In this document: positions 1-44,020 of the stretch, in pieces | How positions within the stretch are numbered: the stretch's first letter is position 1 | Layout: each line of letters opens with the position of its first letter | Assembly: GCA_937871785.1 (NCBI GenBank) | Contig: CALMON010000025.1 | Coordinates: 7,374-51,393, forward strand | From: an uncultured Granulicella sp. | GTDB lineage: Bacteria; Acidobacteriota; Terriglobia; Terriglobales; Acidobacteriaceae | Direction: 5' to 3' | DNA length: 44,020 nucleotides | Position numbers and translations under genes: made by a program | Notes under the pieces: generated by a model | Database searches by the model: none | What the model was told of the DNA's origin: nothing | What the model saw: only the letters and a program-made list of their open reading frames with translations

Positions 1-548
1 CCAATGTGGAAACGCGTGGGTCGACCGAGCAGGCCTATGACACATTGGGAAGCCCGGGCACTGGAGCGCCAGTGCTGCCGCAAAACCTGGCGGTCGGCGG
101 TCTGCGGACCTCGACGATTTACCAGGCAGGCATCCAGGTAACCCTGCCGCTGCGCAACCGTGTGGCCGCGGCCGATGCCGCGCGCGATACGGCTCAGCTT
201 CGCCAGACGCAAACGCGCGTGGAACGCGCGACCGAGCAGGCGCGTGAGGAAATTGAAGCAGCGGTGGTCGCTCTCGAAACGGCCCAGGCAGCCTACCGAG
301 CCGCTTCCAAGAGCCGCGACTATCAGCAGCAGCTCCTTGACGCTGAGCGCGACAAGCTCTCGGTGGGTCAATCGACCGACTTGCTGGTGCTGCAGAACGA
401 GGCCTATCTGGCGCAGGCGCGCTCCACCGAAATCGCCGCGCGCAGCAACTGGATGAAGGCGCATATCGAGCTCGACCACGCGCTCGGCGATCTCCTCGAA
501 AAGAACAACATCGAGCTCGACGACGCGATCGCCGGCAAGGTACCGTAG
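1..548 (+). CDS. TolC-family outer membrane efflux protein, C-terminal part (5' end outside window)
   Basis: The reading frame is open from the first bases of the window and stops at 546-548, so this is the last ~180 residues of a longer protein. It shows the second half of an outer-membrane efflux protein. A beta-strand-like stretch (YQAGIQVTLPLRNR) is followed by long Ala/Glu/Gln-rich amphipathic helices with heptad character, then the conserved 'GQSTDLLVLQNEAYLAQA' turn. The family forms trimeric channels through the outer membrane for tripartite efflux pumps or type I secretion. The helices correspond to the second OEP repeat of TolC proteins. Partner pump genes would lie upstream of the window, so the substrate cannot be told. 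An 11-bp inverted repeat about 95 bases after the stop may end the transcript. Confidence 0.85.
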   Translation, partial: NVETRGSTEQAYDTLGSPGTGAPVLPQNLAVGGLRTSTIYQAGIQVTLPLRNRVAAADAARDTAQLRQTQTRVERATEQAREEIEAAVVALETAQAAYRAASKSRDYQQQLLDAERDKLSVGQSTDLLVLQNEAYLAQARSTEIAARSNWMKAHIELDHALGDLLEKNNIELDDAIAGKVP

Positions 549-642
549 TTGGACCATGGGCCTCCCTCCTCAAACGGTCTCTGGACTTACGCGTTACGAA
601 GCGGCAGCAGTGTTTGAGTTGGGACGTAAATGCACGATAGGC

Positions 643-671
643 CAATGCAGCGGTCAGGTTCCGCTGCATTG
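643..671. terminator. 11-bp perfect inverted repeat, possible terminator of the tolC transcript
   Basis: CAATGCAGCGG at 643-653 pairs perfectly with CCGCTGCATTG at 661-671 around a 7-base loop. No run of T follows on either strand, so it is not a classical intrinsic terminator. It could be a factor-assisted terminator or an mRNA 3'-end stabiliser. Confidence 0.4.
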
Positions 672-913
672 TTCCGAGGGAATCGAGCACACCAAGCTAG
701 AGGACAATGTCTTGATGGGTGTGTGCCGCAATGGCACTCTGCGGTAAGCAGATCATCCTTCTCAAGTCGGATACGACTCCACAACGAAACCATTGAAGAC
801 GTTCAATCAGTTTCGTTCATGAATCGAGTTCTTCCGGTCTTACTTTGTCAGTAGACCATCGAGTTCTGAGGGTCCGTAGGTCGAAGTGGTCATCGTTTTG
901 TTCCGCTATAAAC

Positions 914-936
914 GAGCCCTCCGTAAAGGAGGGCTC
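914..936 (-). terminator. Intrinsic terminator-like hairpin downstream of typA
   Basis: GAGCCCTCC (914-922) and GGAGGGCTC (928-936) form a perfect GC-rich 9-bp stem with a 5-base loop, 24 bases past the typA stop. On the minus strand it is followed by GTTTATA, a short imperfect T tract. Position and stem strength support termination of typA. Confidence 0.7.
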
Positions 937-960
937 TGTCGTTCTGCGGATAGGCGTTGG

Positions 961-2796
961 TTATTCGAGGGTGCTGCCGCCGCGTGTGCCTTTAGGACGA
1001 CGATTCGAGGCGAGAACCTTCTTGCGCATGCGCAGCGATTTGGGGGTGACTTCGACCAGCTCGTCGTCGGCGATAAACTCGATCGACTGCTCGAGCGTCA
1101 GGGCCTTGAACGGGACGAGGCGGACGGCGTCGTCAGAACCCGATGCGCGCATGTTGGTGAGCTTCTTTTCGCGCACGCAGTTGACATCGAGATCGTTGTC
1201 GCGCGAGTGCTCGCCGATCAGCATGCCTTCAAACACTTCAACGCCGTCGCCGAGAAACAGCACACCGCGTTCCTGGATGCCGTCGAGCGCGTAGAGCGTC
1301 GTGACGCCCTGACGGTCGGAGATCAGCGCGCCCGAAGGACGCTGCGGGATTTCGCCGGAGTACGGGATGTACTCGCCGGCGATGGAGTTCATGATGATGG
1401 TGCCACGGGTTTCGGTCAGCATCTCGTTGCGCAGGCCGATCAGGCCGCGCGACGGCACCTTGAACTCCATGCGAACGCGGCCGGAACCGTGGTTCGCCAT
1501 CTTGGCCATTTCGCCTTTGCGCGGCCCGAGCTTTTCAATCACCGTGCCGACAAAGCTTTCGGGAACGTCAATCGAGAGAATTTCGGACGGCTCCATCAAC
1601 GCGCCGTCGACGCGCTTGGTGACGATGGTCGGGCGCGACACCATGAGCTCGAAGCCTTCGCGGCGCATCATTTCAATCAGCACGGAAAGCTGTAACTCGC
1701 CGCGGCCGAGCACCTTGAAATTGTCAGGGGTGCCGGTGTCTTCGACGCGGATGCTGACGTTGGTCAGCAGCTCGCGCTCGAGCCGCTCCTTGATGTTTCG
1801 CGAGGTGACGAGCTTGCCTTCGCGGCCGGCGAACGGCCCGTTGTTGACCGAGAACACGATGGCGATCGTCGGCTCATCGATCTTGATGATGGGCAGCGGC
1901 TTGGGGTCTTCGAGCGAGCAGAAGCTTTCGCCGATGGTGATGCCCGGAATGCCCGCGACAGCGATGATGTCGCCGACGGTGGTCTCGTCCGTGTCGATGC
2001 GCTTGAGGCCGTCGAAGGTGAAAAGCTTGGTGATCTTCACGGTTTCAAGCGTGCCGTCGATCCGCGACAGGTTGACTTCCTGGCCGGTCTTGAGCGTGCC
2101 GTTGAAGACGCGCCCGATGGCGAGACGGCCGAGATAGTCGGAGTAATCGAGGTTGGTGACCAGAATCTGGAGGTCGCCGTCGGCGGTGCCGGGGGCCTCG
2201 GGAATGGTCTGGAAAATCAGCTCGAAGAGCGGCTGCAGATCGGTTCCGGGCTGCGCGAGATCCATGGTCGCGGTGCCGGCCTTGCCGTTCGTGTAGATGA
2301 CGGGAAACTCGAGCACGGACTCGTCGGCGTCGAGGTCGATGAACAGGTCATAGACCTCGTTCAGCACTTCCTGCGGGCGCGCGTCGGGACGGTCAATTTT
2401 ATTCACGACGACGATCGGGGTGAGTTTCGCCTCAAGCGCCTTCGAGAGCACGTAGCGGGTCTGCGGCAGCGGTCCTTCAGACGCGTCGACGAGCAGCACG
2501 ACGCCGTCGACCATCTTCAGCGCGCGCTCAACTTCGCCGCCGAAGTCGGCGTGGCCGGGGGTGTCGACGATGTTGATCTTGGAATCTTTATAGTGAATCG
2601 CGGTGTTCTTCGCGAGAATGGTGATGCCGCGCTCTTTTTCGAGATCGTTCGAATCCATGACGCGCTCGACAACCGCCTCATTGGTGCGGAAGGTGCCGGA
2701 CTGGCGGAGCATGGCGTCGACGAGCGTCGTCTTACCGTGGTCGACGTGCGCGATGATGGCGATGTTGCGGATGGCTTGGGCGTTTGGGCTGCTCAC
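961..2796 (-). CDS. typA: Ribosome-associated GTPase TypA/BipA
   Basis: A 611-residue translational GTPase of the EF-G-like TypA/BipA family, at the usual family length (~600). The G domain is complete. G1 is AHVDHGKT (residues 16-23), switch I contains ERGITI (55-60), G3 is DTPGH (78-82) and G4 is NKID (132-135). It is followed by domain II and by domain III/V features and the TypA-specific C-terminal part ending in a basic [15 protein letters not shown] segment. Known role: it binds the 70S ribosome in a GTP-dependent way and supports ribosome assembly and stress or cold adaptation. The start is a GTG at 2794-2796, with AAGGA about 13 bases upstream. It stands alone, convergent with the tolC-like gene and divergent from the ATP-grasp gene. 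Confidence 0.97.
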
Positions 2797-2979
2797 TTGC
2801 GAAGGGTCCTTATCTGGCTTGCGTCGGCTAGGGGGCGGAGGGCTGCATGGGAGCGCGGCTCACCCCCGCGTGTTTGAAATGTAGCGGATTGTGCGCTGCT
2901 TCCAGTCTACCGCATCGGTTTGCCCGCGGAGTGTTCCTCCCGGCACGTCCTTGCGGGGCATCCCCTATACTGTCGTCAC

Positions 2980-4458
2980 ATGGACAACTCCGCTCACGTC
3001 CCCGCAGTCAGCCAGTTCGATCCTTCGACGTTGGAGCATTATCTGCTCGACCAGGCGTATGACGAGATGTTTGCCGGCCGCGGCTCGCTGCATGACCATT
3101 ACGAGCCCATGCTGGAGCACTTTTCTGCGCTGCCAGCCGCCGAAATCCAGCGACGCAAACAGGCCGCCGACGTGTCGTTTTTGAACCAGGGCATCACCTT
3201 CACGGTCTACGGCCGCGAAGAAGGCACCGAGAAGATTTTTCCGTATGACATGATTCCGCGCATCATCACCAGCGCGGAATGGGCGACGGTGGAACGCGGG
3301 CTGACCCAGAGAATCACGGCGCTCAACCTGTTTTTGAAAGACATCTACAACGAAGGCCGCATCCTGGCCGACAACGTCGTACCGCGTGAGCTGGTGTATA
3401 GCTGCCCTCAGTTTCGGCGGCAGATGCGCGGTTTGCAGGTGCCGCGCAACGTGTACGTGGCGGTGTGCGGAACCGACCTGATCCGCATGGAAAACGGCGA
3501 CTTCGTCGTGCTTGAAGACAACCTGCGCGTGCCCAGCGGCGTGAGCTACATGCTGACCAACCGGCGCGTGATGAAGCGGATTTTTCCGCAGTTGTTCCGC
3601 CATTACAACGTGCGCCCTATCGAGCATTACACGCAGGTGCTGCTGGGAACGCTGCGGTCGCTTGCGCCCGAAGGCCGGCCGGAGCCGAACATCGTTCTGT
3701 TGTCGCCAGGGGTGTTCAATTCGGCGTATTTCGAGCACGCCTACCTGGCCCGCCAAATGGGAATCGAGCTCGTCGAAGGCCGCGACCTGGTGGTGCACGA
3801 CAATGTCTGCTACATGCGCTCGACTTCTGGCCTGAGCCGCGTTGACGTGATTTACCGCCGTGTGGACGACGACTTTATCGACCCGCTCAGCTTCCGGCCG
3901 GACTCGATTCTGGGCGTGGCCGGGCTGTTCAACGCGTACCGCGCCGGCAACGTGACGCTGGCCAATGCGTTCGGCACGGGCGTGGCCGACGATAAAGCGC
4001 TGTACGCCTATGTGCCGGACATCATCCGCTACTATCTGAGCGAAGAACCCGTGCTCAAGAACGTCGAAACCTATCTGTGCACGCGCGATACCGAGCGGCA
4101 GCATGTGCTCGCCAATCTTGACAAGCTGGTGGTCAAGGCCGTGGGCGAAAGCGGCGGGTATGGCATGTTGATTGGGCCGCAGTCCACGGCGGAAGAGCGT
4201 GCGACGTTTGCGGACAAGATCAAGGCGAACCCGCGCAACTACATCGCGCAGCCGACGATCAGCTTTTCCCGGGCGCCGTGCCTGATCGGCGATACGCTCG
4301 AGCCGCGGCATGTGGACCTGCGGCCCTATGTGCTGTACGGCGACAAGGTGACAATCGTTCCGGGGGGGCTGACGCGCGTGGCGCTCAAGCGCGGGTCGCT
4401 GGTGGTGAACAGCTCGCAGGGCGGCGGGTCGAAAGATACGTGGGTGCTTTCGGAGTAG
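2980..4458 (+). CDS. Circularly permuted ATP-grasp protein (DUF404/DUF407, CP_ATPgrasp type)
   Basis: 492 residues from ATG 2980. The frame is open further upstream, but the upstream part looks like untranslated sequence, and the family usually begins with a motif like 'YDEMFAG' near residue 27, as here. Recognisable family blocks are [15 protein letters not shown] (178-192), [16 protein letters not shown] (246-261), [13 protein letters not shown] (291-303), [15 protein letters not shown] (386-400) and the C-terminal [13 protein letters not shown] (477-489). Known: the family is predicted to ligate amino acids or peptides using ATP, and is typically encoded with an alpha-E domain protein (DUF403), a transglutaminase or a proteasome-type peptidase. 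None of these partners is next to it here; the next gene is convergent 9 bases away. The biochemical role is unknown. Confidence 0.9.
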
Positions 4459-4467
4459 AGCGCTGCG

Positions 4468-5148
4468 TTAGCAGTTGATCAGCATTTCTTCCACCTGCAG
4501 CGACAGGCCGTACTGCTCGTTCCAGTACTTGACCGTGTTGCGGACGAAGTCGACCCGCGCCTTTTCCGGGTTGCCGCTGCGGATGCCATTCAGGATGTTC
4601 CAGTGCTGCTGGATGGCCGCACCCTTTTCGCGCTTCACCGTGGGCGCATTCTGCCAGCGGCCGACGATCGAAAAAACGAACAGCCGAAACGTAATCGTTT
4701 CAAGCATTTCCGTAAGGTACTCGTTACCGGCCAGGCGCCAGATGGTGCGATGGAAGAGGACGTCGCAGTCGTGGAAGTCGCGCACATCGTCATGCGCCTT
4801 GGTGTCGGCCATGGTTTCGACGAGCTTCGTCAGCTCGTCTTCAGACTCCGGCGTAAGCCGCGCGGTGGCTTTGCCGATCGCGATGGCTTCGAGCGGAATG
4901 CGCACTTCGAGGATGCGCTCGTAGTCTTCCGGGCTCAGCAACGCGACGTAGGTGCCGCGCTGCGGCAGTTTTCTGAGCAGGCCCTGGTGCTCGAGCTCAC
5001 GCAAGGCCTCGCGCAGCGTCGGCTGCCCGATGCCGAGACGCATCGACCACTTTTGTTCCAGAACCCGGTCGCCGCCCTTGAGCTCACCGGAAATGATGGC
5101 CTCGCGCAGGGCTTGCGCCGCCGCCTGAGGCGCCGTCTGGATAGGCAT
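4468..5148 (-). CDS. GntR-family transcriptional regulator with FCD ligand domain
   Basis: 226 residues from ATG 5146-5148; the open frame continues 42 codons upstream, but that part is unlike any GntR protein. Residues ~8-68 form the winged helix, with LREAIISGELKGGDRVLEQK, TLREALRELEHQGLL and the wing QRGTYVA. Residues ~75-215 are an all-helical FCD domain: D129, H133 (DVLFH) and H182 (QQHWNIL) are in the expected metal-ligand positions. The usual third His about 21 residues further is Asn204. FCD regulators usually respond to sugars, sugar acids or other small carboxylates. The gene lies downstream of the MFS-GH51 operon on the same strand. Its upstream region carries the TATAGA-type element also found before three neighbouring operons, so I infer that it controls them and itself. 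Confidence 0.92.
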   Translation of the reverse strand: MPIQTAPQAAAQALREAIISGELKGGDRVLEQKWSMRLGIGQPTLREALRELEHQGLLRKLPQRGTYVALLSPEDYERILEVRIPLEAIAIGKATARLTPESEDELTKLVETMADTKAHDDVRDFHDCDVLFHRTIWRLAGNEYLTEMLETITFRLFVFSIVGRWQNAPTVKREKGAAIQQHWNILNGIRSGNPEKARVDFVRNTVKYWNEQYGLSLQVEEMLINC

Positions 5149-5204
5149 CTCGCCGATCAGCCGCCTGGTCGTCAGTCCAATCAAACGTCGCCTCCACGCA
5201 AAGC

Positions 5205-5244
5205 TTATCTCTAGTCTATAGCGTCTGCGACCCAGGTTTGGCAA
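5205..5244 (-). promoter_or_regulatory. Promoter/operator A of gntR (shared TATAGAN-TANAGAT element)
   Basis: On the minus strand, TATAGAC-TAGAGAT-AA covers 5220-5205. The first TATAGA sits where a -10 box would be, 18 bases after TTGCCA (5244-5239). The element is 57 bases upstream of the gntR start. Its resemblance to sites B, C and D suggests autoregulation. Confidence 0.6.
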
Positions 5245-5346
5245 ACGGAGGTTCCACAACCGGTCCCCCATCACCCGAGACAGCTTCGCCTGCGGTACTT
5301 CGGGTGCAGCGCCGCAGGCGAGGGTCTTGCGAGAAACAACAGCCGT

Positions 5347-6975
5347 TTAGCCGAGCGTCACTTCGATCTTTGTTACCGACGCTGCAGGCAGGGTCAGGTT
5401 CAAGACCGGTCCGCTGATGTCGACCTTCAACGCCACGGGGGTAACCGTGTTCGGCTGGTCCCAGGTGTTGTGCGAGTGGACGTCGGGGTTGGTGAGCGTG
5501 ACGGCCGTCGCGGATTTCAGGTTCAAGCCGCGCAGCGCCACGTGCGTCTGCTTGGGGGCGGCGAGGTCGGAGTTGACCATGGTCACCGTGACCACGTTGC
5601 CCTTGCGCGACGCCGACCCGTTCAGGCCCCACAGCCGCTGCTGCTTCTCCTTGTAGCTGTAGTGGACGCTGGGCGCGGAAAACTCCGCGCGCATCGCCTG
5701 CGCGCCCTGGTGGTTCTGGTACATGTCGAAAATGTAGTAGTTCGGCGTTTTGACGAACTTTTCTTCGTGCGTCAGGAAGAGCGCGTTGATGTTGTTGACC
5801 AGTTGCGCATTGGTGGCGACGCCGACCTTGTCGGGGTTGCGGTTGAAGGCGTCGAGCGAAAGCGCCGTGGCGAGCGCGTCGCGCAGCGTCACCTGCTGGC
5901 CGAAAAGGTGGGTGATATCGACTTCGGTGCCTTCGCGGTACCAGGGGCCGTACTCGTCGACCACGAGCTTGACGTGGTGCTGCTTGTCGTACTGGCCCAT
6001 CACGGACCACTGGTCGGCGATGATGGTGTCGATGAACGCGCACTGGCTCAGGATGTCGTAGTATTCGCCGGGCTCAAACTGCAGCGCGTCCACGCGCCGG
6101 GTGGACGCATAGTGATGCACCGACCAGCCGGTGAACTGCGCGTTATGGTAGGCGTGGTCGCCGGTATAAATCTGCTCGAAAAAGCGGTGCGTCCAATCGA
6201 TATCGTTGCCGTTGGGGCCGGAAGCGACGAGCTCGAGGTCGAGCCCGAACTGCGGAATCCAGGTGGCAAAGCGGCGGAACTCGGAGGCGTAATCTTCCGG
6301 TCGGAAGAAGCCGCCGCAACCCCAGCTCTCGTTGCCGACGCCCCAATAGCGAACCTTGTAGGGGTCCCGGCTGCCGTCGGCCTCACGCATTCTGGCAAGC
6401 GTCGTCGAGCCCTGCGGCGAGTTGCAATACTCCACCCAGTTGTCGAACTCAAGCGCCGGAAGGCTGCGCACGTTGGCAGCGATGTAGGGCTCGGCTCCGG
6501 TCATTTTGCAGAAATTCATGAACTCGTTGGTACCGAACTCGTTGGTTTCGAAAATCTGCTTACCTTTTTCATTCAGGCGTTTCGCGTCGCGGTCCACTTC
6601 CCAGAAGTTGGTGTGCACGGGGCGGTTGGCGCGCGGGCCAATGCCGTCGCGCCAGTTGTAGCTGTCGGCTTCGCAGCCTCCGGGCCAGCGCATGATGGCG
6701 GGGTGAATCTTCTTGAGCGCGTCGACCATTTCAGCGCGCAGACCGCCGTAGTTACGGATTTTCGACTTTTCACCCACCCACACGCCGTCATAAATAACGC
6801 CGCCGATGTGCTCGGTAAAGTGGCCGTAGATTTCCGGAGCGATGGTGCCGAGCTGCTCTTCCGGAAGAATCTCGACAAACGCGTCGGGCGTCTGCGACAT
6901 CAGCCGCTTGCTGCCGCCTACCGCGAGAACCGCGCCCGCCATGGCGGAGCGTGTAAGGAATTGCCTGCGTTCCAT
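5347..6975 (-). CDS. Tat-exported alpha-L-arabinofuranosidase (GH51)
   Basis: 542 residues from ATG 6973-6975, preceded by GAGGG at a good distance. The N-terminus is a twin-arginine signal (MERRQFLTRSAMAGAVLAVG), so the enzyme is predicted to be exported folded. The body is a GH51 (beta/alpha)8 barrel: IYGHFTEHIGGVIYDG (49-64), MRWPGGC (95-101), the acid/base GNES with Glu216, VHHYAS (286-291) and the nucleophile VDEYGPWY with Glu341. A beta-rich C-terminal domain follows. The family hydrolyses terminal alpha-L-arabinofuranosyl residues from arabinan, arabinoxylan or arabinogalactan. It is the second gene of an operon with the upstream sugar transporter (98-base gap). It closely resembles intracellular-type GH51 enzymes in domain layout, so the Tat signal is a notable addition. 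Confidence 0.93.
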   Translation of the reverse strand: MERRQFLTRSAMAGAVLAVGGSKRLMSQTPDAFVEILPEEQLGTIAPEIYGHFTEHIGGVIYDGVWVGEKSKIRNYGGLRAEMVDALKKIHPAIMRWPGGCEADSYNWRDGIGPRANRPVHTNFWEVDRDAKRLNEKGKQIFETNEFGTNEFMNFCKMTGAEPYIAANVRSLPALEFDNWVEYCNSPQGSTTLARMREADGSRDPYKVRYWGVGNESWGCGGFFRPEDYASEFRRFATWIPQFGLDLELVASGPNGNDIDWTHRFFEQIYTGDHAYHNAQFTGWSVHHYASTRRVDALQFEPGEYYDILSQCAFIDTIIADQWSVMGQYDKQHHVKLVVDEYGPWYREGTEVDITHLFGQQVTLRDALATALSLDAFNRNPDKVGVATNAQLVNNINALFLTHEEKFVKTPNYYIFDMYQNHQGAQAMRAEFSAPSVHYSYKEKQQRLWGLNGSASRKGNVVTVTMVNSDLAAPKQTHVALRGLNLKSATAVTLTNPDVHSHNTWDQPNTVTPVALKVDISGPVLNLTLPAASVTKIEVTLG

Positions 6976-7015
6976 CTTCTTGTACCCTCTCAAACTGTGG
7001 CTTGTGTACTTGCAT

Positions 7016-7055
7016 TTCTTGTTGTCATTGCGCAGCGTAGCGGGGGACTCTGCGG
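7016..7055 (+). repeat. Dispersed intergenic repeat, copy 1
   Basis: Contains TTGTCATTGCGCAGCGTAGC followed by GGGGGACTCTGC. This is a diverged copy of the TGTCATTCCGCAGCGNAGCGG-type element, placed between the MFS and GH51 genes. Confidence 0.6.
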
Positions 7056-7073
7056 TTGCGCCGAGTTCGTGCT

Positions 7074-8447
7074 CTAAACGGTTTCGAGCTTGGCCTGCAG
7101 CTCTTCCAGCGTGTACCCCTTGGTTTCGGGAAAGAACCTGCCGATGACGATGAATTGCAGCACCATCATGCCGCAGAAGAAAAAGAACGGGGCCGACGCC
7201 GACTTGGCCGCCACGATCGGGAACAGATTCGCCAGGCTGGCGCACGCCAGCCAGTGCGTAAAGCTGCCCAGGCTTTGGCCTTTGCCGCGCACCGAGTTCG
7301 GAAAAATTTCGCTGATGTACACCCAGATGACCGAGCCCTGCGACACCGCGAAGAAAGCCACGAAGCCGATCAGCGGATACAGCAGCAGATTCTTGTGCTG
7401 CCCCGTGTAGAAGATGACGCCGGTGATGCCGAGGCAAAAAAACGTGCCGACGGAGCCGATCATCAGCAACACCTTGCGGCCGACCTTGTCGATCACCGAC
7501 ATGGCGACAATGGTGAACAGCATGTTGGTGCCGCCGATAATGACGCCCTGGATATCGGAGCCGACCTTGCTGAAGCCGGCACTCGCGAAGATGTCGTTCA
7601 GGTAGTAGAGGATCGCGTTGATTCCGGAAAACTGGTTGAACAGCGCCAGCCCAATGGCGAGCAGCACCGGAACGCGGTAGCGCCGTGAAAACAGCGGCTG
7701 GTTGCCGGCCGCGCGGTCGGATGCGAGCGACTCCTGAATGTCGTTGTACTCGGCGTCGGCGGCGCCTTCGGCGATCATTCGAAGCACCTGCCGGGCTTCT
7801 TCGACCAGGCCTTTTTCGAGCAGCCAGCGCGGGCTGCGCGGTATACGGAACAGCATCAGAAAAAAGAAGAACGCCGGCGCGGCCGAAACGCCGAGCTTCC
7901 AGCGCCAGTCGGTGGCGCCGAGGTCGAGCTTATCGATGAAGTAGTTCGACAGGTATGCCACCACGATGCCGAACACGATGTTGAGCTGAAACAGCGCCAC
8001 CATGCGCCCGCGCCAGTAGGCAGGAGCGATTTCCGCGATGTACATGGGCCCCACCACCGACGAAGCGCCGATGGCGATGCCGGCCAGCAGGCGAAACACC
8101 ACGAAGGAATACCAGTCCCACGCGAACGCGCAGCCGATGGCGGAAGCGAAGAAGACGCCGGCAAGAACGCGCAGGCTGTAGCGCCGTCCCCAGCGGTCGC
8201 CCATGTACCCGCCCACGGCCGCGCCGATCAGCGTGCCCCAAAGCGCCACCGCCACGGTAAACGCGAGCGACTTGGGCGTGAGGCTGAAGCGGGAGTTGAT
8301 CGCCTGCGTGACGCCGGAAATGACCACGGTATCGAACCCGAAAAGAAGGCCGCCAAGAGCGGCTGTGACGCTGGCCGCGATCACAGTGCGGTTCAGGCGA
8401 ACCTTATGGAGGTTCACGGAGGCGGAAGGGGCTACGGCTACTTGCAT
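7074..8447 (-). CDS. MFS sugar transporter (sugar porter family)
   Basis: 457 residues with about 12 hydrophobic segments, the usual size of sugar/H+ symporters such as AraE, XylE and GalP. Family signatures are present: GDRWGRR in the loop after TM2, RLLAGIAIGASSVVGPMYIAE, QFSGINAILYY in the second half, DKVGRK, and PETKG near the C-terminus. Known members import monosaccharides with protons. The specificity cannot be read from sequence, but being first in an operon with a GH51 arabinofuranosidase makes L-arabinose the best guess. Start ATG 8445-8447 with CGAGG about 8 bases upstream. Its promoter has TTGACA and a -10 overlapped by the shared TATAGA element (site B), 33 bases before the start. 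Confidence 0.93.
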   Translation of the reverse strand: MQVAVAPSASVNLHKVRLNRTVIAASVTAALGGLLFGFDTVVISGVTQAINSRFSLTPKSLAFTVAVALWGTLIGAAVGGYMGDRWGRRYSLRVLAGVFFASAIGCAFAWDWYSFVVFRLLAGIAIGASSVVGPMYIAEIAPAYWRGRMVALFQLNIVFGIVVAYLSNYFIDKLDLGATDWRWKLGVSAAPAFFFFLMLFRIPRSPRWLLEKGLVEEARQVLRMIAEGAADAEYNDIQESLASDRAAGNQPLFSRRYRVPVLLAIGLALFNQFSGINAILYYLNDIFASAGFSKVGSDIQGVIIGGTNMLFTIVAMSVIDKVGRKVLLMIGSVGTFFCLGITGVIFYTGQHKNLLLYPLIGFVAFFAVSQGSVIWVYISEIFPNSVRGKGQSLGSFTHWLACASLANLFPIVAAKSASAPFFFFCGMMVLQFIVIGRFFPETKGYTLEELQAKLETV

Positions 8448-8477
8448 TCAAGACCTCGGGATTGCGTGGTGAGGAGG

Positions 8478-8507
8478 TTTATAGAGTATAGATAAATGCG
8501 CTGTCAA
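8478..8507 (-). promoter_or_regulatory. Promoter/operator B of the MFS-GH51 operon
   Basis: Read on the minus strand: TTGACA (8507-8502), an 18-base spacer, then TATAAA (8483-8478). The -10 region is overlapped by the tandem element TATAGAG-TATAGAT-AA, read on the plus strand at 8480-8495. A -35 hexamer identical to the consensus supports a real promoter. The overlap predicts repression when a protein is bound. Confidence 0.75.
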
Positions 8508-8554
8508 CACCGCTTACACTCGGCTGGTGCGCTGCCGGCACGCGGTCGAAGGCT

Positions 8555-8583
8555 TTGACAGACAGGAATCTATATTCTATAAA
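8555..8583 (+). promoter_or_regulatory. Promoter/operator C of the sulfatase-VWFA operon
   Basis: TTGACA (8555-8560), a 17-base spacer and TATAAA (8578-8583) make a near-consensus sigma70 promoter facing the sulfatase gene. The tandem element TATAGAA-TATAGAT, read on the minus strand at 8581-8566, covers the spacer and -10. Sites B and C lie back to back, less than 60 bases apart, in the divergent intergenic region. The predicted 5' leader is about 150 bases. Confidence 0.75.
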
Positions 8584-8741
8584 GAAGCGGTTCGTGTACT
8601 TGGCTCTCTCAGCCAACCAACTGAGCAGGGCCAGTGCGTCTGTGCGGGTCGTGCGCTCGTCCGCACGGTCACAGAAGTATCGCATGGCCCCCGCAGCTCG
8701 CGCGCCAGCAACGTAACACCGTTTGTTCTTTGGAGCGTTCC

Positions 8742-10196
8742 ATGAATCGTAGGGATTTCGTAGTCGCCGGGCTGGCCGCTTCGGTGGCCGCCAGTGTCGA
8801 AGGAAAGGCGCTCGCCGCAAGCGCGCACCTGCCGGCGACGGCACCGAAGAAGAAGATGAACGTGCTCTACGTTTTCAGCGATCAGCACCGCGAGTGCTCG
8901 CTCGAAGGCAAGGCGCACTGCAGCGTGAAGGCCCCCACGCTGGCGAAGTTTTCGCGGGACAACTTCACCCTGGAGCAATGCATTTCGAACTACCCGCTGT
9001 GCACGCCGCACCGCGGCATCCTGATCAGCGGGCAGTGGCCGCAGCAGACCGGGCTGGGCGGCAACGGCGAAAAGCTGGGCAATCGGCCCAACGCGCTGGG
9101 GCACACGTTCGCGAACGCCGGCTACCATACCGGCTACGTAGGCAAGTGGCACCTGGACGGCAACGAAGACCACTTTATCCCCAAAGGCGAGCTGCGCCAG
9201 GGCTTTGAAGACTGGCACATGTGGGCCGACACCAACAGCCACTACGCCGCCTGGACCTACGACCAGGAAACCGGAGCCAAGCTGCAGGACGCCAGCAAGA
9301 CCTGGACCGCAACGCTGATGACGAACGACGCGCTCACCTTCCTGAACAAGCAGAAGGGCGGCGAAAAGCCCTGGATGCTGGTGGTTTCGTGGAATCCGCC
9401 GCACCCGCCGTTCGACCCGCCGGAGATGGACCGCAGCCTGTATCCGCAGGAGGGTCTTGAAGTCCGGCCGAACCTGCAGCTTGCGTCTGCGACCTATAAA
9501 CCGGCTTGGCCGCAGCTCGACGGCCCCGTAAAGCTGCGCCACGCGGAGCAGGGCTACTACGGCGGCATCACCGGTATCGACAAGGAGTTCCAGCGCATTC
9601 TGGACGCGCTCGACGCAACCGGGCAGGCCGACAACACCATCGTCGTCTACACGTCGGACCACGGCGAAATGATGGGCTCGCACGGGCGCATGGGCAAGGA
9701 AGTGCCGCACGAAGAGTCCGCGCATGTGCCGTTTTTTATCCGCATTCCCGGGGTCACGAAGAAGGGTGCGTCGTCCAGGGAGCTGTTCGCTTCGGTCGAC
9801 ATCTTCCCCACCCTTTGCAGCCTGGCGGGCGTGCCGATTCCGAGCACCTGCGTGGGCCGCGATATGTCGCCGGTTTTTAGCGGAGGCAAGGTGCCGCACA
9901 CCGATGGCGTCATCTTGATGGCCGACCGCGGTGCCGCCAGCATCGCCGAAAACGATATCCCGACCTACCGCGGCATCCGCACCGAGCAGTACACCTATGC
10001 CGTCATCGAAGACGGCCGCTGGCTGCTGTACGACAACATCGCCGACCCGTTCCAGCAGAAAAACCTGTGCGCCGACCCGGCCCACGCCGCGCTGATGGAC
10101 AAGTTCGACAACCAGATCGCCGCGTGGCAGGCTACCTGCGGAGACAAGTTCGACCTGAAGAAGGTCGTGCACAAAATCTCGACGTACCAGAGCTAG
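8742..10196 (+). CDS. Tat-exported type I sulfatase
   Basis: 484 residues from ATG 8742 with GGAG 8 bases upstream; the longer open frame lacks homology. MNRRDFVVAGLAASVAASVE is a twin-arginine signal. The catalytic motif CTPHR (87-91) matches C-x-P-x-R, where Cys87 is expected to become formylglycine. It is a variant without Ser at the fourth position. Other alkaline-phosphatase-fold residues are visible: FSDQHR (45-50), GKWHLDG (134-140) and TSDHGEMMGSHG (304-315). The family hydrolyses sulfate esters, here presumably on a polysaccharide outside the cytoplasm. A VWFA-related gene follows after 20 bases in the same operon. No formylglycine-generating enzyme is encoded in this window. Confidence 0.93.
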   Translation: MNRRDFVVAGLAASVAASVEGKALAASAHLPATAPKKKMNVLYVFSDQHRECSLEGKAHCSVKAPTLAKFSRDNFTLEQCISNYPLCTPHRGILISGQWPQQTGLGGNGEKLGNRPNALGHTFANAGYHTGYVGKWHLDGNEDHFIPKGELRQGFEDWHMWADTNSHYAAWTYDQETGAKLQDASKTWTATLMTNDALTFLNKQKGGEKPWMLVVSWNPPHPPFDPPEMDRSLYPQEGLEVRPNLQLASATYKPAWPQLDGPVKLRHAEQGYYGGITGIDKEFQRILDALDATGQADNTIVVYTSDHGEMMGSHGRMGKEVPHEESAHVPFFIRIPGVTKKGASSRELFASVDIFPTLCSLAGVPIPSTCVGRDMSPVFSGGKVPHTDGVILMADRGAASIAENDIPTYRGIRTEQYTYAVIEDGRWLLYDNIADPFQQKNLCADPAHAALMDKFDNQIAAWQATCGDKFDLKKVVHKISTYQS

Positions 10197-10216
10197 ACCA
10201 CCAGGGAGAGTCACGA

Positions 10217-11791
10217 ATGAGATGGATGAGAAAGACGTCCTCCGTCGCTCGTGTCTGCGGCTTCACTCTCTGCACAAGCGTTCTCGGCTGCGGCAGCCTC
10301 CTACGCGCGCAAACGCCGGTCACCTCCACGCCGCAGCCGACGCAGTTGCCCGGAGGCACGGCGACGCTGCGCGTGCAGACCCGCGAAGTTGTTCTCGACG
10401 TCGTGGTGACCGACAGGAAAGGACACGCCGTCACCAACGTGCCGCGTTCGGCCTTCCATGTCGCCGAAACCGGTGTCGCCCAGCGCATCGTCAGCTTCAG
10501 CAAGCCCGAAGACCACCTGCCCGCGCCGGATGCGCCCCCGATCCATTCTTCGGCCGAGCTGATCAAGGCGCATAGCAATGTGCCCATCAACGTGATCGTG
10601 CTCGACGAGTTGAACACGGCCTTTGAAGACACCGCATTCGGCCGCTTCGCCGTGCAAAAGTACCTGGCGACGCAGCCGGCGAACCTGAAGCAGGCGACCA
10701 CCGTGCTCTCGATCGGGGACAGCGGACTGAAGGTCATCATCGATTTCACGCAGGACCGCGACCGCATCGAGCAGGCCATCAAAAAGCACTTTCCGGAGTA
10801 CCCTTTCCGCGCGGCCCGCGGCGCCAGCAGCGACGCCGGCGACCGGCTGGCGCGCTGCCTCGGCACGCTGCTGCAGATTTCGCAGTCCGTAAAGGGCTAC
10901 CCGGGCCGCAAGAGTGTCATCTGGGTGGGCAAGGGCTTTCCGTCGATGGACACGCTCACGGTCGACCCCAAGGCCGGCGACGACGTGATCGACGAAACGC
11001 AGCGCGTGACGACGGCGCTGCTGGAGTCGCGCACGGTGCTCAACCTGCTCGACCCGACGGCTACGAGCGTGAGTTCAGTCGACTACACCGCCGCCGATTA
11101 CGTCACGCCCGGCGACCTGCTGACGGCTGTCGGTGCCAACGGGCAGGCGCTTTCGGGCGACGTGAACTTTGCCGACTTTGCGCCCGCGACCGGGGGTGTC
11201 GCGATCCTCGGACACAACGATTTAGACAAGCAGATCGGGCTCGCCATTGACGACGGCGCCGACTACTACACGCTTGTCTACTCGCCGACCGACAAGACGG
11301 ACGACCCAAAGAAATATCGCGCCCTCAAGGTGACGGTGGATGACCCGAACCTGATCGTCGCCACGCGCACCGGCTATTACAGCACGCACCAGACGCAGCC
11401 GGGCGAGATCCCCAAAGTGGACGGACGTCAGCTTGCCTTCGACCTGATGAACGCCGGGTTGAGCACAATCACCTACAGCGGGCTGATCGTGTCGGCAGAA
11501 AAGCCCGTCGACGGCAAGATCGCGGTGACGGTGTCGCCGGTGGGCCTGGCGTCGCGAACCACGAGCGGCGGGCAACGGCGCGAAGAGGTGACAGTGATGG
11601 AGGTTGCGTTCGACGGCAAGAACCACGCGATCGAGCACCATGCCGAAGAAAAGCAGGCCGCCACGCCGAACGACGCGGCAAGCATGACATTCGAGATCGA
11701 TGCGCCCGAGCCGCGCGGAACGGCCCGCATCCGGTTGATCGTGCGCGACGCCTTAAGCGGACGGCTGGGCACCGTCGATCTGGCCCCGTAA
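10217..11791 (+). CDS. Secreted VWFA-related acidobacterial domain protein
   Basis: 524 residues from ATG 10217 with GGGAGAG just upstream. A signal peptide covers roughly residues 1-31 (SVLGCGSLLRAQ). A beta-rich opening (LDVVVTDRKGHAVTNV) is typical of the TIGR03436 family. A von Willebrand A-like fold follows, with LDELNTA (129-135) where a canonical MIDAS has DxSxS. The C-terminal block DYYTLVYSPTDK...TRTGYYS is also diagnostic of that family. Many copies are found in Acidobacteria and their function is not known; an adhesive or protein-binding role outside the cytoplasm is a guess. Being 20 bases behind a sulfatase and under promoter C ties this copy to the polysaccharide locus. Confidence 0.88.
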   Translation: MRWMRKTSSVARVCGFTLCTSVLGCGSLLRAQTPVTSTPQPTQLPGGTATLRVQTREVVLDVVVTDRKGHAVTNVPRSAFHVAETGVAQRIVSFSKPEDHLPAPDAPPIHSSAELIKAHSNVPINVIVLDELNTAFEDTAFGRFAVQKYLATQPANLKQATTVLSIGDSGLKVIIDFTQDRDRIEQAIKKHFPEYPFRAARGASSDAGDRLARCLGTLLQISQSVKGYPGRKSVIWVGKGFPSMDTLTVDPKAGDDVIDETQRVTTALLESRTVLNLLDPTATSVSSVDYTAADYVTPGDLLTAVGANGQALSGDVNFADFAPATGGVAILGHNDLDKQIGLAIDDGADYYTLVYSPTDKTDDPKKYRALKVTVDDPNLIVATRTGYYSTHQTQPGEIPKVDGRQLAFDLMNAGLSTITYSGLIVSAEKPVDGKIAVTVSPVGLASRTTSGGQRREEVTVMEVAFDGKNHAIEHHAEEKQAATPNDAASMTFEIDAPEPRGTARIRLIVRDALSGRLGTVDLAP

Positions 11792-11809
11792 CACCGGCTC
11801 TTGCTTTTC

Positions 11810-11840
11810 TTGTTTTGACATTCCGCAGCGAAGCGGAGGA
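11810..11840 (+). repeat. Dispersed intergenic repeat, copy 2
   Basis: TTGTTTTGACATTCCGCAGC followed by GAAGCGGAGG. It has the CCGC/GCGG snapback shared with the other copies and lies 18 bases after the VWFA gene. Confidence 0.65.
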
Positions 11841-11914
11841 TGAGAACCAGAAGTCAGAAACCTCACCAATGCTTGCAGACAGACCCCGCCCGTACACGCC
11901 CACCGGGAACGAGC

Positions 11915-12082
11915 TTACGGGCTTTTCGCCCTTTCGTTGCGCGCCAATTCATCGCCCGCGTACCCGCAGGAGGCGTAGCGAAGCTGGTCGGCGAACACGC
12001 CGATCAGCTTGGGACGTTTGGCGGGCGCGACAGCGCAGCAGCGGCGGTTGGCTCTAAACTCGCGGCGGTTGATGTCGGTCAT
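11915..12082 (-). pseudogene. Remnant of a sulfatase gene (N-terminal ~55 codons)
   Basis: From ATG 12080-12082 the frame reads MTDINRREF, a twin-arginine-type start, then RPKLIGVFADQLRYASCGYA with GDELARNE after it. This matches the first beta strand and metal-binding Asp region of type I sulfatases (compare PNIIFIVADQRHYG in the neighbour). The frame then stops at 11915. The hydrophobic part of the signal is missing and no C-x-P-x-R catalytic block follows in any frame before the next gene. I conclude it is a truncated, decayed fourth sulfatase. Confidence 0.6.
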
Positions 12083-12131
12083 AAGGGTGCACCTCGTTCG
12101 GCGGGGCGATGCTACTCGCGAATCCGTCGAA

Positions 12132-12172
12132 CAGCAGACTTCTCCGCCTCGCTGCGGAATGACAGGCAAGAA
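12132..12172 (-). repeat. Dispersed intergenic repeat, copy 3
   Basis: On the minus strand it reads CTGTCATTCCGCAGCGAGGC followed by GGAGAAGTCTGCTG, a close match to copy 5. It is inverted relative to copy 2. Confidence 0.65.
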
Positions 12173-12351
12173 AGCAACTACACCGAAAAGGAAAACGGTC
12201 TAGACCGCTTTGCGCTCAGGTAACGCTGTTCTTGCCTTAGGGCTGAAGGCCCGTTTCAAAGCAGCCCAGGACAAAGCCCGTTTTCGTGCGAAACTTTCCG
12301 AGCGCTGAAGGCGCGACTCATCGCTCCCCTCCACAACTGAAAGGAAATGCT

Positions 12352-14403
12352 TTAATGCCTCGTCGACCCATCCTCGTTCACCGTCAGCACGGAAACCGAA
12401 TCGCGCGGCAGCGTGATCGTAAAGTCGCCGCTCGCCTTCAACATGCTGCTGTGCAGCGACACCGCGGACGGCGTGCTGAAGCTGTTCTCGAGGTCGGGCG
12501 AGGCGGACGTGATTGTTTCGAGGCTCGCGTCCGGAAGCACCGCCGCCCCGTTCACATGGATCTCCACCGCGAGGTCGTGTACGAGATCGACGTTGACCAT
12601 CTTGAAGTACAGCTTTCGGCCGTCGGCAGAGCGGCTCACCGAAGCGTCCAGCGTCGGCACGCCCTGGCCTTCGCGGCTGGTATCGACGAACGGCCCATCG
12701 ACTTTGGCGGCCAGCCGGTCTTTGCCGAGATGGTCGTTGTAGAGCTGGTTGACGAGGTAGGTCGGCGTCACATAAAGGCCGTCGCGGCTGGCCTGGATCA
12801 CGCCCGCCGACCAGCCGTTGAGCAGATCCGACACTGAGCTCGTCGCGACCACATCGCCATTACGCTCAAACACATTCATGATGCGGCCGGCGTACAGCGC
12901 CGAGTGCATGGTGTGTTGCGTCGGCACGGGAAACGACGAGTTCCACTCGTTGATGGTCAGCTTCACATGACCGTCGGGCGCAAGCGAATGCAGCATGTCG
13001 CGCATTTCCGCGTACACAGCGTCGTATTTGAGCGGATGCGCGGAGGCGTTCGCGAACGCGTCGGGGGTCTTGCTAAGGCTGTAGTAATGGTGCAGCGCCA
13101 GGTAGTCGATCTGCGGCGCGGCCGCCTTCAGCACGGTGCGGTTCCAGTCCATGTCTTCCGCGCCGACGGCGATCAGCTTGATCGATGGGTCGACCGCACG
13201 CATGGCCGCCGCATAGCGCAGGTAGTTGGCGGCGTAGGTTTTCGCGTCGGTGTGGCCGGTTTCCCAATCGCCGAAAACCTCGTTGCCGACCTCCCAGAGC
13301 TTCACGCCATAGGGCGCGGGATGGCCGTTGGCCGCGCGCAATTTGCCGTACGTCGAGGTCGCCGGTCCGTTCACATATTCCACCCAGTTGGCGGCTTCCT
13401 GCGCGGTTGCTCCCGCGCCTTCGACATTCACCGTGATCGACGGCTGCGTGCCAAGATCCTTGCAGATTTGCAGGTACTCGTCGGTGCCCAGATCGCTGGT
13501 CTCGGTCTCGTTCCACCATGCCTGGTTCGACCACTCCGGTCGCGTGTCGCGTGGGCCTATGCCCCATTGCCAGTGGTAGCTCTGCGCCACGTTGCCGCCC
13601 GGCCAGCGGATGAACGAGGGCCGCAACGCCAGCGTGCGGTCGTAGACATCGGCGCGGACGCCGTCGTGCGCGTCGCCCGGCATCAGCGAAACCTGATCGA
13701 CCCAAAGGTGCCCTGTGCCGTGCAGCAGAATGCTGAATTTCGCGAGCGGGTCCGAGCGCGTCGGCGTCAGGGTGAACTCGTATTTGTTCCAGCCCGGCTT
13801 GATCTCGGCCAACAGAGCGTCGCAGTACATGCCGCCTTCCGCGCGGTCCTGGCCGAGCTCAACGGTGACGCGGCCGGTAAACTCGCCGCCCTTCAGCCAG
13901 ACGTAGCCGTGGTACGGCACGTCCTTGCGGATGGGCATGTGCGCCTGGCTGAGGCCGCGCCGCTGACGCGCGTCCCACTCGTGGGTCGGCTTGATGAGAA
14001 AGCTCTCGGCATGGCCCGGCTTGTCCGGAAAGAACGTGTTGCGTTCCGGATACGCGACGCTCGCGTCCCACTTGAGCGTCAGCGTCGGGTCGTGGTCGCG
14101 CTCGTCGGGCTCACGGTCCCAATAGCGGGACAGGCCGATCTCATCGGCGGGTTCTTCAAACGAGCGGTTGCGGATCATCTCCGACCACAAGCCGTCATGC
14201 ACGCCACCGAACATGATCTCGACGAACTGCCCGTAGAGCATCGGGTCGATGGGGTTCGCGACTTTGGTCGTATCGACCGTGATCTTCGCCTTCTGCGGCT
14301 TCGGGTCGGGAGCCTGCGCGGGTGTTTGCGCGAAGGCTGCGGGCGTTTGCGCGATGGCCGTGGCCAGCGCGACCGCCAATAACAAGGAAAACGACTGCCT
14401 CAT
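12352..14403 (-). CDS. Secreted alpha-L-arabinofuranosidase (GH51) with N-terminal carbohydrate-binding-like domain
   Basis: 683 residues from ATG 14401-14403. An in-frame ATG 6 bases earlier sits too close to the AAAAGG binding site, which is well placed for the chosen start. A Sec signal (SFSLLLAVALATAIAQTPAAFAQ) opens the protein. Residues ~50-85 (YGQFVEIMFGGVHDGLWSEM) begin the GH51 fold. Residues ~95-240 look like an inserted beta-sandwich (carbohydrate-binding) domain ending GHLWVDQVSLMP. The barrel resumes with IRWPGGN (265-271), the acid/base GNE with Glu375 and the nucleophile NEW with Glu486. It is the last gene of the sulfatase-sulfatase-GH51 operon. It differs from the first GH51 in length, export route and the added domain, so the two probably act on different arabinosyl linkages or polymer sizes. 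Confidence 0.93.
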   Translation of the reverse strand: MRQSFSLLLAVALATAIAQTPAAFAQTPAQAPDPKPQKAKITVDTTKVANPIDPMLYGQFVEIMFGGVHDGLWSEMIRNRSFEEPADEIGLSRYWDREPDERDHDPTLTLKWDASVAYPERNTFFPDKPGHAESFLIKPTHEWDARQRRGLSQAHMPIRKDVPYHGYVWLKGGEFTGRVTVELGQDRAEGGMYCDALLAEIKPGWNKYEFTLTPTRSDPLAKFSILLHGTGHLWVDQVSLMPGDAHDGVRADVYDRTLALRPSFIRWPGGNVAQSYHWQWGIGPRDTRPEWSNQAWWNETETSDLGTDEYLQICKDLGTQPSITVNVEGAGATAQEAANWVEYVNGPATSTYGKLRAANGHPAPYGVKLWEVGNEVFGDWETGHTDAKTYAANYLRYAAAMRAVDPSIKLIAVGAEDMDWNRTVLKAAAPQIDYLALHHYYSLSKTPDAFANASAHPLKYDAVYAEMRDMLHSLAPDGHVKLTINEWNSSFPVPTQHTMHSALYAGRIMNVFERNGDVVATSSVSDLLNGWSAGVIQASRDGLYVTPTYLVNQLYNDHLGKDRLAAKVDGPFVDTSREGQGVPTLDASVSRSADGRKLYFKMVNVDLVHDLAVEIHVNGAAVLPDASLETITSASPDLENSFSTPSAVSLHSSMLKASGDFTITLPRDSVSVLTVNEDGSTRH

Positions 14404-14513
14404 ACCCATCCTTTTGGTGGTTATCCCCAAAGGGGAGCTGCGCTTGTTGTGCCCGCTGCGGAGAAACGCAAACTCCTCTCGGGATAGGCAGGGAAGTGTT
14501 TTGGACCACGCCG

Positions 14514-16295
14514 TTACACGGGGTTCTTGAGATACGGCGGCACATCGTACTCGTGCCCGCCCTCGCCCTTTGGCGTCGAAGGCAGCGGCCACGGCTGCAC
14601 GCCGATTTTCTGCTCCCAGTCTTCCCACATGCGGATCATTTTCGTAAGGCGGTCGGGCTCGGTTTTCGCAAGGTCGTTCATTTCCGTGCGGTCGGCGTTC
14701 AGGTCGTACAGCTCCCATGCGGTCGGGAAGGTGGTCACGGCCTTCCAGTTGCCGTCGCGGACGGCCTTGTTGCCCTCGTGCTCCCAATAGCAGGGCTTGC
14801 GGTCGCGCGTGCCGCCCTTGAAGATCGGCTCCAGCGTTTCGCCGACCATCGGCGGCACCGCGCCGGCAGCGACGCTCGTCGGGTACTTCGCGCCGGCGAG
14901 CGAAACGAACGTCGCCATCAGGTCGGTTTCGTGGCCCCACTGCTCGGTGATCTTGTCCTGCGGCTGAATGCCCTTCGGCCAGTTCGCGATAAACGGCGAG
15001 CTGATGCCGCCTTCGCGCGTGAAGTGCTTATACAGCTTGAACGGCGTGTTCGCCACGTTACCCCACGGGATGCCGACGCTCAGGTACGTGTCTTCGTCGC
15101 CGGGGTACACGTCCGGCCGGTTGCCGAACGTCACATCGCGCCTGCCGTCCTTCGTCTTGTACGGAACGTAGTTGGGCCGGTTCCACTTGACCGGGTGCCG
15201 CGGGTCGAGCTCCTCGGAGTTGCCGCCGTTGTCCGACATGAACACGATCAGCGTGTTGTCCGCCTTGCCCGAAGCCTTTACCTGTTCCATCACTTTGCCG
15301 ACGCCCGCGTCCATGCGCTCGATCATCGCGGCATATACGGCCATGCGGCGCGCTTCCCAGGTCTTGTCGAACGCGTTGTCCCAGGCCGGAACGCGCGGGT
15401 CGCGCGGCGTCATTTTCCATTCCGGCCGCAGCAGGCCCATGCTGATTTGCTTGGCGTGGCGCTCGTCGCGCAGCTTGTCCCAGCCGCCGTTGTAGCGGTC
15501 GGCGTACTTTTGCGTCAGCTCTTCGGGTGCCTGTAGCGGCCAGTGCGGCGCGGTAAAGGCGCAGTACAGGAAGTACGGCGCGTCCGCCTTGCTCATCTCC
15601 GTGACGAAGCCGGCGGCGTTCTCGGCGATGGCGTCGGTGTAGTAGAAGCCCGGGTCCTTGGGCACGTCGATGCGGTCGTTGTCGCGCACCAGATAGTTCG
15701 GGTTGAAGTAGCTTCCCGCGCCGATGATGGTGCCGTAATACTTGTCGAAGCCGCGCTGCCGCGGCCAGTTTTGCTTCGGATTGTCCTTGCGGTCGAGCGC
15801 CGCGAGGTGCCACTTGCCGGACATCGCGGTCTGGTAGCCGGCGGTCTTCAACACCTCGGGAATGGTGACGCATTTCGACGAAAGATCGCCCGCGTACTGC
15901 GGGTACGGATAGTGGCCGACGTCGTCGGCCATCATGCCGAAGCCGACCTGGTGCGAGTACAGCCCCGTCATGATCGACGCACGCGACGGACAGCAGCGCG
16001 GGTTGTTGTACCACTGGCTCATGCGCATGCCGCTGGCGGCGAGCGCGTCGAGATGCGGCGTCGCAATCTCCGAGCCGAAGCAGCCGATGTCCGAGTAGCC
16101 CATGTCGTCGACGAGGAACAGGATGATGTTCGGCCGCGGCGCATCGGGCTTGCCGCCGTGCTCCGGCTTGGGCGCGGCCAGCACGCCGGGAGCGACGGCC
16201 AGCGTGGCGGCCGCGGTCGCGGTCTGCTTCAGGAACGTGCGCCGCGTCGGCTGGGTAGCTGTCACTGCGGCGGAAACCGGCTTTGCTTCGGACAT
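14514..16295 (-). CDS. Tat-exported arylsulfatase-like type I sulfatase
   Basis: 593 residues from ATG 16293-16295, with AGGGAAG upstream. The twin-arginine signal is at residues 18-40 (RRTFLKQTATAAATLAV). The sulfatase core shows NIILFLVDDMGYSDIGCFG (56-74) with the metal-binding Asp pair 63/64, and CCPSR (101-105), which fits the C-x-P-S-R formylglycine signature with Cys101 modified. SGKWHLAALDR and FMSDNGGNSEE-type blocks follow. The length and the 'WYNNPRCCPSRASIMTG' context fit the large arylsulfatase A-like subgroup. It is the second gene of the operon (39 bases after the preceding sulfatase, 110 bases before the GH51). It presumably desulfates a polymer or oligosaccharide in the periplasm or outside. 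Confidence 0.94.
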   Translation of the reverse strand: MSEAKPVSAAVTATQPTRRTFLKQTATAAATLAVAPGVLAAPKPEHGGKPDAPRPNIILFLVDDMGYSDIGCFGSEIATPHLDALAASGMRMSQWYNNPRCCPSRASIMTGLYSHQVGFGMMADDVGHYPYPQYAGDLSSKCVTIPEVLKTAGYQTAMSGKWHLAALDRKDNPKQNWPRQRGFDKYYGTIIGAGSYFNPNYLVRDNDRIDVPKDPGFYYTDAIAENAAGFVTEMSKADAPYFLYCAFTAPHWPLQAPEELTQKYADRYNGGWDKLRDERHAKQISMGLLRPEWKMTPRDPRVPAWDNAFDKTWEARRMAVYAAMIERMDAGVGKVMEQVKASGKADNTLIVFMSDNGGNSEELDPRHPVKWNRPNYVPYKTKDGRRDVTFGNRPDVYPGDEDTYLSVGIPWGNVANTPFKLYKHFTREGGISSPFIANWPKGIQPQDKITEQWGHETDLMATFVSLAGAKYPTSVAAGAVPPMVGETLEPIFKGGTRDRKPCYWEHEGNKAVRDGNWKAVTTFPTAWELYDLNADRTEMNDLAKTEPDRLTKMIRMWEDWEQKIGVQPWPLPSTPKGEGGHEYDVPPYLKNPV

Positions 16296-16334
16296 ACAAC
16301 ACTTCCCTTCAAACTTCGTATTGACTCTGAATTG

Positions 16335-17963
16335 CTACGGAACGAACGCCACCGGCGGCGGCCCTGCCTCTCGATACGGCGCGTACCAGTTGTGTTTGGT
16401 CGACCACCTGGTGGTGTACTTGCGGTTCTGCGGCCCGGTAGGCAGGCTGTCTTCCGTGCGGATCAGCCACATGGCGAGTTCCGCCACGAGCTTTGCCTGC
16501 TCGGCCTCGTGGGCCTTCATGCCGAACAGATTTCGCAACTCATTAGGGTCGGTCTTCAGGTCGTACAGCTCGCCATAACCCAACATGTCGTATACGAGCT
16601 TCCAGTCGCCCATGCGCACCATTTTCTGGTTGCCGCTCTGGGTCACCTTGTTCAGTTCGTCGCCGGTAATCTCGACGCCTTCGTCATGCGCAATGCTCAC
16701 CGGGACGTTGTCGCTTTCGGTGTAGTAAAGGCCACCCACACCGACGCTCGTGTAGATGCTGCGGAACTCTTCCGCCGGGTAGCTTTCGCCGCGCAAGAGC
16801 GGCCACAGGCTGCGGCCCTGCACGCCATGCGGGATCTCCGCGCCCATGGCTTCGCACATCGTCGGCATCAAATCGGCCATGGAGGTGAAGGCCTTTGCGA
16901 CCGTCGCCGACGGCTTGATGCCATAGCCCGACCAGATGAACGGCGTGTGCGTCAGGTCTTCGTATAAGCCGACTCCCTTGCGGGCGAGCCCGTAGTTCAT
17001 CACGTAATCGCCATGGTCGGCGGTGAAGACGACGACCGTCTTGCCGGTCAGGCCCTTGGCATCGAGATGCTGCATCAGCCGCGCGATCTGGTCGTCGATC
17101 ATGCGCAGCGCGCCCAGGTAGTTGCTCACGTAGCGCCGCCACACCCGCTCGATGTCAAAGCCGGTCTGCTGCACCTGGTACTCCCAGCGCGCGCGAAATC
17201 CCATGTTTCGGAGCGCTTCCGGCCCCGCCCCGCGCGGCGGAACGGCGTCGGGCGGAAACATGTCCCAGTATTCCTTCGGAACCTGTTCAGGGTCGTGCGG
17301 CTCGGGAAAGCCGACCTGCAGGATAAAGGGATCGCTGCCGGAAGAGTCGATGAAGTCGATCGAGTCCGTGACGATGCGGTACGGCAGTTGCGCGGTGAGC
17401 GGATACGGCGCGGGCACTTGCGCCACGCTGAACTGCAGGCTGGCGAGCCACTTGTCGAACGCGGCGTTTTCGGGCGGCGCATCGGGCGCAAGATAGCCGC
17501 CGGCATGCGAATACTCGCGCCAGAAATCGAGGTCCGTCTTCCGGAGAAACGTATGATTTTTACCCGCGAGCGCCGTGCGGTAGCCGCGGTCCTTCGCCAC
17601 CTGATACAGGTGCTTGCCGTAGAACGCATCGCCCGCCTGCAGGTTCATGCGGACGTGCGTAGAGTTCGGCCAGCGGCCCGTCAGCATCGACGTGCGGCTG
17701 GGCACGCAGACCGGCATGGTGCAGTAGTTGCGCTCAAAGCCGACACCCTGACGCTGCAGCCGGTCGAGCGTGGGGCTGGTGTCCAGGGGGTAGCCGGTGG
17801 CCTTGCTGAGGCCGTAGTGGCGCTGGTCGGCGACGATGAAGATGATGTTCGGCTTGCTGATTTCAGCGGGCTTTGCCGTGTCGCGGGCGTCGGCGAGCAT
17901 CTCCGGGCTGGAGGCCGCCGCGGCCGCCAGCGCGCCGAGCTTCAAAAACTCGCGTCGCTCCAT
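16335..17963 (-). CDS. Tat-exported type I sulfatase
   Basis: 542 residues from ATG 17961-17963, chosen because GGAG lies 6 bases upstream; a GTG four codons earlier is the alternative. MERREFLKLGALAAAAASSP is a twin-arginine signal. The core contains NIIFIVADQRHYG (39-51) and CVPSR (86-90) with Cys86 as the formylglycine precursor. It also contains GKNHTFLRK where many relatives have GKWH, and VFTADHGDYVMNYG. The last residues (NRKYTTRWSTKHNWYAPYRE) form a distinct C-terminal tail. It is the first gene of the operon driven by promoter D. It is clearly a different sulfatase subtype from its two neighbours, which suggests several sulfate positions on the substrate. Confidence 0.94.
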   Translation of the reverse strand: MERREFLKLGALAAAAASSPEMLADARDTAKPAEISKPNIIFIVADQRHYGLSKATGYPLDTSPTLDRLQRQGVGFERNYCTMPVCVPSRTSMLTGRWPNSTHVRMNLQAGDAFYGKHLYQVAKDRGYRTALAGKNHTFLRKTDLDFWREYSHAGGYLAPDAPPENAAFDKWLASLQFSVAQVPAPYPLTAQLPYRIVTDSIDFIDSSGSDPFILQVGFPEPHDPEQVPKEYWDMFPPDAVPPRGAGPEALRNMGFRARWEYQVQQTGFDIERVWRRYVSNYLGALRMIDDQIARLMQHLDAKGLTGKTVVVFTADHGDYVMNYGLARKGVGLYEDLTHTPFIWSGYGIKPSATVAKAFTSMADLMPTMCEAMGAEIPHGVQGRSLWPLLRGESYPAEEFRSIYTSVGVGGLYYTESDNVPVSIAHDEGVEITGDELNKVTQSGNQKMVRMGDWKLVYDMLGYGELYDLKTDPNELRNLFGMKAHEAEQAKLVAELAMWLIRTEDSLPTGPQNRKYTTRWSTKHNWYAPYREAGPPPVAFVP

Positions 17964-17988
17964 GCTTTGCTCCACCCCACCGGAGACT

Positions 17989-18018
17989 CTTATAGAATAA
18001 AGATAAATGGGCTGTCAA
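17989..18018 (-). promoter_or_regulatory. Promoter/operator D of the sulfatase-sulfatase-GH51 operon
   Basis: On the minus strand: TTGACA (18018-18013), 17 or 18 bases, then CTATAA/TATAAG (17995-17989). The tandem element TATAGAA-TAAAGAT-AA is on the plus strand at 17991-18006. It aligns base for base with site B, including the adjacent ATG-GCTGTCAA stretch. Confidence 0.75.
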
Positions 18019-18131
18019 TCGACGCAGCCGCGTTATTCTGGTTCCGTTCTCACCAGCGGTCAGGCTCCCGAGCAAGGCCGTACAGGCACTCCTTGACCAG
18101 CGGCAAACAGCGGCAAAGAAAGGTCCACACG

Positions 18132-18698
18132 ATGGAAATCACCACGCGGAGCTTGTGGACTGCCCTGCATGGCATGGGGTTCGGCGCGTTGTTTCTGTTG
18201 GCGTTTTCAGCGGTTTTCCTGGAGCTGTACCGCGTCACGCATCGCGCCACGGTGCCGACGCCGCCCTTTGCCACGGACGGCTTTCTTCGCGGCTACCTGC
18301 TGGCGATGACCGCGCTCGCCTGGCTGGCGGTGCTTTCGGGGGCGTACATCGTGTACCCCTGGTACCGGGCCGTCGCGCCGCCGGGCACGGCCGACCTTGC
18401 CGCCTACCCGCAGCTCCTGCTGAAAGCCCACGCCAACACAATCGGCTGGCACTCGCTCGGCATGGAGTGGAAAGAGCACGTCGCCTGGTTCACGCCGGTT
18501 TCGATCACCATGGTGACGGTCGTCTTCTTCCAGTACGGCCGCCGCCTGCGCGAGCACCCGGCGCTGCGGTCCGCGGTGCTGGCGTTCGCCGCTGTGTCAT
18601 TTCTGTCTGCGGCGGTGGCCGGGGCTGCGGGTGCCATGATCAACAAATACGCCCCGATCCAGGGCGGTGGCGTCATCCACCTGAGCAAGGGAGCCTGA
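18132..18698 (+). CDS. Membrane protein of unknown function (4 predicted TM helices)
   Basis: 188 residues from ATG 18132, with AAAGG 9 bases upstream. I do not recognise the family. Hydrophobic segments lie at about 16-36, 52-75, 117-135 and 145-168. Conserved-looking polar features are LHGMGFG near the first helix and a His-rich loop before the third (KAHANTIGWHSLGMEWKEHV). Histidines at helix edges could bind haem or metal, but that is only a possibility. The gene is divergent from the sulfatase operon and is immediately followed by a second small membrane gene (1 base between stop and start), so the two probably work as a pair. Confidence 0.75.
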   Translation: MEITTRSLWTALHGMGFGALFLLAFSAVFLELYRVTHRATVPTPPFATDGFLRGYLLAMTALAWLAVLSGAYIVYPWYRAVAPPGTADLAAYPQLLLKAHANTIGWHSLGMEWKEHVAWFTPVSITMVTVVFFQYGRRLREHPALRSAVLAFAAVSFLSAAVAGAAGAMINKYAPIQGGGVIHLSKGA

Positions 18699-18699
18699 C

Positions 18700-19026
18700 G
18701 TGAAGCCGACCGACGCAGCACTTCCCAACGGCCCGGGCGCGGCGGCGGTGCTGGCCGCGGGCGTCGGCGCGCTTGCGCTCGGCCTTCTCACCTTGGCCGG
18801 CGACAAGTACCCCGCCGCCAAGGCCCACCTCGTGTGGTACCGGCCGACAGGCGCGCTTTCGGGCGTCACGACGCTGTCTCTTGTGCTTTGGATAGGCGCC
18901 TGGGCCGTACTCGGTGCGCTGTGGCGACGCCGTGACGTTGCCCTGCGCCCGGTGCTTGCCGTAAGCTTCGCTCTGCTGGCGGTGGGGCTCCTGTTGACAT
19001 TTCCTCCCGTGATCGACCTGTTCTGA
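18700..19026 (+). CDS. Small membrane protein of unknown function (3 predicted TM helices)
   Basis: 108 residues from GTG 18700, with AAGGGAG in the end of the previous gene as ribosome binding site. Hydrophobic segments lie at about 13-33, 53-72 and 84-103. The spacing of a single base from the upstream membrane gene indicates translational coupling. No family recognised; a subunit of a small membrane complex with the upstream product is the natural inference. Confidence 0.7.
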   Translation: MKPTDAALPNGPGAAAVLAAGVGALALGLLTLAGDKYPAAKAHLVWYRPTGALSGVTTLSLVLWIGAWAVLGALWRRRDVALRPVLAVSFALLAVGLLLTFPPVIDLF

Positions 19027-19099
19027 AAGGGGAGAGAAGGAGGAGTGTGCAAAGCTCCTGCCTTGCCTTGCCTTACCGTTCCCGGCTCCGTTGCTCTTG

Positions 19100-19152
19100 T
19101 CTTTGCCTTTGTGTTTGTCATTCCGCAGCGCAGCGGAGAAATCTGCTTTTTC
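19100..19152 (+). repeat. Dispersed intergenic repeat, copy 5 (best preserved)
   Basis: TTTGTCATTCCGCAGCGCAG followed by CGGAGAAATCTGCTTTT, preceded by CTTTGCCTTTGTG. It lies between the small membrane gene and galM. Confidence 0.7.
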
Positions 19153-19178
19153 GCGCACAACCGCATCCCTAGGACACC

Positions 19179-20246
19179 ATGACTCTCCAGCCCACCACCG
19201 TCGAAACTTTCCCCTGGGGCACCGCCGCCAGCGGCGAGCCGCTGCAGCTTTTCAAGCTTTCGAGCGGCACTCTTCGTGTCGAAATCACGAACCTCGGCGC
19301 GGCGATCACCAGCCTCTTCGCTCCCGACCGCAATGGCGTGTACGCCGACGTGGTGCTCGGCTACAACACCGCCGCGGAGTATGAGGCGGACCGCAAGAAC
19401 TACTTCGGCGCAATCGCCGGGCGGTACGCCAACCGCATCGCTGCGGGCCGCTTTGCGATCGACGGCGAACACTTCCAGATCCCGTGCAACAACGGCGAAG
19501 CCACGCTGCACGGCGGCCCCGAAGGCTTCGACCGCAAGGTGTGGGCGGCGCGCGCGATCGCGGACGGCGTCGAGCTTACGCTTACCAGCCCCGACGGCGA
19601 CATGGGCTACCCCGGGACGCTCGCCGTCACGGTGCGCTACACGCTCGCGGGCGACGCGCTGCACATCGCGTACACCGCCACGACCAGCAAGCCGACGGTC
19701 GTGAACCTGACCAACCACGCTTACTTCAACCTTGCCGGTGAAGCGAGCGGCACCCATCTGGCCCAGCGCATCCGCATCGACGCCGACCGCTACCTGCCCA
19801 TCGACCGGAACTCGATCCCGCTCGGGGAACAGGCCCCGGTCGCGGGCACACCGTTCGACCTGCGTGCTCCGGTGTTCATTGGCGCGCGCCTCGCAGAGGA
19901 CGACCCACAGCTAGAAATCGCCCGCGGCTACGACCACAATTTTGTGCTCAACACGCCCGGCCCGGAGTTGCACTTCGCCGCCGAGGTCGTCGACCCGGAG
20001 AACGGTCGCCGCATGGTGGTGGAAACCACTGAGCCCGGCATACAGTTCTATTCCGGCAACTTCCTCGACGGCAGCTTCACCGGCAAGGCAGGCAAGCCGT
20101 ACGAGCGCAACGCCGGTTTCTGCCTGGAAACGCAGCATTTCCCCGACTCGCCGAATGTCCCGGAATACCCCAGCACGGTGCTGCGGCCGGGCGACACGTT
20201 CCGGTCCGAAACGGTGTACGCCTTCAGCGTGGCGGACGAAAGCTGA
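19179..20246 (+). CDS. galM: Aldose 1-epimerase (mutarotase)
   Basis: 355 residues from ATG 19179, with AGGA 5 bases upstream. All landmarks of the GalM family are present: AGRYANRIAAGRF (80-92), LHGG with His111, LTNHAYFNLAG with catalytic His180, YDHNFVL (251-257) and LETQHFPDSPN with catalytic Glu317. No signal peptide, so cytoplasmic. It interconverts alpha and beta anomers of aldoses such as galactose, glucose or arabinose. The nearby arabinose-releasing enzymes and sugar importer suggest it helps feed imported sugars into metabolism. However, it carries no copy of the TATAGA operator element. Confidence 0.95.
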   Translation: MTLQPTTVETFPWGTAASGEPLQLFKLSSGTLRVEITNLGAAITSLFAPDRNGVYADVVLGYNTAAEYEADRKNYFGAIAGRYANRIAAGRFAIDGEHFQIPCNNGEATLHGGPEGFDRKVWAARAIADGVELTLTSPDGDMGYPGTLAVTVRYTLAGDALHIAYTATTSKPTVVNLTNHAYFNLAGEASGTHLAQRIRIDADRYLPIDRNSIPLGEQAPVAGTPFDLRAPVFIGARLAEDDPQLEIARGYDHNFVLNTPGPELHFAAEVVDPENGRRMVVETTEPGIQFYSGNFLDGSFTGKAGKPYERNAGFCLETQHFPDSPNVPEYPSTVLRPGDTFRSETVYAFSVADES

Positions 20247-20371
20247 TCCTCTCTGTGAGGCCATCGAACGTAGCTTTCTTTTATAGCATTCATCGCATAT
20301 TCACACTCCGTCCCCGGGGAACGGCCATCCTACAGAGGTGACCCAAACCCAGAACGCGGCGGCGTGGCCCC

Positions 20372-21973
20372 ATGCCTGACGCGCCGCAGCCAGCCACGGA
20401 CTCCGCGCTCAACAAGCGGCTCAAGGACAACCCACCCGCAAAGTGGGGGATCGCCGCGTTTTCGTTAGTGCTCGTCGGCGGGCTGATCTACATCGTGTCG
20501 CGGCTGTCAATCGATTTGTCGAAGGTGCACCAAGCCTCGCTGTTTCCGTACGTGCTGCTCGGCGTGGCGCTGGTGATCGCGCTCGGGTTTGAGTTCGTCA
20601 ACGGCTTTCATGACACCGCCAACGCGGTCGCCACGGTCATCTATACACACTCGCTGGAGCCGCACGTCGCGGTGGTCTGGTCGGGAGTATGGAACTTCAT
20701 CGGCGTGCTGGCGAGCTCCGGCGCGGTGGCGTTTTCCATCGTGTCGCTGCTGCCGATTCAGCTCATTTTGAAGGTGTCAAAGGGCTCCGGCTTCGCTATG
20801 ATTTTTGCGCTGCTGGTGGCTGCGGTGCTGTGGAACCTGGCGACCTGGTGGCGCGGTCTGCCGGTATCGTCCTCGCACACCATGATCGGCTCGATCCTCG
20901 GCGTGGGGCTGGCGAACGAGTGGATGAACCGCGGCAGCAACACGTCCGGACTCGACTGGACGGCGGTGCTCGACGTGCTGAAAGCGCTGGTCTTATCGCC
21001 GATCATCGGCTTCGGGCTGGCGGCGCTGCTGTTTCTTGGCTTCAAGCTGCTGCTCAAAGACCCGCGCCTGTACAAAGCTCCTGAAGGCGAAGCGCCGCCG
21101 CCGTTCTACATCCGCGCGCTGCTGATCCTTACCTGCACGGGAGTCTCGTTCGCGCACGGCTCAAACGACGGGCAGAAGGGCATGGGGCTGATCATGCTGA
21201 TTCTTGTCGGCACCGTGCCGACGGCGTATGCGCTCAACCACACGGTCGACACCGGCTCGGTCGTTCCGTTCGCGGCGGTGTCGACGCAGGTGGCCGGCGC
21301 TCTGGCGCACTACCTGCCGCCCGACGCGCCCAAAGCCGACGCCGGGCCGGAACTCGAACGCTTCGTGTCCACCCACAAATGGCAGCCGCAAACAATTTCC
21401 GCCTTGCAAGGCATGGTGCTGGCGGTACGCGACGAAGCCAACGGCTACGGCTCACTGGGCAACGTGCCCGACGCGATGCAGGCCAACGTCCGCAACCAGA
21501 TGTACCTGACCAGCGAAAGCCTGCGGCTGCTGCCGAAGTACGGCCCGAAGCTCGCGGCGAGCGACGTGACGGTGATCGAAAGCTACAAAGGCTTTCTCGA
21601 TAAATCGACCAAATACGTTCCGCTATGGGTAAAGATCGCGGTGGCGCTGGCACTGAGCCTGGGAACGATGGTCGGGTGGAAGCGCATCGTCGTGACGGTG
21701 GGTGAAAAAATCGGCAAAACGCACCTGACCTATGCGCAGGGCGCGGCGGCGGAAATCGTCGCGATGATCACGATCCTGGGTGCGGACCGCTTCGGCCTGC
21801 CGGTCTCGACGACGCACGTTCTTTCTTCGGGCGTAGCCGGCACGATGACCGCGAACGGCAACGGCCTGCAAATGTCGACGCTGCGCAACATTGCCGCGGC
21901 CTGGCTGTTTACGCTGCCGGCGGCGGCGCTGCTTTCGGGGCTGCTGTTTCTGCTGTTTCAGCGCATCGGGTAG
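20372..21973 (+). CDS. pit: Low-affinity inorganic phosphate transporter, PiT family
   Basis: 533 residues, ~10-11 hydrophobic segments. The two PiT repeats are visible: FVNGFHDTANAVATVI (75-90) with SSSHTMIGSILGVGL (167-180), and FAHGSNDGQKGMG (260-272) with PVSTTHVLSSGVAGTM near the C-terminus. A hydrophilic insert (~285-400) separates the halves, as in many bacterial PitA proteins. Known role: proton-coupled uptake of metal-phosphate. The ATG at 20372 is the first possible start after an in-frame stop, but no ribosome binding site is close to it (AGAGGTG is 30 bases away). It precedes phoB by 233 bases, opening a phosphate gene block. Confidence 0.94.
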   Translation: MPDAPQPATDSALNKRLKDNPPAKWGIAAFSLVLVGGLIYIVSRLSIDLSKVHQASLFPYVLLGVALVIALGFEFVNGFHDTANAVATVIYTHSLEPHVAVVWSGVWNFIGVLASSGAVAFSIVSLLPIQLILKVSKGSGFAMIFALLVAAVLWNLATWWRGLPVSSSHTMIGSILGVGLANEWMNRGSNTSGLDWTAVLDVLKALVLSPIIGFGLAALLFLGFKLLLKDPRLYKAPEGEAPPPFYIRALLILTCTGVSFAHGSNDGQKGMGLIMLILVGTVPTAYALNHTVDTGSVVPFAAVSTQVAGALAHYLPPDAPKADAGPELERFVSTHKWQPQTISALQGMVLAVRDEANGYGSLGNVPDAMQANVRNQMYLTSESLRLLPKYGPKLAASDVTVIESYKGFLDKSTKYVPLWVKIAVALALSLGTMVGWKRIVVTVGEKIGKTHLTYAQGAAAEIVAMITILGADRFGLPVSTTHVLSSGVAGTMTANGNGLQMSTLRNIAAAWLFTLPAAALLSGLLFLLFQRIG

Positions 21974-22206
21974 AGGGTCTGATCCGTCAGAATGTGCCGT
22001 TGCCGTTGTCCTTTGCCCCAGACAGGTCGGGCTTCAGCTCAGACATCGAGCGAGTCGATGAAGTGGGCTTAGCCCCCAGGACTCGTTTTCCTGAAGAGCG
22101 GTACGGGAATCTGCTCGAAGCGTGCCGAAGAAGCCTGTTCACGCCTCCGTAACACGGTCTGATATATAACGTAGCCAATGAAACTGGACCTTAATCCGGA
22201 GCGCGC

Positions 22207-22965
22207 ATGAGCGCCGCCACCCCCGGCACCTCCCCGGCGACAACGGCGCCTGTGTTCGTGCTTGAAGACGACACCGACATCAACCGGCTGGTGCAGTACC
22301 AGCTTGAAGCCAACGGCTACACCGTGCGCCCGTACTTCGCGATCGGCAGCATTCTGCGCGACGCCGAGCAAACTCGCCCGCTGCTGTTTCTGCTCGACGT
22401 GATGGTGCCGGGCGGCGATGGCATGGACCTGTGCCGCCGGCTGCGCGCGCATCCGACGCTGTCCACCGTGCCGATCATCTTCCTGACCGCGCGTGCTTCC
22501 GAAAACGACCGCGTGCGCGGCCTGGAGCTCGGCGCCGACGACTACATTTCAAAGCCGTTCGCGCCGCGCGAGCTGGTCGCGCGGGTGAAGGCCGTGCTGC
22601 GCCGCTTTGAGCCGGCTCCGGCCGTGAGCGGCGAAGCTGCCGTGCTGCAGATCGAAGCGCTGGAGATCGACTCGGGCGCCATGCAGCTCCGCGTCGCGGG
22701 AGACATTGTGCCGACCACCGCCACCGAGTTTCGCCTGCTCGACTACCTGGCCCGCCACCCGGGCCGCGTCTTCACGCGCGACCAGCTTCTGGACGCGGTC
22801 TGGGGCGACGCCCGCTTCGTCACGCCGCGCAGCGTCGATGTGTATGTCCGGCGCATCCGTGAAAAGATCGAAAGGGACCCGGAAGAGCCGCACTTCTTGA
22901 AAACCCTGCGCGGCGCGGGCTACCGTTTCGACCTGCCCAAGCCGCCGGACGCGTCGGCAGCGTAG
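22207..22965 (+). CDS. phoB: Phosphate regulon response regulator (OmpR/PhoB family)
   Basis: 252 residues. The receiver domain (~15-130) has the acidic pocket E20/D21/D22, phospho-acceptor Asp64 (FLLDVMVPGGDG), Thr94 and Lys117 (ISKPF). The C-terminal winged helix (~150-243) contains TATEFRLLDYLARHPGRVFTR, VDVYVRRIREKIE and TLRGAGYRFD, typical of OmpR/PhoB. ATG 22207 has GGAG 5 bases upstream. The kinase gene follows after 42 bases, and the pst-phoU genes follow that. In the family, phosphorylated PhoB activates Pst genes under phosphate starvation. The assignment to PhoB rather than another OmpR-type regulator rests mainly on this context. Confidence 0.92.
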   Translation: MSAATPGTSPATTAPVFVLEDDTDINRLVQYQLEANGYTVRPYFAIGSILRDAEQTRPLLFLLDVMVPGGDGMDLCRRLRAHPTLSTVPIIFLTARASENDRVRGLELGADDYISKPFAPRELVARVKAVLRRFEPAPAVSGEAAVLQIEALEIDSGAMQLRVAGDIVPTTATEFRLLDYLARHPGRVFTRDQLLDAVWGDARFVTPRSVDVYVRRIREKIERDPEEPHFLKTLRGAGYRFDLPKPPDASAA

Positions 22966-23007
22966 ACGGTTGCCCGTGCCTTTACCGGCGGAAGGAGGTC
23001 CCCGAAC

Positions 23008-24420
23008 GTGAAGCGTAGCTTGTTCGTCCCTTTCCTTCTGCGCGCGGCCGCTGCGGTGGGCGCGACGCTCGCCCTCGGAATGGCGACCGGACATCTTTGG
23101 CTGGCGATCCCGGCCGGGCTGCTGGCGGCCGCGTGGCTGGCGCACTCGGCGGCGAAGCTGGTCGAAGACACGCTGGCCAACCTGCGCCCCGACCGGCCCA
23201 CCCCGGCCATGCAGCCGGATTTTACCGAGTACGAAGAGCTTGCCACCGCGATCGAAAAGCGCCTGGCCCGCGAGGCCGCGGGGTCCGCGGCGATGGCCGC
23301 TTCGCAGCGCCGGTTGGAGGTGCTGCTCGATTCCATGCGCGACCTGGTGCTGGCCGTCGACGAGATGGGCCGCATCATCTGGAGCAACGCACCGATGCGG
23401 CAGCTTTCGACCGGAGCCCCTGGAACCCCCGGCCACACCGGCTCGGCGGCGTCCGTCCGGCTTGGGCACAACCTGGTGCAAAGCATTCGCGAACCCGAAG
23501 TGCTGCAATGCATGCGGGAAGCGCTGGAAGAAGGGCTTGCCGCCGAGCGCGCCGCCGTGCGCTTCAGCACCGGACGCATTTTCGCCGTGACCGCCGGGCC
23601 CATGCCCGGAGGCGCGCTTCTGGTGCTGCGCGACATCACCCGCATGGAGCAGCTTGAACGCACGCAGCGCGAGTTCGTCGCCAACGTCTCGCATGAGCTG
23701 CGCACGCCGCTTACCTCGGTCGCCGGGTATGTCGACATTCTGCTCGATGAAACTCCCACCGAGCCCCCGGTGAACGCGCGCCGCCGCGAGTTTCTGGAAG
23801 CGATCGCCAAGAACGCCATGCGCATGGAGCGGCTGACCGAAGACCTGCTGGCGCTGGCGCGGGTAGAGTCGAACGAGAATCCCATGCAGCTTGCGACGGT
23901 GCCCTCCGCCGACCTGCTGCACGAAGCCGCCGAGGCCGTTTCCGGCTACCTGCAGGAGGGCGCGCACGGTGAAACGGGAGCGACGCTGCGCCTGGACATC
24001 GGCACCGAGGCAGAAGCCGTCGCCGACCGCCACGCCGTCGTGCAGGTGCTGAGTAACCTGGTCGAAAACGCCGTGAACTACGGCCGCGGACCGGACGGCG
24101 TGCGCATCGTGATGGCGGTCGAGCCGGGTGGCCGCGACACGGGCATGCTGCTGTTCAGCGTCGCCGACTCCGGCCCCGGCATCGCGCTTGAGCACCGCGA
24201 ACGCATTTTCGAACGCTTCTATCGCGCCGACAGGACGCGCTCGCGCGAAACCGGCGGCACCGGCTTGGGGCTTTCGATCGCCAAGCACCTGGTGGAAGCG
24301 CAGGGCGGCAGCCTGTGGGTCGAAACCGAGCTCGGCCACGGCAGCCGCTTTTGTTTTACCCTGCCTGTGGCTCCCGCGGCCGCGCCCGTGACCCCGCAAC
24401 CAAAGGAGATGGCCGACTGA
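23008..24420 (+). CDS. phoR: Phosphate regulon sensor histidine kinase
   Basis: 470 residues from GTG 23008, with an almost perfect GGAGGT 7 bases upstream. A hydrophobic hairpin (residues ~8-48) anchors it in the membrane with almost no periplasmic loop, as in PhoR. A PAS-like domain follows (~100-210). The HisKA helix has [15 protein letters not shown] with phospho-accepting His229. The ATPase domain has the N box [10 protein letters not shown] (350-359), the G1 box DSGPGI (387-392) and the G2 box [11 protein letters not shown] (416-426). In the family, PhoR senses phosphate status through PstSCAB-PhoU and phosphorylates PhoB. The stop overlaps the likely pstS start (CTGA). Confidence 0.93.
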
Positions 24421-25427
24421 TCTACCGTGCCCTTCTTTCGATCACGCTTACAGCCAGCGTTGGCCTGTGCGCCGGCGCCCAGAACCTTACCGGCGCGGGA
24501 GCTACCGCGCCCAATCCGCTGTACGCACGCTGGTTTACGGACTACCACCGCCTTCATCCGGAGGTGCAGATCAACTACCAGTCGCTCGGGTCCGGCGCGG
24601 GCATCCGGCAGGTGTCCGAGCGCGTCGTCGATTTCGGCGCTTCCGATTTCCCCCTGACCGACGAGCAGATGGCCGAAGCGCAGGTGCCCTTGCTGCATGT
24701 TCCCACGGCGCTCGGCGCGGTCGTTCCGGTGTACAATCTGCCCGGGCTGCCCGCGGGTGTACGGCTTTCGCCGGAAGCCCTGGCGGGCATCTACCTGGGC
24801 CGCATCACGCGCTGGAACGACCCGCTGCTCGCGCGCGACAACCCCGGAGTGGCTCTGCCGGCGCACGCCATCCTTCCCGTGTATCGCTCGGACGGCGCGG
24901 GAACGACGTTCATCTTCACCGACTACCTTTCGCGAGTCAGCCCTGCGTTTGCCGCGCAGGTGGGCCGCAGCGCGTCGGTGCGCTGGCCTACGGGGGTGGG
25001 CGCAAAAGGCAGCGAAGGCGTCGCCGGCTTCGTGCGCGACAGCCCGTACACGCTTGGCTATGTGGAGCTGGTGTACGCCGAGCAGGACCACCTCGCGACC
25101 GGGCTTGTCCGCAACCGGTCCGGAGCGTGGGTGGGCGCGTCGATGCCGTCGCTGATGGCGGCGGCGGAAGGCCTTGGGCCGGCGGGGCCGACGGGCGCGC
25201 GCGCGCCCATCGCCGACAGCCCCCGGCCCGGCGCGTACCCCATCGCCGCGTTCACCTGGTTGCTGATCCCGATACGCTCGGCAGACCCCGCCAAAGGCCG
25301 CGCGCTGGTGGATTTTCTGCGCTGGATGTTTGCCGAAGGCGAGCGCGAAGCCCCCGCGATGAGCTACGCGCCGCTACCCGCGGCGGTGTCGCTGGCGGCG
25401 CAGCAGTCACTCGAGCAGTTACGGTAG
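24417..25427 (+). CDS. pstS: Phosphate ABC transporter, substrate-binding protein (probable CTG start)
   Basis: Phosphate-binding protein of the Pst importer. Landmarks are [13 protein letters not shown] (24-36), [10 protein letters not shown] (54-63), DFGASDFPL (72-80) and RSDGAGTTF (157-165), which carry the phosphate-contacting Ser/Thr/Asp/Arg residues. No ATG, GTG or TTG exists in frame between the phoR stop region and the mature protein. A CTG at 24417 overlaps the phoR stop as CTGA and has AAAGGAG ending 8 bases upstream. It gives a clean Sec signal ([21 protein letters not shown]). The alternative is a GTG at 24315, 106 bases inside phoR, which would add 34 basic residues before the signal. 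Length from CTG is 336 residues, normal for PstS. Confidence 0.92.
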
Positions 25428-25455
25428 TGTTGTCGTTGCCTTTGCCTTCGTCTTC

Positions 25456-25490
25456 TTGTTTGTCATCCCCGCAGGGATCTGCTTTTGTTT
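25456..25490 (+). repeat. Dispersed intergenic repeat, copy 6
   Basis: TTGTTTGTCATCCCCGCAGG followed by GATCTGCTTTTG, a shortened copy between pstS and pstC. Confidence 0.6.
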
Positions 25491-25520
25491 TGCCGTACCC
25501 TGCCGTGCGATCACGAAACG

Positions 25521-25553
25521 CCGATCTTTCCGCTTCGCTGCGAAATGACACAC
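25521..25553 (-). repeat. Dispersed intergenic repeat, copy 7
   Basis: On the minus strand it reads TGTCATTTCGCAGCGAAGCG followed by GAAAGATCGGCG. With copy 6 it forms an inverted pair inside the pst operon, which could fold in the mRNA between pstS and pstC. Confidence 0.6.
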
Positions 25554-25579
25554 AGAATGGCTAAACGACCACGAAAAAT

Positions 25580-26581
25580 ATGCCCAGCCTCGACCTGACC
25601 CCCGGCTCCGCAGCAGCGCCTTCCCCGCGCTCGCCGATCCCGTTTGTGCGATCGTCACGCTGGGCCGACCTCGCATTTTCCGCCGCCATTCGCACCTGCG
25701 CCTTCAGCCTCTTTGCGATCGTCCTCCTGCTCGTCGCGGTGCTGTTCGCGAACGCGTCGTTGTCGCTCCACAGCTTTGGCTGGAGCTTTCTTTCACGCTC
25801 CTCCTGGGACCCGGTGGCGCGCTCCTTCGGCTCGCTGCCGTTCCTTTTCGGCACGCTGCTTTCTTCGCTGCTGGCCTTGCTGATCGCCGTACCGGTGTCG
25901 CTAGGTGTCGCCGTTTTTGTGCTGGACATCTGCCCGGCACCGTTCCGCACCTTCGTGGCCTACCTCACCGAGCTGCTCGCCGCGATCCCGAGCATCGTGT
26001 ACGGCTTGTGGGGCCTGTTCGTTCTGGTGCCGCTGATGCGCCGCTTCGCAGGCCCGGCGCTGGTGCGGGCTTTCGGCTGGACCGACCTTTTTCGCGAGCC
26101 CAACTTCGGCATGAGCCTGCTGACCGCCAGCTTCATTCTCGCGATCATGATCGTGCCGATCATCGCGTCGGTCAGCCGCGACCTGATGCGCGCCGTGCCC
26201 GGCGATCAGCGCGAAGCTGTGCTTGCGCTCGGCGCGACGCGCTGGGAAGCGCTGCGGCTCGGCGTGCTGCGCAATGCGCGCCTGGGGATTCTTGGCACGG
26301 TGCTGCTGGGGCTGGGCCGCGCGCTCGGCGAAACCATGGCCGTGACCATGGTCATCGGCAATCACCCGGAAATCAGCGCCAACCTCCTGGCGCCCAGCTA
26401 TACGCTGGCAAGCGTGCTTGCGAATGAGTTCGCCGAAGCCATCGGCCACCTGTACCTGAGCTCGCTTGTCGAAATCGGCCTTATTCTGCTGCTGATTTCC
26501 GTGCTCGTCAACGGGCTTGCCCGCGCGCTGGTGTGGGCCGCGACGCGGCGCGGCGACGGCCTGCAACGGAGAGCCTCATGA
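25580..26581 (+). CDS. pstC: Phosphate ABC transporter permease PstC
   Basis: 333 residues with about six to seven membrane segments. The ABC-permease coupling loop [19 protein letters not shown] is clear, followed by [18 protein letters not shown], a hallmark of Pst[16 protein letters not shown] and [20 protein letters not shown] are further family blocks. PstC and PstA form the inner-membrane channel for phosphate delivered by PstS. The gene is separated from pstS by 152 bases containing two inverted repeat copies, and it overlaps pstA by four bases (ATGA). Confidence 0.96.
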
Positions 26582-27456
26582 ACGGCCGCGCCACTGGCAT
26601 CAGCCGGGCTCGCCGCTTCACAGACCACATCGCCACGGCGGTCGCGGTCGGCCGCACGGCGCTTGTGCTCGTGCCGCTGCTCCTTGTGCTCGGCTACATG
26701 CTGGGCAAGGGCGCGACGTCGCTGAACGCGGCGTTTTTCCTGCACAGCCCGCTGCCCCCGGGCGAAACCGGCGGCGGCATGGCCCCGGCCATCGGCGGAT
26801 CTGTGCTGTTGCTGATCGTGGCGAGCGCCATGGGCGTGCCGCTGGGCCTGGGCGCGGGCATCTATCTCGCCGAGCATGGCCGCGGCACCCGCACCGCGCA
26901 TGCCGTGCGCTTCACGGCGGACGTGTTGAACGGCATACCGTCGATCGTGATCGGCATCGTGCTGTACCTCGTTCTGGTGCTGCGGCAGCACCACTTTTCG
27001 GCGTTCGCGGGCTCGGTCGCACTGGCCATGATCATGGTGCCGATCATCACGCGCACGACCGAGGAAATGCTGCTCACGGTGCCCGACGCGCTGCGCGACG
27101 CGGCGCTCGGCCTGGGCATACCGCCGTGGCGCACGGTGCTCGCGATCGTGCTGCGCACGGCCGCTCCGGGCATCGTCACGGGCTGCATGCTGGCCTTTGC
27201 GCGCATCGCCGGAGAAACCGCGCCGCTGCTGTTTACCGCGTTCGGCAACCAGTTCGGCAGCGCCGACCCGCGCGAACCGGTCGCCGCACTGCCGCTGCAA
27301 ATCTTCACCTACGCGCTTTCCCCGTACGACGACTGGCACCGGCAGGCGTGGGCCGGCGCGCTGGTGCTGCTCCTGTTGATCGCGGCGTCCGTCACGACCA
27401 TGCGCCTGTTCTCCGGCCGCGGTTTGCGGGGCTTTGGAGCAGACGGCCCGTCTTGA
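26578..27456 (+). CDS. pstA: Phosphate ABC transporter permease PstA
   Basis: 292 residues from ATG 26578, overlapping the pstC stop as ATGA with GGAG upstream. Six hydrophobic segments. The coupling loop is [19 protein letters not shown], followed by [20 protein letters not shown] and [16 protein letters not shown], all typical of PstA. The family pattern [16 protein letters not shown]...[14 protein letters not shown] is also present. Partner of PstC in the transmembrane channel. Confidence 0.96.
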
Positions 27457-27479
27457 GCGAAGCCAGCATAATAGGAAGC

Positions 27480-28280
27480 ATGGTCCCGTCCGTGCCCGAG
27501 CCTGGCTCCACTCCCGATACGCAGGCCCCCGACATTCAGGTAGAACGGCTGAACGCCTGGTACGGGTCCGCGCACACGTTGCGCGATGTGACGCTGCACA
27601 TTCCCGCGCGGCAAGCGACCGCGTTGATTGGGCCTTCGGGCTGCGGCAAGTCGACCTTTGTGCGCTGCCTGAACCGTATGCACGAAACCGGCGCGGGCAC
27701 CCGCGTGGAAGGCAGCGTGCGGCTGGGCGGGCTCGACATTTACGCCGCCGCGCAGGCCGCTGACATCCGCCGCCGCGTCGGCATGGTGTTTCAGCGGCCC
27801 AACCCGTTCCCAACCATGTCCGTCTACGACAACGTCGCGAGCGGCCTGCGCCTGAACGGCGTACGCCGCAAGCGGCTGCTGGATGAAGTCGTCGAGCACT
27901 CCCTGCGCCAGGCGGCGCTCTGGGATGAGGTAAAAGACAGCCTGCGCACGCGTTCCGGCGCGAACTTGTCGCTCGGCCAGCAACAGCGGCTGTGCATCGC
28001 GCGCGCGCTCGCGGTGGAGCCGGAAGTGCTTCTGCTCGACGAGCCCGCAAGCGCGCTCGACCCGATTTCTACCAGCAAAATCGAAGACCTGATCTACGAG
28101 CTCAAAACCCGTTACACCATCGTGCTCGTCACCCACAACATGCAACAGGCCGCGCGCGTCGCCGAGCGCACCGGCTTCTTTCTCGACGGCGCGCTGGTGG
28201 AATTCGACGAAACCAAACGCATCTTTACCAACCCCCGCGACCGTCTCACCGAGGACTACATTACCGGCCGTTTTGGTTGA
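27480..28280 (+). CDS. pstB: Phosphate ABC transporter ATP-binding protein
   Basis: 266 residues from ATG 27480 with AGGA 5 bases upstream. An in-frame TTG at 27453, overlapping the pstA stop, is an alternative start. Walker [10 protein letters not shown] (51-59), Q-loop [16 protein letters not shown] (104-119), Walker [13 protein letters not shown] and the switch VTHN with His219 are intact. The signature motif reads [15 protein letters not shown] (163-177), with Leu in place of the usual Gly in LSGGQ. Length and the PNPFP block identify PstB rather than another ABC ATPase. It energises phosphate import through PstC/PstA. Confidence 0.96.
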
Positions 28281-28313
28281 GGTTGATGCAGGCCCGGGTT
28301 GTGGAAAGGCACG

Positions 28314-28973
28314 ATGACGCGCATCAAGTTCACGCAGTCGCTCGACGAGTTGAAGGAAAAGCTGCTGGCCATGGCCGGCATGGTGGAACAGGCCATCCAG
28401 CGCACCATCGAGGCGTACACCTCGCGCGATCTCGCGCTCTGCCACCTGGTCATCGGGTCCGAGCAGGACATCAACCGCATGGAGCGTGAAATCGACCAGC
28501 TCGCCATTGACCTCCTCGCGATGGAGCAGCCGATGGCGCGCGACCTCCGCTTCATCATCGCGGTCATCCGCATCAACGCGGACCTTGAGCGCGTGGGCGA
28601 TCAGGCCGTCAGCGTGGCGCGGCGCGTGCGCGATCTCGGCATGTTTGCGTCACTCGATTTACCGGTGGACGTGCCGCGGCTGGGCATGCTGGCCGCGGCC
28701 ATGGTGCGCAAGGCCCTGCAGGCGTTTATTGAAGAAAACGCCGAGCTCGCGCAATCGGTGCTTGCCATGGACGACGAAGTCGACGAGCTGAACTGGGGAG
28801 CCTACCGCGCGATCGGCAACCTGATCCGCGCCAACGTGGATGTGACCGACCAGGCGCTCAATGTGCTCATCATCGCGCGCAGCCTGGAGCGTGTCGGCGA
28901 CCACGCGACCAACATCGCGGAAGACGTGATCTTCTGGGTGCGCGGCACGGACGTGCGCCACGAAGCGAAATAA
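28314..28973 (+). CDS. phoU: Phosphate transport regulator PhoU
   Basis: 219 residues from ATG 28314, with GAAAGG upstream, 33 bases after pstB. It is all-helical with the two PhoU repeats. The first includes IVIGSEQD-type (VIGSEQDINRMEREIDQLAI) and RDLRFIIAVIRINADLERVG-like helices. The second includes AMDDEVDELNWGAYR and NVLIIARSLERVGDHATNIA, carrying the E/D-rich metal-binding motifs. Known role: it bridges the Pst transporter and PhoR to switch off the regulon when phosphate is ample. It closes the phosphate block. Confidence 0.96.
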   Translation: MTRIKFTQSLDELKEKLLAMAGMVEQAIQRTIEAYTSRDLALCHLVIGSEQDINRMEREIDQLAIDLLAMEQPMARDLRFIIAVIRINADLERVGDQAVSVARRVRDLGMFASLDLPVDVPRLGMLAAAMVRKALQAFIEENAELAQSVLAMDDEVDELNWGAYRAIGNLIRANVDVTDQALNVLIIARSLERVGDHATNIAEDVIFWVRGTDVRHEAK

Positions 28974-29003
28974 CGGGAGGCGATCGTGCCGAACAAGCCG
29001 GGT

Positions 29004-29825
29004 CTATCGGGAGCGCCAGGTCAGGGTCGTCAAGGAAAAACGCCGGCAGCCACAGGTCTCCCCCGGCGTTGGCGCGGACGTGCTTGTGCACCGTTGAGAC
29101 CGGCTTTACGAGCTCCGCGTCTTCATTGGAATCCGTGATGTGCGCCGCGGTCAGGCGAGTCTCGGTCACCATGCCCGACGGAGCGTCAGCGCCGGCGAAA
29201 CGCACGGGCAGCGCCTCGGTGCGGCTCAGGTTCAGCAGGTTTACGCTGCGCTGCGGGCCGCCGGCAAACGCGAATACCTGCAACGTATGCGCGCCCGCAA
29301 GTTCGATCTCGTCGTTTGTGCTGAGCGGCTGGTTCCACGTCGGGTTCGCGCCGGAAACGCTCGTGCGCAGCATGGTGGGAGCACGGCCGCGTTGATCATC
29401 CCGAGCGCGAGGAAGCTGGGCCTGCGGCGGCCGGTGGCTCCGCCCATGTCGACGACCGCGCCCCAAAGCGGCGTGACCAGCGACTTGCCACCGCCTGCGG
29501 GCGTAAAACCGTTGCGGTACTCCGGCAGCGCGAAAAACGCCTGCGACGTGACGCCGAGGTCGCGCAGCATCAGCAGCATGTGGTCGGCCACGGCGAGACC
29601 CGCGCCGAGCGACGGCACCGTCCTATCGGGGTTGCGGAAGGTGAGATTGCGTAGCATCTGGCCGGAGTCGTACAAGCTTTGGCCGCTGAGATTGATGCCG
29701 AAGCGCTTGACGTGGGTGCGGAGCGGCTGCGGCTCGAGCGTGATCGTGGTGGTCTGGGCGTAAACAGAAACGGTAGCGACGAGGGAACTGAGCAGGGGAA
29801 GCGACCTGCGGATTCGGCTCCGCCG
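29004..29825 (-). pseudogene. Decayed secreted-protein gene (internal deletion, two frameshifts, lost start)
   Basis: Reading the minus strand from about 29820 gives a signal-peptide-like stretch (RSLPLLSSLVATVSVYAQ), then RFGINLSGQSLYDSGQMLRN. This resembles the start of a family of large secreted acidobacterial proteins. Soon after FRNP (near 29620) the text jumps to what looks like the C-terminal third (AVADHMLLMLRDLGV, PLWGAVVDMGG). A one-base frameshift at a GGG run near 29377 is needed to continue into TMLRTSVSGANPTWNQPLS...LFNLSRT-like sequence. A second at the AAAAA run near 29036 restores LPAFSLTTLTWRSR and a stop at 29004-29006. No start codon remains upstream, where a dispersed repeat sits. 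Family name uncertain. Confidence 0.65.
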
Positions 29826-29842
29826 AGCAAAGCCGCCGCCTG

Positions 29843-29885
29843 AAAGCAGATTCCTTCGCTGCGCTGCGGAATGGCAAACAGAAAG
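29843..29885 (-). repeat. Dispersed intergenic repeat, copy 8
   Basis: On the minus strand it reads TTTGCCATTCCGCAGCGCAG followed by CGAAGGAATCTGCTTTC. It sits exactly where the start of the decayed secreted-protein gene should be. Confidence 0.65.
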
Positions 29886-29915
29886 GTAAGAGCTCTGCGG
29901 AAATGACTCACCGGA

Positions 29916-31244
29916 CTAGCTATACACCGGCGCGGGCAGCGGCTTGGGCAGCACCAGGCGGTCGCGCACCGGTAGCGCCTGCGCCCAGCCCGCGAGCAGG
30001 AAGAACAGCGCATACGTCTGGTTGCCCAGAAACACCGTGAAGATCACCGTCATGACGCCGAGCACGATGCCGAGCAGGCACAGCGCGAACGACTGGTCGA
30101 ACGGCGTTGGCGCCATGGCCGCAGCGCGGGCGGCTCGCAACGCCGCGGATACGCCGATCAGCGCAAAGCTCAGGGAGCCGATCCAGCCCTGTGTCAGGCC
30201 GAGAAACAGGTACTCGTTATCGATCGACCCCTGGCCCGGGGCGCGCGGAAAATCCTGCCCCCAGCCCCACGGACCACCGGCTTCGGCCACGGGAAGGTAG
30301 TTGTCCAAAAGCTGCGAGCGGTACTGCGCGGTTTGTTGCTCATTGCTTTGCGGCTCACCGGAAGCGGCGTATTTTTTGAGCGCGTATGACCCCGCGCCGC
30401 CCACCACGACCAGCAACAGCCCCACGATCACCGAAGCACGCAGCACGTTGCGCGCGCGGCTGATCCACAACACCGGCAGCGCGACCGCCGCGCCGAGCCA
30501 CGGGCCACGCGCCTGGGTCATAAACAGCGTCAGCGCCATCACGATGGTGATCAGCGTCGCCTTTTGCATCTTGAGCCAGCGCAGGTGCTGGAAGCGCGGC
30601 TCCCACAGGTGCTGCCACGCCATCCAGAGCGCCAGCGTGAGACCGAAGACCAGCATGATGCCGGCGAGCTCAGACTGGCCGAACGGCCCGGCCACCCGGC
30701 CGAAGCCCCAGCGAATCTGGGTGCGCCATTGGGTGTGCTCGCCCGGAAAAAAGCGCGCGAAGATCATGGAAAAGGGGTTCTGCTCCATGCGGTACTCGTA
30801 CCAGGAGAAGAGGCACGCGCCGAACAGAACCAGCAACATGCGGCGGACGGTGGCGACGCGCGACTGGTGCTGCTCGATAAGCACCTTGCCGATCATGTAC
30901 GGGATCACAGCTTCGCAAAGGGTATGGAAGAGATCGAAAATCCAGGCGGTGTGGTGGCCGGCAAGCGAGTCGCTGTAGCAGGAGCTGAAGGTAAAGATCG
31001 CCAGCCACAGGTCCATGACCGAGAGCCGCCACGACTTCATCTCCTTGAAGACGATCAGGATGCCGATGGGCAGAAGGGCGGCTTCTGAAAAATCGAGCGG
31101 CGGCAGCGCGGCCACTTTCCAGTAAAAGTAGATTGGCAACAGCAGCCAGGCCGGGATGACGAAGTCCAGAAAGGTCTTCTGGACGGAGTCGCGAAACAGC
31201 GCGAACAGCACCACCACGAGCGGAATGAGGATGATGATCGGCAT
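29916..31244 (-). CDS. O-antigen ligase/polymerase-like membrane protein
   Basis: 442 residues with about ten to twelve hydrophobic segments. The large loop contains PGEHTQWRTQIRWGFGRVAGPFGQSELAG. TQARGPWLG (243-251) followed by a hydrophobic run matches the conserved 'T-S-R-G-x-x-L/I-G' segment of the Wzy_C/O-antigen ligase family. SIDNEYLFLGLTQGWIG (340-356) is the second typical block. Known members polymerise or ligate lipid-linked oligosaccharides in the inner membrane. It is divergent from the phosphopantetheinyl transferase and the EPS operon, so a role as polymerase for that exopolysaccharide is likely. No strong ribosome binding site precedes ATG 31242-31244. Confidence 0.8.
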   Translation of the reverse strand: MPIIILIPLVVVLFALFRDSVQKTFLDFVIPAWLLLPIYFYWKVAALPPLDFSEAALLPIGILIVFKEMKSWRLSVMDLWLAIFTFSSCYSDSLAGHHTAWIFDLFHTLCEAVIPYMIGKVLIEQHQSRVATVRRMLLVLFGACLFSWYEYRMEQNPFSMIFARFFPGEHTQWRTQIRWGFGRVAGPFGQSELAGIMLVFGLTLALWMAWQHLWEPRFQHLRWLKMQKATLITIVMALTLFMTQARGPWLGAAVALPVLWISRARNVLRASVIVGLLLVVVGGAGSYALKKYAASGEPQSNEQQTAQYRSQLLDNYLPVAEAGGPWGWGQDFPRAPGQGSIDNEYLFLGLTQGWIGSLSFALIGVSAALRAARAAAMAPTPFDQSFALCLLGIVLGVMTVIFTVFLGNQTYALFFLLAGWAQALPVRDRLVLPKPLPAPVYS

Positions 31245-31422
31245 GGCGGCGGCGGTGCAGGGCTGCCGTCGTAGTATAGCGAGCGGACCGGCCGCTCAAC
31301 TTGCAACGATGCGGGTAGAACCAGCTTTGCGACGAGGGCAGACTGGTACGACTTTCGGGGCATGGCTCGCGCAAGCCCGTTCCCGGAGACTTGACGGATA
31401 GCCTCTACACTGCCCTTCCCTT

Positions 31423-32241
31423 ATGAGAACTTCCTCCAAAACCGGCGACACGCTTCCCATTCTGCTTGCGGGTGAGGTGCATGTCTGGCAGTTCGACGCA
31501 GCGGAGACCGGGCACATGCTCGCCGCCGCGGTCGCCTTGTTGCAGCCGGCGGAACTCGAACGCCGCGACCGCATGCGCGCCGGAGTGGCGCGGGACGAGT
31601 TTGCCCTCGGCCGCGCCTGCCTGCGCGTGCTGCTGGCGGAGGCTCTCGGCTGCTTCGCGGACGAGGTTCGGATCGCCGCTGGAGCCGACGGGAAACCGTT
31701 TGTGGCGGAAGCGCAGGCCGCCGGGCTCCACTTCAACGTGGCGCACTCCGCCGGTTGCGTGCTGATTGCGCTGTGCCGCGGCGCGCGGGTGGGCATTGAT
31801 GTAGAGTGCGTGGACCCCCACGTCGAAATCCTCGAGATCGCCCGCGCCAACTTTGCCCCCGGTGAAGTTCGCGCGATTGAAGCGGCGGGGAGCGCCCGAG
31901 CGGGCGTGCGCACGTTTTACGAGGTGTGGACCGGCAAGGAAGCCGTGCTGAAAGCGCATGGCACCGGCTTGCTGACGCCGCTCGACAGCTTCGACCTGAG
32001 GGCGCCGGGCCCGGCCGGCCTGGGAACGGGGGCGCGGGCTGGCGAAGAACAGGTGTGCCGCCTCCCATCCGGCGTCGGGTCTGACTCGTACCATCTGCAA
32101 ACCCTGCCGCTCGAAGAACCGTTTCTCGGGGCGCTTGCGGTTTCTGCGCCGGGGTTCCGGCTCAAATGGCACCGCCTGCCTGCGGAAGCGTTCGCCGCGC
32201 TTCTGGACAGGGCTCTGGCTCCTGCTGCCTGCGGCCGATAA
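31423..32241 (+). CDS. 4'-phosphopantetheinyl transferase, Sfp type
   Basis: 272 residues. Diagnostic motifs are FNVAHSAG (104-111), VGIDVECVD (123-131) with the Mg-binding Asp126 and Glu128, and FYEVWTGKEAVLKAHG (165-180) with Trp169, Lys172, Glu173 and Lys177. The family transfers 4'-phosphopantetheine from CoA to a Ser of carrier proteins of fatty-acid, polyketide or nonribosomal peptide synthesis. Size places it in the Sfp rather than the AcpS group. No carrier protein or synthase is encoded nearby, so its target is probably elsewhere. The ATG at 31423 lacks a clear ribosome binding site. Confidence 0.93.
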   Translation: MRTSSKTGDTLPILLAGEVHVWQFDAAETGHMLAAAVALLQPAELERRDRMRAGVARDEFALGRACLRVLLAEALGCFADEVRIAAGADGKPFVAEAQAAGLHFNVAHSAGCVLIALCRGARVGIDVECVDPHVEILEIARANFAPGEVRAIEAAGSARAGVRTFYEVWTGKEAVLKAHGTGLLTPLDSFDLRAPGPAGLGTGARAGEEQVCRLPSGVGSDSYHLQTLPLEEPFLGALAVSAPGFRLKWHRLPAEAFAALLDRALAPAACGR

Positions 32242-32264
32242 AGCCGATAGACCGCGGCGAGGCA

Positions 32265-32285
32265 GGTAACGAGATCGTCGTTACC
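32265..32285. terminator. Perfect 8-bp hairpin after the phosphopantetheinyl transferase gene
   Basis: GGTAACGA (32265-32272) and TCGTTACC (32278-32285) around a 5-base loop, 24 bases after the stop codon. No T tract follows. It may separate this gene from the EPS operon. Confidence 0.35.
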
Positions 32286-32457
32286 GAAGGGGCAGGCGGG
32301 TCTACATCGGATGTTCGCCGCGAAAAACCAAGTGGGAATGGAGAGTTGCGCCGCCGGAGCCTAGGGTGGGTCTTGTCGATGGGTTTACTCGCCCCATGCC
32401 GTACGACGCTGACGTATTTGGGTGCTCCCCGATGTACCCCTTTGAGGTGACAACAAG

Positions 32458-33903
32458 ATGATGCCGAACACTTTGCGAACGGTCGGGCTGTTTGGTTTGC
32501 CGATATCCGATGTGACGATGGCTGAAGCGGTGGATCATATCGCGGAGGCCATTGAAACGCGCTCGTCCTACCAGATCGCCACCGCAAACCTGGATTTTGC
32601 CCGCAACGCCCGCAAGGACGCCTTTTTGCACCAGGTAATCTGCGACTGCAACATGGTGCTGCCGGACGGCGCGCCCATGCTGTGGGCGGCGCGGCTGTTT
32701 CGTAAACCGCTCAAGGAGCGCGTTACCGGCGTGGACCTGGTGCCGGAGCTGGCGCGGCTTTCCGCCGAGCGCGGCTACACCATCTTCCTCCTCGGCTCAG
32801 AAGGCGCGAGCGCCTCGCGCGCCATCGCGGAGCTTGAGGCACAGCACCCCGGGGTACGCATCGTGGGGCGCTACCACCCCGAAAAGCAGTCGCTCGAGCG
32901 CATGGACGACGAAGAAATGCTGCGCCGCATCCATGAAGCCAAGCCCGATATTCTGCTCGTCGCGTTCGGCAACCCGAAGCAGGAGCTGTGGATCGACCGC
33001 AACCGCGAGCGCCTGATGGTGCCGGTCGCAATCGGTATCGGCGGCTCGCTCGATATGATCGGCGGCACCTTGCGCCGCGCTCCGAAATTTATTCAGAAGA
33101 TGCAGCTTGAATGGGCCTTTCGGATGCTGCAAGAGCCGGGACGCCTTTTTCCTCGCTACGCCGGCGACTTCCGCGCGTTGATGCGCCACTTGCCCATCGA
33201 GTTCATGGCGATGTGGAGCCAGCCGAAAGCCGCGGGTGTCTGGCCGATGGACGTGTCGTTTGAAGAAGGCGTTCGCGTCGTCCACATGGCTTCCGTGTTG
33301 AGTGGAGCGGCGTGCGGCTCCGTAATGGCGGAAATTCGCGCGGCGATTCACCTTGGGCAGCGCGTAGTGCTGGATATGACGCTGACGACGCGGCTCGAAG
33401 CCGACGGCGTCGGCTGCCTGCTTGAAGCACGCCGCACCATGATCGCCGCGCACCTGCCCTTGTGGATGGGCAACGTGAGCGAGCCGGTGCGCAAGGTCCT
33501 GTTTGCCGGCGGCCTGGTGCAGCACCTGCGCCTGGCCCCCACCGTGCTCGACGCCGTGCGGCTTTCCGGCATGCCCGAGCGCCGCAAGCGTCCCGTTTCC
33601 ATCACCGGCCTGCAGCGGCTGGCGACGCTGCTGCGCCGCCGGCCGCAGGTAGAACGCCGCAAGGCGACCCGGCCGCTGGCCTCGGGCGTGCAGGACCGCC
33701 GCGGCGTGCTGACGCCGCATGTTCCTGCCGCGCCCATTCCGCTTTCGGAAGCTTCCGCGCTTGCTCGCCGTGCGTTTACCCCGCATCGCGAAGCGAATTT
33801 CTCAGCTTCCGGCGTGCATTTGCTGCACATGCCCAAGCCTCCTGTTGCCGTCAAGGACACCCATGACCAGTGGAAGCGGCCGTCCGCGGCGTCCGGGTCG
33901 TAA
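32458..33903 (+). CDS. WecG/TagA/CpsF-family glycosyltransferase (GT26) with C-terminal STAS-like domain
   Basis: 481 residues. Residues ~8-245 are a complete GT26 enzyme: TANLDFARNAR (42-52), VLPDGAPMLWAARL (67-80) with Asp70, RVTGVDL (88-94), FLLGSEGASA, AFGNPKQELWI (169-179), IGIGGSLDMIGG and LEWAFRMLQEPGRLFPRY (218-234). The family transfers a sugar such as ManNAcA or glucose to a lipid-linked acceptor. Residues ~262-368 are extra: VVLDMTLTTRLEADGVGCLLEA and LWMGNVSEPVRKVLFAGGL resemble STAS (anti-sigma-factor antagonist) domains. The normal phospho-accepting Ser region reads EADGVG. A basic, Pro/Ala-rich tail of ~110 residues follows. First gene of a tight EPS operon (12 bases to the next). 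Confidence 0.88.
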   Translation: MMPNTLRTVGLFGLPISDVTMAEAVDHIAEAIETRSSYQIATANLDFARNARKDAFLHQVICDCNMVLPDGAPMLWAARLFRKPLKERVTGVDLVPELARLSAERGYTIFLLGSEGASASRAIAELEAQHPGVRIVGRYHPEKQSLERMDDEEMLRRIHEAKPDILLVAFGNPKQELWIDRNRERLMVPVAIGIGGSLDMIGGTLRRAPKFIQKMQLEWAFRMLQEPGRLFPRYAGDFRALMRHLPIEFMAMWSQPKAAGVWPMDVSFEEGVRVVHMASVLSGAACGSVMAEIRAAIHLGQRVVLDMTLTTRLEADGVGCLLEARRTMIAAHLPLWMGNVSEPVRKVLFAGGLVQHLRLAPTVLDAVRLSGMPERRKRPVSITGLQRLATLLRRRPQVERRKATRPLASGVQDRRGVLTPHVPAAPIPLSEASALARRAFTPHREANFSASGVHLLHMPKPPVAVKDTHDQWKRPSAASGS

Positions 33904-33915
33904 GCTGGAAGACGA

Positions 33916-35022
33916 ATGCACACTTTAGACAAGATCCTGCGTGGCGAAAAGAAACCGACGGCGAACGTCGGTTTCCGTCGTACCCTTTGGCGGGTCTCCC
34001 TCCTGCCTGCCGCCGCCCTGCTGCTGCTTCTGGTTCCGGGGGCGCGCGCGCAAGCCGGAGGCGCGCCAAACACGCCTCTGCTGCAGACCAGCCCCGCGCT
34101 CGCGATACGGCAGTTCGAACCCGACGCCAACGAGCCCTACCAGCTTGGCCGTGGCGACGCCATTTCGATTGACTTTGGCGGCCGCACCGAGCTGAGCAGC
34201 AAACAAATCATAGGCCCTGACGGCAAAGTGACGCTGCCGCTGGCCGGCTCAGTCGACGTAGCCGGGCAAACCCGCGAAGCGGCCGCGCAGACCATCCTCA
34301 CCGCCATGGCGCCCTACTACGCCAGCCTTTCGGCGACTGTTGGCGTCGAGAAATACAGTTCCAACCAGGTACTTTTGATGGGCGCGGTCGAGCACCCGGG
34401 CGTGCAAACCTTTGATCGCGCGCCCACGCTGCTGGAAGTGGTAGCGCGCGGCGGCGGCCTGCTGAGTGGCGGCAATCGTGGCTACGGCGGCGACGGTCCG
34501 GCGGGCTCGGCGTACAACGTAAACGCCACCCTGAAGCCTTCGGTCGGCGGCGTGCCTGAGCGCTGCGCCATTTACCGCGGCTCGGACAAGGTTCTCTGGG
34601 TCAACCTGAAGCAGCTTCTCGACAGCGGCGACGCGCTGGCCGACATCCGCCTGAAGCGCGACGACATCGTCTACGTGCCTTCGGGTGCGGAACGCTACAT
34701 TTCCGTCCTGGGCCAGGTGCAGCACCCCGGCGCGCTGCAGTTGGAAGACACCTCCACGCTGCCCAAGCTGATCGCGCTTTCGGGCGGCATCACGCCGCAG
34801 GCCGGCCGCAACCCGCAGATTCAGGTCATCCAGGCCTCCACAGGCAAGACCCGCGTCATCGCCTGGCACGACGTGCTGCAGCCCCATGCGCTCGACCTTT
34901 CGCTGCATTCGGGCGATATCGTTTACATCCCGCAGAGCGGGTTCAACAGCGTTTCCTACGCCATCGACAGGTTATCGCCGCTGGTGACCATGTTTACGGC
35001 CGCGGCCTTGTTTACCCGATAA
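33916..35022 (+). CDS. Polysaccharide export outer-membrane protein (Wza-like, SLBB)
   Basis: 368 residues from ATG 33916, with GGAAGA upstream. A signal peptide occupies about residues 22-46 (SLLPAAALLLLLVPGARAQA). It has a signal peptidase I type site and no lipobox, unlike E. coli Wza. The Poly_export domain begins YQLGRGDAISIDFGG (75-89) and IGPDGKVTLPLAGSVDVAG (99-117). Two SLBB-type repeats follow (VLLMGAVEHPGVQTF and ISVLGQVQHPGALQLE). Known role: octameric channel for export of capsular or exopolysaccharide, working with a Wzc-type protein, which is the next gene (18 bases). Confidence 0.93.
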   Translation: MHTLDKILRGEKKPTANVGFRRTLWRVSLLPAAALLLLLVPGARAQAGGAPNTPLLQTSPALAIRQFEPDANEPYQLGRGDAISIDFGGRTELSSKQIIGPDGKVTLPLAGSVDVAGQTREAAAQTILTAMAPYYASLSATVGVEKYSSNQVLLMGAVEHPGVQTFDRAPTLLEVVARGGGLLSGGNRGYGGDGPAGSAYNVNATLKPSVGGVPERCAIYRGSDKVLWVNLKQLLDSGDALADIRLKRDDIVYVPSGAERYISVLGQVQHPGALQLEDTSTLPKLIALSGGITPQAGRNPQIQVIQASTGKTRVIAWHDVLQPHALDLSLHSGDIVYIPQSGFNSVSYAIDRLSPLVTMFTAAALFTR

Positions 35023-35040
35023 CGAGAGATACTACCGAGC

Positions 35041-38000
35041 ATGACCGGCAATGGCGATCGCAGCAACGGGAGCACGAAGGAACCTATGACGGTCGACGGT
35101 GGGCAGTTCGCAACGCAGGCTTCGCGCCCTGTTCCGGCCATCCGGCTGGATGCCGTGCGCAGCGTGCGGTTGCATCCCGTGCTGGCAGCGTCGGTCGCGG
35201 CGGTTACGTTCGCGGGCATTGTCGGCGTCGCGCTTACGCGCAAGCCGGTCTATAAAGCCGAAAGCCTGGTGTACGTCGAGCCCAGCACGGCGAAGCTGCT
35301 GAGCGACGGCACCGAAGGGCAATTCGATTCGCTTCGCTACGAGTCGTACCTGCAGCAGCAGATCCAGACCGTGCAGCGGCCGGACATCCTCGAGTCCGCC
35401 GTCAACAGCCTGCCTGCGGGCACCTGGCGCATGCCGGGAGAATCCGTGGCGAATGCCGCCGCGCGGCTGGGCAACGCGCTCAAGGTGGAGCGGCAGGGCA
35501 CCAGCTTTCAGGTGTCGATCGGCCTTACAGGAGCGAACCCGGTCGCGACGGCCAATACGGTAAACGCGGCGACGACGGCCTATCTGCAAAAAGGCCGCAA
35601 GGACGAAACCACCCGCACCGACGGACGCGTGCAACTGCTGACGGAAGAAAAAGACCGGCTGTCGACGGAACTGCAAACCGACCGCGCCGAGCAGGTGGCC
35701 CTGGGCAACACGCTTGGCGTTGCCAACCCCGTCGGGCTTACGGCCGACTCCGTCGATACGGAGCTGGCCGGCGTCCGCAGCGAGCTCGTCGCCGCACGCC
35801 AGGCGCACGATGTAGCGGCGGCGCAACTAGCCTCGGTGACCGGGCCGGGAAGCTCCGCGAGCGGCGGTCTGGCGGCTGTGGCCGACGAGAACAGCGCGGG
35901 CGACTCCGGCTTGAATGCGCTGAAAACGACCTTCAACCAGCGCCGCGCGGTGCTGGTCAGCCAGATGGCGGGCCTTACCCCGGCGAACCCGGTCTACAAG
36001 CAGGATCAGGCCGAGCTGGCCGACCTGGACGCGCAGCTTGCGGCGCGCTCCGCTCAGGTGGAGCAAACCTCTGCGCAGCATGTGCGCGACCGGCTGCGGC
36101 TGGAACTGCAGCGCACCGGCGAAGTGGAAGCGCGGCTGAACGGCGAGCTGAACCGCTCCACGGCGCTGGCCTCCGGGGCCGCGCCGAAGCTGCAGCGCGC
36201 TTCCGAGCTGGCCGCCGACATTGAACGCCTGCAAACGCGCTACGCCTCGGTCGACAATGCCCTGCGCGGTTTGCAACTGGAAGCCAACGGCCCGGGCAGC
36301 GTGCACCTTTCCGTACCCGCCGCGCCGCCCATGGGACCGGAACCAAGCCGCCGCAACCTCCTGCTGGCCGCCGCCCTTCCCGTAGCCATTCTGCTCGGTG
36401 TTCTGGCGGCCGTGTTCGCGCGCCGCCGCGCCGGCCTGCTTTACACGGTTGAGGACCTCGAGCCGTCGCTGGGCTTTGCGCCGCTCGGCACGATGCCTGC
36501 GTCGCACGGCTACAGCGATGCCGTGGCGGACGAGTCGCTGCTGCGACTGGCCGCGGGCCTCGAACGCACGCAGCGGCGCAGCGGCGCCCAGATATTCGTC
36601 CTTACGGCCGCAAGCGGCTCGACCGATCTCACCTTGTTTGCCGCGGCGCTCGAACGCATGTTGGGGCAACTTGGCTTCAGCACCCTGCTTCGCGACACGG
36701 GCAGCCTGCGCCGCGAGTGGGAAGCGGCTCCCGCGAACGCCGCAGAGCCGCAGGGACAACGGCCTGGTCTGGTAGCGCGGCAGGGTCTCGCTTCCCGCCA
36801 GGGTCTCGCCGCGCGGCTGGACGCGCTGAAGACGGAAGCCGACTTTGTGCTGCTCGACGCTCCTCCCCTGCTGCATTCCGCCGAAACCGAATACTTCATC
36901 TCCGCCGCGGACATGACGATTCTGCTGATCGAAAGCGGCGTGACTACCTGCCGCGAGCTCGACCCTTCCATGGAGCTGCTTCGCAAGCTGAAGGCCGGCG
37001 GACTCGCCGCAATCCTGCTGAATGCGCGGGAGGCTTCCGGGGTGAGCAGCCCGTTCCCGGTATCGCCGCGCCCCGCGGTTCGGATGGCGCAGAACCGCGA
37101 AAGCGACGCGCGCAGCACCGACCGCACCGCCCCAACATCGTTCGTTCCTGACTGGGCCTCGGAGCCAGCCGCCGCCGCTGAACCGGCTGTGCCGGCGACG
37201 GCCGCTGCCGAGCCGGCCATCGCGCCGACCGGTGTTTCGCCTGATTTCGTCCCGGCTGTGCCCGACCCTGCTATCGCCTACCAGGTCGCCGCTCCCACTA
37301 AGGTGCACGCGCCGGCAGATTCGACCGCCGGCACGGCTTTCGGCGACGTGGAGCCTTTGCGCGAGGCACACACTGACGCCGCGTCGCCGACGCCGGCCGA
37401 AAGCAAACCCGAAGCGCAACCGGCGGTTCAAACGTCAGCCATACCGCTTGCGGCGGCTCCCCTTCCGGCGGAGCTCGCTTCCATTGACGTGCCGCATGAT
37501 GAGACCGCGTCGCGGGAAAGCTTCGTATCGTTTCTGGAAATGGCAGCCACCATGCCGCCTCCTCCGGCCGAGATCGTCACAACGGCGCCTGCTTCCCCTT
37601 CGACGGCTCCCAGTGTTTCCGGAACAAGGACCGTGGCTGAATCTGCCGCTGGTGAGCCGAAAGCCATCCAGGCAGATATGCCTGATTCGGCTGTAGCCGC
37701 ACCGGCCGTTGCCAAAGCGGCCTCCGTTGCACCCGTCATCGCCGAGCCGATACCGGCCGAGCCGATTCTAGCCAGGCCGGCTTCCCTGGCCCTCGTCGCT
37801 CCTGAGGTCTCTTCCGCCGAGGTTCCGGTCGCCTCACTGGCCGAACCTGCACCGGCAGCCGGGGCGGCGACAGTGGTTCACTCGGCCCCCAGCGTCATCT
37901 TTTGGGAAGCGCAGATCCGCCACCGCCTGCCCGATCGTGCTTTCGCTCCCGCCGTATTGGCCGAGCCGCCGGCAAGCGTCGTTCCCGCCGTTGCCGAAGC

Positions 38001-38679
38001 ACATCCCGAGACCGCTTTCGGCTCGCCCGAAGTCGAGGCCGCGCCGGACGTTTCAACTGCCTTCAGCCGCTTCGCTTTTCCCCTTTCTTTGGCAGCCGTC
38101 ACGCCGGAAGCGGCTACCCCCTCGCTTGACACCCCCTCGGTCCAAGGCGAGCCCGTTCTTTGCGCAAGCGACGCCGAAACCGTTTCGCCTGCGGAACCGG
38201 TCACGCGTCGCGCGGCGGCTACAGTGGAGCCTCGACTGCTGCCTACCCCGGCCGATCGCCTGCGCTTGTCCCGAGACACACCCGTGCCCGCGCCCCGGCG
38301 GCCCTCGCTGCCTTCGGTGCCGTTTGCCCCGCAGCCCTCGTTACAGCCCCGTTTCGCCGGCAGCCTGCAGTCCGCTCCTGCGCTTGTGTGGGCGGAAAAC
38401 CGCCCTTCGCAGAACATGTCGGCCGAAGCGGTCGCCGAACGCATCGTCGGTCTCGGCCGCCAGGCGTCGACCTCCGCCGCCGCCGCACGGACGGCGCCGC
38501 AGCCCTCCCGGCCGCATGTGGTTCCGGCACGCGAGCCCGGCGTGGCCGGCAAGCGGCAGTGGGGCCTGCTCAGCCGCTTCGGCAAACCTGCAGAAGGTGC
38601 GGAGACTTTCAACGAGTTCGACCGCTTCGACTCCGGCAACCAGCACGAGCCTGCCCTGCGCGACCGGGCCGCCGGATAA
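35041..38679 (+). CDS. Wzc-like chain-length/tyrosine-kinase-like protein with degenerate P-loop and long disordered C-terminus
   Basis: 1212 residues from ATG 35041 (an ATG at 35086 with AAGGA upstream is possible). Residues ~38-66 hold the first membrane helix, followed by a Wzz-type periplasmic region with coiled coils (~190-410). RRNLLLAAALPVAILLGVLAAVFARRR-like sequence at 438-463 is the second helix. Residues ~515-662 have the BY-kinase fold pattern: IFVLTAASGSTDLTLFAAAL where Walker A should be, without GK(S/T), and FVLLDAPPLLHSAE as Walker B (602-615). The last ~540 residues are Ala/Pro/Glu-rich, low complexity, with almost no Tyr. The usual C-terminal Tyr cluster is absent. I infer a structural co-polymerase that has lost kinase activity. 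Its operon position after Wza supports an export role. Confidence 0.85.
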   Translation: MTGNGDRSNGSTKEPMTVDGGQFATQASRPVPAIRLDAVRSVRLHPVLAASVAAVTFAGIVGVALTRKPVYKAESLVYVEPSTAKLLSDGTEGQFDSLRYESYLQQQIQTVQRPDILESAVNSLPAGTWRMPGESVANAAARLGNALKVERQGTSFQVSIGLTGANPVATANTVNAATTAYLQKGRKDETTRTDGRVQLLTEEKDRLSTELQTDRAEQVALGNTLGVANPVGLTADSVDTELAGVRSELVAARQAHDVAAAQLASVTGPGSSASGGLAAVADENSAGDSGLNALKTTFNQRRAVLVSQMAGLTPANPVYKQDQAELADLDAQLAARSAQVEQTSAQHVRDRLRLELQRTGEVEARLNGELNRSTALASGAAPKLQRASELAADIERLQTRYASVDNALRGLQLEANGPGSVHLSVPAAPPMGPEPSRRNLLLAAALPVAILLGVLAAVFARRRAGLLYTVEDLEPSLGFAPLGTMPASHGYSDAVADESLLRLAAGLERTQRRSGAQIFVLTAASGSTDLTLFAAALERMLGQLGFSTLLRDTGSLRREWEAAPANAAEPQGQRPGLVARQGLASRQGLAARLDALKTEADFVLLDAPPLLHSAETEYFISAADMTILLIESGVTTCRELDPSMELLRKLKAGGLAAILLNAREASGVSSPFPVSPRPAVRMAQNRESDARSTDRTAPTSFVPDWASEPAAAAEPAVPATAAAEPAIAPTGVSPDFVPAVPDPAIAYQVAAPTKVHAPADSTAGTAFGDVEPLREAHTDAASPTPAESKPEAQPAVQTSAIPLAAAPLPAELASIDVPHDETASRESFVSFLEMAATMPPPPAEIVTTAPASPSTAPSVSGTRTVAESAAGEPKAIQADMPDSAVAAPAVAKAASVAPVIAEPIPAEPILARPASLALVAPEVSSAEVPVASLAEPAPAAGAATVVHSAPSVIFWEAQIRHRLPDRAFAPAVLAEPPASVVPAVAEAHPETAFGSPEVEAAPDVSTAFSRFAFPLSLAAVTPEAATPSLDTPSVQGEPVLCASDAETVSPAEPVTRRAAATVEPRLLPTPADRLRLSRDTPVPAPRRPSLPSVPFAPQPSLQPRFAGSLQSAPALVWAENRPSQNMSAEAVAERIVGLGRQASTSAAAARTAPQPSRPHVVPAREPGVAGKRQWGLLSRFGKPAEGAETFNEFDRFDSGNQHEPALRDRAAG

Positions 38680-38691
38680 AGGCGGACCGCT

Positions 38692-39246
38692 ATGTTCGAC
38701 CACATTCGCAGCGACTGGCGCGCCCACGATAGCAACTGGATGCGCCACGGCTTCTGGGCGTTGGTCGTTTACCGCTTCGGCAACTGGCGGTATGGCATCC
38801 GCTCCCGCGCGCTGCGTCTTCCGTTTTCATTTTTGTACAAGCTGATGAAGTTTTTCGCGGACTCGCTGCTCGGCATCGAGCTGCCTTGCGAAACCTTGAT
38901 CGGCCAGCGGCTTGTGATCGAGCATATCGGCGGGATCGTAATCAGCGGCGACGCGGTGTTTGGCGACGACTGCATCCTGCGCAACGGCGTCACGGTCGGC
39001 TTGCGCCACCGGCTGGAGCGCGGCTCGCCGGTGCTGGGAAATCGCGTCGATATCGGCGCGGGAGCCAAGCTGCTGGGGCCGATCCGTATTGGCGATGACG
39101 CCGCTATCGGTGCCAACGCGGTGGTGCTTTGCGACGTGCCGGCGGGCTGCAGCGCGGTAGGCATTCCCGCTCGCATCATCCCTCGCAAAAGAACCGCTGT
39201 CGTTCCCGCGGAGATGGGGGAGGGTACTTCGGCGGTGGCACAATGA
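38692..39246 (+). CDS. Hexapeptide-repeat acetyltransferase (CysE/EpsC-like)
   Basis: 184 residues from ATG 38692. An N-terminal helical part (~1-60) is followed by a left-handed beta-helix built of hexapeptide repeats: IGQRLVIEHIGGIVISGDAV with His78, GDDCILRNGVTVG (91-103), LGNRVDIGAGAKLLG, IRIGDDAAIGANAVV and a final AVGIPARIIPRK. This arrangement is that of serine O-acetyltransferase-like enzymes. In EPS operons such proteins usually acetylate the polysaccharide or its precursor. It lies 12 bases after the Wzc-like gene and overlaps the next gene by four bases. Confidence 0.88.
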   Translation: MFDHIRSDWRAHDSNWMRHGFWALVVYRFGNWRYGIRSRALRLPFSFLYKLMKFFADSLLGIELPCETLIGQRLVIEHIGGIVISGDAVFGDDCILRNGVTVGLRHRLERGSPVLGNRVDIGAGAKLLGPIRIGDDAAIGANAVVLCDVPAGCSAVGIPARIIPRKRTAVVPAEMGEGTSAVAQ

Positions 39247-40280
39247 TGAGCAACCCGGCCACGACCAGCGCGGCCACGCCGGCGTGCGTGTCGGTCGTCG
39301 TGATCGGCCGCAATGAAGGCGACCGCCTGCGCCGCTGCCTGCTTTCCGTGCAGGCCATGGCTCCGGGCGGGTTCCAGGTTGAGGTGATCTACGTCGATTC
39401 CGGCTCAACCGACGCAAGTGTCGCTCTTGCAGAGAGCCTCGGTGCCCGCGCGATCGCGCTCCATCCGGAGCACCCGACCGCGGCACTCGGCCGCAACGCC
39501 GGTTGGTGCGCGGCGCGTGGTGAGGTCGTGCTGTTTCTCGACGGCGACACCGAAGTCGACCCCCACTTTGTACGCGACGCCCTGCACCACTTCGCGGACC
39601 CGGCGGTCGCCGTAGTGTGGGGGCACAGGCGCGAAAAGCAACCCATCACCTCCGTCTACGACCGCGCTCTGGATCTCGACTGGGTCTACCCACCGGGCCC
39701 CGCACCGTTTTGCGGCGGCGACGCCTTATTCCGCCGCGACGTTCTTTCCGCGATGGATGGTTTCGACGCGACGCTGGTCGCCGGCGAAGAGCCGGAGCTT
39801 TGCGGACGCATTCTCGCTGCGGGCTTTATCGTTCTGCACATCGACCACGCGATGACGCTGCACGTTCTCGGCATCCGGAGCTTTGGCCAGTACTGGAAGC
39901 GGGCGACGCGCGCGGGCCATGCCTATGCGGAAGTCGCCGCGCGCTTTGCGGGCACCCCCGGCGGTCTGTGGAGCGCGGACCTCCGGCGCAACCGGGTGCG
40001 GGCCGGAATGCTGTGCGGCGCAGGGCTGCTAGGGCTGTGCGGAAGCGTGGCGGCGCGGTCGGCGTGGCCGCTGGCAGCGGCAGCGGGGCTGCTGGGGCTG
40101 CTCGCCGCGCGTACCGGATGGAAGGCGCGATGGAAGTCGCCTGACCGCGTGACGCTGCTGCTGTACGGGCTCCACTCGCAGGTCCAGCAATTGCCGATCG
40201 CGTGGGGGCAGGTGCAGTTTCTGCTGAACCGGCGACGCGGACGCCGCGCCGGCGTGTTCGAATACAAACGCCCGGCGTAG
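39243..40280 (+). CDS. Family 2 glycosyltransferase with C-terminal hydrophobic segment
   Basis: 345 residues from ATG 39243, overlapping the previous stop as ATGA. The GT-A fold is clear: VSVVVIGRNEGDRLRRCL (16-33), VDSGSTDAS (51-59), AALGRNAGWCAARGEVVLFL and LDGDTEVDP (99-107) carrying the metal-binding Asp. GDALFRRDVL and GEEPELCGR follow. A hydrophobic region at about 262-295 may anchor it to the membrane. It transfers a sugar from a nucleotide donor to the growing EPS repeat unit; donor and acceptor are unknown. Last gene of the EPS operon. Confidence 0.92.
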   Translation: MMSNPATTSAATPACVSVVVIGRNEGDRLRRCLLSVQAMAPGGFQVEVIYVDSGSTDASVALAESLGARAIALHPEHPTAALGRNAGWCAARGEVVLFLDGDTEVDPHFVRDALHHFADPAVAVVWGHRREKQPITSVYDRALDLDWVYPPGPAPFCGGDALFRRDVLSAMDGFDATLVAGEEPELCGRILAAGFIVLHIDHAMTLHVLGIRSFGQYWKRATRAGHAYAEVAARFAGTPGGLWSADLRRNRVRAGMLCGAGLLGLCGSVAARSAWPLAAAAGLLGLLAARTGWKARWKSPDRVTLLLYGLHSQVQQLPIAWGQVQFLLNRRRGRRAGVFEYKRPA

Positions 40281-40704
40281 CGGCTGGCAGACGATCCGAT
40301 CAACGCTCGACCCTTCCGAGCAGAAACGCGTAGCCGCCGACACCCCTGCCGCAAGCACCGCGCCGGCCACCAGAACGCCGCCGAACATGAATGCGTCCGC
40401 GCGCTGATGTAACCCGTCGCGATGGGTGCGAGGATGCACCGGCATCCCGGGTAGCAGCGGAGAAAAGCAGTACTTGCAGGAGTCCGCTCCAAGCGCCGCG
40501 CCCAGCGCTTTGCGCTCCCACAGCAACGGCAGAAGAGCGGCTGCCGAAGGCGCTTCCACAGCTCCCTGCTGCGTCGGTCGCCGTCGGTATGCCGCGCTCG
40601 CTTGCCGGAAACCGCGGCCCAACCGCTTGCGCGCTGGCCGGGATTTACCAGATGTTTACGCGCCGCTTCCCGAGCATTCACAGTTGGGCGGCTACCTTGG
40701 TCGC
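40281..40704. other. 424-bp intergenic region
   Basis: No intact gene on the plus strand. On the minus strand a reading with CKYC, a hydrophobic stretch (FMFGGVLVAGAVLAAGV) and, after one frameshift near 40333, GGYAFLLGRVER plus a stop at 40300 could be a broken small membrane protein; the evidence is weak. The promoter of the receptor gene must lie in the right half, but I cannot point to clear boxes. Confidence 0.4.
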
Positions 40705-43700
40705 ATGATCCCTCTTCGATGGAAATTGCTTTTAGCCGCGGCGCTTTGCGGCGGCTGCCTGTATGCGAGTGCGCAGACCACAACGGCGCGCATCTCCGGA
40801 ACCGTGACCGACGCCACCGGAGCGGCCGTCGGCCGCGCGCACATTACCGTCCACAACACCCGCACCAACCAGGACCGCGCCACCGACGCCGACGCCGCGG
40901 GCGCGTTTGCCGTGCTCTCGCTGCCGCCTTCGGACTACACCCTGCGCGCGTCCGCTCCGGGCTTCGGCCCCAATGAGCTGCCGGTCTTTACGCTGGAAGT
41001 CGGGCAGGAATTCGTTTGGACGCCGAAGCTCAAGGTCTCGGCCGACAGCACGACCGTCACGGTGGAAGCCGGCGACCTGACCACGCTCGACACCTCCAGC
41101 GCGCGTATCGGCGGCAACGTGACCGAGCGCGAAATTGAGCAGTTGCCGCTCAATGGCCGCCAGATTTCGCAGCTCTACCTGCTCACCCCCGGCGCGACCA
41201 ACACCGGCACCGGAAACTTCGACAACATCCACTTCAGCGGGCGCGCGGTGGAAGAAAACATCCTGCGCCTCGACGGCATCGAGGCGGGCTCCATCATCAG
41301 CCAGTCGCCCGGCAACCTGAACGGAGAGATTACGTCGGTCTTCCGGCTGCAGCAGTCGCTTGAAGCCGTGCAGGAGTTCCGGGTGGACTCGTCGAGCTAC
41401 CCGGCGGAGCTCGGCACCGGTACCGGCGGGCAGATCAGCTTTATTTCGAAGTCGGGCAGCAACCAGCTTCACGGGTCGGTCTTCGAATACATCCGCAACG
41501 ACTACTTCGATGCCCGTAACGACTACATCCCCGCGCCCGGCAATACCAAGTTCAGGCTCAACCAGTTCGGCGGCTCGCTGGGTGGCGCGCTCATCAAGGA
41601 CAAGCTCTTTGCCTTCGGCGCGTACGAGGGGCTGCGGCAGGTCTATACGTCTCCCTTTACCCAATCGACGATCAGCAACTACGCCCGCACGCTCGTCACG
41701 GCTGCGCTTCAGCCTGTTCTGGCTGCGTATCCGAACGACCCTGGCAATCTCGCGACGGAGCAGGCAGCCGGTATCAATACTGTGCTGGTCACGGCCATCG
41801 GACAGAATCGCATCCAGGAAGACTTCGGCGATATCCGTTTCGACTACCGCCTGAACGACCGCTACAGCTTTTACGCGCGCTACAACCGCGACCAGGGCAA
41901 CTCGTCGCAGGTGCAGGATGCTTCGCTGAGCCGGTTCGGCGAAGTTCTGGTGCCGCAGAACGGCGTGCTCGCCTTCAACCAGGTGCTGAACGCGAAGACC
42001 TTCAACGAAACCAAGTTCGGCTTCAACAGCGTGAAGGAGCGTGTGACCGGAACGGCGGGGCCGAGCCCGAACGCGAACCTGAGCGCGAGCCGCATCGCCG
42101 TCGCCGGGCTCACCAACGTCGGCGCGCTGATCAGCCTGTCGAGCTCGTTCAACGGCATCGGCGCACCGTACACGGCGCAGAGCTATAGCTATATCGACAA
42201 CTTTTCGCGTGTCATCGGCAGCCACAACACCAAGTTCGGCGTGGAGGTCCGTCCGCTGAGCCTGTACAACGACCAGATTGGCGGCACCACCTATACCTAC
42301 AACAGCCTTACGGCCTTTGAAATGAACGCGCCGGCGATGATCCAGTTCTACGGCAACCTGTCGGACCCGAGCCCCTTTACCGGCTTGAGCGGCAACGCGC
42401 ACCTGCGGCAGGAGTACTACATCGGCTACGCGGAAGACGAGTGGAAAGCGCGTCCGAACCTGACGTTCAGCTACGGTCTGCGCTACGAGTATTACTCGCC
42501 GCTGCACGAGCTGCGCAACAAGGATGTGGTCTTCAGCATTCCTCTCGGCACCATTCTTCCCGGCTACGCGGGCGACTGGTACGGCAGCTCGACCAAGAAT
42601 TTCGGCCCGCGCTTCGGCATGACGTTTTCACCCGACATGTTCCATCAGAAGACCGTCATCCGCGCCGGCGCCGGCATTTTCTTCGGCCCCGGCCAGACCG
42701 AAGACCAGCTCCAGCCCGAAGCCAACGACCGCGTGCAGACCACCTTCACCACCGGCAAGGTGTACCCCATCAACCCGGCCACCGACGTCTACGCCACTTA
42801 CAACATCAACAGCCCCACGCTGAACTACCAGCCTCGCGCGTATGCGGCAAACTACGTGATCCCGGAGCGCGTCGGGACCTATACCGTTTCCGTCGAGCAG
42901 GAGCTGCCGTCGAAGCTGCAGTTTATGGTGGCGTACGTCGGCTCGGTGGGCCGCAATCTGTTCCAGCGGTCGATCACCAACACCATCACGGGCGTCTTCC
43001 AGAACCCGGCGACAGGCGCGGGAACGGCGATCCGGCAATTCACCGTCGGGGGCACGCCGACCGTGGTCAACGCTGCGGGTACGATCACCACACCGGGCGC
43101 GGCGGGAACCAACCGCTTCGCGGAAATCGACTACAAAACGTCGCACGGCGCGGACAGCTACAACTCCGTGCAGAGCACCTTGCAGCGCCGCTACAATTCC
43201 GGCTTCAGCTTTGGCGCGCAGTACACGTTCGCCAAAGAACTGGGCACGACCAGCGGATCGAACGAAGCGACCACCACAGGCGATCCGTTCGATTTCTCGA
43301 CCGAGTACGGCCGCGGCACCAATGACATTCGCCACTACCTCAATGCGAGCGCGCTGTACGACCTGCCCTTCGGCCACGGCCGCAAGTTCGGGCTGAACGG
43401 CTTCAAGGACGAACTGCTCGGCGGCTACCAGATCGGCGGCATCCTGAACGTGCGCAGCGGCCTGCCGATCGATGTGCTGATCACGCGGCCCGACCTGGCG
43501 TACGTCGGCAACGCGGGAACGGCGATTGCCGGGCAGGTTTTCAGCGCGCCTGTGCTGACCGCGGGCGTGGTACAAACGACGGCCGTCGTCAACGTGCCGG
43601 GCGGCGGCAATACGCGCAATATTCGTCGGCCGAACGTGGTCCCGGGCGTCAGCCCGTACCTCAACCGCTACGTCACAACGGGAACGACGACGAACTTTTC

Positions 43701-44020
43701 CTATCTCAACCCCGCGGCGTTTTCGGTGCCCGCGCCAGGCACCTTCGGCAACGCGCGCCGCAACGGCTACGACGGTCCGGGTCTCGCGCAGTTCGACCTG
43801 ACCCTGGCGAAGACGTTCCGCCTCGTGGAGCGCACCAGCCTCGAGCTCAAGGCCGATGCGTACGACATCTTCAACCACGCCAACCTCGCAAACCCCGGCA
43901 CCGTGCGCCTGACGCAGGGCATTCCGGCGGCTCCGGGAGCGGCCAACACCGTGCAGCCGGGAACGCCGTATACCGGCCTCGCGGCAGCGGGTACGTCGTT
44001 CGGGGTGGAAGGCAATACGG
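40705..44020 (+). CDS. Oar-like TonB-dependent receptor with carboxypeptidase-regulatory-like domain (3' end outside window)
   Basis: The frame is open from ATG 40705 to the window end, over 1100 residues, with no stop, so the gene is cut by the edge. A signal peptide is followed by a beta-sandwich ARISGTVTDATGAAVGRAHI (res. ~27-46) through LPPSDYTLRASAPGF, the CarboxypepD_reg-like domain typical of Acidobacteria. The plug region has EREIEQLPLNGRQ and LDGIEAGS...GGQISFISKSGSNQLHGS. The rest alternates short polar turns with aromatic-ended beta strands (FGGSLGGALIKDKLFAFGAY, YGLRYEYYSP, FGPRFGMTFSP), as in a 22-strand barrel. YDIFNHANLANP near the end is typical close to the C-terminus of these receptors. 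Substrate unknown; uptake of oligosaccharides or siderophore-like ligands is possible. Confidence 0.93.
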   Translation, partial: MIPLRWKLLLAAALCGGCLYASAQTTTARISGTVTDATGAAVGRAHITVHNTRTNQDRATDADAAGAFAVLSLPPSDYTLRASAPGFGPNELPVFTLEVGQEFVWTPKLKVSADSTTVTVEAGDLTTLDTSSARIGGNVTEREIEQLPLNGRQISQLYLLTPGATNTGTGNFDNIHFSGRAVEENILRLDGIEAGSIISQSPGNLNGEITSVFRLQQSLEAVQEFRVDSSSYPAELGTGTGGQISFISKSGSNQLHGSVFEYIRNDYFDARNDYIPAPGNTKFRLNQFGGSLGGALIKDKLFAFGAYEGLRQVYTSPFTQSTISNYARTLVTAALQPVLAAYPNDPGNLATEQAAGINTVLVTAIGQNRIQEDFGDIRFDYRLNDRYSFYARYNRDQGNSSQVQDASLSRFGEVLVPQNGVLAFNQVLNAKTFNETKFGFNSVKERVTGTAGPSPNANLSASRIAVAGLTNVGALISLSSSFNGIGAPYTAQSYSYIDNFSRVIGSHNTKFGVEVRPLSLYNDQIGGTTYTYNSLTAFEMNAPAMIQFYGNLSDPSPFTGLSGNAHLRQEYYIGYAEDEWKARPNLTFSYGLRYEYYSPLHELRNKDVVFSIPLGTILPGYAGDWYGSSTKNFGPRFGMTFSPDMFHQKTVIRAGAGIFFGPGQTEDQLQPEANDRVQTTFTTGKVYPINPATDVYATYNINSPTLNYQPRAYAANYVIPERVGTYTVSVEQELPSKLQFMVAYVGSVGRNLFQRSITNTITGVFQNPATGAGTAIRQFTVGGTPTVVNAAGTITTPGAAGTNRFAEIDYKTSHGADSYNSVQSTLQRRYNSGFSFGAQYTFAKELGTTSGSNEATTTGDPFDFSTEYGRGTNDIRHYLNASALYDLPFGHGRKFGLNGFKDELLGGYQIGGILNVRSGLPIDVLITRPDLAYVGNAGTAIAGQVFSAPVLTAGVVQTTAVVNVPGGGNTRNIRRPNVVPGVSPYLNRYVTTGTTTNFSYLNPAAFSVPAPGTFGNARRNGYDGPGLAQFDLTLAKTFRLVERTSLELKADAYDIFNHANLANPGTVRLTQGIPAAPGAANTVQPGTPYTGLAAAGTSFGVEGNT

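Follow-up and report, generated by a model that had tools for sequence, protein, structure and literature searches.

Glycosyltransferases of the WecB/TagA/CpsF family (GT26), TagA/TarA included, have in common a core, a catalytic Thr/Asp and Arg residues on a C-terminal appendage, and the roles of these residues in TagA have been described (PMC6493773). According to that article, TagA is active only with its appendage, a membrane-binding part that completes the active site and through which, it is proposed, an active monomer takes the place of an inactive dimer. SpoIIAA/RsbV proteins, which work with SpoIIAB/RsbW kinases and SpoIIE/RsbU phosphatases, have the same STAS fold as the domain described here, and the same families recur in a gene row of its Chloroflexota relatives. 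STAS proteins also bear on polysaccharides: in Vibrio fischeri, the STAS protein SypA and the response-regulator serine kinase/phosphatase SypE govern a polysaccharide locus (PMC4517449), SypA being described as having neither a known target nor a known mechanism (PMC8256260 and PMC4517449), whilst in Anabaena heterocyst polysaccharide synthesis depends on all4160 (PMC4390870).

A GT26 enzyme running on into a STAS domain

The window (the whole stretch of 44,020 nucleotides analysed here) carries at 32458..33903 (+) a gene for a GT26-STAS fusion protein of 481 aa (ORF list, Pfam), and the coordinates, strand and length given for it in the preliminary description are correct, as is the order of GT26 enzyme, STAS domain and basic tail. 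The WecG/TagA enzyme domain spans residues 8-253 (32479..33216, +), with a Glyco_tran_WecG match to residues 65-234 (Pfam PF03808; E 5.3e-59, 199.2 bits vs a cut-off of 27.4), an above-cut-off match to NCBIfam wecG_tagA_cpsF, a phmmer match to TagA (7mpk) and a VIA-align Z of 26.5 (rmsd 1.6-1.7) to the TagA/TarA crystal structures 5wfg and 7mpk. In the phmmer alignment to 7mpk, Thr42, Asp70 and Arg88 occupy the positions of TagA Thr37, Asp65 and Arg83, and Arg222 and Arg229 those of TagA Arg214 and Arg221; the latter two lie in the C-terminal appendage (residues about 206-253, 33073..33216, +; the alignment to TagA ends at residue 230). The catalytic Asp70 and Thr42 and the appendage Arg229 are thus all present, in keeping with GT26 membership. 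A short linker joins the appendage to the STAS domain (residues 260-373, 33235..33576, +), and this is followed by the basic tail (residues 374-481, 33577..33900, +), which is poorly conserved in the alignment and of low confidence (pLDDT <60). GC3 is 0.66 in the last 61 tail codons, against 0.81 in the enzyme, 0.81 in the STAS domain and 0.92 in the first part of the tail. No record in the plasmid search covered 80% of the query, one Rhodovulum plasmid match reaching residue 331.

The STAS domain was matched by Pfam PF01740 at residues 266-366 (E 6.4e-6, 26.3 bits vs a curated cut-off of 22.6) and, excised alone, at E 6.5e-7, whilst the NCBIfam ant_ant_sig match was weak and below cut-off (E 0.0036, 17.2 bits vs 53.45). 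A phmmer search of the excised domain against PDB sequences gave no match at E up to 10, so the single-sequence evidence is modest and it is the fold and the family that carry weight. AlphaFold2, supplied with an alignment of 10 relatives, predicted the STAS stretch with a pLDDT of about 87-95 per ten-residue block, the enzyme part also being of high confidence. With Foldseek, the predicted domain matched SpoIIAA (1tid_B, E 1.3e-5, TM 0.78 by target); with VIA-align it matched TM1442 (1vc1, Z 16.9) and SpoIIAA (1th8, Z 16.3), and further matches, all at Z about 12-17 and rmsd 1.7-3.5, included SLC26A11, RsbS, RsbV and STAS domains of the stressosome. The preliminary description had called the domain STAS and had named structure prediction as the check that might overturn the call; a STAS fold was predicted, with Z up to 16.9, and together with the Pfam match above cut-off it bears the call out. 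Fold and conservation across the family rule out a chance likeness to STAS, and the recurrence of the fusion across many genomes rules out a frameshift or assembly error. In close pairs of relatives, the only ones used as most pairs were saturated (distant STAS values about 1 or more), STAS dN/dS was 0.02 (L046/L053), 0.04 (L013/L080), 0.22 (L065/L073) and 0.43 (L051/L060), a constraint that was mostly, not always, weaker than that on the enzyme part.

The surrounding genes are those of a putative exopolysaccharide cluster. A Wzy-type polymerase/ligase (PF04932; 29916..31244, -) and a 4'-phosphopantetheinyl transferase (Pfam; 31423..32241, +) precede the fusion gene, the transferase directly upstream of it, and an EpsE/EpsY-like polysaccharide export protein with Poly_export and SLBB domains (Pfam, NCBIfam; 33916..35022, +) begins 12 bases after it. 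There follow a Wzz/EpsF-like chain-length protein, part of which weakly resembles a tyrosine kinase (35041..38679, +; Pfam and NCBIfam matches all under cut-off), an EpsC-like hexapeptide acetyltransferase (38692..39246, +; Pfam and NCBIfam, the EpsC match under its equivalog cut-off) and an EpsD-like glycosyltransferase (39243..40280, +; NCBIfam, under cut-off), the Eps names being those of NCBIfam equivalog models matched below their cut-offs. The predicted role of the enzyme is to glycosylate the lipid-linked primer on which this Wzy/Wzz/EpsE-type cluster would build its exopolysaccharide. Among 55 acidobacterial-clade loci, a number of them short contigs, 35 have relatives of the export and Wzz genes downstream, and the phosphopantetheinyl transferase cluster lies upstream in 8 of the 55, the window locus included.

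Two further neighbours were seen, one in the window and one at locus L043. In the window, 29122-29795 (-) looks like a decayed gene, the remnant of a 785-aa protein whose cluster accompanies 17 acidobacterial-clade loci; compared with the L035 protein, it matches just residues 2-69 and 582-749 and shows a frame change. A NusG-domain protein (L043 9202-9915, +) belongs to a cluster found in 11 acidobacterial-clade loci, at a median of 89 bases upstream of the fusion gene, and is perhaps an antiterminator for the polysaccharide operon.

Spread of the family and its likely single origin

Searching 299 genomes of the window's class gave a GT26 match in 150 (five candidates were scored in genomes with more). 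Among the matches listed, GT26 runs on into STAS in ten genomes, all of the window's family and including the window genome, one of the ten carrying two copies; an eleventh genome, G292, has a close relative which ends before the STAS domain. Besides the fusion, the window genome itself (3.95 Mb, 83% complete) gave two other GT26 matches, both of which stop short of the STAS part. Scanning 84,980 species genomes with a pattern yielded 282 relatives, and among the best 80, which were kept, 54 fell in an acidobacterial clade, 17 in a Chloroflexota clade (one titled 'uncultured bacterium') and 6 were titled Armatimonadota, the remainder being titled Deltaproteobacteria (one) or only 'bacterium' (two). 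Two of the 54 are titled Rhodanobacteraceae; they are nested among Acidobacteriaceae in the tree and are probably mis-binned.

When these 80, the query and four more proteins were scanned together, WecG was matched in 85 of 85 and STAS in 83 (E up to 0.01). The enzyme is followed by a pair of STAS domains in L104 and L160 of Chloroflexota (Pfam), in more proteins of that phylum by a local model, and also in L108 and L175, and several Armatimonadota proteins resemble this two-STAS form by length and sequence. The survey of architectures proposed in the preliminary description reveals a fusion recurrent in Acidobacteriota, Armatimonadota, Chloroflexota and a deltaproteobacterial lineage, often with two STAS domains. 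A maximum-likelihood tree built from only the enzyme part (109 rows, 24 of them picked by hand to add to the 85) grouped the fusions, the fusion label requiring 3 changes, against 22.7 in shuffles. L012 and L084, close relatives lacking STAS, are placed inside the acidobacterial clade and look like STAS losses. A single origin of the fusions is likely on this tree, short of proof because the plain L138 and L139 are not firmly placed in it.

The family shows some further variety. Some acidobacterial genomes have two GT26-STAS genes of different subclades (L046/L062, L053/L059 and L033/L072), the two copies lying about 20 kb apart in each of the first two pairs. L007, L008 and L010 share a conserved C-terminal stretch past STAS with the pattern V.VR.E..Q..C, which the window protein does not have. 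In the phylum of the deltaproteobacterial MAG, L176 (7446-8585, -) encodes a more distant GT26 with one STAS_2 match (40.4 bits vs 29.2), directly downstream of a sugar-transferase gene.

A kinase and phosphatase gene row in Chloroflexota relatives

We assembled 25 Chloroflexota fusion loci, 17 from the genome scan and 8 from phylum-sample genomes, the full GT26-STAS-STAS form being present in at least 12 of 301 genomes of that sample (E up to 1e-60; five candidates scored in larger sets). The usual order is a sugar transferase, GT26-STAS-STAS, a nucleotidyltransferase-sugar transferase fusion, a lone STAS, a SpoIIE phosphatase and a HATPase_c_2 kinase; a response regulator often ends the row, and the L104 phosphatase also has a GAF domain (Pfam). 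Lone STAS, SpoIIE and HATPase_c_2 kinase lie downstream on the same strand in 17 of the 25. In L094, L099, L105 and L112 the contig ends too early, whilst of the three genes L111 has just the kinase and L160-L162 lack all. By eye, the kinase N-box motif HExxxNIxxHAY is present in all 18 kinases found, and a Ser/Thr acceptor in all 19 lone STAS proteins found. Kinase identity is only 39-45% in four pairs comparing L104 with the other Chloroflexota subclade; the gene order is nonetheless kept.

As a control, 20 regions of 11-14 kb around plain Chloroflexota GT26 genes were chosen by hand, partly from the same genomes. All three module genes occurred together in none of these, vs 17 of the 21 fusion loci that offered enough sequence (regions of 7-21 kb). 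Kinase-type and STAS proteins were found in 5 of the 20 and HATPase only in 1, so HATPase and STAS neighbourhoods of GT26 do occur without fusion. The five are Chloroflexus-like genomes: in L188 (3168-4525), L187 and L194, HATPase-type and STAS proteins lie 1.6-3 kb from the plain GT26 gene, and two of three regions inspected have two HATPase proteins. It is possible that these regions represent a second link of STAS signalling to GT26, made without fusion.

L175 is from a further lineage, the phylum of the deltaproteobacterial MAG, where only 9 of 198 sampled genomes match (E up to 1e-70) and the two-STAS form is found in G309 and G795. Here the gene of a response regulator-SpoIIE-HATPase protein overlaps that of a lone STAS, and GT26-STAS-STAS lies 1.4 kb downstream; since DSAG stands in the lone STAS as well as in each STAS of the enzyme, the acceptor is doubtful. 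On sequence grounds, the gene content of most of the Chloroflexota loci is that of a partner-switching system, comprising STAS, an RsbW-type kinase and a SpoIIE-type phosphatase.

Acceptor position and partner genes in the window's lineage

Alignment to the DSS motifs of the Chloroflexota relatives puts Asp316 (codon 33403..33405, +) at the STAS acceptor position of the window protein, that of the phosphorylated Ser in SpoIIAA/RsbV-type STAS domains. Across the acidobacterial clade, where 58 of 59 rows have a residue at this position, it is Asp in 25, Ala in 17, Glu in 8, Asn, Ser and Thr in 2 each, and Gln and Val in 1 each, and the conserved Asp two before it is kept in 1 row. In the first STAS of 17 Chloroflexota proteins it is Ser in 10, Thr in 3, Ala in 3 and Arg in 1, with the preceding Asp in all 17; in six Armatimonadota rows the acceptor is Ser once and the Asp two before is present in six. 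The preliminary description had doubted control by phosphorylation, and rightly: Asp316 cannot accept phosphate, which rules out phosphorylation of the window STAS at the usual residue, and Ser/Thr is found in only 4 of 58 proteins of the clade. Compared with SpoIIAA/RsbV-type antagonists, the window STAS has no phosphorylatable Ser/Thr in a DSSG-like loop, and its ant_ant_sig match is under cut-off. The Asp or Glu of 33 of the 58 may mimic the phosphorylated state, but Ala in 17 of 58 argues against charge there being essential.

As simple gene calling missed the L098 and L101 kinases, partner genes were finally sought in all six frames with local profiles. Around 64 loci (the 55 of the acidobacterial clade, the 6 with Armatimonadota titles, L091, L093 and L108), this search turned up neither a kinase nor a phosphatase nor a lone STAS, with at least 5 kb on both sides available in 38 of the 55, and with a kinase model that, built without the two known HATPase proteins of G000, missed one of them; this check covered the kinase model only. 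The fused STAS was recovered in 63 of the 64, all but L084. A Pfam scan of 63 neighbour representatives lists 25 of 151 families, and the absence of kinases rests on the local profile models instead. At the window locus, six frames around the gene likewise gave no adjacent cognate kinase or phosphatase gene. The window genome, which is incomplete, has three STAS matches, namely the fusion protein, an RsbRD_N-STAS protein and another STAS; the latter two are encoded on contig C147, where HATPase and HATPase-SpoIIE proteins are their neighbours and complete a stressosome-type set; the genome has an RsbT-like protein.

A proposed switch at the enzyme and its alternatives

The appendage Arg residues are kept and STAS follows directly, so a protein docked on STAS would be in a good position to allow the active state or prevent it. 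We propose that the family arose as an enzyme whose STAS domain receives the signal of a partner switch. An RsbW-type kinase, in Chloroflexota that of the same gene row, would bind and phosphorylate the enzyme STAS, its docking blocking or permitting the membrane-bound, active form; a SpoIIE-type phosphatase would reverse the phosphorylation; and, in Chloroflexota, the lone STAS would compete for the kinase. In the window lineage the acceptor Ser is replaced, mostly by Asp/Glu or Ala, most likely leaving a phosphorylation-independent docking module. The domains, the fold, the cross-phylum family, the gene order and the motif loss were computed, and every binding, phosphorylation and activity step is our inference from them. 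For the partner switch count the STAS match in 83 of 85 proteins, the tree, the Chloroflexota row (17/25, none in 20 controls), L175 and the appendage Arg; against it count the 64 loci without partner genes, Asp316, the STAS-less L012 and L084, L160-L162, the 5 of 20 controls and the DSAG of L175. On balance, we give about even odds to the enzyme being the receiving end of a partner switch on polysaccharide initiation, with the window copy as a phosphorylation-blind derivative. The suggestion in the preliminary description that STAS ties initiation to signalling gains weight from Chloroflexota (acceptor in 13 of 17, module mostly in the row), and for the window protein it is still a guess.

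The domain might instead be a structural or oligomerising part, or a membrane aid acting with the basic tail, which sets the monomer-dimer balance without any signalling partner. This would fit the window protein with its basic tail, the acidobacterial copies near which the six-frame search found no partner genes, the 54 of 58 proteins missing the Ser/Thr, and the dimer-to-monomer change at the same appendage proposed to be needed for TagA activity (PMC6493773), but the Chloroflexota relatives mostly keep both acceptor residues and full module, and we consider it rather unlikely. Nor do we favour the acidobacterial STAS as a fading relic of little function: although the acceptor is lost, the domain is mostly less constrained than the enzyme and L012 and L084 lack it, the predicted fold is of high confidence, close-pair dN/dS is well below 1 and most of the clade keeps the domain, which makes decay improbable.

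Signals could also flow in reverse, the enzyme being a sensor whose STAS titrates an anti-sigma kinase and so informs transcription about polysaccharide synthesis. Binding to anti-sigma kinases is known for STAS domains with this fold (the fold matches include chains of SpoIIAA-SpoIIAB and RsbV-RsbW complexes) and the window genome has its stressosome-type set, but that set is on another contig, and no sigma factor appears among those neighbour clusters that were annotated; there is in our view only a slim chance of this. A similarly small chance attaches to STAS binding a carrier protein or small ligand, e.g. acyl carrier protein, thereby tying the enzyme to the supply of lipid or precursors. 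The YchM STAS, whose structure was determined in complex with ACP (3ny7), matches the predicted fold at Z 13.1, and a phosphopantetheinyl transferase precedes the window fusion; the YchM match is however generic to STAS, and the transferase is at only 8 of 55 loci, with Chloroflexota absent from its cluster. Taking the partner switch further, we entertain, at slightly less than even odds, a cross-phylum class of partner switches whose output is the enzyme itself and not a sigma factor, in which RsbW-type docking sets the membrane-active state of GT26-STAS(-STAS) proteins and which Acidobacteriaceae have rewired to work phosphorylation-free.

Comparison with known systems

Among the literature matches listed (open-access titles and abstract starts, subscription journals being mostly outside), no paper concerned GT26-STAS or a partner switch with a glycosyltransferase as output. 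How STAS governs polysaccharide production was an open question, and here STAS is covalently part of a polysaccharide-initiation enzyme, with the presumed kinase and phosphatase sharing its row in most Chloroflexota copies with enough sequence, which opens the question to purified proteins. The row in distant relatives suggests that cells switch polymer production directly at the enzyme. If true, this would be immediate post-translational control of polysaccharide initiation, and it suggests a way in which GT26 enzymes could be controlled at their membrane-triggered activation.

The TagA chain (7mpk) has 244 residues, and the window protein adds STAS and tail past the appendage. Compared with the SpoIIAA/RsbV systems, STAS is here inside an enzyme, the window protein has no acceptor Ser, and no sigma factor appears among the annotated neighbours. 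L175 resembles SypA/SypE in pairing a response regulator-SpoIIE-HATPase protein with a lone STAS; SypA, however, is a lone STAS whose target is unknown (PMC4517449), whereas in GT26-STAS the domain is fused to a glycosyltransferase. A review names all4160 as a glycosyltransferase with an N-terminal STAS (PMC8256260); GT26-STAS has the domain at the opposite end. The joining of STAS to a glycosyltransferase thus has precedent in all4160, and we regard GT26-STAS as a candidate variant form of partner switching, with the window gene as a derived member.
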